From Ochromonas danica (Eukaryota; Sar; Chrysophyceae; Chromulinales; Chromulinaceae), in contig VKHL01000003.1 in NCBI GenBank assembly GCA_015146655.1, positions 310,001 to 374,000 of the forward strand: a stretch of DNA of 64,000 nucleotides, given 5' to 3'. The translations under genes were made by a program, and so were the position numbers. The notes beneath the pieces were generated by a model. That model was not told the origin of the DNA, made no database searches, and worked only from the letters and a program-made list of their open reading frames with translations. Shown here piece by piece: positions 1 through 64,000 of this stretch. Positions within the stretch are counted from its first letter, which is position 1, and each line of letters starts with the position of its first letter.

Positions 1-3000
1 GGCGAAGCGGTGACAGGAGCAGCAGGAACGTCCTCCTCTTCCGCCTTCGATGGGCTTGACAAAGCTTCAACAGCACGAGAGGTGGTAGGAGAAGGTGCGG
101 CAATAGAGTTGCGCACAGATCGAAGCTTCACCATCTTCATGAAAGGAGCCTGGGGCTCATCATTGTCCTTCTTCTTCTGCTCTTCCTCATGTTTATGTCT
201 CCCAGAACGACGATCAACATGACGTAGTTTAATTTGCTTGAATGGTGAAAGCTCTGTATCACCACCCTCTGAAGGTTCATGAGTGTTGATGGCAAGGTAT
301 TGGTTAGATGGCGAGGACATAGAAGGACTACCCGGAGCAGTCGATACATTGCGTAGCTTGACCAATTGCAATGGAGAGAGGTCACTAGCTTGCTGACTCC
401 CTCGACGTTCATAAACATGAATCAGAGCAGCAGCCTCGGCTTCTGTGAGATCATCGACTTCGAGCAAGAAACCAGTCTTGCGCAGCGCCTCCTTCGTCTC
501 CAATGTCAGTGGAGATCCCATCCCAGCAGGAGGAGGTGCTTGGTAAGAAGCACGACGAAGACGAGATCTGGATCCCAACGAGATACTTCCCAATGAATTA
601 TCACCAAGAGAGATAGCATCGTCTTCACCTAATCCTCCTCCATTACTACTACGTCGACGAGCTCTTTCTTCAAGATGTTGATGCCAGTTAAACTCCGCAG
701 ATCCATCACCTTGCTGATTATGGTGTTTTAAAGTAGCCTGTCTTGGGGAAAGTCCTTCCTCATCGACATGTTGGAGGGTAGTCAAAGGTAGGGTGGGAGG
801 GGGAGGGAGAGCATTGTGTCCAGCATTCACACTTCTACCACCAGCAGTAGCAGCACTACCAACACTCATCTGGTCTTCTTGATCTTGCTGTTGAAGGAAC
901 TCCAGCTGGTCCAGCTCTTGTTGAGAGAGTTGCTGCGAGTGGAAGCTTCGACGAACACGCATTTGCATCGCCCGCTGAGCTTCGTACAGCTCTTTCGCAT
1001 CTTGTTGTTGTGATGTCTGCAGTGCCTCAACAGTCATGGCACTGCGAGGCTGCAAAGGAATATTCAATCGACTTGGTGTGGAGGGATTAGCGCCGAATTG
1101 GCCATGGCCACCATGGGAGGAAGAAGTAGTACTTCTTGTGGTAGTGGCAGAGAAGGACTTGGAAGCCGTCAGGGTGGTAGATGTTGTTGTTGTTGTGGTC
1201 TTCTTGATAGACGACGAGGTGGTGGTGGTACTCTTGGTAGAAGAGGCGGCGGAGGAAAAAGAGGAAGCTCTGTCACCAAGAGTAGTTGAAGTGGTGGCAG
1301 TGGCAGTGGCGGTTGCACTCTCTTGCTCCATGCCTGGAAATAGCCGTGTCATGAAGCTGGCACTTGCAGTGTAGTTGACCTCCTGCCCAGCTGCCACACT
1401 GTCTTCTCTACTTCCTGCGCCTCCTGACTTCGTGCTGCTGTTAGCAACAGGTGTGGCACTGAGTTTCCGGGAAGTCATAGGAGAAGGTTTCTCGTCGTCA
1501 GGCTCCACGACAGTGTACTCCTCCTGTCTCATGGCTTTCCCAGAGGAAGGAGTCTGGGAAACACTCTTGCCAGGAGCACTGGTGGGTGCAGAAGCGCTGC
1601 TTTTAGTGTAGGCAGGAGGTGGAGGCGTTAGAGTAATGCCAGTGGCCACGCTGTCGCCATCAGCAGAGAAGGACAAGGCCGCGAGGTCAATCGAGTCCTC
1701 ATCTCCTTCCTCCTTGCCAACGTTTGGAGTTACCCAAGAATTGAAGCCCATGGATGCCTCCTGCTGACCCTGCAAAGAAGGACGATGACTCTGGTACACA
1801 CCTCCTGATAGTGGACTTGCAATAGTTGTAGCACCACCAGTGGGAGCGACAGGAGTTTTAGCAGTCGGAGCACCAACGGCAGCAGCAGTAGTAACGGGTT
1901 GAACGGGAACAGCAGCAGTGGCAGTAGAAACAGCCGGAACAAGAGGAGCAGCAACAGCACCAGTACTGGAAGCTGTCGAAGAAGCAAGGGAAGGAGGAGT
2001 TCTCTTCTTCAATAGAGTCTTATCGCTGCTGAAAGAGAGGCGGTGCACTTCTTCTTCCTCCTCTTCCTCTTCTTCATCACTGCTACTACTCAACCAGCTA
2101 CTGTTGTTATTCTCAGTATTAAAGAGCTGTACTGCAGGCTGATTCTCCTCTGTTTTCTCACTTCGAGAGCTACTGACCAGCACATCTTTGTGTTCATTCT
2201 CACTGTCTACAAGAGAAGTTCTCGTGGTCTTCAAGCTGCTGCGGACTGAAGCGAACGTAGAGGTGGCAGCAGTCGTAGAGTTGGAGGAAGTACTAGAAGT
2301 TGTTGTGGACTTCAAAACCACGCGGGGACCTTCTTGCGCTTTATTTGGGACAGCTGCTTCGCTCGGAGGGTCTTCGGCAACGGGACGCAGAGAGGACTTG
2401 GTCTGACTTAAAGCTTCCTCCAGTGATAAAGTAGAAGCAGCATCAATGTTAGCAGTAGCAGCTTTAGGGTTCGATAATGATCGAGATCTTGTGGCAGTCA
2501 AAGCGGGTGCGGAAGAAGTCGAAGTAGAAGCATTATCAACATCAACACTTGCAGCAGCAGCAGCAGCAGCAGCTGTAGGGGAGGATTTTGATCCAGATCT
2601 TGCGGTAGTCAAAGTAGAACCGGAGGAGGTAGAGACTGTGGTGAAAGAAGAGGCGGCAAGGACGGTCGTGGCCGCAGTGGCTGAGGATGACGACAAAGTG
2701 AAGGACTTTCGAGTTGAAGAAACAGGAGAAGAGCTATTCAGTGCCGTGATCGCAGCCGCTTTCGGAGAAGACGAAGAGATAGATTGACGTGTTGCAGATG
2801 CTGCTGGAGACCTTTTCAAGTTTGTGATAGAAGGTCTCTCAGAAATATTGATGGGGGGAGGGAGATTGGGCATCCCCCCAGCACGAGCTTGCGCAGATGC
2901 TGGAGACGAAGACGTGCTCCCTGTTCCATTGCCTGCTCCCACATTACCCACAGTGGCGGTACCAAGGCTGGCACCAGGAACCGTGGCGTTTGCGATGTTT

Positions 3001-6000
3001 ATTGGAGGAGGCACAGGCACTGCCGGGCGAAGTTGAAGAGCAGCAGTGGATTGTTGCTGAGCACTTGCACTCCCAACTACTGCAGAAGTTGGAGTTTGAC
3101 CATTACTATTGCTTCCTCCAACAAGAGTGGATGCAATCCGTGGAGAGGAAGTAGAAGAGTTTGAAGCAGAGGAGAGATGCGTGCCAGAATCACGTGGAGA
3201 AGAGTGCTGGCTCTGCTGACCTTTACCGACAACTCTGGATGTTGTTTGTTTGTCATTGCTGCTTTGTTCAGATGGTAGTTTCAAGGTAAAGTGAAGGTTG
3301 GCAGAGTCTGGGATATCGAAGTCATCATCATAACTTTCTTCATCTTGATACCGTTTACCTCCTCCTCCTGCAGTGGTAGATGAGGTATGCTGACTACTCG
3401 AAGTAGAGAGACTACCCTGACTCAAAGTACGAGCAGACGCGGAAGGACTGCTTTTGACATTGACACTTCCCCCATTTCCACCACCATTACCTTGAACCTG
3501 CTGACGCGTGGAAGCAGACCCCGCGGAGCTACCGGCATCTAAAGACTTCGCACCAACACTCATGGTCTCTAGACTACTGACAGATCTGATCTCATGCCCT
3601 CCTACAGACTTGGGTGTGTCTGTAGGAGAACCTTTCTTCATCACGACACCTCCAGTACCACTACCACTCGTGGTAGGAAGAGAGAAGAACCAGAATTGCT
3701 TTCGATTGCCTTCAAATCTATCTCGAAGTAATCGCAAGTGATCTTCTTCAGCTTGTACCTCTTGCTCGGGGGCGATCCACTCTGCGTCATGGAAAAAACG
3801 AGCAGCTTCATTTGCAGTGAAGGAACTCACTTTCTTTGACGTAGTGATAGTAGAGGCCGCAATACGTTCTTCCAGGACAATTAACTGGCGTTTGATCGCT
3901 AGAACCCAAGCAGTGCGATCCTCTCGACGGGGACAACGAAATTGTACTGACCATCCAGCCACTGAGCGCAGAATGAACACACCCTCTTCATCACCTGCTT
4001 TGACTTGAACATTAGCGACCAATGAGGTTGTGACAGAAAGAGGCAACCCATCTTCATTAAGAGCTGGATTGAGCAGAAGACGACCACAAAGAGTGTCTCT
4101 TTGGTACAACTCCAGGCAATCCTCCAACAAATGTAAGAAATATTCTCCTTCCCAGTCTCCTCCACCTTTTCGCTGATCATTGAAGACAAGCACACTCCCA
4201 CCCAACAAGACTCTTTGCTCCGCGATCTCCCCAGTAGGTGGACCAAAAGGAAAAGGAGAGAAATTAAGATCAGGTGCCGTAATCGCGAGTTGATAACCGA
4301 GTGCCTTCACCCAGCGCAACTGCATTTCGTGGGAATCAGCATCAAAGACAATCTTGGGATATCCCTTGCGATGGTAAAGGACAAAGGGAAAAGATCTATC
4401 CATGACTTGACGTTCTTTTTCTGTGAGAATATGTAACTCATAGTCACTCAACAAAAGGTCACCCTTCTTATCTGGGCCGTTAAACAGATCCAAGCGATCA
4501 TGATATAACATGACCTTCCTCTTTTGCCAATTTCCATTAGTTTGTGGGGAACCATTTGACGTTGACGAAGAGTGAACAAGAGAGTTCGAAGAAAGATCTG
4601 CGGAAGACAAGACCCATAAAGTCTCTTGCAAAATAGGTTCAGCAGAGGCAATATTCTTCTTCATTTCATCAGTTGCTAAGACCTTGGCAGCAATGATATC
4701 TTCTCGTCGAACCACAGTGACCATCCAGAGTCTACGTCGTACACGCAATTCTTCTTGCTGCCCTTCAACTTGTTTATTTTGTCCTTCCGACCATTGCTCT
4801 TCATTGGCTGAGAGAACTCCTTGAGACCAATTCGATCGATATTGCCAACCATCATCATCTGTATTGCCCTGAGTAATATAGATATATGGGTGTAATGCCA
4901 ACCAACCACTGGGTAGTTGCACCTCAGGCTTGCGTTGAGACACAGCGACTAACTGAGACAATGGCAACGTGCGCGGATCTTTGCTTGCACGAGGTCCACC
5001 TACAGTGAAGCGAGCTGGAGCGACACGATGAATGTCAGAAGATGCAGAGCGAAGATGCTCACTTTCCAAAACTAACACAAAGCGATGTCTGACACTCTGC
5101 AAAGCCGATAGCATCATCCGAGGGTTGAGCATCTTGCGTTGAGGATTCAATAACTTCGCTTGCGGCTGGAAGACATTGAGGAAAGACTTGGTAGATTTGA
5201 TATGTTTCAATGCTGATGGAGGTGGAGATGAAGCAAATTCTGGAGGATCATCCTTCACAGGACTCATAGGAGGCTTCAGGCTGGGATCCAAATTAATGTT
5301 GAGTTCTTCGCTGAACTCATAGTGTCCAGGACGATTGCGATAGGGAGCATTGAAAACGTTATCTAGGTACTCTTCATCTTCACCCACCACAGCAGGTGCG
5401 GTCCATTGGTTATCATAGAACTCAGAAATCCTCTCTACGGGGGTACAAGAAGGTTCTTGTGCTTCCTCCGGCGGCAGGGAGCGCACAATAGCCTTGTGAT
5501 GTTCAATACGGTCAACTTCTTTGCGAACCCCTTGCAACCACAAGCTACGCGATTCAGGATTATCAGTTGACAGTTGCAATTGTATACCCGAAGCTGATTG
5601 AACAGTAAATCGTAGATTGCCAGTTCCAGTCATTCCAGCTGATCCTTCTCCTCCTGTAATAACCTGTGCATTCTCCATAAAGATTCGACCTTTCAAGTTA
5701 TCCGTTTCATCAAAGTAGACCATCTCTCTGGGAAGCAACTGAAAATGTCTCGGTAACCAGGTCGAGTTATCTCGGTCACAAAGTTTCAGATCACCACACA
5801 TAGAGACGCGATTGTCCGGATACTCACCAGTTGGAGGTCCATATTCCAATGGAATATGGTTTAGATCATCAGATGTCGTCGCCATTTGATATTGAATCGC
5901 TAAAACCCATTGACGGCGATCTTCTTTGCTTCCTGCGTCGAGTAGTACACCTTGACCATTGGGATGTCTCACAGAGAAAGCTGTCTTCTTACCAGGGCAC

Positions 6001-6714
6001 TGATTCTCAAATAACATACGTACTTCACAATCATCTAAAGGTAGTTCACCTTGTTTCTGATTATTCGCATCATAAAATTCCACTCGATTGTTGAACAAGA
6101 TACAACGTCTCTTCTGCCAACTGACTTGTTGTGGATCATAACGTAACAACTCTCCTTGAAAGCGAACAGCACCTTGATCTAAACGCAAATTATCCGAGAG
6201 AAGACGTTTCACACGAACAAGGTCGATACGAGGGACTATGGTGGTCATCCAGATTCGACGTCGAACTGTGCTGTTGGATTGCATGCTTTTACTCCATTGC
6301 TCATCATGAGGATTAGGAATTCCTTGAGGAGGCCATTGAGAGCGATATTGCCAACCATGGATATCAGTATTTTCATGAACGATATAAATGTACTGATGAG
6401 CCATCAACCAACCTGTTGAGGAACAGCAACAACAACAGACAGCAGTTGTGATGAGAAAACAACACATTAAAATATTTAATGAAAATCTTACTGGGAGGGA
6501 CCGTTAATGCCGATTCTGTCACACCAACCTCCAAGAGCTGCTTTATAGAAGCATAACGAGGATCTCTCATGGCATTCAATGCTCCAACCGAAAAGCGAGG
6601 TGGTGCAGCTTCTAAATTACTTCCCATAATACATTCACTCTCTAAGACAAGAACAAAACGATGTGGAAATCCATCTAAAATAGCAGCAAAGTAATGTGGA
6701 TTAACATAATCCAT
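1..6714 (-). CDS. Giant DysF-like/PH-domain protein, C-terminus cut by window edge
   Basis: Exon 1 is 6492-6714, followed by a 79 bp intron (6413-6491, GTAAGA...CAACAG, phase 1). Exon 2 then stays open from 6412 to the left edge, giving at least 2,200 residues. The protein opens with two tandem units of about 500 and 480 residues. Each holds a conserved HRFVLVLESE segment, a DysF-C-like stretch (GWQYRS..W then VRRR.W), two PH-like domains (for example WQKRRCILFNNRVEFYD) and an end motif F(Y/H)D..W.AP. Unit 2 starts near 5110 and ends near 3690. The remaining ~1,200 residues are Ser/Thr/Ala-rich, with acidic runs and three KLR motifs near the left edge. PH and DysF modules imply a peripheral membrane or lipid-binding scaffold; that role is inferred. 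The start ATG 6714 was chosen because upstream in-frame sequence lacks domain similarity and the divergent PQBP1-like gene begins at 6899. Confidence 0.8.
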
Positions 6715-6898
6715 GATTGCTTTGCTGGTGTTGTTTCTTAATGATTTATTTTGGGTTGATTCTGCGAAACAAAGCGATGCAATCGATCCAAAAACAACGC
6801 CAAACACAAACAGTAACACGCCCGGAAACTCGTAAATTACGACATTAAAGTCACATTTGCATGTTTTTTGGGACGTTTTGACGTGCTCGACCCAAAGT

Positions 6899-7851
6899 AT
6901 GAAGAAGGTAGTCAACGTGCCTAAAGGAGGAGGAGATAAGGAAGATGCGGCGATGCTTAAGCGTCAAGCTGCTCTTCAGCATCTTGAAACACAAGGACAG
7001 AAAGTCTCTGTGGGAGGAAAGATGATGGGATGTCTCATAGAAAAACCAGTTGATAATACTCTACAGCTTGTCATGCGACAAAATGCTCTACAAAGTATAG
7101 AACAAAGCAAAAGAGCAGAAAATGATGCTAAAAGAGCAATTGTTCAACAACAGGCTCAGTTTCGTTCTGACCAACAGTCCAAAGAAGAGTCAAAGCCACT
7201 GCCTAAAGACTGGCAGGAGGTGGAGGACCCAAGCAACCACAAAGTCTATTACTGGAATACAGTGACCAATGAGACGACATGGACACGACCAGTTGAGTCA
7301 GAGGATAGCTCCTTTGCGAACACAAATGACCTTCCACCTGGTTGGGAAGAGCGGAAGCATCCAGCCACAGGACAGCTCTACTACCTCCACACCTCTACAG
7401 GCCAAACCATACACTCCAAGCCTTCCTCTTCTTCCTCTATTACACAACGTGAAGACTCTAAAACAGCCACAACCTCTACTAAAGTGGGCGTGGTCTCTAC
7501 CCCAGCTACTTCCCTACCCTCTTCTAACGACAATACAAAGAAGAGAAAGATTGTTGAAGTTGATCCACTCGATCCTTCTGGAGGGCAGGTTAGTACTTCT
7601 ATTCTTTGCATCTTCCACTGTAGACTGTAATTAGCATTTAACAGAGAGGACCAGGAAGAGCGTTGGATGGTAAGATGGCTGACAGTACGGCCTCCGGACC
7701 TCTCTGGCAACAAAGGTAGCTGCATCTTCTTGCCTTGTTTAGCTATACTTATTTGAGATAAATCAATTGACTAATTGACTGTTTTACCATCTGACTATAC
7801 AGGCCCTATCCCGCTCCTTCTCAAGTTTTAAAGCAGCGTCAACAGCGGTGA
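6899..7851 (+). CDS. PQBP1: PQBP1-like splicing factor with two WW domains
   Basis: Exons are 6899-7588, 7645-7715 and 7803-7851, giving 269 aa. Two WW-type domains sit near residues 100-133 (LPKDW...WTRP) and 141-172 (LPPGW...YYLHT); the second lacks the classic final W-x-x-P. The spliced C-terminus reads DPLDPSGGQ...GPLWQQRPYPAPSQVL. This matches the conserved PQBP1 tail (DPMDPSAYSDAP...GPLFQQRPYPSPG), which binds the U5 snRNP protein TXNL4A. Human PQBP1 is 265 aa but has one WW domain, so the second is a difference. The family acts in the nucleus in pre-mRNA splicing. The upstream in-frame codon at 6857 is TTG; ATG 6899 is the first usable start. Only 184 bp separate it from the divergent DysF/PH gene. 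Confidence 0.88.
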
Positions 7852-8083
7852 TGATATTAGGTTAAGCATAGTGTACAAATAGGAACAGTACATGGAGGTG
7901 TCATATTAATATTATGGAATATTCATCTTCAGTAGTCAATAACTAACAGAGTTGACTTGCTGTACATGCGGCGATAACTCTTTGTTACCACTGAAGCAAA
8001 GCCCGAATTATCTATCAAGAAAATCGACTTTTACCATTTATTCAAAAGTAGACTTTCCTCTGCACCATTTGATTTGGTTTGGT

Positions 8084-8995
8084 ATGAGAGCAATTCGATC
8101 CAGTGTGTTGCTTCTCTGTTTCTCTTCCGTTGCCTGTTGGTGTTGGACTTGTAGTCTGATAAAGAAATGTCTATCTACTGCCTTGATCTCTTTGCAGCTG
8201 TCTGGAGATTTGAGTGAGAGTCATCAACTGGCCTCTGCCTATGACAATTACGCTGCCCACTACGACAAACTGGATGACAGTTTGATATCCAAGAGACTGG
8301 GAATCGACAACCTGCGAGATGATTTGGCATCTTATGTTCATGGAGATGTTCTGGAAGTGGCTATGGGCACAGGAATTCAATTGCAACATTATGATTGGTC
8401 TCATATTCACTCTTTTGCTGGCATCGATCTCAGTGAAGGCATGCTGTCCATTGCTAGGGAAAAGATAGAGAAAATGCATGTTCCTGCATCTACTACCTTG
8501 CAGCAGATGAACGTGGAGCAGATGACATGGAGGGATAAGCAGGTACACTTCGTCGTTGTTGTCTTGCTACCACACATAGCACTAATGAGATGAATTGTGA
8601 TAGTTTGATACAGTAGTAGACACTTTTTCATTTTGTGTCTTTCCTCATCCTGAGAAAGCCTTAGAGGAGATGATTCGTGTGACCAAACCTGGCGGACGGT
8701 GAGATTCTCAAAATAGTATCATGAGTACATGAGTGAGTGACTCATAATCTTACTCATTCCTTCATCATTATTGCATAGAGTCGTCCTGTTAGAGAATACT
8801 CGCAGTGTTCAACCCATTCTTGGACTAGTGCAAGACCTTACAGCCCCGCTTACAACTCCCTTGGCGAAAGGCTGCCGAGCCAATGTTAATGTTCCCGCCA
8901 TTGCGAACATGTTTTCTTCCCAACTCGAGCTTGATCACAATGAAGCTCTGCTGCAAGGTTCCGTAGCACTGTTTGTTTATAAGCGAATACCTTGA
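8084..8995 (+). CDS. Class I SAM-dependent methyltransferase (methyltransferase-11 / OMS1-METTL7 type)
   Basis: Exons are 8084-8542, 8604-8698 and 8779-8995. The first ~25 residues ([16 protein letters not shown]...) form a hydrophobic leader or signal anchor. The SAM-binding motif I is [13 protein letters not shown], followed by the acidic post-I strand [11 protein letters not shown], motif [15 protein letters not shown] and motif [17 protein letters not shown], the last assembled across the exon 2/3 junction. This order is typical of small membrane-associated methyltransferases such as yeast Oms1 and METTL7. The substrate cannot be told from sequence. The frame is open upstream to a TTG at 7952, but ATG 8084 places the leader correctly. 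Confidence 0.82.
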
Positions 8996-9133
8996 GATAA
9001 CTGCAATAATGAAGTGTGCAATAATGAAATGCGAATGGTGACAATTAAAACTTTTAGTTAAAACTAAAAGAAACGTGGAACAGGTGAACTGTTTCCCTGT
9101 TGTGAAAACAAGGTAACTACGGATTGAAAAGAC

Positions 9134-10282
9134 TTAAGCTTGGACAAATACCTTGACAGCGCAGTTATGAGCCGCGTTGCCAAATACGTCGTAGGCCTTG
9201 CAGAATTCGCACATCTTGAAATCATGAGTAACAAACTTGGTAGGATCGAGACCACCGCTGAGAATACGACCCAACAGCTCTTCAGTAGAATTAGCATTCA
9301 CCAAACCCATGGAGATTTCTATGTTCTTGATCCATAAGTCCTGCACTTGTAAGTCGACCTTCGAGCCATGAACACCAACGTTGGCGATACGACCACCTGG
9401 AGCGATGATCTCCTGGCAAATCTCGAAAGTCTGAGGGACACCGACACATTCCAAAGCAACATCCACACCGTCTTCAAGCTTTTCTGTGGTACGCAAAGAG
9501 TTTGCCTCAGCAGCAATCTTATAGACAGCCTCCTTGACATTTACTTTGGCAGGGTTAACTCCATCAGTTGCACCCAAACGCTTGGCAGCTTCTAAACGGC
9601 GATCATCCTTGTCAATCATAATAATACGAGCAGGATTAAATGATTGCAAAGTGACTAACGCAGCCAAGCCAACTGGACCAGCACCGACAATGGCGACAGA
9701 TTCACCCTTCTGGATCTTGGCGGGCAAGACACCAATCTCATAGCCAGTGGGCAGAATATCAGATAACATGAGCAAAGCCTTGTCAGACACGTTAGCAGGA
9801 GCATGGTAGAGAGAATAATCAGCATGAGGAATTCTGGTATACTCGGCTTGAGTACCGTTGATTCTGTGACCCAAGATCCAGCCGCCTTTCAAGCAATGGC
9901 TTTGCAGATTTCTCTTACAGTAGAAGCACTCGCCACAGCTGGTGATACAGGAGACAATGACCTTATCACCCACTTTGAACTTCTTCACATCAGTACCAAC
10001 AGACTCAACAATACCAATGGCCTCGTGACCAAGAATAGTGCCAGGTTTGCAGGCGGGAACATCACCTTTGCAGATGTGAAGATCAGTTCCACAAATTGTT
10101 GTAGCAACAGTTTTGATGACAACATCTCTAGGATCCTTGACGGTAGCTTTGGGAACTTCTTTCCAAGCACGCTTACCGGGGCCTTCATAGACCATAGCAT
10201 GCATAGTAGCCATAGTTCGAACAATTTGAGATCTTCCAACACAGAAGTTACCAAGAGAAACATTTAACAGAGAACGACGCAT
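9134..10282 (-). CDS. Zinc-dependent alcohol dehydrogenase, mitochondrial-type presequence
   Basis: Single exon of 382 aa. It shows the medium-chain dehydrogenase/reductase layout: catalytic zinc site CGTDLH then GHEAIGIV, structural-zinc cysteines in CGECFYCKRNLQSHC, and the Rossmann loop VAIVGAGPVGLAAL. The acidic residue after the second strand (IDKDDRRLE) resembles NAD-preferring members, though cofactor use is uncertain. The overall look recalls bacterial and protist secondary-alcohol dehydrogenases, so lateral origin is possible but untested. The first ~24 residues (MRRSLLNVSLGNFCVGRSQI) are basic and Ser-rich without acidic residues, which fits mitochondrial import. The ORF extends to a TTG at 10330; ATG 10282 is preferred. 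No intron was seen. Confidence 0.9.
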   Translation of the reverse strand: MRRSLLNVSLGNFCVGRSQIVRTMATMHAMVYEGPGKRAWKEVPKATVKDPRDVVIKTVATTICGTDLHICKGDVPACKPGTILGHEAIGIVESVGTDVKKFKVGDKVIVSCITSCGECFYCKRNLQSHCLKGGWILGHRINGTQAEYTRIPHADYSLYHAPANVSDKALLMLSDILPTGYEIGVLPAKIQKGESVAIVGAGPVGLAALVTLQSFNPARIIMIDKDDRRLEAAKRLGATDGVNPAKVNVKEAVYKIAAEANSLRTTEKLEDGVDVALECVGVPQTFEICQEIIAPGGRIANVGVHGSKVDLQVQDLWIKNIEISMGLVNANSTEELLGRILSGGLDPTKFVTHDFKMCEFCKAYDVFGNAAHNCAVKVFVQA

Positions 10283-10905
10283 TTTTAAAGAAGAAAACAG
10301 ACGAGAAAAGTGTTCAAAGGAAAAACACAAGAAGTTAACAAATACAACCGAAACGGAGGAGCGGCTTTGATGATTTGATTATGACTTGTACTTGTGACGA
10401 AGGCAAGGCAAGGTTTGGTTTTGTTGTCAGAAGCAACAAGACAAGACCAGTTGAAGTTGACCGCAGAGAGCAGAGCGCCACCAGGCGAGTGCTCTCTTCT
10501 GTGTGTGGCTGCGTGGTTGTATTGTCACGGGGTGCAGTTGAAGTGACCAGCGTGTGCTTGAACATTCATTGAACGTTCGTTCAATAGCCTCTTTGTTCCA
10601 GATTTAGGCTCCTGTCCAGGAATCCCAGAGTCTGCTTTTGTTGTTTAGTGTTGAGGACTGCTTGAGCTGTACAATATGAATCAAGTTCGCCGAGAAACAT
10701 GGAATGGTGACTTGCGAATCAGAGACATGGGATTTTGGGGGTCTTAAATGTAACAAATTGGATGCTTGCGATCGCCTGTTTTTACGGATGTCCAAGTTGC
10801 AGCATTCTACATTATTCAAAGTCGTTAGATATTAATATACATTACAATATCACATAGCCATCTGCTACGAAGTATATACATTGGGCTCACAACATGAGGC
10901 ATAGT
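10283..10905. other. Intergenic spacer (623 bp), no gene seen
   Basis: This is the 5' flank of the alcohol dehydrogenase and the 3' flank of the type II membrane protein. Short ORFs on both strands lack introns, domains or coding character. An AAGTTAAC near 10331 loosely resembles the GTTAACTTAA element found elsewhere. Confidence 0.6.
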
Positions 10906-12023
10906 TTAACGAGTCAATTGTTCTCGTAAGTCAAAACGGATGGTGCATTTCACATAAGGAAGTGAACAATTGGCTGCTAACTTGAAATATCTACTCTTCT
11001 GCAAAACTATACCAGCATCCTCTAATTCTTTGAAAGAGCGACATGGCCACTCAGTCAAATTCTTACTAAGAAGCAGCTCATCTTTGATTGTCTCTTCAGA
11101 GACAGTTTGCAAATGCTTCAGGGAGGGACTGGACCTATGCGATGAACTCGTGAGGAATTCGAGGAAAGAAGGAAATTTCGACTCCAACAAGTTACGAATG
11201 TCAGCATCAGAAGCTCTGATCCCCGCAAAAGATGCTAAGCGCTGTATCTCTGTAATGGGTCGCGCTATCAGATCTTCCACATAGATTGTTAGCATGGTGG
11301 AGTGAGCAGCGACATGATTGAGTCGGCAGTGCCATCTGGTCAACTGTCGAACCTGCCAACAATAAACTGATCACATACTATACCAGACGAGACAAGCAAA
11401 TGGCAATCCGAATGTAAACAAACCTGTGTGGCATATTGCTTCAACACTCTCTCATCCACCACCAGAGGGGAGGAATTTTCTTGTTCAATCATGCGGGATG
11501 CTTGCAGAGGAATGCGATCCGCAAGTCGAATGATTCGCGACCATCCATGATTACGACCATATCCATAGGGGGGAACATGAGAAGACGACACCACTTCAAT
11601 GCGGGTCTTGCTATCTGACAAAGATTGCAATAACAGCAAGATATCTTTGAGAGGCGTCCAACCATCTTCTGGTGAGAGGAGGCCTATACGGGTGATGGGA
11701 CTACCCATCGCATCTTTATAGTCCACATCGAGACAGTACTTCCCCAAACAGCTCTTGTACGTCGAGGATAAGAAGGCTTCATTTGGAAGGATATTTCGAT
11801 CTTCTACAGGAGGAGCAATAACAACCGTTGGTGACGGTTGTACAGGCAATGAGGATTCATCAACCGTTGGCCGAGGAGATGCTGAATCAGTACAAAGTTG
11901 GGATTGCAACCATATCTTCAAAGGATCTTTCCAAATGAGAACGGTAACAACAATTGTCGAGATAAGAACTGCTATAAGTAGCAAGTACTTGACAATTTTG
12001 CTTCTATCTCGATGTTTCATCAT
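10906..12023 (-). CDS. Type II membrane protein, possibly sulfotransferase-like
   Basis: Exon 1 is 11424-12023, the intron is 11353-11423 (71 bp, phase 0), and exon 2 is 10906-11352, giving 348 aa. After a short basic tail, one transmembrane segment (residues ~11-31, YLLLIAVLISTIVVTVLIW) fits a Golgi type II anchor, followed by a Pro/Ser-rich stem. Near the C-terminus, TIYVEDLIARPITEIQRLASFAGI resembles the YEDL..P...L..L..F.G block common near the end of sulfotransferases. The usual N-terminal PAPS-binding loop was not recognised, so the enzyme class is a weak inference. The codon at 11343 that could start a shorter ORF is TTG and lies inside exon 2. Confidence 0.6.
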
Positions 12024-12452
12024 ATCCTCTTTTCTTCCCTCTTTTTCTTCTCAAGTTATCCAATTTCCGCCCAATAGGAGTTATAAACTGCAGATTAGGA
12101 GGTTTTAGAAGGTAAATAGAGACTTTTGACTTGCCGTTCCTTGCGCACGTGAGCGAAAACGAACGATGTTGTGATGGCACAAAGATGCGATGCGCCATGC
12201 ATGCAGTCAGACAGGTGGTGTGTGAGTGTGAGGCGTTGCAGCATGTGCTCTCATCACCCGCGCTCACTCGTTGCCATCCTTCCTTCCCGCCATCATCCAG
12301 AAATATTCAACAACAATCACACATCAGCATACAGATAATCTAGAAGACATAGGAGAGAGATATATCTCATAAGTGATAACAAGATTTTTTTCAGACTAAT
12401 TAATTACTCTCCTCTCTACTATTATTAATTAAATTTTTATTGACTCAGTGGA
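12024..12452. promoter_or_regulatory. Divergent intergenic spacer (429 bp)
   Basis: This lies between the minus-strand membrane protein and the plus-strand RRM gene, so it should hold both promoters. The last ~100 bp before 12453 are AT-rich. No repeated element or ncRNA was recognised. Confidence 0.5.
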
Positions 12453-13721
12453 ATGAATTTTGATCGTCGTGCTCTGTTTGTTGGCGATCTGCCCCCTTTC
12501 TGTTCGGAACAAGATGTCTGTTCGTTATTTTCTCCTTATGGTCCTGTGCTGGGCATCCAGATTCATAATCGAGGGAAGATCTTTTCTTATGCTTTTATTA
12601 CTCTTAGTAGCTTTGAGTCCGTAGAAGCTGCACGTCAATATTTGGATGGATGGCCATTTTGTGGTCGCCGCATCAAGTAAGACCAGAATAGACCTCTTTT
12701 GTTTTTATTGACATTTAATTGAGTGGATGCTTTCTGTAGAGTAAGACGTGCTACTGTTGCTAGGACAAAGTCAATGTTTGGCGATGCCCCACCGGCTGCG
12801 AACTCGGTTTATGTTCGTTATATCTCTTCTTTGGTGAGCTTCTTTGCAGTATTTTGATTTATTAATATGCTTATCTCTTCTAATATCTCTTATATCATTT
12901 TATTCTCAGGTAAACAGATCGATTACGGAATTTGATTTAGAGCGTGTTTTTGGTGTTTATGGTATGGTAGAAGATGTTGTAATCAAAGATGCCATGGTTA
13001 AAATGGTAAGTGTAAGCACTCTTCTTTGGATGATTTTTTTGTGTACTTATATTTTCACTTCTTGATGCTTTCGCAGCAAGAAGGACGCCAATATGGTTAT
13101 GCTTTTATTCATTTTATTTCTGATGCCTCTGGCATCCAAGCCTGTGTCAGAGTGCTCAACGAATTAAATCATCTCACTGTTCAAGGTATCACATTCTATC
13201 TCGAACCATCCCGTAAGCTGCTCCAGCAGCTCAAAATTCAGGAGTCTTTGAGAACAGCCCCTCCTCCGTCTCGACCTCAAATGTCAGGATGGAGCCAACC
13301 TGTGTTTGAAGACAAAGGCAGTTCTGACGTTCTCAGCAAAGGAAGCATGCTTCCTCCCTTTGGTATGATGAGCTCTCCCCCTCCACAATCGAGCAATCCT
13401 TCTGCTCCCTTTGGTATGATATGCCCTCCACAATCGAGCAATGCTTCTGCTCCCTTCGGTATGATATGCCCTCCGCAGTCTAGCAGTGCTCCTCAATGGA
13501 GTCGAAGGAGTGCTTCTGTTTCCTCTGTACCTGGTTCGTCTGCTTTTGGAGATACGAGTATCTTCAACACGATGTCCATGGACAGCCAAGACAGCAGCCT
13601 GGGCTTCAATACTCCTCTATGTGCTAGTGTCAGTACTGACGGTCAGATGGGCGCTTTGGCTCAGCCTGGAGAGCGCTTTTTGACTCCTAACTCTACCTCA
13701 CTTCCCCACAGTCTCCTTTAA
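12453..13721 (+). CDS. RNA-binding protein with two RRM domains and PFGM repeats
   Basis: Exons are 12453-12676, 12740-12833, 12910-13005 and 13077-13721, giving 352 aa. RRM1 (residues ~6-80) has RNP2-like ALFVGDLP and RNP1-like KIFSYAFITL, and its last strand is restored by the first splice (IKVRRATV). RRM2 (residues ~93-180) begins NSVYVRYIS, with RNP1-like RQYGYAFIHF. The C-terminal half is Pro/Ser-rich with three near-identical repeats of PFGM..PPQSSN.SA (about 13354-13494). The role is probably mRNA processing or binding, but the target is unknown. Introns sit in the 5' half, unlike most multi-exon genes here. Confidence 0.88.
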
Positions 13722-14101
13722 AGAGATTGTGGTTGACAACATTTCGATTTCAGTCATTCAATCATTTACTTCTTTTACGTCTTAGTAACTCTATTCTTCA
13801 TGGAAACGTGCTGATGTGCTTGTTTATACCCTCGCGAGACTGCCTCTTAGCATTGTATTCTTCTAATAGCCACCATAAGGTTGTAACTGATAAACTCAGA
13901 ATTACGCTTTTGTGTCAAAGCTAATAATCAATGATGCCTTCAAATCATTGTTTTCCAAATTTGAACTGTAAAGTGCATAGTGTGTGTATTATGACAAGGT
14001 GGATGAGTGCAGAGGACTGACTGACTCTGTCGTTAGCCACACAAACCAATGACATCTAAGAATCAAATGAGATTCGTTTATATACTTTATATGTTTTTAC
14101 A
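13722..14101. other. Convergent intergenic spacer (380 bp)
   Basis: This is the 3' flank of both the RRM gene and the minus-strand zinc-ribbon gene. It is AT-rich, with no coding signal, repeat or structured RNA seen. Confidence 0.5.
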
Positions 14102-14440
14102 TTATTTGCATTGAGTGGTCAGTAGTTCTCGTTGTAGAGACTCGAGGAGGACAATTGAGTCTCCATCACAGTCTTCACAAGTTCTCTCTAGTACCATGTG
14201 GTTATATACAGTCTTTTGAATACCTAATCCTTGACATGTTGGACAGATCTTATACTTGGAAAGATGGTTTTCTGCTTCATCTGACTCTCGCTTCTTCTGT
14301 TCATAGGAACTGGACGAGGCAGGGGTGCCTTGTGAAGAAGATGTGCTTATTCCACCAGTTTTAGAGTACTTCTCTTTGAGGGCCAGGAGGTCAACGCCAG
14401 CACTCTCACTTAGCTTGGCAAGCTCTCTATTCGACGACAT
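14102..14440 (-). CDS. Small protein with a DnaJ-like four-cysteine zinc ribbon
   Basis: Single exon of 112 aa. The N-terminal half is helical and Ser-rich. The C-terminal half has CPTCQGLG followed ~18 residues later by CEDCDGDS. The paired CxxCxG knuckles resemble half of a DnaJ cysteine-rich zinc domain, but no J domain is present. The function is not recognised. It shares a 109 bp divergent promoter with the glycosyltransferase at 14550, and that promoter holds two copies of the TAACTTAAC element. Confidence 0.75.
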   Translation of the reverse strand: MSSNRELAKLSESAGVDLLALKEKYSKTGGISTSSSQGTPASSSSYEQKKRESDEAENHLSKYKICPTCQGLGIQKTVYNHMVLERTCEDCDGDSIVLLESLQRELLTTQCK

Positions 14441-14490
14441 CCTTCCTCGCTCAGTTTCTTTGTTTGGTTGTGTTAGGGATACGTTTCACC

Positions 14491-14521
14491 ATTAACTTAA
14501 CAGGGAGTTTACTAACTTAAC
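14491..14521. promoter_or_regulatory. Double TTAACTTAAC element in a divergent promoter
   Basis: Two tandem copies, ATTAACTTAACAGGGAGTTT and the nearly identical ACTAACTTAACAAGGAGTTA, occupy the 109 bp gap between divergent start codons. The same core recurs upstream of other genes in this window. Confidence 0.5.
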
Positions 14522-14549
14522 AAGGAGTTAATTTCGTCGGGAAACAAAA

Positions 14550-16730
14550 ATGATGTTATGGAGATGGATGTGGATATTATGGATTGGATTGAACTTCATC
14601 TTTATTTTCCATGTCGTCTCCTCTCTTATTATTGATAGTTATTGTCATAATGAAAGCAAAGATAAAGCAAATATGAATACCACCTCTACATTGTCAATAG
14701 AAGATCAAAACACTATTAACAGACTGTGTGATCACTACAATGGCTTCCACTATCCACCACTACAACACACCATCACTTTAGTTAGCTATGCTGATGAAAC
14801 AGCTTTGCCATACTTCTTATACTCTGCTATGCTATTGGAAGTCTTCGCTGACTTCCATGGTTATGGTCTACAGCTATTTTGCGCAAGTCATGCTCCTGAG
14901 GGATACCCACGAGAAGAAGATGCAAGATGGCAGAAAGTGCAGGTTCTTCGTGAGATAAGCCATCACTTCTATTCTAGTGGTAGTGGTAGAGGTAGTGGTA
15001 GTGGTAATGAAACACGATATCTTGTTTGGGTTGATGCAGATCTTATTTTCGTGCATTTCAATCATTCCTTAGATATCTTCACTATGGAACCTTACAGTCA
15101 CTATGAGATGATCATCTCTGCTGAAGTACATGGTGGGACAGGTGTAGCTAATACAGGTTGTTTTCTTCTTCAACTATATCCACAGCAACAATCATCACAA
15201 TCTCTTCTATTAGAAGAATGGTGGGCTTTTGATCATAAGATAGGACATGATCAAATCCTTTTCAATACTTTCTATCAATCTCATTGGCAAGAAATTAAAT
15301 CAAGAGTTGCGATTGTACCAACCTTATGGTTAAACTCTCATCCACCTGTCTATCAGACATGGCAGGCAGGACAGGCAGTGCTTCATCTCATGGGAGAGAG
15401 TGTAGAGAGTCGCTGTGTTGTCTTCCATCACGCTGTACACCATCTCTGCCATCTCATTCAATCTTACAATAACTTTACTGACAGTGACCATTACTCAACA
15501 ATGGAAGTGGTAAACAATCTTCACCTTCTCCAACAGAATGAAGAAGAAGTAGTACCACTAGGAATTGATCAACAATTCTTACACAAGACATTCTACTCTG
15601 TCAGTCATCATCGTCTACTGAATATCATAACAAAGTTAAGAAGAGACAACAAGTTTGAAGAAGATGATGACTGGCAAAGTTGGTTGTCTCTCTGGCAAGA
15701 AAGTAGGGAATTGTTATTAACTCTACAGAAGCTTGCCATGCCTCTGTATGAGTTAGAAACTTGGCATAAGAGACTATATTGTAGATGGTTGACCTTTCTT
15801 CTCTCCCACTGGATGACAGAGATGATCAGTCATGTACACTCTATTCGACTATGTGATATTCAACAGAGAGAGAATGAGATTGAAAAGATACAACAGCCAA
15901 AGAACATGTCGTCAATATTATCATCTGATCGTTTAATAGAAGCTATTCATATGCTTGCTATATTAGGTAATGACTGGTTAACCGATCTCTTTCATCTCAT
16001 GGAAGGAGATGAGAAGGTAACCGAAGGTAATCTGCAGGGATTGATTGACGATCTTCGATCTTACCTACAGACTTTGCTACATCTCACCCATCCTCAATCC
16101 CATAGACTAATCAATGAACATCAAGCTATGCTATGGCAGAGTCAAGCAAGATTGTCTATCTATCACAATCGATCTGACGAAGCTCTCTATGCTTTAGAAA
16201 AGGCATTGGATAGTTTGGGACAGACAGGCAATGCTTTCCATCGCTTGCCTGTTTTGATTGCTCTGGGAGATCTTCTGTGCCATACAAGCCCTGCTGATTC
16301 TTTTAGCCAGGAGATTGGTGGCAACATATCACTGGGCATGTTCTATTACCACCAGTCTATTGAAATGCTAGAAGGTCTTCTTCGTATGGAAGAACAATAC
16401 AAAGCTGAACATGATCTTCTCGTAGGAGCATTAGAAGGTGCAATACAATGTCATTATGACTCCTCCTCCTCTTCCATGGAGATGATTGAGATTTACAAGC
16501 ATAGAGTTCATACACTGCGGGAATGGAAGAATCGCTCTCATAATGCAAACCTTCCTATTCGACAAGAAGAGAAGCAAATCAAAGGCAACACTGCTCCCTC
16601 AAGAAACACTCAAGAGAATGATAATCATCCTTTATCAGCTACAATGATTACAAATAGGACACCTTCTTCCTTCAGAGGTCAACAGTCGTCAATGACAAAG
16701 AAATTCCGCAAAAAGAGGAGTGTTGGATGA
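14550..16730 (+). CDS. GT-A-fold glycosyltransferase with long helical C-terminus (paralogue of 30307-32079)
   Basis: Single exon of 726 aa. An N-terminal signal anchor (LWIGLNFIFIFHVVSSLII) implies a Golgi or ER luminal enzyme. The catalytic half runs from HTITLVSYADE to YLVWVDADLIF, which carries the DxD metal/sugar-nucleotide motif. VANTGCFLL, LLEEWWAF, HDQILFNTF and VLHLMGES follow, an order like the GMA12/MNN10 (GT34-type) nucleotide-sugar transferases. About 400 further residues are alpha-helical and TPR-like in places. A basic tail (KKFRKKRS) ends the protein. DADL, NTG, WW, DQ and LHLMGE blocks are shared with the gene at 30307-32079. Donor and acceptor sugars are unknown. Confidence 0.75.
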   Translation: MMLWRWMWILWIGLNFIFIFHVVSSLIIDSYCHNESKDKANMNTTSTLSIEDQNTINRLCDHYNGFHYPPLQHTITLVSYADETALPYFLYSAMLLEVFADFHGYGLQLFCASHAPEGYPREEDARWQKVQVLREISHHFYSSGSGRGSGSGNETRYLVWVDADLIFVHFNHSLDIFTMEPYSHYEMIISAEVHGGTGVANTGCFLLQLYPQQQSSQSLLLEEWWAFDHKIGHDQILFNTFYQSHWQEIKSRVAIVPTLWLNSHPPVYQTWQAGQAVLHLMGESVESRCVVFHHAVHHLCHLIQSYNNFTDSDHYSTMEVVNNLHLLQQNEEEVVPLGIDQQFLHKTFYSVSHHRLLNIITKLRRDNKFEEDDDWQSWLSLWQESRELLLTLQKLAMPLYELETWHKRLYCRWLTFLLSHWMTEMISHVHSIRLCDIQQRENEIEKIQQPKNMSSILSSDRLIEAIHMLAILGNDWLTDLFHLMEGDEKVTEGNLQGLIDDLRSYLQTLLHLTHPQSHRLINEHQAMLWQSQARLSIYHNRSDEALYALEKALDSLGQTGNAFHRLPVLIALGDLLCHTSPADSFSQEIGGNISLGMFYYHQSIEMLEGLLRMEEQYKAEHDLLVGALEGAIQCHYDSSSSSMEMIEIYKHRVHTLREWKNRSHNANLPIRQEEKQIKGNTAPSRNTQENDNHPLSATMITNRTPSSFRGQQSSMTKKFRKKRSVG

Positions 16731-16765
16731 GAGTTATTGTCATAACAACTTCATCATCAGCTTAG

Positions 16766-17689
16766 TTAGCAGTCTGTCACATCATCGCTCTCATCCATAC
16801 AGTGTCTGCTGCTGGCATTGTCTTGAGAGAATAGTTGCTGTCTCGTGTATCTCTCATAGAGATGCTTTAGAACACGAAGTAGTTGGGAGATTTCCATACC
16901 TAACCAATATTCCACTCTTTTTCTCATTGCCTTATATCTCTCATAGGCTTTGATTTCTGCTTGAATGACTGGCTTGAAGACATTGATCTTATTCGAGGGT
17001 AGTGGGGAAGAGCTTCTCCTGGAATAGATTGTGATGATAGCATCTTCAAAGACTGTGAACAATCTCTCTAACTCTTGTGAGCTTTCGAGGATGTTTCTCT
17101 CTGATGTTCTCACTTCCTCCATGGCCAGGACGAGAGAAGTGAAGCAATCTTTCCACGAGTAATTGTTCCTCCTGCTGCTACTACTGCTGCTACTACTGCT
17201 GCTACTACTGCTGCTACTACTGCTGCTGTCTGACCTATTATCATCACTATCATCTTTGTCAGCAGCAGCAGTCTGGGCAGTTTGGGTTTGCCACAGAGGA
17301 GGAGTGACAGTGTTATACTGAGTAGTATAGGTGTTAGCAATAGTGTTGATGGTAGTGTCATCAGCTGCAGCGGCGGTGCTAGGAAATCTCTGGAAGTGCA
17401 CTGAAAAGATACGATCTTTCACAGTTCCGAGATGCTGTGTGGTGATTTGTAGTCCCTCGAACACCTTTCGAATGTCTTCTAATGCTGTGATCATGTCAAT
17501 TACTATCTGCCCTTGTTCTTTAAGATGAATTTTCATGTTGTCTGGGAGATAGACACTGTCTTCAATGCTATGAAGCAGTTCTGAGGTTGTCGTCGTTTCA
17601 GATGATGATAACCTTGATATAGAACAAGCTAGTGCTAAGAAGAAAATGAGGCCATAATTATAGCCCAGGAGAGAGACAATACCTCGCAT
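16766..17689 (-). CDS. Secreted or ER hypothetical protein with poly-Ser tract
   Basis: Single exon of 307 aa. The N-terminus has a hydrophobic signal-peptide-like segment (YNYGLIFFLALACSISRLSSS). Two helical regions, probably coiled-coil, flank an acidic/Ser linker containing about 18 consecutive serines encoded by an AGC-type triplet run. No known domain was recognised. Its 3' end is only 35 bp from the convergent glycosyltransferase. The upstream divergent promoter to the hydrolase at 17831 holds one GTTAACTTAAC element. Confidence 0.65.
   Translation of the reverse strand: MRGIVSLLGYNYGLIFFLALACSISRLSSSETTTTSELLHSIEDSVYLPDNMKIHLKEQGQIVIDMITALEDIRKVFEGLQITTQHLGTVKDRIFSVHFQRFPSTAAAADDTTINTIANTYTTQYNTVTPPLWQTQTAQTAAADKDDSDDNRSDSSSSSSSSSSSSSSSSSSRRNNYSWKDCFTSLVLAMEEVRTSERNILESSQELERLFTVFEDAIITIYSRRSSSPLPSNKINVFKPVIQAEIKAYERYKAMRKRVEYWLGMEISQLLRVLKHLYERYTRQQLFSQDNASSRHCMDESDDVTDC
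17171..17228. repeat. CTG/CTA triplet microsatellite
   Basis: About 58 bp of CTGCTGCTACTA-type triplets lie on the plus strand and encode the poly-Ser tract of the minus-strand gene. Length polymorphism is likely. Confidence 0.9.
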
Positions 17690-17782
17690 GATCTCTCATA
17701 GATACTCGAGGACAACAACCACCACCAAAGCAGATATGGTGTGGAGAAAAAACTAGTTTCCATGTGAAAAACATGTTTTATG

Positions 17783-17793
17783 GTTAACTTAAC
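17783..17793. promoter_or_regulatory. GTTAACTTAAC element
   Basis: This perfect copy of the recurring element lies 38 bp upstream of ATG 17831 and 94 bp upstream of the divergent minus-strand start at 17689. Confidence 0.5.
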
Positions 17794-17830
17794 GCGATGA
17801 AGAGGGTTGAGTGAGAACAGCAGAATTGGG

Positions 17831-18805
17831 ATGGAAAGAAAAGGCCAAGTGGTCCCTTGCTGTTGTTATTATTCACTCTATTTCACACTTCTCCTAGTAA
17901 ACTTATTTCTTCTAACAATGTCAAGCCAGAGTAATCAACCTTTAGAAGAGTCATCAACTCATCATGAAATAATATCAAAGAATCTTCTCTTGAATCTTCC
18001 TACTGGAGTGCATCTGCCTGCCATCGAGTATAGACAGCCTTTAGATGACCCAACACAAGAGAGGAAAGACCTCCACTTAATACTCTGCCATGGTCTTGGA
18101 GCCAAGAATCCTAAGCATAAGGACCACAGCAGTGATGACTGGATCCCCATCGCTGCCATGGCTGCCTTGCCTCTCATACAATCTTCTGTGCTCTTCACTT
18201 CTCGTGGTCATCGTGGAACAACTGGTTGGGAAGAGTCTGCCGATTCAGACTTGGAGCAATTCACTTGGCGACGGCTAGCACAGGATATGATGGCAGTGGC
18301 TGACCATGTAGTGTCCATTAACACTGCTGGAGAGCACCAGACAGGCAATGGCGACAAAAAGAAGAAGAAGAAGGTGATTGTGGGCGGGTCTTCCATGGGC
18401 TCTGCCGCTGCTTTCTATAGTGCTCTGCAGTATCCCGAGCAGGTTGCGGCAGTGATTATGATTCGTCCTCCCACTGGATGGGAAGATCGTCTAGCACGGA
18501 GATCTGTCCTCTTAGGTAGTGCTAAGCGTTGCGAAGAAAGGAATGACCCTGGTGATAAGTACCACCTCGTGCTTCAGGGAACAGCCTTATCTGACTTTCC
18601 TCCTCTGGAAGCGCTGGAGATCTATCAGAAGGTTCAATGCCCTGTCCTCATCCTGGCTGTGGAGGGTGACGAGACGCATCCTCTCAGCACTGCACAGCGA
18701 TTAGTTGACCGTCTCCCTAATGCCAAGCTCTTTATAAGCCCAAACCTTGAAGAAGCAAGAAATATGTGGCCTAGGCAAATCGCAGACTTCATTGCTCTAC
18801 TGTAG
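17831..18805 (+). CDS. Alpha/beta hydrolase (serine hydrolase fold)
   Basis: Single exon of 324 aa. After a hydrophobic leader (residues ~14-33) the alpha/beta hydrolase core appears. It has HLILCHGLGAKN (HG oxyanion-hole motif), the nucleophile elbow VIVGGSSMGSAAA (GxSxG), the late acid strand CPVLILAVEGDETHP, and a C-terminal region where a histidine is expected. The final histidine was not identified clearly, so activity is not certain. The upstream TTG at 17807 is unlikely as start; ATG 17831 or the internal MSSQSNQ methionine are alternatives. The substrate is unknown. Confidence 0.78.
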   Translation: MERKGQVVPCCCYYSLYFTLLLVNLFLLTMSSQSNQPLEESSTHHEIISKNLLLNLPTGVHLPAIEYRQPLDDPTQERKDLHLILCHGLGAKNPKHKDHSSDDWIPIAAMAALPLIQSSVLFTSRGHRGTTGWEESADSDLEQFTWRRLAQDMMAVADHVVSINTAGEHQTGNGDKKKKKKVIVGGSSMGSAAAFYSALQYPEQVAAVIMIRPPTGWEDRLARRSVLLGSAKRCEERNDPGDKYHLVLQGTALSDFPPLEALEIYQKVQCPVLILAVEGDETHPLSTAQRLVDRLPNAKLFISPNLEEARNMWPRQIADFIALL

Positions 18806-18895
18806 ATGTTTCCACCTCTTCTATTTACTACTATATTATTAGTAGTAATAATGTTATTTACAATAGTTCATCATAGTTCCCCTTCGCTACTATCA

Positions 18896-19711
18896 TCAGC
18901 TTTGAGGAAGAGGAAGGTCTAACTCTATCAAGAGCTTCTCTAGCAGCTCGCAAGACAGACCCATGACAGAGTCCATGGTGCCATCAATTCTCTTGATGTA
19001 GGGCTGGAGTAGTGGGTGCTCGACCATCAGTCCACCTGCGCAATGTAGCGCCTGGCCATCAGAGAGCAGACGATCGACCACTTCCTCGGGGATTTGGTCG
19101 AAGTGGATCGTAGCCTTCTCAACTCCAATGACCTCCCGTAGACTTTGAGAGGTGGAGAGCAGAGGACTGGGCAGAAGGTGGAGAAGGATGCTGCCCACAG
19201 TCGAGCAGCTGTGATTGTTATAGAGACTGACAAAGGCTTTGGCTTCTTGCAGATCTCGAGGCTTCTCTAGGATCTTCCCACGACAGACCACCACCTGGTC
19301 AGCTGTGAGAAGAAGAGGAATGCGGTGATGAGTGATGGACGGAGCAGGAGTGGGCGATGGAGAGCTGCTCAGCTGCCATTGCCTGAGAATTGCGCGACTT
19401 TTCTCTATCGCTAGGAGGCGAACCAAGTCATCGGGATCAGCAGCTCGGTCACCAAATGCTTTCTCATCAATGTTTGCTTTGTGAACTTCAAAGGTAAAAC
19501 CTTCTCTGGCAAGAATTTCTCTTCTGGTGGCTGACCCGGTCCCCAAGTATAAATGAACCTTCGACGAGAAAGATCGAAGCAATGTGGTAGAGGAAGGGTC
19601 TGATAGTCGACCTTGCATGACTGGTCTAGACCTTCTTGGTGTGACACCACTCACTGCTAATGTATAGCAAAATACAAGAAGTAAAGTGATACTCCCCCAA
19701 GCGGTCGTCAT
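18896..19711 (-). CDS. Maf-type nucleotide pyrophosphatase with secretory/plastid-like leader
   Basis: Single exon of 271 aa. Maf hallmarks are LYLGTGSATRREILAREGFTF (substrate loop; SxSxxR in most homologues, here GSATRR), FEVHKANIDE, LLLTADQVVVCRGKILEKP (the catalytic D in TADQVV) and LHCAGGLMVEHP near the end. Maf proteins hydrolyse modified or canonical NTPs to NMPs. ATG 19711 gives a hydrophobic leader (WGSITLLLVFCYTLAVSGV) followed by a basic Ser-rich region, which fits routing to the secretory system or a complex plastid. The ORF runs upstream only to a TTG. A 116 bp divergent promoter separates it from the TcdA-TatD gene. Confidence 0.85.
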   Translation of the reverse strand: MTTAWGSITLLLVFCYTLAVSGVTPRRSRPVMQGRLSDPSSTTLLRSFSSKVHLYLGTGSATRREILAREGFTFEVHKANIDEKAFGDRAADPDDLVRLLAIEKSRAILRQWQLSSSPSPTPAPSITHHRIPLLLTADQVVVCRGKILEKPRDLQEAKAFVSLYNNHSCSTVGSILLHLLPSPLLSTSQSLREVIGVEKATIHFDQIPEEVVDRLLSDGQALHCAGGLMVEHPLLQPYIKRIDGTMDSVMGLSCELLEKLLIELDLPLPQS

Positions 19712-19789
19712 GTCATCCCAATCTCTGCCGTGGCTGCAAAAACAAGAAGTCAGCAGTCGACTTCTCAATAAACTGTTTTTAGAAGTTCT

Positions 19790-19799
19790 TTAACTTAAG
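19790..19799. promoter_or_regulatory. TTAACTTAAG element in divergent promoter
   Basis: This variant of the recurring TTAACTTAA element lies 29 bp upstream of ATG 19828 and 79 bp upstream of the divergent Maf start. Confidence 0.45.
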
Positions 19800-19827
19800 A
19801 CGGTATTAAGGGGAGGGTTGTTCATGT

Positions 19828-22149
19828 ATGGGAACGGAGGTGATGACATGCGGTAGTCATTATCGACGCTTGCAGGTCTTCCTCTTCATTCTCTTGGTAT
19901 TCTCAACCCTGTTAGAACTGTTTTATTCCTATTGCCCTCTTCTTGGGAGAAGGTCTTCTCTCCCTTGCACTTCCTCGTACTCCACCCTTCGTCATTGGGG
20001 TCCACTGTCTTCCACCATGTCCACCACTGTCACCACTACCTCTATCAATAAGAAGACAGAGAGTGTGGTACTAGATGAAGACTATCGTCTTCGTTTTCAA
20101 AACCTTGCTTATCTCTATGGAGGAGAAGTCGAGACTGTCTTGACTCGTCTACGCCAAAGTCATGTCTGTGTTGTGGGATTAGGAGGAGTGGGTTCTTGGA
20201 TTGTAGAGGCCTTAGCTCGTTCTGGTATTGGTCACTTGACTCTCATTGATATGGATGATGTCTGTCTGTCCAATATCAATCGTCAACTTGTCGGTCAAAC
20301 TTCAACCATTGGCAAACTGAAAACTGAAGTTTTAGAAGAGCGTATCCATGAGATTAATCCCTCTGCCATAGTCTATCCAGTGTGTGACTTCTTGCGACCA
20401 CATAATATCGAGACCTTACTCACAACTGAAGTGGTAGAATCCTTAGACTACCTCGTCGATGCTACGGATGGTGTCAGTGACAAAGCAGCTATTCTTGCCT
20501 TTTGTGCTGCTCGAGGATTACCTGTCATGACCACTGGAGGAGTAGGAGGATTGGTAGATCCTTCTCTGATCACCCTGTCGGATCTATCTATTACACGAGG
20601 AGACCATTTACTCATGCGAGTGAAGAAGAAGCTACGACAAGACTATGGATTCCCTAAAGTCATGGATGCCGCCATATCGAGCAATGATGAAGTAAAAGAT
20701 GATGCTGGAAATAGCAGACCTTTGTCTCTAGAGGAACAAGAAGAAGTTGATGGTGCTATTGATGTTGATGGAGAAAAAGCGAGCAGTAAGAAGGTTGTTG
20801 GTAAGATAAAGAAGAAGAAGTGGCAGATCCTAGCTGTGCATACACTACCTACAGGACAGCGTAGAGATGGCACTACAAAGAGTCCTCGCAGCACCAAGAA
20901 CTCTCGAAGTAGTGGACAGAGCTGCTCTCTTAGCACAGCGGCAACAAGTCGACCTTCTTCCTTCCGTGCTTGTGATGGCTTTCTTGGGAATGCATGTTTC
21001 CTTACGGGGACGGTAGGGTTCATGATGGCTGGACAAGTAGTTACTGCTATTGCTACGGATAAGTGCATTCCTCCTAGAATAGCAGGTATCTCTCCAGCAA
21101 TTGTAGAGCAGGCAAGAGTAGCGGCTACTAGTCAGCAGCAGCAACCTTCTGTTGCAATTGAGGAAAAGAACATCACGACATCGAGTATTGAGGCTTTGGA
21201 TACTTTCTTAAATGATTATCCTCTCTCTGAACAGGTCTTTGATGCTCATTGTCACTTACAACTAGATCGTCTCTATGATGAAATCGATCTTGTGGTTGAC
21301 CACTTAAAAAGACAAAATATCACTCAATGCTCTGTTTGTGCCACTTCTCCTGATGATTGGAACCGCTTAGAAGATCTTGCTTCTACCTATCCTGATCGCA
21401 TCATTGCTAATTTTGGTCTTCATCCTTGGTGGATCAGTCAACATTTTCAAGCAATGGAGGGAGACAAGAAGGAAGAAGAGAAGAAGAGTGATGCGAAGAC
21501 TATCAGTGATTATGAAGCATTGCTTGGCCGTCAAGATATCACTTCTAGTTGGGTGTCTCTTCTTGAGAGAATGTTGACTCGCAATCCAAAGGCTGGTGTT
21601 GGAGAATGTGGAATTGATCGCAATATCAAGCAAACTGTGAGCATGGATTTACAGATTCATATTCTCAAACAACATCTTGAAGTGGCGGGTAGGTTTGGTC
21701 GACCTGTTTCTATTCATTGTGTATCAGGTTGTTGGGGACACTTATTGGATTGTTTGACAAGCTACTACACAGAGCCTTCTGCGGTTCAGAAACAACTACC
21801 CTCAGCAGTAATTCTCCATTCATGCAACAGCCTGCCAGCTGATATGGTGCCTGCATTCAATAAGATCCCTAACCTTTATTATTCATTATCAGCTGGCATC
21901 GTTAACAATGCGAAGCAGTTAAAGCTCGTGAAGCATCTGCCCAAAGATCGATTGCTCTTAGAGTCAGACTCTCCTGACCAGCTACCAAGGGATATCAAAA
22001 GTAAGCAACCAGGGCTGCAGGTCAATGCTCCCAGCATCGTACGCTATGCATGTCACAGCTTGCTAGAGGAGACTAATTGTGCCAGCGCAGAAGAGCTAGC
22101 CAGGCTGAGCTACGCGAATGCTGCTAGAGCATTCTCATGTCATACATGA
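19828..22149 (+). CDS. Fusion: TcdA/CsdL-type E1-like tRNA t6A dehydratase + TatD-type nuclease
   Basis: Single exon of 773 aa. A hydrophobic leader (residues ~16-37) and a Ser/Thr-rich spacer precede a ThiF/E1-like domain (about 90-420). That domain has VCVVGLGGVGSWIVEALARSG, the adenylation strand LIDMDDVCLSNINRQ, DYLVDATDGVSDK and VMTTGGVGG. It matches TcdA, which cyclises t6A to ct6A in tRNA. A Lys/Ser-rich insert (~275-370) interrupts it. From ~residue 470 a TatD metal-dependent hydrolase follows: VFDAHCHLQL (HxH), IIANFGLHPWW, GVGECGIDRN, VSIHCVSGCW, VILHSCNS and LLLESDSPDQL. Both halves keep their key motifs, so both may be active. ATG 19828 was chosen; an out-of-frame ATG sits 4 bp upstream. 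Confidence 0.9.
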   Translation: MGTEVMTCGSHYRRLQVFLFILLVFSTLLELFYSYCPLLGRRSSLPCTSSYSTLRHWGPLSSTMSTTVTTTSINKKTESVVLDEDYRLRFQNLAYLYGGEVETVLTRLRQSHVCVVGLGGVGSWIVEALARSGIGHLTLIDMDDVCLSNINRQLVGQTSTIGKLKTEVLEERIHEINPSAIVYPVCDFLRPHNIETLLTTEVVESLDYLVDATDGVSDKAAILAFCAARGLPVMTTGGVGGLVDPSLITLSDLSITRGDHLLMRVKKKLRQDYGFPKVMDAAISSNDEVKDDAGNSRPLSLEEQEEVDGAIDVDGEKASSKKVVGKIKKKKWQILAVHTLPTGQRRDGTTKSPRSTKNSRSSGQSCSLSTAATSRPSSFRACDGFLGNACFLTGTVGFMMAGQVVTAIATDKCIPPRIAGISPAIVEQARVAATSQQQQPSVAIEEKNITTSSIEALDTFLNDYPLSEQVFDAHCHLQLDRLYDEIDLVVDHLKRQNITQCSVCATSPDDWNRLEDLASTYPDRIIANFGLHPWWISQHFQAMEGDKKEEEKKSDAKTISDYEALLGRQDITSSWVSLLERMLTRNPKAGVGECGIDRNIKQTVSMDLQIHILKQHLEVAGRFGRPVSIHCVSGCWGHLLDCLTSYYTEPSAVQKQLPSAVILHSCNSLPADMVPAFNKIPNLYYSLSAGIVNNAKQLKLVKHLPKDRLLLESDSPDQLPRDIKSKQPGLQVNAPSIVRYACHSLLEETNCASAEELARLSYANAARAFSCHT

Positions 22150-22328
22150 ATTGGTAAGAAACGATTATTTCTTAACTCTTTGCATTTAAAGTTGAAGTCG
22201 TTTACAAGGCAAATATCATCACAAACACGAGCACACCACCACACTATGTACACCGCCCTGCTTTAGAACCGCACCTCACTAGACAGTGCCAAAGCTCACA
22301 AGAAGAATAAAACAAACTAAACCAACAC

Positions 22329-24271
22329 TCACGCTACGGCTACTGGACTAAGAGAGAGATTAGCATAAGCAGACTTTTGCTTCATGTCAACGAGGCCCCA
22401 AGTCTTCAACTGCAGGCATTCAAGAAAGAAGCCAGCTGCACTCTTGCGAGTAGCTCCACTGCACAAATCTTCGAAGTCTACTGTCGCCTTTGCGCCTTTC
22501 GCAGCATTCTCTTCAAATCGAGACTTCAACAATCCCAACACATTCTTTGTGCGGTCACTCATGCGATGCTCAGGAGAAGCAACGGAGGCAATAGGAGATT
22601 TCTTTGACCCAGGAGTAGCTGTGGCAGGTGACTGCAAGACTTTCGCAATCTTATCCTTGCTTGCACTAACGGGAGCCTTCGGTGACATCACCACAGGCTC
22701 AATGTAAGGTTGAGTATCAAAATAGCTTGGCGAAGACGGAGGAAGGTCTGCACCCATGGACGCAAACGAGACGTCCACATCAAAAGCAGATGGTTCTTCT
22801 AGGATACTCTTCTCTCCTCCCATGGAACTTAAGCGTCTATCAACTGTTGACAAAGGCTCCGCAACTGCACGAGTGAGTTCCACGGAGGGAGTAGATTGTT
22901 CTGCAACAAGGTTGCGTGACCGAGCAGATGAGAAAGGAAATTCATCGAAACCAGTAACTATATCAATAGTCGACTGAAGAGCTTTGCAAACGTTGCGAAA
23001 CCTAGGCAGAATATAAAGTCTGTCTTCGATTGATTGATCATCAGAGGCATTATCACCGCCGATTTGAAAAGGCAGCTGATCTCCTAATCGTCTGCGAAGG
23101 ATTGGTTGACTATCAGCGAGGCGCTGCTTGACCACACGAGCAGGCAATTCAATTTGTTCATCAACCTGTTCAAAACAACCAACAGCGTCAACATTTCATT
23201 CAACAAGCTCTGTCAACAACATTATCTCACCTTAAGTATACCTCGCTTTTTGTTGTTCTTCTTCGTAGCTTCTCTTCGAGACTTCTCTTTCCTGCTTTCT
23301 TCCACGTCTTCTTCTTCTTGTAGAGGTGTAACAGGTCTCTCTCGAGCGAGTTCCACCTCGCTGACCAAGGGTAACGTTGTATCGAGGAAGGAAGCATCAA
23401 AAGGTGGTAAATAGTCTTCTACAAGACCAGGTTGCACACTCTCCACAACAGCAGCCGCACTACCAATAGCATTCTTAGCACCAGAAGCTGGGACCATAGC
23501 ATCATCTGGGGCAGAGAAAGAATAGTCTGCCTGAGTACCAGAGAATAAGATACGATCATCAAAGGCTGCAAGGTTATCATCTTCCAAGTCACGAACAAGT
23601 GATCTTCTCACAGAGTGATCCTTATGGATGGAGAAGTTTGACAAAGAAGGCGATCGTACATGAGGTGAATGAGCAAACAAAGAGCTACCCTCACCACGTC
23701 GAATTTCTACATCACTTAGACGACTCACACCACCTTCCACCTCAGGTACAATAGTCTGTTTATTACGACCACTTGTACGTCGAGTAGAAGGTGATGGCAT
23801 AGGAGAAGGAGAAGCACTAACCCCTGACTTGACACTATTACCATCTGAAGCAAGATGGGCACTAAAGGCAAGATGATCAAATCCTTGCATGATGTTATTA
23901 TTATGATTATGAGGATCTTCATCAAGTTGGAAATGACCAAAATGCCTCAAGTCATCAATGGTAGCAGAGGCAGTGGCAGGGTCAAGATCAACATTGCCTG
24001 GACGGAAGGCAAGTTTCATCTTCCACATAGCCTCTGTACAGTCTGTCATTAAGTATCGTACTTTTTTTGAATAGATACGTACGATACCCACCATTAAATG
24101 ACCTGATACTCTTAGAGCAAGAGGTACACTAGGATTCATCACTGATTCTACTGAAGCGGAAATATCAGTGGCGAAGATTTGTTGTTTAGTCAACTTTTTC
24201 TCATAATGAGCAGCTAACCAGATCTTAGCTAAAGGTCCTTTACGAGCGAGAATAACTTGTGAATAGAACAT
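22329..24271 (-). CDS. RAD21: Rad21/Scc1-type cohesin kleisin
   Basis: Exon 1 is 23231-24271, the intron is 23166-23230 (65 bp, phase 0), and exon 2 is 22329-23165, giving 625 aa. The N-terminal kleisin domain starts at the first methionine: MFYSQVILARKGPLAKIWLAAH, with SVPLALRVSGHLMVGIVRIYSKKVRYLMTDC, diagnostic for Rad21/Rec8. The middle is Ser/Pro-rich and acidic. The exon junction restores LKVDEQIELP. The C-terminal winged helix is VDFEDLCSGATRKSAAGFFLECLQLKTWGLV, which binds the SMC1 head. The nuclear role in sister-chromatid cohesion follows from family knowledge. Mitotic Rad21 and meiotic Rec8 cannot be distinguished with certainty. Confidence 0.93.
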
Positions 24272-24648
24272 CTTTCTCTCTTTGTCTGCCTATATATATA
24301 TCTCTCTCTCTCTTTGTTGTTCTTCTTCTCAATGTGATAGGAGGAGACTGAGGGTGGATAGACAGGTGGTGGGGACTGAAGATACTCTTCCTTTTCAGTT
24401 CTGCCATGATGAACCTCACCCAGCACCAGCAGCCGGCACCCCCACACAAAGAATTTCTTCTCAGTTTGGCGATTTCTCCCACTGGGAAGAAACATTTTCT
24501 CCCAATCATTCAAATTCAAAAATATTCAAATATTCCATGGAGTGATTCGCTGGAACAAGTTCGTCGAAGAACTTTGTCGAGATAGTTACAGGATGCAATA
24601 TGAAAGTGCAGCTCTGTGAATTGACTACAGATTGATGCGAGCCGCAAG

Positions 24649-24662
24649 TTAACCCTAACCCT
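24649..24662. repeat. Interstitial telomere-like repeat
   Basis: The sequence TTAACCCTAACCCT holds two CCCTAA units. It is too short for a telomere and is flanked by unique sequence. Confidence 0.5.
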
Positions 24663-25129
24663 ACAAATCGAACTGTAACTGGTCACCGTGACTACAGTAT
24701 TAGTCTATACTACAAATCAATTTGATTCACAATCCATCGTAATTTGATAAATGAATAAAGTTTAGAGCAGATGTATAGCAGGGTCAACACTCTGAGACTG
24801 TAGACTACATACCCTCTAGACTATTATTTCTATACTGTACACGGTCTATAACTGTTTTGAAAGAAAAGCTTAGAGTTGTCATCACTGTGTGTCAACATTT
24901 TACAAAATATGACACTATCATAAGGCTAAGAGGGTACACTAATAATGAGCAATCACATGAGAGCATTTCGTCACGTCGCCCAGTCCAGAAGTCTAATGAA
25001 TCTATTCAATCAATACAAACCAACAGAAGATAAGCAACTATTTCACTAAACAACTATACACAGAGATAGCATATAGTACTGCACTAGAAGTAAGAGAGAG
25101 AAGAGGGATGGCACCGCCGGATCAGACCA

Positions 25130-25160
25130 TCTCGGTGACACTGGCAAAAGGTCACCGAGA
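25130..25160. other. Perfect 10 bp inverted repeat (hairpin)
   Basis: Arm TCTCGGTGAC (25130-25139) pairs perfectly with GTCACCGAGA (25151-25160) around an 11 nt loop. It is not attached to a recognised gene. It could be a structured ncRNA or a protein-binding site. Confidence 0.5.
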
Positions 25161-25681
25161 CATAGTTTTCACAGTTCCAATAGAATCAAAGTCGAGTCAT
25201 ACGGGGAAAGAAGTTAAATTGTCCTCATTTCCAGGGTCTCCTCCTCCTCTTCTCTCATACAAGTCATTCTAGTATGGTGGCAAGATGTTCTAGAACTCTT
25301 CTCACACTACCACAGTACTACCATACAACAACACAAGACAGAACAGATTCACTCACCTTAGGAAATGATCATCTCCACAGCTCATGTGCTTATGACAAAG
25401 ACCCAGGAGGGCCTCTCTCATTCTCTCCTAGCAGGTCTCCAGACAGACACAGACAGACCGTGCAGAGGAACTCTTAAGAACTCTCCTTTGGGAAGTGCCT
25501 GAGAGAAGTTGCTTCTCTGTAGTTGAACTCAACTAAAGGTCTTCAGATGTTCGATATGAATAGCATTTCATTGAACCTTTGCAGTCATCCTTATGGTGGA
25601 GGATGGATGAGATTGATTTTGATTGTGTGGTGGTTGGTGGTGATGAGGGATAGTATTATTGCGTGGGAGATATCTAGCTGC

Positions 25682-25845
25682 CTGGCTATCTGGCTCTTTC
25701 ACCATCTAGTCTGGCTGTCTGGCTCTTTTGCTATCTGGTCTAGCTGTCTGGCTACCTGGAAACCTGGCTATCTGGCTCTTTCACCATCTAGTCTGGCTGT
25801 CTGGCTCTTTTGCTATCTGGTCTAGCTGTCTGGCTACCTGGCAAC
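25682..25845. repeat. Two-copy 82 bp minisatellite built from CTGGCT-type units
   Basis: An 82 bp unit (25682-25763) is repeated almost perfectly (25764-25845). Internally it is made of degenerate CTGGCTATCTGG/CTGTCTGG subrepeats. It gives an ORF full of WL/SG residues that has no coding merit. Confidence 0.85.
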
Positions 25846-26024
25846 CTGGCTACCTGGCTCATCTCATCCCATCTCATCTCATCACATCGTCTCTGTCTGC
25901 AAATCCATCTTATCTTAGTCTATCATAACTAACCTAACCTTCACTTACCTTCACCTTCTCCTCTACTCCTTCTTTCCTCCTCCTTCTCCTTCTCTTTCTC
26001 CTCCTCTCTACTTCTAGAAGAGAG

Positions 26025-28724
<2,700 letters not shown>

Positions 28725-28839
28725 GGGCGGCTGATTAAATGTCCCTACCATATTTCTTAGAGTGATGATGATGATGATTATATTTGTATGTACAACAACG
28801 CCAAACAGGAAACCATAACTAATGACGGCTAGAGAGGTA

Positions 28840-30024
28840 TTACAGTTTCCTGCTATGATGTAGATAGTCTCTCTGCGCATTTAACAAAGCATTAATAGCG
28901 TCAACCCAAACTTGTGCACCAATAATGCCATCAAAAAGATGATATACACGACCATTTTCAGGGACTGTAATTTCAAAATGCTTCCGATCTGTGGAATGAA
29001 TCTTGATGCGCTGTGCCATAGTCCAAGGAATGGATCCTTTATATGCCCCTTGGCCATCGAGGTAGAGAAGCCTCGGTTTGCTTGTAAGGATCAACGTTCG
29101 CTTCTTGAAAGATAACCCTTTTCTTTTCCAAATCTTGCTGTGTACAATAACGAATTCACCATACTCTTGCTGAATATGTCTGGCAAATTTCTCTTCAAGT
29201 TCACCCATCTGAGGAAATTCTCTTTTAACACGCTCTTGTTGAGCTCTTGCAACGTCTATCACACAAGCCACCGGATTCAGACCACTGGAAGTGGAAGAAG
29301 AGGCAGTATCATAACTGAATCCATCTTGAAGGCGATTCCCTTGAAGACGACTGCTGCTATCATTATGATCTGCCTGTATGAGCTTTCGCTTTTCATTAAC
29401 AATACTAATTGTCATTCGATCAACCACTTCACGAACTTCCAGGGTTTCAAACAAGCGAATTGGCTGGAAGTTTCGCAACTGATGAAAATTAGGTTGATCA
29501 CCTGATAAAGCATGATAGGATAGATAGCGACGACGATCTTCTTTTCCAAATATAGCACAAGCATTAAAATTCCAATTGACTGATAGATCGGCTTTACAAT
29601 CAGGTTCAGGTAGAAAATGAGCTGGAATAGCTAAATCCGCAGTCCATCGTTGTCGTTGTTTGTTGATGTGGACCAAGGGCTCTTGATCCAAGTCTAAAGT
29701 AGGGTCTTGATCTTCCCAATCAGCTTCACCCATGAAGAAAATTAGCATATAGTGTCCATGAGGACCTACCTGGACCTCTAAATAGGGACACTCAGTGACA
29801 TCACTTCTCTGAGAACTAATAAATAATTCCACTACTTCATAGTCTGATAACTCTTCAAATCTACCTGGTGGTGCATCAGGTGGAGGATCATTATGATAAG
29901 GTGCATCAATATGAACTAAGACATCACCACTTTCTGGAGAAATTCTTAATTCAATAGCATATCTTTCATAAGGGGATGGTCGACCATCCCAATAGTTATT
30001 GAATGTGACCGAGACCTCAGACAT
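28840..30024 (-). CDS. Fusion of UPF0462 (C4orf33-like) domain with a PDK1-type PH domain
   Basis: Single exon of 394 aa. Residues ~8-205 match the UPF0462/C4orf33 family: NNYWDGRPSPYERYAIELRI, DISAP-like HIDAPYHNDPPPDAPPG, ELSDYEVVELFI, YLEVQVGPHGHYMLIFF, NACAIFGKEDRRRYLSYHAL and QPNFHQLRNFQP. That fold resembles carbohydrate-binding module 9, with no established biochemical role. A Ser-rich linker follows. Residues ~290-385 look like the PDK1-type PH domain (PH_3): SKIWKRKGLSFKKRTLILTS, PRLLYLDGQGAYKGSIPW and FEITVPENGRVYHLFD, ending in a W helix. The PH part suggests phosphoinositide binding, which is inferred. Confidence 0.82.
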   Translation of the reverse strand: MSEVSVTFNNYWDGRPSPYERYAIELRISPESGDVLVHIDAPYHNDPPPDAPPGRFEELSDYEVVELFISSQRSDVTECPYLEVQVGPHGHYMLIFFMGEADWEDQDPTLDLDQEPLVHINKQRQRWTADLAIPAHFLPEPDCKADLSVNWNFNACAIFGKEDRRRYLSYHALSGDQPNFHQLRNFQPIRLFETLEVREVVDRMTISIVNEKRKLIQADHNDSSSRLQGNRLQDGFSYDTASSSTSSGLNPVACVIDVARAQQERVKREFPQMGELEEKFARHIQQEYGEFVIVHSKIWKRKGLSFKKRTLILTSKPRLLYLDGQGAYKGSIPWTMAQRIKIHSTDRKHFEITVPENGRVYHLFDGIIGAQVWVDAINALLNAQRDYLHHSRKL

Positions 30025-30306
30025 GACTGAGAGAGACAGAGAGAGACTGAGAGAGAAGCCTTGAGAGAAGTGAAGTAAGTGAATTCTAATTGAAGATCAC
30101 GAAAATAGCTTCAGTCCTTGCAAACTGAAAGGTCGAAGGGGGTGATCTGGGACAACCCAGCACCCCTTCCGCCTCAAGAGCTTGGTGGTAAAATTCTGTA
30201 CAGCTAGCCAGAATCTGGCAATCTGGCTCATCCACACCAGCTTCAATTACAAAGTGGTTTATGTTACATTACATTACAGATCACTTCAGTGTTATATTAC
30301 TATGAG

Positions 30307-32079
30307 CTAACGTTTAGCATAATACCGTAAATTATGACAACTGTACTTCCACCTCTTGTTTGCATCATCACCATCATCATCGTCATTCACATAATCTACA
30401 TTATTTACACCTTTCATCATACAAACAGAGCAGACATTTCGAAGAGCTTCAATAGTCAAGCGCTTCTCGAGGATATTCTCATCATTAGCACGTATCGCTC
30501 TATCCAACGCTAGCTGACACCATCTCCATGCAGAGAGCTGTTCTTCCTTTTTCATTGACATAGATGCTATCCTAGTGTATACCTCCGACAAATCTACCCA
30601 GAGGGAAGAAAGAGCCATTCCCAGCTCATCAGCAGTTATTATCAGTCCAGCTGCTTCCTCCATCAGAGATGCTGCCGTCATTTCTGCTTCTAGAGACAAA
30701 TCCATAATAGAGGCGGTGCGATACCTTGCAGCCATTCGAAGCCATCCTTCAGACTTTACAGTCGCTAAATGAACTCTACCCATCAGATCCTGCTCACCAA
30801 CGGCCACGAGGAGTTGATCAACTGATCTCAACAGTTCAAGAGCCACAGACAAGAACTGCTCCAATCCATCACTTGTGACATATTTCATACGCAGTGTCAG
30901 CAGTGACACCATCTGTTCGAGATGGACCAGATGCACAACAGAGGTCGTTTGCTCACTTTCCTCGAGACTTTTCCTCACAATGCGGTCAACAGCCCCAAGA
31001 AAGTATTTACAATGCTCTGGTTGTTCCTTGTCTTCTTCTTGCAACCGGGCTTGCCAGGCACAGAAGTGACTCAACAAATTGAATAGGTCATCTATGCGAC
31101 TAACTTCACCTTGATGATAATCAGACAAGAGGTTTGTCATCATGTCAAGTAAGACCTTGAGCTTGACCTCTTCCAGCATCTCTCTATGCAGAGTAATCCG
31201 ATAATCTGAGCGAGGCTTTGGTACAGTTTCCGTGGCAATAGTAGCAGATTGTGACTGTGCTATGGTTGTCTCCCATAATTGTTGCAATGAAAGTGTAGCC
31301 ACAGCTTTCCGAACCTCATCGAGCTCGCCCATTAAGTGCAACACTTTATCTTCCTGCTCAGAGAAGTGCTCCAAGGCAGGCCAGAGAGAGTTAATCGTAT
31401 GAGGTGGCAGTAAGGCGATATGGTCTAGTTCAGACCGCTCTTCTAATCTCAAGGAGAGCAAGTTCAAGGCATGCTGATCGCAGAAGACTCCGGGAGCATA
31501 TCGCAGTGACCACCACTCAGCGAGAGCTTGCCTAGACCAAGGGGTGTCTCGGACAATAATGAAACCCGTGTTAGCCCAGTCTAGTGAGTCCTGTGCTAAG
31601 AGAAGATCAGCTTTAGGGTGGGCCAGTAACAGTTGTTCGATATCCACGGAAGAGTCCAAGACCATCAAGTCAGCATCGAGATAGACCAAGACTCTCTGCT
31701 TTCTATCCCCACTTGCCCTAAGAGAATCTCCTCCCACTTCGTTAGAAGCTGCCATGATTGGGGTGGAGTAGGAGGACAGAAGGTCGAGCAAGAGCATGAC
31801 CTTGACCCATCGCAGGTCACTCTCGCTCTCCTGCAAAGAGGAATCACCTTCCAGAAGGTGATAGTGATAACCACGATGGGTTGCATAATGAGCATTGATC
31901 TGTGAGCAAGGTAGAGCATAAGGGAGGATATTGCTAGAGGAGAAGGTCAGCAGAGTAATGTTGTAGTGGTTGAGGTGATGATGATGATCCTGGGATCTTG
32001 TCCAGGACTCTAAAATGATCAAAAGGAAAATCAATGCTGATGCTATTCGCGCATGAAAACCACCCTCTTGCCTTCCCAT
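30307..32079 (-). CDS. GT-A-fold glycosyltransferase (paralogue of 14550-16730)
   Basis: Single exon of 590 aa. An N-terminal signal anchor (IASALIFLLIILESW) precedes the catalytic domain. It has YNITLLTFSSSN, LRWVKVMLLLDLL, VLVYLDADLMVLDSS (DxD), LLLAQDSLDWANTGFIIVRD, LAEWWSLRY, CDQHALNLL and VLHLMGELDEV. These blocks occur in the same order in the gene at 14550-16730, so the two are divergent paralogues. The pattern recalls GT34-type galactosyl or mannosyl transferases. The C-terminal ~280 residues are helical, and an acidic Asp-rich patch lies near the end. A luminal Golgi location is inferred. Confidence 0.75.
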   Translation of the reverse strand: MGRQEGGFHARIASALIFLLIILESWTRSQDHHHHLNHYNITLLTFSSSNILPYALPCSQINAHYATHRGYHYHLLEGDSSLQESESDLRWVKVMLLLDLLSSYSTPIMAASNEVGGDSLRASGDRKQRVLVYLDADLMVLDSSVDIEQLLLAHPKADLLLAQDSLDWANTGFIIVRDTPWSRQALAEWWSLRYAPGVFCDQHALNLLSLRLEERSELDHIALLPPHTINSLWPALEHFSEQEDKVLHLMGELDEVRKAVATLSLQQLWETTIAQSQSATIATETVPKPRSDYRITLHREMLEEVKLKVLLDMMTNLLSDYHQGEVSRIDDLFNLLSHFCAWQARLQEEDKEQPEHCKYFLGAVDRIVRKSLEESEQTTSVVHLVHLEQMVSLLTLRMKYVTSDGLEQFLSVALELLRSVDQLLVAVGEQDLMGRVHLATVKSEGWLRMAARYRTASIMDLSLEAEMTAASLMEEAAGLIITADELGMALSSLWVDLSEVYTRIASMSMKKEEQLSAWRWCQLALDRAIRANDENILEKRLTIEALRNVCSVCMMKGVNNVDYVNDDDDGDDANKRWKYSCHNLRYYAKR

Positions 32080-32664
32080 TTTAAGCAGCCAAGTGCAGGA
32101 TGTTCAAACCAACGCCATCACTTTTTTGTGTCAAAATGAGAAATGAAATCTGTTGGCCCAAAATCGAACCCATCTGACCCAAGTGGGTTTCCCACTCAGA
32201 TGGATTGCTCTGATCTTCAAATTTACATTCTAGTGTTATGTGCGACAGAATAGAGAAATCTATTAACAGGATTATATTAATAATTTCTATTATTTATAGA
32301 AGATTATGATTATTGTTGCTATGAAACAGTTGTTTAATTAGATACAGAGATGGAAAGAAAGAAGAAAACCCAATCCCAACCTCACTCAATTCCAACAGCC
32401 CAACAATGACCCAACAAGCCCGTTTGCTGCAGTCAAAACCCGAGATCCAAACACCCACAGAGAGCAACAGACAGATCGATCTCATCACATCTGCTCTCTA
32501 GCTAAGAGAACAACTCTCACCATACAATTCATCCTCTTATACCTACAGCTTCTGGGAACGTCTCTTTCCTTTATTCTTCCTAACTCTTTCTCACTTTTAA
32601 TCCTATTATTGCCAATATTCTATTTATAATATTTCTTTATCTGTTCTACATCGTGAGTTGAAAA
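32080..32664. other. Divergent spacer (585 bp) with a compound hairpin
   Basis: This lies between the minus-strand glycosyltransferase and the plus-strand SNARE gene. Apart from the hairpin at 32170-32203 and a pyrimidine-rich leader before 32665, nothing was recognised. Confidence 0.5.
32170..32203. other. Compound hairpin, possible small RNA or tRNA-derived fragment
   Basis: Outer arms CCATCTGA (32170-32177) and TCAGATGG (32196-32203) pair perfectly. Inner arms GTGGG (32183-32187) and CCCAC (32191-32195) close a TTT loop, with a 5 nt bulge. On the minus strand it is followed by GGTTCGATTTT, which resembles a tRNA B box. Confidence 0.45.
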
Positions 32665-34021
32665 ATGGCAGTCGATCGCAAGGAAGCTAACATGAAAATG
32701 CTCCAGGACACGGTGGAGGTGCAAAATAAAACCAAAGATGCAGTCGTGCGCATGAATCGTCAAGCCGTGGAGGCTGAGCAGCTGGGCGGTCGCACTTTAG
32801 AAGAGCTGCGTAGACAAGGAAATCAAATTGTAAGTTATGCCGTGGCCTCTCCCTACTGGGTCTCTTTGTGCTCTCTGTCACTGTGGTACAACACTGTGTT
32901 CTCAGTTGTTTTCACTCTTTGCCGATCATCTTTTCTCTCACTTTGTCATCATCGCATGATTTTCCATCCCATGACGTGATCGCTAATTTCGTTACTGTGA
33001 TGTATTGTCCTACTAGGATGAGATTAGCCAACAATTAAGCTCAGTGGATAGAAAGTTGGACCAATCCAAGGCTTTGCAGTCTAAGTTCGACATGTGGGCT
33101 GGTAATTGGTTGGGCGGCAAGAAGCGACAAGCTTTGAAAGAAGCTGAGGCAGAGATTCGTGATCGTAGTCAGCAGGATTATAGCAAGATCAAGGAAGTCT
33201 TTGAGCATGAGAAATTTGACACTTTTAATCGCTCGTGGAAGAAAGCTGGACTTGTGCTATGCTCAGATCCAAGCATTTCTTGCGATGACGTCTTCGATCC
33301 TGCACTACAAGAAAGCTTGGAAAATAGTTACTGGAAAGTGGATTTTTCTCTGGTTAATATTGATCCTGATGGATGGACTTATGCCAACAGTTTCCAATCA
33401 CTCAACAAAACGGGTGTTGGTGATAGCACGCCGAAGTGGAATTCCTATGTGCGTAGAAGGAAATGGAAGTATACTGAGTCACGCACTGGCTCCGCTGCTG
33501 TGGACGAGTAAGTCTCTTGCTTTCTCTCTTCTGTAACCGCTTTGATTGAACACCAACATGTGTCGTTATCAGTATTTACCAACGCAATGAAGCTCGCAAG
33601 GCGAAGACTGCCGGCTCTCGTCAAGCTGAGAAACTTGGTTATGTTCCTCGCAATAAAACTACTGGAACACTTACCGCCAATGGAATGAGCAGCGCTGGCA
33701 TGGTTCGAAAAGGTGAAGACCAAGCTCTGGATGAGGAATCTGCTGCGGGTTTGGCTTATGTGAAGTCTGCAGATGCTGAGATTGATGCTGGTCTAGAGTC
33801 CTTGTCCAGAACTATGGACAACTTGACTGGAATCGCTGGTGCCATGAAGGATGAGGTGAGCAAACTTATTCTTTTAGATACGACTCTCTGGATGACTGAC
33901 AGGTGCTTGGCAATAGAGTTTGGCCCAGAACCAGAAATTGGATTATCTGGACTCTCAGATGGAGAAGACCATGCAAAAGCAGACGGTTGTCAATGCCAGA
34001 CAGAGATTCTTGTTGAAATAA
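32665..34021 (+). CDS. SNAP-25-type Qb,Qc-SNARE with an internal DysF domain
   Basis: Exons are 32665-32829, 33017-33507, 33573-33855 and 33917-34021, giving 347 aa. SNARE motif 1 (residues ~12-75) carries the zero-layer Gln in ELRRQGNQIDEI. Motif 2 (residues ~275-340) carries it in SLAQNQKLDYL, directly after the last splice junction. Between them, residues ~113-206 form a complete DysF domain: VFEHEKFDTFNRSW and CSDPSISCDD (DysF-N side), then YWKVDFSL, DPDGWTYANSF and YVRRRKWKYTE (DysF-C side). There is no transmembrane segment, and the usual palmitoylated Cys cluster of SNAP-25 is absent. The acceptor CAATAG at 33916 was chosen because it alone restores motif 2 in frame; CTGACAG upstream breaks it. 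Family role: plasma-membrane or endosomal fusion. Confidence 0.92.
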
Positions 34022-34790
34022 ATTCTTTGTGGTGGGTCCGCGGATCTTCTCATCATCATACCCTCATCTGGGTGTGGATAGCGCTATTGAAGTGTATTGT
34101 AGATGTGGCTGCATTTATTTTACGATTAAGTTTTGCCGCGTTGCTAATATGATGCCAATGCATGCGCTATCGTGTAGTTGAACAACCACGAAAAGGCAAC
34201 TGTGTGTTTAGCTTCTGTGTTTATATGGAGCCCTGTGATGCTTCAGATGGTTTTAAGTTTTGCCTAAATAGCAGACAACAACAAATCTTTTGAGGAGTTC
34301 GTTGTGTTCCGCATCATTACGTTGTTGAATAGGATGGATAGAGTAGCTTGAAAGTTCGATCTCTTAGCGAGTGGTGTCAAGCGAATGCACTACAACTTTA
34401 TCGAAGAAGAAATAGTATTAGCAACAATATTGGCAAATTCTATGGCAATAATGCATGCATGGCACTTATCAAACTGTCTCTCGAACTTCCTTTCATTATT
34501 CGGAACCTTCCCCTTGTCCAAGAGGAAACCCAATTTTAAACCCAACGTTGCTGAGTCAAGATTTTGAAGCCTCTGGTGATAAGGGATGTAGGTATAACTA
34601 TGATAATACTTTGTGATTAATATAGTAATAGTAAATAAAATGAATGTTTCTTATAACTAGACTACATGTGACTGTTGGTATGTTAAGAGCTTATAGATGT
34701 TCTAACAACACAATGAATGTGTGGATCAGCAGAGTTTATCAGTAACGCGAGATATGCTATACTTAGCCTAACTGAAGCGTGACTTGTTGT
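34022..34790. other. Convergent spacer (769 bp), no gene seen
   Basis: This is the 3' flank of the SNARE gene and of serine acetyltransferase copy 1. The short ORFs present have no homology, splice structure or codon pattern supporting a gene. Confidence 0.5.
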
Positions 34791-35880
34791 TCAAATAATG
34801 ACATGATCACCAATGGTGTTAATCCACTTTTCTTCAGCGGTCGCTGAGAGAGTATTCTCCCAAGTTCGTCCATCAGAAGTTAACACATACTTCAATCCAA
34901 CATCCATGTTGGCAGCAGATGACTTATCGAGTGAGCGACCAACAATTCGAGCAGGATTGCCCACTGCCGTAGCACCATCTGGAAGAGGTTTGAGTACCAT
35001 GGAACCAGACCCAATCTTGCAACTGTTTCCAATCCGAATATTTCCTAAGATAGTGGTGCCGCAACCAACCAATACATCGTTGCCAAGCTTAGGATGACGA
35101 TCACCTTTGTTCTTGCCAGTCGAACCTAACGTCACTCCATGCAGAAAGGAACAGTTCTTCCCCACCACTGCTGTCTCACCAATCACCACTCCTGTGCCAT
35201 GGTCAATCATTAATCCTTCATCTATACAAACAACGCACCTCTTGTCAGATTATCTCGTCAGACAAGGCACAATCATACATACTGACTGTTCATAAACCAC
35301 ACATCCGACATACACATCCTATACCTAACACTCACTCCTCACTCACTCACTCACCTATCACTGCTGCTGGATGAATGTCTACACCAAACAACTCTGAACA
35401 ACGTGATTGAACAGCTCTTGCCGCATTCTTACGATCTGTACGCCACAGAATATGAGCGATACGATGTGCTTGAATCGCCTTATAGCCTTTGAAGTAGAGG
35501 AAAGGATTGACTAGACCATCACAGGCAGGATCACGTTCTACGACAGCTTTCAGATCCAGAAGACCTAACTCTGCTGGTGTGGCCATATTGTGATCATAAA
35601 CAATATCATCTTTGTAGACAGCAGAGAACAGATTCTCCCATTCATTGGCTCCGATAATATCAGCAAATTGATGTGATAGATTGTGTGATATAGCCGCACC
35701 AAAGCTATCATGATCCAGGATAGATTCCTTAACAAGTGTTGCAATGAAGGGATCATGAGCAACCATCTCTTTCGCTTCAGCTTTCAACGCTGCCCATGTT
35801 GGTACCTTTCTTTTCAAGTGACTAAAGAGTCTTCTCTGACTAATAGAGAGAATGAATCTTCTCGTGCCAATCGTCATCAT
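34791..35880 (-). CDS. Serine O-acetyltransferase, copy 1 (with organellar-type presequence)
   Basis: Exon 1 is 35355-35880, the intron is 35222-35354 (133 bp, phase 1), and exon 2 is 34791-35221, giving 318 aa. It catalyses serine + acetyl-CoA to O-acetylserine, the first step of cysteine synthesis. The N-terminal helical domain has DPACDGLVNPFLYFKGYKA. The left-handed beta-helix has the active-site IDHGTGVVIGETAVVG and GDRHPKLG, then hexapeptide repeats (ILGNIRIG, GSGSMVL) and GNPARIVG. The start MMTIGTRRFILSISQRRLF is basic and hydroxylated, probably a mitochondrial or plastid presequence absent from copy 3. It ends in Ile (GDHVII), the residue SATs use to dock onto O-acetylserine sulfhydrylase. 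Part of the gene is identical to copy 3. Confidence 0.95.
35088..35537. repeat. 450 bp tract identical to 38255-38704
   Basis: By eye this tract is base-for-base identical to 38255-38704, at a fixed offset of 3,167 bp. It spans the end of exon 1, the whole 133 bp intron and the start of exon 2, with sharp edges on both sides. This looks like recent gene conversion between copies 1 and 3. Confidence 0.93.
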
Positions 35881-36310
35881 CTTGTAATGAATGTGCAGAT
35901 GAAGTTGATTGTAGTATGAGGGGCAAGGAGGTGGTTGGATCCGCCAGACGGGATCGAAGGTGAAGGGCGAGGAAGAAGATGTGCCAGAGAGGCGAGAGGC
36001 GCCACCCCACAAGCAGTCCGATGCGCTCTCAGGCTCAGCTCTGCCGCCTGGATGGGCTGGGATTGGCTCTGCTGTATGTCTCGATATCTTTCCCACGCAA
36101 CACAACTATTCTAGGCTAGCCAAATTATCAGCCCATCAGATATCAAATAAGATTAGATTAATATTTACATGAACGGGGGGTTTGAATGACACACTACTAT
36201 GAATGTAGTGTAGATATCAAAACAAGTAGAAGAAGTCATTGACTCCATTATTTCTTCACGCACATATGTGGAAGAAGATAGGTCTTCTCCTGATGGATAT
36301 AAAATCATTT
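35881..36310. other. Spacer between serine acetyltransferase copies 1 and 2 (430 bp)
   Basis: This is the 5' flank of copy 1 and the 3' flank of copy 2. It contains a short inverted repeat (ACACTAC...GTAGTGT near 36189) but no gene. Confidence 0.45.
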
Positions 36311-37317
36311 TTAAATCACTACATGATCACCCATTGTTGAAACCCATTTCTCATCTTCGGTTTCCAAGAATGTACTCTCATAAGTTCTACCATCGGAAGT
36401 GAGAACATATTTGAGAGCCAAGTCCATTGCATTAGCAGGAGATTTGCACATTGATAGTCCCACAATGCGGGCAGGGTTTCCAACAACGGTAGCCCCAGCA
36501 GGCACCGATCGTAGAACCATAGAACCAGATCCAACTTTGCTACGATTTCCAACACAAATATTTCCCAATATAGCAGCATTGCATCCAATCAGAACATCAT
36601 GACCTATCTTAGGATGACGATCACCTTTTTCAACTCCACTTGACCCCAAAGTCACTCCATGCAGAAAGGAACAGTTCTTCCCCACCACTGCTGTCTCACC
36701 AATAACCACTCCTGTGCCATGGTCAATCATTAGCCCTTCATCTATGCCAGAAGTTATGACATTCAAGTTAGCATTCTGTTTGATTTCTCGCAGCAGCAAT
36801 ATTAGATCTTACCTATAACAGCAGCAGGATGAATATCCACCCCAAACAATTCAGAGCATCGTCCTTGAACTGCCCTTGCTGCATTCTTACGGTTCGTATT
36901 CCAAAGGACATGAGCAATTCGATGGCATTGGAGTGCTTTGAATCCTTTGAAGTAGACAAAAGGATCCACAAGACCATCACAAGCAGGATCTCGGTCTTTG
37001 ATAGCTCCTAAATCTCTTAACCCCATCTCCTCTAAGGAGTGCATTCCTTCATGATAGATCTTATCTTCTTTGTAAACTGATAAGAAGAGTGCCTCCCATT
37101 TAGAGGCACTGATTGTATCAGCGAATTGATGTGCTAGATTGTGAGAAAGAGCTTCACCAAAGGATTCATGATCAATAACAGACTTTCTCATTAACACACT
37201 AACAAAAGGATCTTTGCTGATCATATCTTCAGCTTCTTTTCTGATTTCAGTCCATGACATTCTAATTCTGTGAGTAAGAATAATATTAGTAATTTTATGA
37301 GGACGAAGAAGGTTCAT
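36311..37317 (-). CDS. Serine O-acetyltransferase, copy 2
   Basis: Exon 1 is 36813-37317, the intron is 36742-36812 (71 bp, phase 1, same position as in the other copies), and exon 2 is 36311-36741. Active-site motifs are intact (DPACDGLVDPFVYFKGFKA, IDHGTGVVIGETAVVG, GDRHPKIG). The start is ambiguous. ATG 37317 gives a 19-residue basic extension (MNLLRPHKITNIILTHRIR) that could be a presequence; ATG 37260 gives MSWTEIRKEAEDM, matching copy 3. It ends in Ile (GDHVVI). It is the most divergent of the three, except for about 80 bp around the active-site codons (36651-36730) that stay nearly identical, and its intron differs in length and sequence. Confidence 0.93.
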
Positions 37318-37912
37318 GAGCAATTGAAATGAGAAGAATGAGAAAGGAGAAGGATGTCAAGTGTCTCACCTTGTTGACGTCGACATGCTTGTCAAGTGAT
37401 CAATGTCATTCCATGGCATAGTACAGGAAAAGGAGAAGAGAGTTCTGAGAGATTTAGTGACTCTCTCCCCCGCAGAAGTGACGCCACCCCCCATCTTGAC
37501 AGCAAAAACTCCCCATCTTGACTCAAAAACTGTTTGTGATGTGTTTCTGATGCTTTGGACAGTTGCAGGCTATCTGCCCCATGTTTAGCTTGTGACATTG
37601 CTTCAGCTTGATATTGGATCAGTGGCGTTGAACATCAAACCAAATAATGCTAATATTCAATACACGGTCATAGCATTTTGATTGTCAATAATGCAAAAAT
37701 TAGGCGATTGAACGCAACATCAGGAGTTCTGCTACAACTAAGTTCTCTGCACGCACACAAAGACAAAGGAGATGCAAAGTAATGAAGGAATGAAGAAGCA
37801 ACAAGTATGATATTAAAATTCAAAGAAGGTAGATAAACCACGGAAGAAAGTACACGGGAATATTCTATAGTACAAATAAGCAACCAGAGATAAAAGGAAT
37901 TGTAAGAATTCA
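37318..37912. other. Spacer between serine acetyltransferase copies 2 and 3 (595 bp)
   Basis: This is the 5' flank of copy 2 and the 3' flank of copy 3. No coding, repeat or RNA feature was recognised. Confidence 0.45.
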
Positions 37913-38969
37913 CTAGATAGTGACGTGAGAGTCTTCAGAAAGGGGTTGGGAAGTTTCAAATGGCTTGACAAGGTCTGGATCAGGTAGAGACTCAATCCAT
38001 TTCTCTTCCTCAGATGCCCCCAGCTCAAAATTAGTGCCATGAGATGTCACCACATGCTTCAAGGCTAAATCCATTCCATTCGCAGCGGAACTGCACAACG
38101 ATTTACCAACAATTCGAGCAGGATTGCCCACAACAGTCGCACAGCATGGAATAGGCTTCAACACCATGGAACCAGACCCAATCTTGCAGCAATGACCAAT
38201 GGTAATGTTACCAAGGATGGTTGCACCACAACCAATTAGAACATCATGACCAATCTTAGGATGACGATCACCTTTGTTCTTGCCAGTCGAACCTAACGTC
38301 ACTCCATGCAGAAAGGAACAGTTCTTCCCCACCACTGCTGTCTCACCAATCACCACTCCTGTGCCATGGTCAATCATTAATCCTTCATCTATACAAACAA
38401 CGCACCTCTTGTCAGATTATCTCGTCAGACAAGGCACAATCATACATACTGACTGTTCATAAACCACACATCCGACATACACATCCTATACCTAACACTC
38501 ACTCCTCACTCACTCACTCACCTATCACTGCTGCTGGATGAATGTCTACACCAAACAACTCTGAACAACGTGATTGAACAGCTCTTGCCGCATTCTTACG
38601 ATCTGTACGCCACAGAATATGAGCGATACGATGTGCTTGAATCGCCTTATAGCCTTTGAAGTAGAGGAAAGGATTGACTAGACCATCACAGGCAGGATCA
38701 CGTTGAGTCGTAGCAATGAGATCTCTCAATCCCATTTCTTCAGCTGAATGCATTCCATCATGATAGAGGACTGATGACTTATAAACTGATAAAAATAACT
38801 CTTCCCATTGTGGTGCACTAATAATATCAGCAAATTGATGTGATAAATTATGTGAGATCGCACTACCAAAAGAGTCATGATTTAAGATGGATGTCTTCAC
38901 CAAGTCAGCTATGAAGGAGTCATGCTCCACCATGTCTTCTGCTTCTCGTCGAATTGCAATCCATGACAT
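37913..38969 (-). CDS. Serine O-acetyltransferase, copy 3 (probably cytosolic)
   Basis: Exon 1 is 38522-38969, the intron is 38389-38521 (133 bp, identical to that of copy 1), and exon 2 is 37913-38388, giving 307 aa. All catalytic motifs are present. The protein starts MSWIAIRREAEDMV with no presequence, and no other in-frame start exists upstream, so cytosolic location is likely. The C-terminus is longer than in the other copies (EEEKWIESLPDPDL...) but still ends in Ile (DSHVTI). A 450 bp internal tract is shared exactly with copy 1. Confidence 0.95.
38255..38704. repeat. 450 bp tract identical to 35088-35537
   Basis: This is the partner of the tract in copy 1, with matching breakpoints at both ends and an identical intron. 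Confidence 0.93.
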
Positions 38970-39391
38970 TTTTCTTTCACTATACAGTAAAGGAGGAAGA
39001 CAAGAAATTTCTTTCAGAATTTAATCAGCCTTTTTTCCCCTTGAAGGAAATGAAAGAGAAGAGGACAGCACAGTACGTCTTAGGTAGTGTGAGTGTCAAA
39101 TAAGAATGATGTCAAAGGGGGAAGAAGGACAACAAACGCTACACTACAGCAGTGGTGGCCAGCACAGAGCAGTCTGCAAATACACTCTGCCACGCAATAC
39201 AACAATCATGCTTTTTGTTGCAACACGCGTTTCTTGAACCCAACGCAAGATAATAACTTCTCCACACAGAAGCAGCTTTTATTGATCATCACTTCCATCG
39301 AGAGGACTGCTGAGAGAGAGAGAGAGAGAGAGAGATAAGAGGAAATTAATTTTTATTTATTTTTAATTCAAAGAAAATATATTGATAGATC
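38970..39391. promoter_or_regulatory. Divergent spacer (422 bp) with a GA run
   Basis: This lies between serine acetyltransferase copy 3 and the CDK gene. A (GA)12-type run at 39312-39335 sits ~55 bp upstream of the kinase ATG, followed by an AT-rich leader. Confidence 0.5.
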
Positions 39392-41149
39392 ATGATAATG
39401 GAAAATGATAGTTCAACAAATCTTAATAATAATCTAATGAAGGATATAGCACTACCACCCGTGTCATCATCATCATCAACAACAACAACAAGTCGACGAA
39501 AACGTACACGTAGTCTGGCTTGTATGAAGATTGATCGTGTCGTAGGAAGTGGTACCTTTGGTGTGGTCTATCGTGCTATTGATAAAACAGACTGTCCTAC
39601 TAGTGGAGAAACCACTTCTTCTGGTGGGACTGGGAGTGGTAGTGGTAGCAATAGTAGTGGAGAAGGGACTGTAGTAGCATTAAAGAAGATTCGTATGGAA
39701 AGAGAAACACAAGGTTTCCCTGTTACTGCTATACGTGAGATAAAGATACTTCATATGATGCATCATGAAAATATCTTACATCTAAGAGAAGTTATCACTT
39801 ATATGGATAAAGATGATGAAAAAGAAAGTTCTATTGTAGGAAAACAAGATTTACATGTAGGTGATGTCTTTATGGTCTTTGAATATGTTGATTTTGATCT
39901 TGCAGGATTATTAAAATCAATTAAATTTCGTTTAACACCTGCTATGATTAAATCCTATACATATCAACTTTTATTAGGAATGCAATATTTACATGAACAT
40001 AAAGTTTTACATCGTGATATTAAAAGTGCTAATTTATTAATTAGTCGAAATCATGTATTAAAAATTGCTGATTGGGGATTAGCAAGATTAATTCCACCAT
40101 CCAATCGTAACCTTACTGTACCTGTTGTAACCTTATGGTATCGTAGTCCTGAACTAATTGTAGGAAAGAAACAATATGGTCCTGAAGTTGATATGTGGTC
40201 TGTCGGGTAAGCTTTGGTGTCTTGTTGTTTCTCAAATATGTTTGTATTGCTGACTTCTTTTGCTGTATGTAGTTGCATCTTTGGTGAGATGCATTCAGGT
40301 TCTGCTATCTTCCCGGGTGATCGTGAGCCTAAGCAATTGGAGTTTATCTTCTCATTATTGGGTCAACCACAAGGTGCTGTATTGGAACAATATCGTACTT
40401 TACCTGACTGGGATAAACTTTGCCCTCCTTTTGTTCAAACACCTTCCTTGGTCACCAAGATGGGCAAGTATTTTGATCAAGCAGGTCAAGGAATTTCTCT
40501 CTTATCGAACTTGTTGAATCTTGATCCTGTTGCGAGATGGTCAGCTGGAGCTGCCTTACAACATGAATACTTCACATCTGGTCCTATTCCACGTCCAAAA
40601 GAGTAAGTGAAATGAGATGAGGAGCTATTGGAGAAAAATAGTGTCTGAACATGTGATTGCTGTTGTAGTTTGCCTCCCATCCCTGTGGATGCTATCGCGG
40701 CATTGCCAGAGAGTGAAAGACAGAAACAAGACTTTTTAGCACAACAACAACTGCTCGCTCAACAGCGATTGTTACAACAGCCCATGGCAAATGCTGCTGC
40801 TCCTGGTCCTTCTCGAGGCGGACCTGCTCCAACCAGGATGGGTCAGGTCCAACCGACGGCGGCAACTGGTCCAACTTCACCACCACGCGGTATGCGTGGA
40901 GGATCTGCACAAGATGCTCGAAAGCAAATGCGAGAGCGGCATCGCGCTGAAAATCCTATGCTGAAGAAGTTTGCTATTGTTCGCCCAGCTGGTGCTGCTG
41001 CTGGAGCATCGGCATCGAGTGCATCGGCAGGTAATAGTGCTGGTGCCGTTGCCCCTACAGGTCCTGGTGCGCCTGCTGTTCCTTCGGTACCTCCACCAGC
41101 ACCAAGTAGAGATGGTGACGATCCTCAGGCGAAGCGCTCTCGCATTTAA
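39392..41149 (+). CDS. CDK12/CDK9-like cyclin-dependent kinase
   Basis: Exons are 39392-40206, 40273-40602 and 40669-41149, giving 541 aa. Kinase motifs are VVGSGTFGVVYRA, VALKKIRM, the cyclin-binding helix FPVTAIREIKIL (PITAIRE-type, as in transcriptional CDK12/13 and CDKC), LHRDIKSANLL, KIADWGLARL, VVTLWYRSPELI and DMWSVGCIFGEM (joined across intron 1). DWG replaces the usual DFG. A ~30-residue Gly/Ser/Thr insert lies between the Gly-loop and the catalytic Lys. The C-terminal tail is Gln/Ala/Pro-rich with basic RSRI at the end. The likely role is phosphorylation of the RNA polymerase II tail with a cyclin K/T partner. A second in-frame ATG at 39398 is possible. Confidence 0.93.
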
Positions 41150-41309
41150 AGCAAGTGTCTTCTTCATATTATACTCTGTACAGAACTCTTCTTCTATATG
41201 ATTAGAAAAGCATTCTTTGCTGATTTAATACTTTGTTTAATATCATAATACAATACATGTGTATACAAGACACCAGTCTACTTCATTTTTGTCTTCTATC
41301 TATTGAGAT

Positions 41310-43553
41310 CTAAAATTCGTCATGTTCTGTCGGCACATTGAGTGCCGAGGGGGCATCAAACCATACATTTTCTTCCTCTTCTTCATACTCCTCTCCGACC
41401 TCCTCCGAAGTTCGCTGTTCATGTTCCAATGGTGAGTTCTCACCTTTCTGGTCTACTGACTTCGAAGAGCTGGTGAAGGAGGCTTGCTGCTGAGTGTGGT
41501 GTCGAGCCTTTAACTCCGCCTGTGCGCGTTCTTCCTCTTCCATTGCACGAGCCTCCTCCAATCTCTTTTTTTCCAAGGCTTCCTCTCGCTCGCGCACTTG
41601 TTGCTTATACAGCTGACGATCCTTTTCTGAAAGATGAGGGAGATTTGGCAGTTGAAAAGGAATACCCGCATGTGCTTGAGCCCATTTCATCATTTGCTGT
41701 ACTTTACCTACACCAGAGAAGAAGGTCCATGGTGCTTGCTTCTTGCCAGCTGGTACCATAATCATGAGAGGTAATGGACCTACCATCATATGATAGTGTG
41801 CTGGTGGAGCTTCATCAGTAACATCCATACGGGCCACAACAAGAGAGGGAATAGCTAAGTCTTTGAATCGCAAAGCCATTCGCTTGAAATAAACAGCAAA
41901 ATGGGAGCAAGATGCGCATTCTTTAGCATGGAGAAGAAGAATGACATCTTTATCTTCAGCCATGACAACATCTTCGAAATTTTGAGCTGTGACTTGAACA
42001 ATCGCTTCATCACCCAATTTGCCATCGCCAAACTGTTCGGAAACACCTTGCACAACTTCAGGACTAGCTCTTCGTGCTTGTCTTGTAACTGTATTTTTGG
42101 TATTAATCGGAACTGCTCTCTGCAAAGCTCTGGCAGCCATAGCACGTAAATCAGCTTTAGTTCGAAGTTTACCCGAAATAAAGTCAGCACAAAATTGGAG
42201 AAGTGTATCTTGATTAATGGGTAACTCCTCAGGGAAAGGAAGTTGCAGCCCGTCTCGTGTATTGAAAGCTAAAGAAGGGAGGCGCTCTTTACCACCAAAT
42301 AACCCCAACGCTTTCATTTGATCCTCATAGAGAGTTCCGTCGAGATAACCAAAGAGCAATCGATCACGATGCTCTTTAGCAACCGCACGCAACTCTTCTA
42401 CGAGTACCTCGTTGAGGATTCCACCACTACGTCCACCAAGCACTCTTCCTGGTTGACTTGATTGATATTCATCGGTTAGATCTAAGAAGAGTAATAACAT
42501 AGGTTTTTGAACTTTCTCATAGAGGGCAAAGTTTCGACCATTGATCTTCCCCACTAAGGGGATTGATCGGGAAGTAATCCACCCTTTCAGACCTTGTTGT
42601 TCACCATACAATTCATCTAAATTTATAGTATGACGAGAATCTTCCCCTTCTAAAAGGATAGAAGGAGTACGATCAATAGTTTTATTTGTTTTAAACCATT
42701 GAGCAACACGACGATCAGTCACAATACCAAAGTAAAGATCTTCATTAGATTGTAATTCTTGAGCTATTTCCATAAATTCTTCATAATCATCTTCTTCAAC
42801 TTCTTTATGATCAGAGAAAAACCCTATTGTCATAATCGTACTTAAAGCAAATTGTTCTTCTTTACGTGATGTTAGAAATGTCTTAACTTCTTCAACAGAT
42901 TTCAATGTTTGTACAGGAGTAGGAGAAGTCATTTTCATTAGGAATTGCTTGATGGAAGGGATAGTATGAAGACCACGATAGAGGATAGGACGATGTTTCT
43001 TGATAAAGACTAAAGCAGGTAATTCCATTACTCCTAATTCTGCTGCCCATGATTTTAATTCATCAACATTAGCACGTGCAAAAGGAATTATCAATGACTT
43101 CTTCTCCTTCTTCTGCTTCTGCTTTGTTGTTGTTGTTGTCGTCGTATCCTTTCCTAAGTCTTCTGATAGTTCAATAGGAGAAAGAAGTTCTTGTGAAAGG
43201 GTATGATAAATAGGTTCATATTGAATACACTTATGACAACTCATAGAAGAGAAGCCAATCAGAATCCCTTCAGGATACTTTTTCAGTATGGAATTGAAGT
43301 TCTTTCGTGTGAGGTTGAAGTGACCAGATGAGAGGATAGGAAGAATAGGTTGATTTTCATTAGTAAAAGTCACACTACAATCATCTCCATGATAACCTAG
43401 ATGACAATGACAACTATAATCAATACATTCACCATGTCCATTACATTGATTAAAACAAACTGAGCCATCAGGTGCTTCTTGTAAGCTTGATACTATAACT
43501 AATAATAATAGGAAGAGAAAGATAGATGAGATATTCAACCATGATGTAGACAT
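41310..43553 (-). CDS. ER-lumen thioredoxin-fold (PDI-like) protein with EGF-like module and HDEF tail
   Basis: Single exon, 747 aa from ATG 43553. A signal peptide (WLNISSIFLFLLLLVIVSS) is followed by an EGF-like six-cysteine module (CFNQCNGHGECIDYSCHCHLGYHGDDC). A thioredoxin-like domain carries SCHKC, two further domains lack an obvious CxxC, and another near residue ~570 carries ECASC (LLLHAKECASCSHFAVYFKR). An Arg/Glu/Lys coiled coil precedes the C-terminus HDEF, which resembles HDEL/KDEL retrieval signals. Role inferred: disulfide exchange or chaperone in the ER. ATG 43661 is also in frame but would bury the signal peptide 36 residues inside. Confidence 0.82.
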   Translation of the reverse strand: MSTSWLNISSIFLFLLLLVIVSSLQEAPDGSVCFNQCNGHGECIDYSCHCHLGYHGDDCSVTFTNENQPILPILSSGHFNLTRKNFNSILKKYPEGILIGFSSMSCHKCIQYEPIYHTLSQELLSPIELSEDLGKDTTTTTTTKQKQKKEKKSLIIPFARANVDELKSWAAELGVMELPALVFIKKHRPILYRGLHTIPSIKQFLMKMTSPTPVQTLKSVEEVKTFLTSRKEEQFALSTIMTIGFFSDHKEVEEDDYEEFMEIAQELQSNEDLYFGIVTDRRVAQWFKTNKTIDRTPSILLEGEDSRHTINLDELYGEQQGLKGWITSRSIPLVGKINGRNFALYEKVQKPMLLLFLDLTDEYQSSQPGRVLGGRSGGILNEVLVEELRAVAKEHRDRLLFGYLDGTLYEDQMKALGLFGGKERLPSLAFNTRDGLQLPFPEELPINQDTLLQFCADFISGKLRTKADLRAMAARALQRAVPINTKNTVTRQARRASPEVVQGVSEQFGDGKLGDEAIVQVTAQNFEDVVMAEDKDVILLLHAKECASCSHFAVYFKRMALRFKDLAIPSLVVARMDVTDEAPPAHYHMMVGPLPLMIMVPAGKKQAPWTFFSGVGKVQQMMKWAQAHAGIPFQLPNLPHLSEKDRQLYKQQVREREEALEKKRLEEARAMEEEERAQAELKARHHTQQQASFTSSSKSVDQKGENSPLEHEQRTSEEVGEEYEEEEENVWFDAPSALNVPTEHDEF

Positions 43554-43714
43554 CTTTTGCTTATAAATACTAACCATCGAAGTAAAATCTCTCTCTTTAC
43601 TTTTCTGTTCTTTCTTGTTCGAGATGATTCTATACATACACAAAGTTAAGGAATTACACATAAAAGCAATTAACCGACAAACAGGTTGATGAAAAACAGG
43701 TTGTTTTGGGGAAG

Positions 43715-43724
43715 GTTAACTTAA
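43715..43724. promoter_or_regulatory. GTTAACTTAA element in divergent promoter
   Basis: This recurring element lies 86 bp upstream of ATG 43810 and about 160 bp upstream of the divergent PDI-like start. Confidence 0.5.
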
Positions 43725-43809
43725 TAAGGAATGATGATGATGGGTGTTTGTCTTCCTGGCGTCGTGATAGGACAAGCTTTGTCTGGCTTTCACATCATAC
43801 ACTACTACC

Positions 43810-44333
43810 ATGGCTATTGCAAGCAATCTCTTAACTAGTACTATTCTTGCCCCTTTGGTTGTTATTCTCTCTTCCATTAGCTTGGCTACTTTGCAGCGTG
43901 GATTAGAATGGGTCAATACCATTGCCTCCACTCCTCAGAAGTACGACACCTCTTCTGTTTTTCACCCTCTTCCTTTCATGTCCATAATACTCATGAATTT
44001 TCTGTTGCTCACAGAGGATTTTTACGTCAGATTAAGCCTGCACTGAAGGTCATTGATGCCTTCGTGGATCGTATCTTAGGAGGTAAGTCCTAGGTGACTG
44101 AAATAAACTGAAACAGAGACTTCTCTTCCACTCATAAGACTTGCTCTGATCTACACTATCCCATCCCATCCTCTCCTATCTCATGCATGTGTTGGTTGCT
44201 AGGTGGCAAGTTTTCTATCACACCCACTAACATCCTCCTCATGGCGGTCATCATCACTCTGCTGTGCCTCTTACTCGAAGGTAATGAGAAGCCAAAGCGT
44301 GTGGCTATTGTTGATAGAAAGAAGAGTGAATGA
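43810..44333 (+). CDS. Small two-transmembrane protein, unknown function
   Basis: Exons are 43810-43940, 44015-44082 and 44203-44333, giving 109 aa; all junctions keep frame with GT-AG ends. Hydrophobic segments are residues ~8-27 (TSTILAPLVVILSSISLATL) and ~78-93 (ILLMAVIITLLCLLLEG). They are separated by an amphipathic stretch (KGFLRQIKPALKVIDAFVDRILGG) and followed by a basic tail. The exon 1 frame read through the intron gives a shorter, unlikely product. The hairpin-like membrane topology is inferred. No family was recognised. Confidence 0.72.
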
Positions 44334-44664
44334 AGGAAAGAAGACAGTTTGTTGACTCACAAGAATCACTTCCCCATTACATTCTCTGACTATATTGTAA
44401 GATAGTTATAGGTTATCTACTGGAAAGCTAACTACTCGTCAAAAAAACAATCATTTCCTAAGCTAGGTATCCTCCTTTTCATATATACTATCTTCGATGG
44501 TTTGGGTGTTATATACATGTACAGTGGTTGCTATTATAAACATCACGTTCGAAATCCCTTGACAACAACAATGCTCGACAAGTTGACAGACTGACAGACT
44601 GAGTGACTGAATAACTGCAGATGGGACAAGAGAAAGAGATAGATAGAATGATGATGAACATCGT

Positions 44665-45658
44665 CTATCTCGTAAGTCCATACACCTACAAAATAGATAC
44701 AAAAAATGGTAATACCAACAGTAAATCCACACAAGAAACACAGAAAGCTTACCTCAGCTATTCGACGACTATTCTCTATATGTTGGGATTGAAGATCTTC
44801 AGCAGAAATCCGATTGCATGAAATACTTGGAAGACGTGAATTACGATGTGATTTCAAAGGTGGAAACATATCCATAAAGCGTGAGGCAAGATCTTGACTA
44901 TCCAACTCTGCATAAGAAGATATTCCTGCAGGTAATGCCGAGGGTGTAGAAGCAGTGGTAGTGTTCTGACTCATCAAATTGGATGAAATACCATTACTGT
45001 CTGTAGTCTGAATGACATAACCAGGTTTAGGTTTGGGAGAGTGAAGACTAAGATTTCGTCCATTACTTCTCTCTGCTGTCTCTTGAATCATCCTCTCAAT
45101 AGTAGGATTCCTTTTAGCTAATACGGGTTGACGAGAAGAAGAAGGTAAGACAAAGGAATGTACACTATCTGTACTACTACAACTTAATGTGCCACTAAAG
45201 GAATCAGAGACAAGACTAACGGGTAGATCATGTGCAGGACTAGCTGTGGGAGTACTTTGTCTAGATGAGCTAGAGATACGCTCTATATTGATCATAGAAT
45301 GTTCTAGACATCCTCCTTCTGTAGAAGTGGTATTTTCATCAAAGAAATAGGTTGTTTTCAAAGGGGGACGGCCAGGGGAAGGCAGACTTCTCCTACCACC
45401 ACTACCACTACCACCACCACCACCACCTGAACCTGATGAAGAGGAAATAGAGGAACCACGCTTTCTTTCACAACTAGGTCTCATTCGTCTTAGTTCATCA
45501 TATAGTTGTGTTAGTTCAGGTATAGTAAGTTGATCAGCACAACATAATGTGTCTTGTATTTTCTCAATATTCTTAGCACCAAAGATCTTTCGCATACATT
45601 CTGCATGACGATCACGGCTTTTATGTAGTTCAACAATGAAATCTTCTCTTTCAATCAT
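44665..45658 (-). CDS. Unknown Ser/Thr-rich protein
   Basis: Exon 1 is 44753-45658, the intron is 44686-44752 (67 bp, GTAAGC...TTGTAG), and a tiny exon 2 is 44665-44685, giving 308 aa ending VYGLTR. Unspliced, the frame would run to 44543 through a hydrophobic stretch that is really intron. A second acceptor (CTGCAG near 44619) would give another C-terminus. The N-terminal ~65 residues (REDFIVELHKSRDRHAECMRKIFGAKNIEKIQ...) are helical and look conserved. The rest is disordered, with a Ser/Gly run and several SP/TP sites. No known domain is visible. The ATG is at 45658 because the codon before it is GTG. Confidence 0.65.
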
Positions 45659-45938
45659 CACTCTTATCTAATGAAAAGGCATTCCTTTTTCATTCTTCTT
45701 CTCACATAGACAGCTGATGACTGAGAGACTGTCTGCTCGATCACTCCCTCAGTGCAACCGCAGTCCACCACAAAGAGGTCCGTTAACACCCCTGACTTCC
45801 GTTGAATTCATCAACAGTTCTCCACGCAAACCAATAATATATCACACCATTCCAACTGCTGTTCAACAAATTCAATTCATTCGGAATTTGCTCTTGTTGT
45901 GGGAAATATATAAACTACTGTACTAAATATTGATAATA

Positions 45939-46985
45939 ATGAAAGAGAGTTATAGGTTACTTTTATTAGTCTATTTGTGTATTTGTTGTTGTTGTTTAGT
46001 TCAATCTAATAAGACAATCTTAAGAAATGACTGGATATCAGGTAAGTTATATTCTCCTTTAGCTAAACGTATTGCAGAGTATTGGATGAAGAAGAATTGT
46101 TCTTCTTCTATCGTATATCATCAATTCAAGAATTGGGGTCTAGGTAGTGAGATGCATATGTGGTCTCAAGCACTTTGTAATGCTCTTCAACGAGGTGAAA
46201 CTCTTCAACAATTACCAGATCAAGTTTGGGTTTGGAATGAAAGGAAATTTTGTACTGGACGAGAACATCAACCTTTACGATGTTACTTCAACATCACTAA
46301 CCATTGTCCACCACATCATGGTAGACCTATTATCATTGACTATCGAAATGATTTAAGCAATTGTCCTAATTGGATTCCTGATGAGAAAGCTAGACAACCT
46401 TTCCGTGCTGCTGCTATGGAACTTCTCTTCTCTCATCTCTCTAATGACTTGATCCAAGAAGTTGAACTAGCAGGTAGAGCTATCTTTGGTGAGAAAGGTA
46501 TACCTCATGAGAACTTGCTAACGGTTCATATTCGATGGGGTGATAAAGCATCTGAAATGCGATTAGTGGATATTCCTACTTATATCCAAGCTTTATCAAC
46601 TTTTATCAATCAGGCATCTATTAGTGATCCACATATCTTTATTACTACAGAGAGTTCAAATGCAAGGAAGAAGTTAGAACAAGCTATTCATGATAAAGGA
46701 TTGAATTGGAAACTCTTTCATTATGAACCACCTGAAGTTGCTCAACCTGATTTAGAACGTATTCCTATTCATGTTGCTTTTGCATCAGAAGGTGCATCAG
46801 GGAAAGCTTCTATGATTGCTTTATTACTATCTCTAGAGGCAAGATACTTTGTCTTGACATCTGGTAGTAATTGGAGTCGTCTGATTAATGAGTTACGAAC
46901 TAATGTGGTTGATGCGCAATGTGGAAATTGTACACGTATGGTTGATTTACAACAAGCTTTCAAGTTTCATAATTGGCGAATTTAG
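45939..46985 (+). CDS. Secreted/Golgi fucosyltransferase-like protein
   Basis: Single exon of 348 aa. The signal peptide or anchor is YRLLLLVYLCICCCCLVQS. LLTVHIRWGDKASEMRLVDI resembles the H-(V/I)-R-x-x-D-K GDP-fucose motif of GT23/NodZ/FUT8 and related O-fucosyltransferases. The later segments IFITTESSNARKKLE and RYFVLTSGSNWSRLINELR match the second and third conserved blocks (D/E-S for nucleotide contact, then S-S/N-x-x-R...E). Several cysteines suggest luminal disulfides. Donor and acceptor are inferred only. The in-frame codon at 45930 is TTG, so ATG 45939 is used. Confidence 0.72.
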   Translation: MKESYRLLLLVYLCICCCCLVQSNKTILRNDWISGKLYSPLAKRIAEYWMKKNCSSSIVYHQFKNWGLGSEMHMWSQALCNALQRGETLQQLPDQVWVWNERKFCTGREHQPLRCYFNITNHCPPHHGRPIIIDYRNDLSNCPNWIPDEKARQPFRAAAMELLFSHLSNDLIQEVELAGRAIFGEKGIPHENLLTVHIRWGDKASEMRLVDIPTYIQALSTFINQASISDPHIFITTESSNARKKLEQAIHDKGLNWKLFHYEPPEVAQPDLERIPIHVAFASEGASGKASMIALLLSLEARYFVLTSGSNWSRLINELRTNVVDAQCGNCTRMVDLQQAFKFHNWRI

Positions 46986-47708
46986 AGTCACTAACCTAAC
47001 AAACATGATGTTGTCGTAAACCCCACGATAACACCGCTCTCTCTCTCTCCTTATTAAGCATCATTAACTCTACGTTTTGTTCTAAATTGGTTGTGATTGT
47101 TGTTGTAATGTGATCTGTGGGGATGGTTCAATATAAATTAGAATTGATCAACAAGCAGGTGCTTGCTTATAGTACATGTAATATGTACAATTTGTGTGTA
47201 CTCAGAGGTTAGAAGATTTGTTAGTTATTACATAGGTGACTATTTTGATAATTAGTTAATTCTATTGTAAGACCTAAGTAAGTGTTGAATGGTTAGTTAC
47301 ATTTTCTCTTTGTGGTTTCAAGTGACTCAGATTGCTTTCAGACTAGCTAATGTATCGGGTTTTCAGCTACGGTATGTGGATCTAACCTTTCAGATTGGAA
47401 ATATTATCGGTCGGGTAGAGCATGAGGAGTTTAAAGTGAGGTTAGACTAGGGAAATTAGAACCGGTAAGCGGGTAGGGTGAGGAAACTTTAACTTTAGGA
47501 GTAGCGCCATCATTGGTCAAATGTAAATCTGTTCTATACGATTTATAGAAGAAACGCGTTCTTTTACTGTTAACTTAACACATTGGGGCCGTAATTGCAT
47601 GGACCACAGAGAATGCCAAGAAGAGCAAAACAAAACAAAACAAAACAAGCTTTGACCAACAACAAGGTTTGACAACAAGGTACAACCTAACACTAACACA
47701 ACAAGAGA
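46986..47708. other. Spacer (723 bp) upstream of argininosuccinate lyase
   Basis: No gene was recognised. It holds a CT run near 47039-47050, a GTTAACTTAAC element at 47569-47579 and an (AAAAC) run at 47627-47648 close to the next start. Confidence 0.5.
47569..47579. promoter_or_regulatory. GTTAACTTAAC element
   Basis: This perfect copy of the recurring element lies 130 bp upstream of the argininosuccinate lyase ATG. Confidence 0.5.
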
Positions 47709-49316
47709 ATGACTGAACAACAACAACAACAACAACAACAAGACCAACAAACTACTACCTCTACTACCACTGCTGCTCCTTCTACACAGAAATTATGGGG
47801 TGGAAGATTTTCAGGTAAAACAGATCCTATTATGGAAAAATTTAATAACTCTATTGGATATGATCAAATAATGTGGAAAGAAGATTTATTTGGTAGTGAG
47901 AAATATGCTATTGCTTTATCACATTGTGGTATCTTAACAACAGAAGAAAGTCAACAAATTGTATTTGGTTTACATCAAATAGCGGAAGAATGGTCCACGG
48001 GTATTTTCCAAATTCAACCTAGTGATGAAGATATTCATACAGCAAATGAACGTCGTCTTACTGAGATTATTGGTAAATCTATAGGTGGTAAATTACATAC
48101 AGGACGTAGTCGTAATGATCAAGTTGCAACAGATCTTCGTTTATGGTTACGTTGTAAATTAGATGAATTAATAGAAGATTTAGTTGAAGTCATTCTGATT
48201 GGTTCTAGTCAAGCTGAAGAATGGATTGATGTACTTCAAGCAGGATTTACACATCTTCAACCTGCACAAGTTGTACGTTATTCACATTGGTTAATGTCTT
48301 ATATTATTCCATTATTAAGAGATTTAGAACGTTTATTACAAACAAAACAACGTGTTAATGTTTGTCCACTTGGTAGTGGTGCACTTGCTGGTCATCCTTT
48401 TGGTATTGATCGTCAATCTCTTGGTCATGAATTAGGATTTGCTGATATCTCATTAAATTCTTTAGATGCTACCTCTGATCGAGATTTTGTTGCAGAGACA
48501 TTATCATGGGCTGCACTCTTTCATGTTCATCTCTCTCAATTTGCTGAAGATGTTATTTTACTTAATCTTCAACAATGTATTACCATGTCTGAAGCTTATT
48601 GTACTGGATCATCATTAATGCCACAGAAACGAAATCCTGATGCTTTAGAGTTATTACGTGGTAAAACTGGTCGTGTTTTAGGTCATGCTACAGGGTTTCT
48701 TACAACTTTGAAAGGTTTACCAAGAGCATATAATAAAGACTTACAAGAGGACAAGGAGGCACTCTTTGATACCATGAATACCACCAAGGCATGTTTAGCC
48801 ATTCTTCGTGGAGTATTAGCAACAATGCGTCCTGTACCAGAGAAACTTAAAGCACGATTACAACCTGAAATGTTAGCAACTGATATTGCTGAATACCTTG
48901 TAAGGAAAGGTGTACCATTCCGTGAGAGTCATCATATTGCAGGAGCTGCAGTGAAACTCTCAGAAGATCGTGGTCAACCTCTTGATACTCTTAACTTACA
49001 AGACTTACAAAGTCTTCATCCAGCTTTTGAAGCAGATGTTTCTTCTCTGTGGAGTTATGAGAACAGGTAGTTTTATTATAGTATTTGTGATGTAGTCTAG
49101 AGTTGCTGAGGTTGAACTGTTGTCGCTGTTATGTGCTTTGGATGTTAAATAGTGCGGAAAGCCGAAACTCTGTGGGAGGCACTGCCAAAGCTCGTGTTTT
49201 GGAGCAAATCCAGGCTGTGCGAGCAAGGTGAGTATCTTATACAGCCTCTCCTGTACCTTACGATGTTTAACATTGTATTGGATAGGGCATTGGCTTTGGT
49301 TGGCCGAGACGCGTAG
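47709..49316 (+). CDS. ASL: Argininosuccinate lyase
   Basis: Exons are 47709-49066, 49153-49227 and 49286-49316, giving 487 aa. It cleaves argininosuccinate to arginine and fumarate. Family blocks are KLWGGRFSGKTDP, LHTGRSRNDQVATD, GFTHLQPAQ and the fumarase/aspartase signature TGSSLMPQKRNPD with its catalytic Ser. The spliced C-terminus SVGGTAKARVLEQIQAVRA matches the usual GGTA...V..QI...R end. The N-terminus adds a poly-Gln run from a CAA microsatellite, with no presequence, so a cytosolic site is likely. Exon 1 uses nearly only A/T-ending codons, while exons 2-3 use G/C-ending ones. Confidence 0.97.
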
Positions 49317-49679
49317 AAGCATAAGGGTTATCCTAGACGCTACAGAAAGCTGGATTAGGCATACAGTAGCTACATATTGATGACATTTTTGTAGTAATTT
49401 TTGCATTAAGTTGATCAATTTTCGTTAAGAGTAAAGTCCTCTATGAACACCAGTTAGTCATAGTATACAAACATAGCAATGTTATCTGCAGCCCTCCATA
49501 GATCGTTGGAGACATGTCGTTAGGAACCACACATCCTTGATAGACTCCGTTGCTGCTGTAGTTGCGCTTTGGTATTGATTCAAGGGAGGGCTTGGATTTA
49601 GGCAGCTTACGTCACTCCTCCACGATGGCCACTTTGACTCCTTGCTCATAAATTAGCAACAATTCTCCTAAGCACCCTC

Positions 49680-49721
49680 TGATAAGATGAGTTAACCTAA
49701 CCCTAACCCTCAATCTTATCA
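49680..49721. repeat. Telomere-like repeat within a 9 bp inverted repeat
   Basis: Arms TGATAAGAT (49680-49688) and ATCTTATCA (49713-49721) are perfect complements. The loop contains CCTAACCCTAACCCT (49696-49710). Confidence 0.6.
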
Positions 49722-50055
49722 AGAGGCATTTGCATGATTTACTAGATTGGAGGAGCTAATAAATGCGACAATTTTCCATTTTGGAAGTGGACATTTTAAC
49801 TGCGGAACTTCGCTGTCCCCCCCAATAGTGACAATTCCAGCAGTGTGTTTTCTGAAATCGGATGCTTTATATTGGACTCCGTTTTTCGTATGTCTCCAAT
49901 ATTCCACGATGCCGCTTTGTACGCTATCTCACACACGCTCCAATGAGCGGATCTATGAACAGTTAATAATCAAACGATGGAAGCAAAAGAATCGTAGGGA
50001 TTTCTCGTGGAAATGGAATCTTAAAGGTAGCCCAGGGAAGAAGGGTAAAAAATGA

Positions 50056-50078
50056 AAAGTAATACATTGTATTACTTT
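50056..50078. repeat. Perfect 23 bp palindrome 3' of secreted protein copy 1
   Basis: AAAGTAATACA and TGTATTACTTT flank a single T. The same palindrome lies at the matching place downstream of copies 2 and 3. Confidence 0.8.
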
Positions 50079-50303
50079 ACAAAGCCTCGCTCATCATGAC
50101 GATGTCAACATACGGGAATCCATACAGAGATGGTGCACCTTTACCGTGATCTACAGTACTTTCTAATCATTCAATTTGCTTTGCAAAAGCTGTTCACATT
50201 ATACTCAGAAATATCTAGAAATATCTGCGTTTAGAATACCTGTGACAAAATACGTTATAACACATCCTTTCAAGACATGTAGGCAAGAAGAATCTGCAGC
50301 ACT

Positions 50304-51104
50304 TTATTTCACCTCCAGGGTGTTGGGAGGAGTGATGAAAGCAATTCTTCCAGTCTGGCTGTAGACGTAGTTGCCATAGTAGATGGCAGCGAACAGCTGG
50401 CCAGTACCTGCATAAACTGCGCTATTAGAACTTGTGAAAATACCAGAGGAGGTGAACTTGAAAGTATTAGTCGCAGCACTACCATTGACGTAAGTGAGAG
50501 AGTTGGTGATGGTGGCGGTGCTTTTGAGGGTCTGGCCTATAGAGAGCTGGTAATTGCTGTCGTAAGGATAGATAGTAGAAGCTTGATTGTTGTAAGGGTA
50601 GTAATAGACAGGATAAGAGCTGGGACCAGATAAGTAACCATAAGTAGTCACTGTGGAATAGAAGAAGTAGGAAGCTGCAATAGTGATACTGTAAGGACTG
50701 GTAGTGTCGCCACTCACAGCAGAGAGCTTGGGAGTGTTGGTTCCAGTCAAAGGGTCATACGATGCGGTGTAGGCAATGATGAAGAAGTTGTTGCTGAAGA
50801 ACTTGGTGGTGGTGTCACTGGTGAATGTGGCAACGGTTTGCTTGGAGGAGTAGGAAATCAAAGAAGCCTTAATATTGGTCACATATTGGTCTGCATTACC
50901 CACTGTGAAGTTATACTTGGAATCAAAAGTGATGGCATTAGAATTCAAAGAGACGGTAGCACCCTTGTCTGTAGTGGCAGAGAAGGTGAGGTAATAGCTT
51001 TCCGCAGTATTCTTCGTCTGAAATCCATTCACGAAATAAAAGGCAATATTGGCTTGAGCAGCCACAAGGAAAGAGGCTAAGAGGGCTACAAATAAGAGCT
51101 GCAT
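50304..51104 (-). CDS. Secreted Tyr/Ser/Thr-rich, cysteine-free protein, copy 1
   Basis: Single exon of 266 aa. The N-terminus is a clear signal peptide (MQLLFVALLASFLVAAQA). The mature protein has no Cys, Trp or Met, one Arg and roughly 10 percent Tyr, with Ser, Thr and Asn abundant. Alternating polar/aromatic stretches (PVYYYPYNNQASTIYPYDS) suggest beta-rich structure. N-glycosylation sequons are present (NFT, NGS). No known domain was recognised. The composition would suit a wall, scale, adhesive or coat protein, which is speculation. It is nearly identical to copy 3. Confidence 0.85.
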   Translation of the reverse strand: MQLLFVALLASFLVAAQANIAFYFVNGFQTKNTAESYYLTFSATTDKGATVSLNSNAITFDSKYNFTVGNADQYVTNIKASLISYSSKQTVATFTSDTTTKFFSNNFFIIAYTASYDPLTGTNTPKLSAVSGDTTSPYSITIAASYFFYSTVTTYGYLSGPSSYPVYYYPYNNQASTIYPYDSNYQLSIGQTLKSTATITNSLTYVNGSAATNTFKFTSSGIFTSSNSAVYAGTGQLFAAIYYGNYVYSQTGRIAFITPPNTLEVK

Positions 51105-51178
51105 GTTTTTCCCTTTAATTCAACTCACGACAACCAGAGCGAAGGATGATGTTTGCGCCAAAAGCAGCGGCCAAAAAG

Positions 51179-51190
51179 GTTAACTTCCCA
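51179..51190. promoter_or_regulatory. GGTTAACTTCCC element upstream of secreted copy 1
   Basis: This lies 75 bp upstream of the start and is followed by TGGTTGAAGTT. The same block is kept upstream of copies 2 and 3 although the surrounding flanks have diverged. Confidence 0.55.
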
Positions 51191-51504
51191 TGGTTGAAGT
51201 TTGGCCAAGCTCACCACCGCTTGGAAACTTCTTCTGGACCGTTTAATAGATCTTTTCAAACCAGAAACCAGGAGGCGGATGGGATGAACGACAGCTTTAC
51301 TGTGGGTCTTATGCTTCTGCTTCAGCAGCCTTAGAAATGCACCTCCTCGGTAAGGCTGCTGAAGTAGAATATGCATGATTCAAGAAAGTTATAAGGTTGT
51401 TGAGGGTTTAATTTAGACATTGTTTAATCCAATGTAAGACATCTTGTATCTCAGGTTGTCACATGCTAGAAGTCATCGTGTGCACCATAGAAGAAAACAA
51501 AAGA

Positions 51505-51527
51505 AAAGTAATACATTGTATTACTTT
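51505..51527. repeat. 23 bp palindrome 3' of secreted protein copy 2
   Basis: Identical to the palindrome at 50056-50078, at the matching place in the repeat unit. Confidence 0.8.
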
Positions 51528-51739
51528 ACAAAGACTCGCTCATCATGACGGGAATCCATACAGAGATGGTGCACCTTTACCGTGATCTACAGTACTTTCT
51601 AATCATTCAATTTGCTTTGCAAAAGCTGTTCACATTATACTCAGAAATATCTAGAAATATCTGCGTTTAGAATACCTGTGACAAAATACGTTATAACACA
51701 TCCTTTCAAGACATGTAGGCAAGAAGAATCTGCAGCACT

Positions 51740-52543
51740 TTATTTCACCTCCAGGGTGTTGGGAGGAGTGATGAAAGCAATTCTTCCAGTCTGGCTGTAG
51801 ACGTAGTTGCCATAGTAGATGGCAGCGAACAGCTGGCCAGTACCTGCATAAACTGCGCTATTAGAACTTGTGAAAATACCAGAGGAGGTGAACTTGAAAG
51901 TATTAGTCGCAGCACTACCATTGACGTAAGTGAGAGAGTTGGTGATGGTGGCGGTGCTTTTGAGGGTCTGGCCTATAGAGAGCTGGTAATTGCTGTCGTA
52001 AGGATAGATAGTAGAAGCTTGATTGTTGTAAGGGTAGTAATAGACAGGATAAGAGCTGGGACCAGATAAGTAACCATAAGTAGTCACTGTGGAATAGAAG
52101 AAGTAGGAAGCTGCAATAGTGATACTGTAAGGACTGGTAGTGTCGCCACTCACAGCAGAGAGCTTGGGAGTGTTGGTTCCAGTCAAAGGGTCATACGATG
52201 CGGTGTAGGCAATGATGAAGAAGTTGTTGCTGTAGAACTTGGTGGTGGTGTCACTGGTGAATGTGGCAACGGTTTGCTTGGATGTAGGAGAAATCAAAGA
52301 AGCCTTAATATTGGTCACATATTGGTCTGCGCTACCCACTGTGAAGTTAAACTTGGAATCAAAAGGGATGGAAATAGAAGTCAAATCGACGGCAACGCCC
52401 TTGTCTGTAGTGGCAGTGAATTCGAGATAATAGCTCTCTGCGGTATTCTTCGTCTGAAATCCATTCACGAAATAAAAGGCAATGTTGTTGGCTTGAGCAG
52501 CCACAAGGAAAGAGGCTAAGAGAGCGACAAATAAGAGCTGCAT
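51740..52543 (-). CDS. Secreted Tyr/Ser/Thr-rich, cysteine-free protein, copy 2
   Basis: Single exon of 267 aa, with the same signal peptide and composition as copy 1. The first ~105 residues differ from the other copies at about 20 places (for example LEFTATTDKGVAVDLTSISI, LISPTSKQ). The remaining ~155 residues and the 3' flank are identical to copies 1 and 3. An extra Asn follows the signal peptide. This split divergence suggests partial homogenisation by gene conversion. No intron, and no known domain. Confidence 0.85.
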   Translation of the reverse strand: MQLLFVALLASFLVAAQANNIAFYFVNGFQTKNTAESYYLEFTATTDKGVAVDLTSISIPFDSKFNFTVGSADQYVTNIKASLISPTSKQTVATFTSDTTTKFYSNNFFIIAYTASYDPLTGTNTPKLSAVSGDTTSPYSITIAASYFFYSTVTTYGYLSGPSSYPVYYYPYNNQASTIYPYDSNYQLSIGQTLKSTATITNSLTYVNGSAATNTFKFTSSGIFTSSNSAVYAGTGQLFAAIYYGNYVYSQTGRIAFITPPNTLEVK

Positions 52544-52648
52544 GTTTTTCTTTTATGAATTCAACTCACAGTCAAATATCAACACAGTGGAATATCAACA
52601 CAGTGAATATGTTTGCATCGATCTTGGCGCCGGCCAGAGAGCCAGAGA

Positions 52649-52660
52649 GGTTAACTTCCC
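52649..52660. promoter_or_regulatory. GGTTAACTTCCC element upstream of secreted copy 2
   Basis: This lies 106 bp upstream of the start and is followed by CTTGAAGTT. Confidence 0.55.
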
Positions 52661-52859
52661 GTCGTGCTTGAAGTTTGACCTAGTTTGGAATCTACATTGC
52701 TCATCTATCAGAAGTTTAAATCTTCTCTTACAAAGAGGTGGATGGTATGAAGGAGAACTTTAGAGTGGATAGAATGCATTATTCAAGAATATGAGGATTA
52801 AACGTACGTATGTCACAGGTTACAAGATATCGTGCGCAACATAAAAAGGAAACAAAAGA

Positions 52860-52882
52860 AAAGTAATACATTGTATTACTTT
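52860..52882. repeat. 23 bp palindrome 3' of secreted protein copy 3
   Basis: Identical to the palindromes at 50056 and 51505. Confidence 0.8.
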
Positions 52883-53107
52883 ACAAAGCCTCGCTCATCA
52901 TGACGATGTCAACATACGGGAATCCATACAGAGATGGTGCACCTTTACCGTGATCTACAGTACTTTCTAATCATTCAATTTGCTTTGCAAAAGCTGTTCA
53001 CATTATACTCAGAAATATCTAGAAATATCTGCGTTTAGAATACCTGTGACAAAATACGTTATAACACATCCTTTCAAGACATGTAGGCAAGAAGAATCTG
53101 CAGCACT

Positions 53108-53908
53108 TTATTTCACCTCCAGGGTGTTGGGAGGAGTGATGAAAGCAATTCTTCCAGTCTGGCTGTAGACGTAGTTGCCATAGTAGATGGCAGCGAACAG
53201 CTGGCCAGTACCTGCATAAACTGCGCTATTAGAACTTGTGAAAATACCAGAGGAGGTGAACTTGAAAGTATTAGTCGCAGCACTACCATTGACGTAAGTG
53301 AGAGAGTTGGTGATGGTGGCGGTGCTTTTGAGGGTCTGGCCTATAGAGAGCTGGTAATTGCTGTCGTAAGGATAGATAGTAGAAGCTTGATTGTTGTAAG
53401 GGTAGTAATAGACAGGATAAGAGCTGGGACCAGATAAGTAACCATAAGTAGTCACTGTGGAATAGAAGAAGTAGGAAGCTGCAATAGTGATACTGTAAGG
53501 ACTGGTAGTGTCGCCACTCACAGCAGAGAGCTTGGGAGTGTTGGTTCCAGTCAAAGGGTCATACGATGCGGTGTAGGCAATGATGAAGAAGTTGTTGCTG
53601 AAGAACTTGGTGGTGGTGTCACTGGTGAATGTGGCAACGGTTTGCTTGGAGGAGTAGGAAATCAAAGAAGCCTTAATATTGGTCACATATTGGTCCGCAT
53701 TACCCACTGTGAAGTTATACTTGGAATCAAAAGTGATGGCATTGGAACTCAAAGAGACGGCAGCACCCTTGTCTGTAGTGGCAGACAAGGTGAGGTAATA
53801 GCTTTCCGCAGTATTCTTCGTCTGAAATCCATTCACGAAATGAAAGGCAATATTGGCCTGAGCAGCCACAAGGAAAGAGGCTAAGAGGGCAACAAATAAG
53901 AGCTGCAT
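53108..53908 (-). CDS. Secreted Tyr/Ser/Thr-rich, cysteine-free protein, copy 3
   Basis: Single exon of 266 aa. It differs from copy 1 at only a few residues near the N-terminus (FHFVNG for FYFVNG, TLSATT for TFSATT, GAAVSLSS for GATVSLNS). Its C-terminal half is identical to copies 1 and 2. It has a signal peptide, no cysteine and high Tyr. It is the outermost gene of a head-to-tail array with ~1.4 kb spacing, all on the minus strand. Confidence 0.85.
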   Translation of the reverse strand: MQLLFVALLASFLVAAQANIAFHFVNGFQTKNTAESYYLTLSATTDKGAAVSLSSNAITFDSKYNFTVGNADQYVTNIKASLISYSSKQTVATFTSDTTTKFFSNNFFIIAYTASYDPLTGTNTPKLSAVSGDTTSPYSITIAASYFFYSTVTTYGYLSGPSSYPVYYYPYNNQASTIYPYDSNYQLSIGQTLKSTATITNSLTYVNGSAATNTFKFTSSGIFTSSNSAVYAGTGQLFAAIYYGNYVYSQTGRIAFITPPNTLEVK

Positions 53909-54582
53909 GTTTTTCTTTTATGAATTCAACTCACAGTCAAATATCAACACAGTCTTCAAGTGAGGAAGAATTGTGTTGATGATGATGAATCTTTCCGACA
54001 AAGCAGTGGTCAGCAGAAAGGTTAACTTCCCACGGTTGAAGTTATGCCGTTGCCTGGAAACTTCTTCTAAAGTTATCCATCAGAAGTGCAAATCTTCTAT
54101 ATGTACGTAACTGGGAGGTGGGTGGAATGAAATGACAGTTTTAAAGTGCTTAGTAGTATGCATGATTATGGAACGTTATAAGGTTGAGATGGTTTGACGT
54201 ACGCGTTGTTCATCACAAAACATCACGGATTTGAATTCATACATCACAGGTTGCTACATCTTAGAAGTCATCGTACACACCATAAGAGTCATAACAAATG
54301 AAAGTTGAATATAGCTTTGTTGAATATATAAACACTGTATAGCTTTGTTGTGTCATTTCCACCCAGTTTCTTAGTTGTGAGCATGCATGCCCACACAACA
54401 TACGCAACACGCAACACAACATTTGCAATTCTATAAGGCATATTTCTTGAGTTTCAAGTCATGTTTTGTGTAGTTATCGTGGTGGCCTTTGTCTCAGCGC
54501 AGCGATTGATTTCACCAATCTCTCTTTATACATTCTTTCTTCTTTACTTCTTCTATTGTCCTTTCTCATCTTCTTCATCATC
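53909..54582. promoter_or_regulatory. Divergent spacer (674 bp)
   Basis: This lies between secreted copy 3 and the Crooked-neck gene. It holds the GGTTAACTTCCC element at 54020-54031 and a short direct repeat TATAGCTTTGTTG (near 54311 and 54338). Nothing else was recognised. Confidence 0.5.
54020..54031. promoter_or_regulatory. GGTTAACTTCCC element upstream of secreted copy 3
   Basis: This lies 112 bp upstream of the start and is followed by ACGGTTGAAGTT. Confidence 0.55.
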
Positions 54583-56871
54583 ATGTCGAAAGGACCTGTG
54601 AAGAATCGTGCACCTGCACCTATTCAAATTAGTGCAGAACAAATTCTACGTGAAGCACAAGAACGTGGTTTAGAAGAAGTGGCTAAACCACCACAACAAT
54701 TTATTACTGATAAAGAAGAATTACTACATTATCAACAAGGCAAAAGAAAAGATTTTGAAGATCAATTACGTCGTCAACGTCAACATGTTGGTTTATGGTG
54801 TCGTTATGCTTTATGGGAAGCATCACAAGAAGATTTTGTACGTGCACGTTCAGTTTTTGAACGTGCTTTAGATATTGATTATCGTAATCCTACATTATGG
54901 TTAAAATATGTTGAAATGGAAATGAAACATAAGTTTATTAATCATGCACGTAATCTATGGGATCGTGCTGTTACTATCTTACCACGTCATGATAGTTTTT
55001 GGTATAAATATAGTTATATGGAAGAAATGATTGGTGCTATTGATAATGCAAGACAAGTCTTTGAAAGATGGATGGAATGGCAACCTGATGATTTAGCATG
55101 GGCTGCATTTATTAAATTTGAAGTAAGACAAGGTGAAATAACACGTGCACGTAATCTATATGAACGTTATATTACTTGTTATCCAACAACAAGAGCTTAT
55201 TTGAAATATGCTAGATGGGAAGAGCATCAAAAACCTATTCAACCACAACGTGCACGTCTAATCTATGAACGTGCATTAGAAAGTATACATGAAAATGAGA
55301 AAATTGAGAAAATTATTATTCAATTTGCACGTTTTGAAGAACGTTGGAAAGAATATGATCGTGCACGTTGTATCTATCAATATGCAATTGATCAATTAAG
55401 TCAAAGAGGTAGTGAAGAAGTTGAAGAAGTTAAAAAGGAATTCATTGCCTTTGAAAAGAAACATGGTGATCGTGCTACTATTGAATCTGTACTATTGCAA
55501 CAAAAGAGAGATTCATATGAAGAACGTTTACAAGCTGATTATTATCATTATGATTTATGGTTTGACTATATTCGCTTAGAAGAAAGTGAATCAAATGATA
55601 TTGATAAGATACGTCAAGTCTATGAACGTGCTGTTAGTTATCGTCCACCAATTTTAGAGAAGAGACATTGGCAACGTTATATCTATCTATGGATTAATTG
55701 GGCAATCTATGAAGAACTTATTGTAGAAGATATTCCACGTGCACGTGAAGTCTATCGTCGTTGTCTTGAAGAAGTTATTCCACATCGTCGTTTTACATTT
55801 GGTAAGATTTGGTTATTAGCAGCACAATTAGAAGTCAGACAAAAGGATCTATCCGCAGCAAGAAAGATCTTAGGAAATGCAATTGGATTATGTGGGAAAG
55901 AGAATATCTTTAAAGGTTATCTTGACTTAGAGTTACAATTAGGAGAAGTTGATCGTTGTCGTTTAATCTATGCCAAGTATTTAGAAAATATGCCAACCAA
56001 TGGACAGGCATGGCGTGCTTTTGCACAATTAGAAGCTAAAGTAGGAGAGATTGAACGAGCTCGTGCTATTTATGAACTTGCCATCTCCTTGGGTGAAATG
56101 GAAATGCCAGAGTTACTATGGAAAGCTTATATTGATATGGAAGTTGCTGAGGGGGAGATTGAACGAGCACGACAACTTTATGAAAGACTTCTCGATCGTA
56201 GTGATCATGTCAAGGTTTGGATCTCATTTGCTACTTTTGAGTTGGAACAGAAGCTTCTTGGAGAACAACAACAACAGCAACAGTCAGAGGAGGAAGAATT
56301 GGGTGCAGTGAGAAGATCTCGTTCTGTCTATGCCAGAGGGTTAGTTAACCTTTCATCTCATACTTGCCTATCATGCTCTGCTTCTTCTTCTCCTCCTCCT
56401 TACTTCCATCTGACTATTGATATTGATATAGGTATGAGATATTGAAGCGTACGGGTCGTAAAGAAGAGCGATTGTCTCTCTTAGAGAGTTGGCGAGACAT
56501 GGAAGCTGATGCTTTGCGTAATGAACTACCAGGCAGTAGTCGTGAGGAACTTGGTTCTGTAGAGAATCGCTTCCCTCGAAAAGTCAAAATGCGTCGTCCT
56601 GTAGAGAATGGAGAAGGAGAAGAAGATTACTTCGACTACATCTTCCCTGATGATGAGAAGAAGTTGGGTAGGTCCATCACCATCATTGTCTTCTCTATTA
56701 GTTGGATATTACATGCTGACCTATATTATTGTATTCTTGTTTGTTTTTGTTATTGTTGTCATAGTGGGTATGAAGCTTCTGGAGAAGGCCTTGGCCTGGA
56801 AGACGTCTGGAGAGAGTGTCTTAGGCAAGCGAACTGCACAGGAGCAGGAGCAGGAGCAGGAGGCTGATTAA
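54583..56871 (+). CDS. CRNKL1: Crooked-neck/Clf1 (CRNKL1) splicing factor with HAT repeats
   Basis: Exons are 54583-56339, 56432-56667 and 56765-56871, giving 699 aa. The start MSKGPVKNRAPAPIQISAEQ and the following ILREAQERGLE match the conserved N-terminus of Crooked neck. More than a dozen half-a-TPR repeats follow (for example WCRYALWEASQEDFVRARSVFERAL, LWLKYVEMEM, WLLAAQLEVRQKDLSAARKIL). In the spliceosome it is a scaffold of the NTC/Prp19 complex. The C-terminus (FPRKVKMRRPVE, then LEKALAWKTSG) is rebuilt by two introns near the 3' end. The frame extends 39 residues upstream as a hydrophobic stretch starting at TTG/ATG-poor sequence, which is rejected. Early codons are almost all A/T-ending. 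Confidence 0.95.
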
Positions 56872-57264
56872 TCAGATGAAGAGCATTGATAGCAGAGTTA
56901 CAGTGATAGTCTATGGCAGAAGCAGATGACACTTGGTGTCTCGTAACAAAGAGTAGTCCCAGTGTTCATATAACAGTGCTATACACACACTCGATGTTGA
57001 TATCTTTTACACTTTGTTCTAGTTTTTCTCTTTCTATGACACTTCATCAACAATAGATTGCATTGTAGTGTATTGGATTGCCAATGCATTTGTCTTTTGG
57101 TTAGCTTAAGACTCACTCTTTCACATTACAGTAAGGTGATAGGTCAAGGCTTGTCTAACAATCTCAGAAGGAACAAGCAAGGAAAGAACAAGCTTTGGTT
57201 TAGTTCATAACAGTTATTGGTACTAGCCAATAGCCAAGGATTGTCATCATCTGCTTGCTTACGA
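56872..57264. other. Convergent spacer (393 bp)
   Basis: This is the shared 3' flank of the Crooked-neck and lumazine synthase genes. No further feature was seen. Confidence 0.5.
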
Positions 57265-57953
57265 TTAGAAGCCAAAGGGTTTCTTACGACTAACTTTCTT
57301 CTTCTTCTCCTCTTCTTCTTTCTCATTCTTTCCATTTCCTTTAGGAACAGGATCAGGATGGAAATTAACAAAAGCAGAAGTAGTTTGTTCATCATCTTCA
57401 CGTTGTTGATTTTGTCCATCCAGACCTAATGCAGAACGACGAGCTAAACCCATCTCAACTGCAGACTTTCCCCAAGAAAGACCTTCATTAGTCTTCCCTG
57501 TACTACGAACTACAGCTTGTTCTTTATTTAAGACCGTTAAGACACCAAAAATAACAGGTACATTAGTATCCAAAGCAACATCCATAATCCCTTGTGCAGT
57601 AGTCTGTGCGATATATTCAAAATGCATGGTATCACCTTTAATAAGACATCCTAGACAAAGAATGACATCAAAACGTCTTGATTGTGCTAAGAATTTCGCT
57701 GTAATAGGTAATTCAAAAGAACCAGGCACATAAGTGACAAAGATGTTGTGTGTGGGTACCCCACAGGCTGTGAGGGACTCATTCACACCATTATAGAGGC
57801 CTTGGATAACGTCAGCGTTCCACCGCGCCATAATAATACCTACACGAACATTGGTCCCATTGAAAGTAGTAGGGAAGCGTACTCCTTCTTTAATGAGTGA
57901 CATGGCAGCATCACTTGGGGGAAGTTCTACTGCTGCTGCCTGCTCACTGCTAC

Positions 57954-57984
<31 letters not shown>

Positions 57985-58209
57985 TTGTTCTTCATCACTC
58001 ATGAAGGAGGTCATGAAGGAGGAGGAGGAGGAGGAGGTAGTAGTGGTGGTAGTAGTGGAAGGGATAGTGGCAGTGAGGAGGTGGTCAGCTTGTCTCATAG
58101 CTAGAAACCTTCGTGTGAGTAAAGAAGGGCTTCGAAAGCTCCAGACTACAAGTAAGAGGGAGAAGAGAAGAAGTGAGGTCAGGCTCATCTTGGAGGAGGA
58201 CATCATCAT
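57265..58209 (-). CDS. ribH: 6,7-dimethyl-8-ribityllumazine synthase, plastid-type leader
   Basis: Single exon of 314 aa. The catalytic core (~105-255) has VGIIMARWNADVIQGLYNGV, VPGSFELPITAKFLAQS, VILCLGCLIKGDTMHFEYIAQTT and VPVIFGVLTVLNKEQAVVRS, with the conserved catalytic His in GDTMHFEYI. It condenses 5-amino-6-ribitylaminouracil with dihydroxybutanone phosphate in riboflavin synthesis. A signal-peptide-like leader (LTSLLLFSLLLVVWS) is followed by F at the likely cleavage site, then a Ser/Arg/Thr-rich stretch, similar to bipartite plastid presequences of red-lineage algae. An acidic run precedes the core. The C-terminus carries an unusual ~50-residue Glu/Lys-rich extension. The ORF before ATG 58209 begins at TTG. 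Confidence 0.93.
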
Positions 58210-58312
58210 ATTCAAGAGGGGATGTGATGAGTAAGTGAAAGATGATGATGATGGAAGAAGATGGAAGGAGAAAGAGAAGTGAGAGAAGCGCGTTTTTCAT
58301 AAACACTTCTGT

Positions 58313-58322
58313 GTTAACTTAA
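58313..58322. promoter_or_regulatory. GTTAACTTAA element
   Basis: This copy of the recurring element lies 104 bp upstream of the lumazine synthase ATG. Confidence 0.5.
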
Positions 58323-58372
58323 TAATGCAAAAACAGCAGCAGCCAACCCAGCAGCATTAACTGCCAAAGATA

Positions 58373-58403
58373 ATTAACTATGCCACCTCAAGGCATAGTT
58401 AAT
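58373..58403. other. Perfect 12 bp inverted repeat upstream of lumazine synthase
   Basis: ATTAACTATGCC (58373-58384) pairs with GGCATAGTTAAT (58392-58403) around the 7 nt loop ACCTCAA. Confidence 0.65.
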
Positions 58404-58808
58404 AAGTCTAGACTCCATTATTAGCAATGTTGATGCTGTATCTGTCATGAGAGTCTCTTGCTGTGACTTCTAATTTAGATGGGACTTATCCAAGGAAAAG
58501 GTTTAAACAGGAAGTTTCAATCAGACCATGAAGGATTAAGATTACATAAAATCATTATCTAGTGATGTATGGTGTGGAGAAAGATAATCTCTCTCAATCC
58601 TTCGAGCGTTAACAGATCAGATCCAACAACAGATATGTAAATCGACGTGTGGCACGCCACAAATAGAAGTCGTGATGTGAGTTTTTCACAAGGACATCTT
58701 GAGTGACGACATGATCGAATTGACCAGTCCGGCTCGTTCGGTTCGCATGGCATCTTCTCTCTTCACCGCACGCGAATTTCGTCACAAGGTAGACGCTAAT
58801 TAAGATCC

Positions 58809-59273
58809 TCATTGAGGAATAAAAATGGGATCATCATAAGAGAATCCCGCCTCTTTGCTTAAGAATGTCCCCGAAATACATAGACGAACACCGGCTGTCT
58901 CATTCAAAAAGTCGAGAATGGAGTCGCTGCCACTTCTTACCTCCTCTTGATGATAGTTCATCAGGAAGCTTGTGGTATTATGAGGAGGTGCAGGGCACTT
59001 GGGCTTGGGACGGGCTGGTCCACGAGCCGACTTCTTTCCAATACTTAGATATTGCTTGGGAGATTCATTGGAAGGTGATGAGAAGATGATGTTCTTATTG
59101 TTTCTTTTCTTCACATCATCTGAGGATTTTACGTAAACCAATTTAACACAACGAGATTTTCGATAAGAATATCTCTTAGCAGGATTTACCTGTTGTGCAC
59201 GATGATGATGTTGTTGTTGAGATCGAGGAAGAATCTTCCTCAAAGTAGTTTGGATCGTTTTCAAGCTTTGCAT
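58809..59273 (-). CDS. Small basic protein with a HEXIM-like PxNTTxFLM motif
   Basis: Single exon of 154 aa. The first ~85 residues are Arg/Lys/Gln/His-rich. At residues ~97-111 the sequence PPHNTTSFLMNYHQEE closely resembles the P-TEFb-inhibiting motif of metazoan HEXIM (PYNTTQFLM.DH..EE), and the residues before it (GKKSARGPARPKPK) are basic. HEXIM's C-terminal coiled coil is not evident. The C-terminus (VRLCISGTFLSKEAGFSYDDPIF) is not recognised. An assignment to HEXIM is therefore only a motif-level suggestion. The 3' end is close to nothing else, and no intron is seen. Confidence 0.6.
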   Translation of the reverse strand: MQSLKTIQTTLRKILPRSQQQHHHRAQQVNPAKRYSYRKSRCVKLVYVKSSDDVKKRNNKNIIFSSPSNESPKQYLSIGKKSARGPARPKPKCPAPPHNTTSFLMNYHQEEVRSGSDSILDFLNETAGVRLCISGTFLSKEAGFSYDDPIFIPQ

Positions 59274-59888
59274 GACAATTATGACAAAATGATGAAAACT
59301 GAAAATGAACTTTTTGTTTTTTCTTTGTTCCTAGGAAAAGGAGAAGGAAAAGGCTTGACAGGGATGAGCTGGAAAAGGAAAAAGGGAAAGCTCTGGTAAT
59401 GAATGACTCTTGCTTGCCCAGCAGCTACGGCAGTGTCTTGTTCTGTGGCTGTGGGCCGGAGGGTTGCTTTGCTTCGCTTTGCTTCGCTTTGGCTTGGCTT
59501 TGGATTGTGACGGAAGACACTGCCGAACAGTTCAACCCCTCTTTTCCCCCCTTTCACCGGGCCGGTCGTGCCTGCGTGGTTGAGGGAAACTGAAGAGGGA
59601 AACCTCAAACTCCGGGGGATCTTCAAGGGACAGAAAAAGGGGAATAGGAAAACCGGTTTCTTTGTCCAGAGCGCGTTTATGACATTACCATATCTCACCT
59701 CCCAAAGCAAATCAATAAAAGATATAGAGTGTTACCATAACGGTCGATTTTGAGTATTTGAATTGATTGACTTTAACAAGTTAGAGTGTCGCAATATTAC
59801 TTTATTACCTACTGCACGCTCTGATCTCTCACAAGACCCAGCAAACAAATATTCAACTTTTATCCAGCATACTCTTATCAGAGAAGGT
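59274..59888. other. Spacer (615 bp)
   Basis: This lies between the HEXIM-motif gene and the 3' end of the Ras-like gene. A short direct repeat of TTGCTTCGCT (near 59465-59495) is the only pattern. The ORFs present are not convincing. Confidence 0.5.
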
Positions 59889-60915
59889 CTACAGAAGAAG
59901 GCACTTGCCCTTCTCCTTCTTATCACCGCCTTCCTTGGAAGCAGACTTGGACTTCTTCTCCTTCTTCTTCTTTCCTGTGCCATCCTCCTCTTCCGCTTCA
60001 TTCGACTTTCCACCGCCAAAGACACCAGCAGCTTGTTCTGCACTTTCTTGGCCTGCCTTGGGGTTCTTGGTCAAGATGCGCTTAATGAGAGTCTCAAAGG
60101 CGTCTCTCACTTTAGTGTTCTCTTTCGCCTAAGATGATTGTAAAAGCCCATCAATCACACGGTAAGTACACGAACACCAACCAATTGAGGAGCAAGTAGA
60201 AAGAAAGAGACTTACCGAGACTTCGAGGAATTGTGCACCAAACTCATCAGCCAAGGCCTTGCCTTCCTCCTTGGAGACCGCACGATCCTTCTTGGCAAGA
60301 TCTGCCTTGTTACCAATGACCACCATAGGCACCTGTTACAAACACCACAGACCAGCAGCACAAGAGAAGAGAAGCAAAGAAACATGAGTTCATCCACCAG
60401 GATCATCACGAATCATATTCATGGTATGCGTAAGGGGATGCGTGGTAATAGTTGAGGTAGCTCAACTCAGCTCAAGCACAGCTCAGGTCAGTACCTTCTT
60501 GTCACGATGAACTCGCAAGATCTGCTCACGAATGCTCTTCAACTCTTCTAAAGTCTGATCATCGACAATGCTATAGACCAACAGAAAGCCATCACCAGTG
60601 TGCATGAAGGTCTCTCTCAGTGGAGTATATTCATCTTGACCGGCAGTATCCAAAATCTCCACTTGTAAAGCCTTGCCATCAATATCCACTGTGGTCTGAT
60701 AGGACTCTTCGATGGTAGGATCATACTAAGAGAGACAAGGAGATAATAATAGACAAAGAGGGGTTAGGAAGTAAACTCTGTCTACTGTGAGGGGCCAAGG
60801 GGGGGCCAGAGGGGGGCCTTACCTTCTCTACCCATCTGCCAACTACAAAACGATTTGTAATAGCAGATTTACCTACACCACCAACACCCATAACAATAAT
60901 CTTAATAGAGGACAT
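59889..60915 (-). CDS. Ras/Rap-type small GTPase with CaaX box
   Basis: Exons are 60823-60915, 60495-60725, 60216-60332 and 59889-60128, giving 226 aa; introns are 97, 162 and 87 bp, all phase 0. G-box motifs are complete: G1 GVGGVGKS, switch I YDPTIEESYQT, G3 DTAGQDEY, G4 GNKADL, and G5 EVSAKE rebuilt across the last intron. The C-terminal hypervariable region is Lys-rich (KKKKEKKSKSASKEGG) and ends CLLL. That CaaX box with terminal Leu predicts geranylgeranylation and plasma-membrane attachment. It belongs to the Ras/Rap/Rheb group; the exact subtype is not resolved. Confidence 0.95.
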
Positions 60916-61169
60916 TTCTATTCTGGATAATCAAAGAAATCTAAAAATGTCTGTCGAGAAAGATCCGAATTGGCCAAGCGTTGTTTGTTGCGCCACGACG
61001 ACAGCCAAAGCCAAGCTAGTCTATTACTATTCACCCACCGCAATATAATGTAATTCCTTATAATCATAATAAAGGATTTACGTATGACAGAAGGGGGTGA
61101 ATGTTGTCTCTTCTCTCTGTCTGGTGAAGATCCAAAAACTAAAAAGAAGCGTCATTGGATCTTGTATGT

Positions 61170-62210
61170 ATGAATAATTTAGGAGATCTATTAGAAAAGT
61201 CTATAGTGAAGTGTTCCTCTACATGGCCAATGGTGGAGAATAGTGGTAGTTCAAATTCATCATCATCGTCATCATCTGGTGACTTCTCTTCTGTCTTCTG
61301 GAGAATTGGTATTACTGCTTCTTTTATTCTTGCTCAAAGGTTTTACTTTGTGAAGAGAAGGTCAATCCTAGCTCAACTTCAAGCACAACAAGCAGCAGCT
61401 AGTCAGACCACATCACTGGATGATCCCTCTGCCACACAAGCAACAACAACAGCAGCAACAGCAGCACCACCTTGTCCCAGCACCACCTCGCTGGCACCAC
61501 ACACTACAGCTGTTAATCCCTTCACACAATCCAATGAAGATTGTTTCAGCACCACTACCACCACCTCCTCGTTGACATCACACACAGGAGTGACAGCCAC
61601 AGCCACAACTGCTATCACTGTCAGTGTCACTAATCCCTTGACTACCCTCACACAATCAAATCAAGAGCTATTAGAAGAATTACATCTCTCTATGGAAGAA
61701 AATCAAATCCTTGTAAAGAAATTAACAGAATCTCAACAAGTGTTAGAAGACTTTCAAAGAGAGAAAGAAGAAGAAATTCATTCTCTAATAGAGAGACATC
61801 AATTAGAAGTGATCCAATATAGAGAAGAAAGGAAACAATTAGAATATCGTATTGACTCTCTAATTGATGAAATTCGTCAATTAAAATTAGATAAAGTCAA
61901 GAAAGTAACAGATTTACATGTTAAACTAGTAGAACAACAACATCAACATGATCAAGAGTTACAATTACATTCACAAGAAGATGATGAGACAGAAGGTAGT
62001 GTTGGAGGAGCAGGAGGAGGAGGAGGGAGGAGGAAAGCTCGTTCTCGTAGTAATAGTCGTTCCTCTACTCCACTACGATCATCTTCTTCCACGAGATCAT
62101 TGACTGGTCATAGTCATAGTAATAGTCGATTCTTCTCATCTCCTCCTACTTCCCTCTCTCTAGACTATTCACCAGGTCAAGCTCTTTTCCTCGAGCCAAC
62201 AGCCCTCTAG
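61170..62210 (+). CDS. Membrane-anchored coiled-coil protein, unknown function
   Basis: Single exon of 346 aa from ATG 61170; the frame begins earlier at a TTG. A probable transmembrane segment (VFWRIGITASFILAQRFYFV, residues ~44-63) is followed by a Thr/Ala/Ser-rich linker. A long coiled coil (~165-265) follows: LEELHLSMEENQILVKKLTE and onward, rich in Glu, Gln and Lys. The C-terminus has a Gly run and an Arg/Ser-rich tail. It shares a 254 bp divergent promoter with the Ras-like GTPase. A tether-like role is possible but speculative. Confidence 0.72.
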   Translation: MNNLGDLLEKSIVKCSSTWPMVENSGSSNSSSSSSSGDFSSVFWRIGITASFILAQRFYFVKRRSILAQLQAQQAAASQTTSLDDPSATQATTTAATAAPPCPSTTSLAPHTTAVNPFTQSNEDCFSTTTTTSSLTSHTGVTATATTAITVSVTNPLTTLTQSNQELLEELHLSMEENQILVKKLTESQQVLEDFQREKEEEIHSLIERHQLEVIQYREERKQLEYRIDSLIDEIRQLKLDKVKKVTDLHVKLVEQQHQHDQELQLHSQEDDETEGSVGGAGGGGGRRKARSRSNSRSSTPLRSSSSTRSLTGHSHSNSRFFSSPPTSLSLDYSPGQALFLEPTAL

Positions 62211-63524
62211 GAAGAGGGAAGAGAAGGAGGAGGAGGAGGAGGAGGTGTTTATCAATCTCTTCTCTAATGGTCTACACTACAGTAAGTCTATTGTCTTCTT
62301 CTTCTTACGTCTGTTGTTGTGTTCTATTCTTTTGTATTTCCTTCTTTTTTGACATATCTCATGATAAGATATATAAGAGATCATGTAGACTAGCTTTCAT
62401 TAATACTGCTTTATACTGTACTGCTTTCATTACTTAGCGAACATCACACAGGTAGTTGTTATAGTAATGCAAGTCAAGGTCAAAGTCAAGGTCAGTCACC
62501 TACCCTGTAACCTGTGGAATAGATTGTAAAGCAGTATTGATTGATTGATTGGTTAATTAATTAATTTAAGAAAAGCAAACATGGTGAACAATGACAAAAG
62601 AAAGGCAAAGGTTGGTTTCTTGTCATTCATTACTAGACTGGACTAGTCTACAGTATAGCAAAGGGTACTGTACTATAGTCTAGGTGAGACAGTAGCAGTA
62701 GCAGACCTACAACAGAGTCAGGTGAAGACCATGTCAAGTCTATCATAACATCTGTCAACTACTACTACTGCTGCCATCACCTCCACTACTATTCCTTCAA
62801 CTAGCAAAGCAACAGCCATGTATTCATCCATAGTGCTTGATTGATTCTACAACTACATATCAAAATATCAAACTAATATCAAACTAATAGTATCATTGTG
62901 ATAAAGAAGAAGATGAAGATGTTGAATCAAATGAAAACTCAATCATCAACGTTATCATCATTACCAACTTCTTCATTGGTGATCTAGATATCAAAAAGAG
63001 CGAATGAATGAATCAGTCAGTTAGTTAGTTCGTCAAGACAGTCAATCAATCAATCAATGATGCATCATTCCTTCTCTTTCATCAAAAGAAGATTTTGTCA
63101 AAAGCAAACAAAGACGCAATACAGCAGTCATTGTTATGATATCGATATTATATTATATATACTAGTATAAAATTAAAAAAGAAAAAAAGGCAAAGAAGGA
63201 ATCGCGAGGAGCAGAACAAGGAAAAGCAAAAAATACTAACTGCAGCACTAGGTCAAGGTCAATGCCAAGGTGAAGTAGAAAGAAGAAAAGAAAAGTTAAG
63301 AAGAGAAGAAAATGGAAGAAAGAGAGAAAGAGAAAGAAAGCAGAGCGACAGAAGAGAGAGAAGAGTGAGAGAGAGAGAAGCGATGTCTAGAGATAGAAAG
63401 ATCAAGAGAAAGCAGTAATATGGTTGTTATTGTCAATATCAATATGATCAAGCTGCTTGACATGTCTGTTAACATGTATTAACATGTCTAGCATCTAACA
63501 TGTGTTAACATGTCTATTCCACTA
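62211..63524. other. Spacer (1.3 kb) without a recognised gene
   Basis: It has a GGA run just after the coiled-coil gene (62225-62246), scattered TCAAGG repeats, a purine-rich tract (63176-63420) and an ACATGT cluster (63460-63513). No ORF or structured RNA is supported. Confidence 0.6.
63460..63513. repeat. Cluster of five ACATGT palindromes
   Basis: Copies start at 63460, 63472, 63482, 63498 and 63508; three are preceded by TTA (TTAACATGT). The cluster sits just 3' of the right-edge gene. Confidence 0.75.
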
Positions 63525-64000
63525 TTAATAACGAAGCTTGACATCAACAATATCTCGTACACCTTTAGCTTGTAACGCAGTAATGATAGTTGGTGCATCC
63601 CAATGATTAGTACCAATATCATCTAAGACATCTGTCACTTCTTCACTACCATCCCTATGTACTACTAGTACTCGACGTATCACAGGATTGACACCACTTC
63701 TACTACTTGATGAACAACAACCACCACCACTAGTAGTAGTCCCAGCCAATAGACCACTACCTGTACTATCACTGGAAATAGTACGCAAACCACCACCATT
63801 ACCACTAACTTTAGGACTAACCAATGTCAAGTAATGATGATCCATACTACCATTACTACCACTACTAGAGGAACGAAGACCTTTAGGACTACGGGTATTA
63901 CTAAATGGTGTTGTTGTTTTTACAATACGATCTACTGAAGTACTAGATAAGATATATTCCTCTACTGGTACTGGACGAACAGTCTGTTGTGATAGTCCTT
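63525..64000 (-). CDS. Partial unknown protein, N-terminus beyond the right edge
   Basis: The minus-strand frame is open from 63998 at the window edge down to a TAA at 63525. The 158 visible residues are therefore a C-terminal fragment, and the in-frame ATG at 63845 is probably internal. The visible part is Ser/Gly/Thr-rich and ends in an ordered-looking block (RRVLVVHRDGSEEVTDVLDD and DAPTIITALQAKGVRDIVDV). That block may be a small beta-alpha domain. It was not matched to a known family. Confidence 0.65.
   Translation of the reverse strand, partial: GLSQQTVRPVPVEEYILSSTSVDRIVKTTTPFSNTRSPKGLRSSSSGSNGSMDHHYLTLVSPKVSGNGGGLRTISSDSTGSGLLAGTTTSGGGCCSSSSRSGVNPVIRRVLVVHRDGSEEVTDVLDDIGTNHWDAPTIITALQAKGVRDIVDVKLRY

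Follow-up and report, generated by a model that had tools for sequence, protein, structure and literature searches.

SNAREs usually owe their place on a membrane to a transmembrane segment, a lipid tail or a tether; DysF is a domain of lipid-binding type, known from proteins that act in membrane repair and at organelle contacts. A gene of the chrysophyte Ochromonas danica, in which the first-pass annotation had read a SNAP-25-type SNARE with a complete DysF domain between its two SNARE helices, raises the question of whether these parts belong to one protein, and of what the domain would do there. The window, i.e. the whole stretch of DNA that was analysed, comprises 64,000 nucleotides of contig VKHL01000003.1 (positions 310,001 to 374,000 of the forward strand), and coordinates are counted from its first letter unless another contig is named.

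Gene structure and SNARE motifs

The gene was spliced from the window as follows.

32665..34021, plus strand: DysF-containing Qbc-SNARE gene, four exons, 347 aa
32665..32829, plus strand: exon 1 (aa 1-55), Qb motif to just past the zero layer
33017..33507, plus strand: exon 2 (aa 56-219), the remaining Qb motif and the whole DysF domain in a single open exon
33573..33855, plus strand: exon 3 (aa 219-313), low-confidence linker and the first half of the Qc motif
33917..34021, plus strand: exon 4 (aa 314-347 plus stop codon), from the Qc zero layer onwards to the C-terminus

The four exons join in frame, and their GT-AG introns measure 187, 65 and 61 nt. The EukProt protein P0001 is 100% identical to the 347-aa protein over its whole length, but as this entry could be a gene model made from the same species, it lends no independent support. 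Since one open exon (33017-33507) encodes both the last part of the Qb motif and all of DysF, the junction between them is not a splicing artefact. The DysF-Qc junction is spanned by the 65-nt intron, and it is here that a faulty gene model could have joined a DysF exon and SNARE exons from separate transcripts, the more so as transcript support comes from relatives and not from the source species. Against such an artefact, besides the exon common to Qb and DysF, stand five transcriptome-derived relatives which carry Qb, DysF and Qc in one chain (P0008, P0016, P0025 and P0052, which have MMETSP among their sources, and P0049, which bears a Trinity name). The first-pass annotation had named a DysF exon on another transcript as a refutation; in these relatives the DysF part is found together with both SNARE motifs instead, and we consider the artefact exceedingly improbable.

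The surroundings of the gene can be described briefly. About 585 bp upstream, in divergent orientation, lies a 590-aa ORF (30307-32079) that looks glycosyltransferase-like by eye and resembles the ORF at 14550-16730. The minus strand carries three tandem two-part genes at 34791-38969, serine acetyltransferase-like by eye (hexapeptide repeats), and, at 50304-53908, three tandem near-identical ORFs of 266-267 aa with signal-peptide-like starts.

The SNARE motifs and their central residues lie at the following positions.

32743..33088, plus strand: Qb SNARE motif (aa 27-79, layers -7 to +8), split by the intron 32830-33016; from the layer register and a SNAP-25 profile match
32815-32817, plus strand: codon of the Qb zero-layer Q51, RQG context
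33793..34012, plus strand: Qc SNARE motif (aa 293-345, layers -7 to +8), split by the intron 33856-33916; from the layer register and a profile match to the second motif of SNAP-25
33926-33928, plus strand: codon of the Qc zero-layer Q317, AQN context

Two Q-SNARE motifs with both zero-layer glutamines had been proposed, and both are present, register and SNAP-25 profile agreeing on Q51 and Q317. With a layer spacing that we take to be that of SNAP-25, the layers of 43 relatives have a mean Kyte-Doolittle hydrophobicity of 1.99 (Qb) and 2.11 (Qc) at shift 0, the highest mean at the other shifts from -3 to +3 being 0.22 and 0.58, respectively. When the window protein is shuffled 20,000 times, a single shuffle matches its second-best Q-centred register score, and the family profile matches SNAP-25 at both motifs, in the correct order, with an E-value of 3.7e-8. 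Position 51 is Gln in 43/43 relatives, while position 317 is Gln in 33/43 and His in 10/43; in a 67-row tree, made from proteins of at least 335 aa after three odd gene models had been removed by hand, His occupies the Qc zero layer in 14 rows, which requires 10 changes. The C-terminus lies 2 residues past layer +8, and no transmembrane segment follows the Qc motif. On the window protein, Pfam returns V-SNARE_C at 18.1 bits, below the cut-off of 27.1, along with two chance-level families; the same model matches 42/43 relatives at E <= 0.1 (best E 2.9e-10). The Pfam threshold is a criterion of detection and not a defining trait of Qbc-SNAREs, and by the features of its sequence, namely motif order, zero-layer Gln and the absence of a transmembrane segment, the protein is a Qbc-SNARE of the SNAP-25 type.

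The DysF domain in the linker

Like the members of the SNAP-25 family (SNAP-25/23/29/47, Sec9, Spo20 and plant SNAP33), the window protein has Qb followed by Qc in one chain, zero-layer Gln and no transmembrane segment. It differs from them in its linker, which holds a folded DysF domain and in which no cysteine cluster was found, the only Cys of the protein being at 137 and 144. The palmitoylated cysteine loop is also absent from several SNAP-25 relatives, so its absence is not special by itself. The features of the linker are the following.

33095..33124, plus strand: WAGNWLGGKK aromatic/basic segment (aa 82-91), at the site of the SNAP-25 cysteine cluster; from conservation, with a putative role
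33191..33487, plus strand: DysF domain (aa 114-212); from profile, profile-profile and structure comparisons
33215-33217, plus strand: codon of the DysF tip residue F122, aligned with TECPR1 W77
33437-33439, plus strand: codon of the DysF tip residue W196, aligned with TECPR1 W154
33637..33651, plus strand: GYVPR motif between DysF and Qc (aa 241-245); from conservation

A plain Pfam scan found no DysF-type model on the single window protein, and the DysF-containing Pex24p model matches just 7/43 relatives at E <= 0.1, with a best E of only 0.013. Because Pfam misses the domain on one protein, profiles and structure were used, and these recover it. The family profile matches TECPR1 (8p5p) in the PDB at E 9.7e-5, profile-profile comparison with a VPS13-type DysF domain of the same genome gives a probability of 97.1 (E 5.5e-11, 96 columns), and structure comparison backs the DysF fold, with two long antiparallel strands and a wrapping loop. 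With dysferlin DysF the family profile reaches no better than E 0.96, and an unrelated hemagglutinin ranks above it at 0.42.

The DysF assignment of the first-pass annotation is upheld by these comparisons, but its word "complete" has to be qualified, since the domain is shortened and divergent and four residues of the Trp/Arg stack are missing. In TECPR1 this stack consists of W116, W118, W122 and W138 with R159, R161, R165 and R167 (PMC10476172). The counterparts of W122, W138, R159 and R161 are kept as W161, W175, R201 and R203; those of W116, W118, R165 and R167 are lacking. Compared with TECPR1, a beta-propeller autophagy protein with an N-terminal DysF domain, the window protein has a shorter domain with half of the stack, set within a SNARE. 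The ferlins (dysferlin and myoferlin) are different again, being multi-C2 proteins with a nested DysF domain and no SNARE motif. DysF is also what the window protein has in common with Spo73 and the Pex30 family of yeast; Pex30 resides in the ER membrane and Spo73 consists of DysF only, neither being described as a SNARE in the part of the source drawn on here (PMC4863634).

The linker also offers another candidate for an anchor. The WAGNWLGGKK segment follows the Qb motif, at the place of the SNAP-25 cysteines, and in the family alignment W82 is invariant and G84 and G88 are conserved to at least 90%, so that this segment could hold the protein on the membrane while DysF is a spacer or a relic. 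The conservation of DysF itself speaks against this: W161, D164, G174-Y177 and R201-W205 are invariant in 43/43 relatives, and a mere spacer would lose such residues. We regard this explanation as improbable. Between DysF and Qc, G241, Y242 and R245 of the GYVPR motif are conserved to at least 90%, within a stretch of pLDDT under 50.

Relatives, and other DysF and SNARE genes of the genome

The protein searches gave 125 distinct proteins including the window's own (P0001 and 124 others). A single-sequence search had 115 matches at E <= 1, a search with the 43-member alignment 106 at E <= 1, and one with 15 divergent members 51 at E <= 10. The two alignment-based searches scored the 8,000 best candidates each and found no remoter family among them; with this number of candidates the limits of the family are not proven. 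The DysF signature GW.Y...RRRKW is present in 70/72 homologues of at least 320 aa, the exceptions being P0048 (RRRTW) and P0092 (a gene model without that part), and in 48/53 of the shorter ones, which are mostly partial. The DysF-SNARE architecture is real and conserved, as the EukProt relatives and their signature confirm. The only hints at organisms are the chrysophyte Spumella elongata for P0025 and the record name GSChrysophyteH1 for P0044.

With P0001 and P0086 as queries, no second Qbc gene was found in the genome. Relatives were confirmed neither in viral contigs (58 pattern matches, and 4 with the C79 exon described below as query) nor in prokaryote genome contigs (220 pattern matches) and phages, sets from which records near the source genome may be absent. 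In the open-access literature, judged by titles and the beginnings of abstracts, no DysF-SNARE was found under DysF or dysferlin domain with SNARE, SNAP-25 or syntaxin, Qbc architecture, or stramenopile Qbc, nor among the best 20 of 504 matches on SNARE, DysF, chrysophyte, stramenopile, ochrophyte and protist. The one paper found for stramenopile Qbc-SNAREs concerns syntaxin 6 (PMC6156597), and a SNARE phylogeny with 285 Qbc sequences leaves DysF unmentioned in the part used here (PMC6143360).

A search of the genome found eight DysF places (C17, C162, C28, C20, C103, C7, the window gene and C79). Two of them, C17 and C162, are VPS13-like, with Pfam VPS13_M and Pex24p over their cut-offs, and C28 has Pex24p over the cut-off. 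Other DysF contexts recognised by eye are C2-like, coiled-coil and TRAF-zinc-finger-like sequence. C79 is a second DysF-SNARE candidate.

C79, exons 76945-77973 and 78055-78174: candidate DysF-SNARE protein, 382 aa, two exons

It has an N-terminal DysF domain, a middle part that is helical by eye, and a Qa-like SNARE motif around Q342; its last residues are CVIS, which we take to be a CaaX-type motif, and it has no transmembrane segment. DysF and the first part of the Qa motif, as far as the zero layer, are encoded in one open exon. Its DysF matches that of TECPR1 (E 1.9e-4) and dysferlin (1.7e-3), and its phmmer SNARE matches are Tlg2 (E 1.1e-4), Sso1 (5.2e-3) and syntaxin1 (1e-2). The best register is at Q342, with 12 of 20,000 shuffles equally good, and no Pfam SNARE model was found on it at E <= 1. 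Among the other SNARE-like ORFs, C19, C6, C56 and C21 are presumably Qa-like and C118 and C7:251998 presumably NPSN- and SYP7-like; all have ordinary hydrophobic ends by eye.

A possible membrane role for the linker DysF

What DysF may do in a SNARE can be approached through the tip of the domain. TECPR1 is no longer recruited when any of W77, L88, L89, I142, K152, K153 and W154 is replaced by alanine, and W154 is required for sphingomyelin binding, a property that the authors found in no other human DysF domain (PMC10476172). Pex30 DysF binds phosphatidic acid via the same aromatic/basic tip (PMC12101078; PMC12101077). In the window protein W196 corresponds to TECPR1 W154 and F122 to W77, on which the ends of the structural alignment agree. 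Position 196 is Trp in 40/43 relatives and in 110 of the 119 proteins with RRRKW, and position 122 is aromatic (Tyr or Phe) in all 43. Position 180 (TECPR1 D143) is Asp in 35/43, position 195 (K153) is Lys in only 20/43, and position 199 (C157) is Tyr in 38/43, including the window protein (Y199). At the equivalent of W196, Trp is absent from all 7 other DysF domains found in the genome, of which 2 are partial; C79 has a Trp one residue later. As the lipid-binding fingertip residues of TECPR1 and Pex30 are partly conserved, the membrane-sensing role suggested by the first-pass annotation is plausible, and from sequence and analogy the domain likely binds membrane; we do not class it with the sphingomyelin-binding DysF of the TECPR1 type. 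Damaged membrane, which had been named as an example, is one possibility among several targets.

The aromatic tip could also bind a protein; the main task of DysF would then be to bring the SNARE to a tether or to a machine for lipid transfer, and contact with the membrane would be secondary. The presence of DysF in the two VPS13-like proteins fits this explanation and may mark a shared contact-site network. It is countered by the lipid binding of the DysF domains of Pex30 and Pex31 and the inner DysF of dysferlin (PMC12101078) and of the N-terminal DysF of TECPR1 (PMC10476172), and by the retention of the tip Trp in nearly all relatives. We consider mainly protein-binding DysF rather unlikely.

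The reading that we favour, and hold to be moderately probable, is that of a Qbc-SNARE held on its target membrane by the linker DysF instead of by lipidated cysteines, so that complex assembly would depend on lipid. The two helices, Qb and Qc, would be given to the four-helix fusion complex, and DysF would replace the lipidated cysteines as membrane anchor and lipid reader. Its fingertip (F122, K121, W196 and neighbours) would insert aromatic side chains into a membrane rich in a particular lipid, perhaps phosphatidic acid if Pex30 is the guide or a sphingolipid if TECPR1 is, and this insertion would place the two helices next to a Qa-SNARE. In favour of a lipid reader we count the SNAP-25 match, the register, the DysF profile and fold, the signature in all but two of the long homologues, and the lack of a cysteine cluster and of a membrane segment; against it, the missing counterparts of TECPR1 W116, W118, R165, R167 and C157, the variability of K195, and the His found at the Qc zero layer of some relatives.

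The Qa partner could be C79, a syntaxin-like protein from this genome that likewise carries DysF, the link between the two being their shared domains. One may further imagine a DysF-Qbc and a DysF-Qa with a CaaX-type tail acting as a pair, both without transmembrane segments and placed by DysF, in which fusion would be permitted only at sites exposing the right lipid, e.g. on damaged or phagosomal membrane; we put this forward as a speculative and unlikely extension.

Yeast Spo20 resembles the proposed mechanism, although its lipid reader is a short N-terminal helix and not a DysF domain between the motifs. It too is a Qbc-SNARE (PMC6143360) with a phosphatidic-acid-reading segment of its own, residues 51-91, which is used as a biosensor (PMC12101078). 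This segment is unrelated to DysF and no homology is claimed.

The window protein is small and soluble, and could serve to measure which ligands DysF recognises and how the domain affects fusion. With a folded domain of lipid-binding type between its helices, kept in many diverged homologues, such a SNAP-25-type SNARE would couple lipid recognition and complex assembly in one chain, and would link the fusion apparatus directly with DysF, a domain that has been implicated in contact sites and in the repair of membranes. Its occurrence in the source chrysophyte and its relatives suggests a fusion machinery with a membrane reader of its own.
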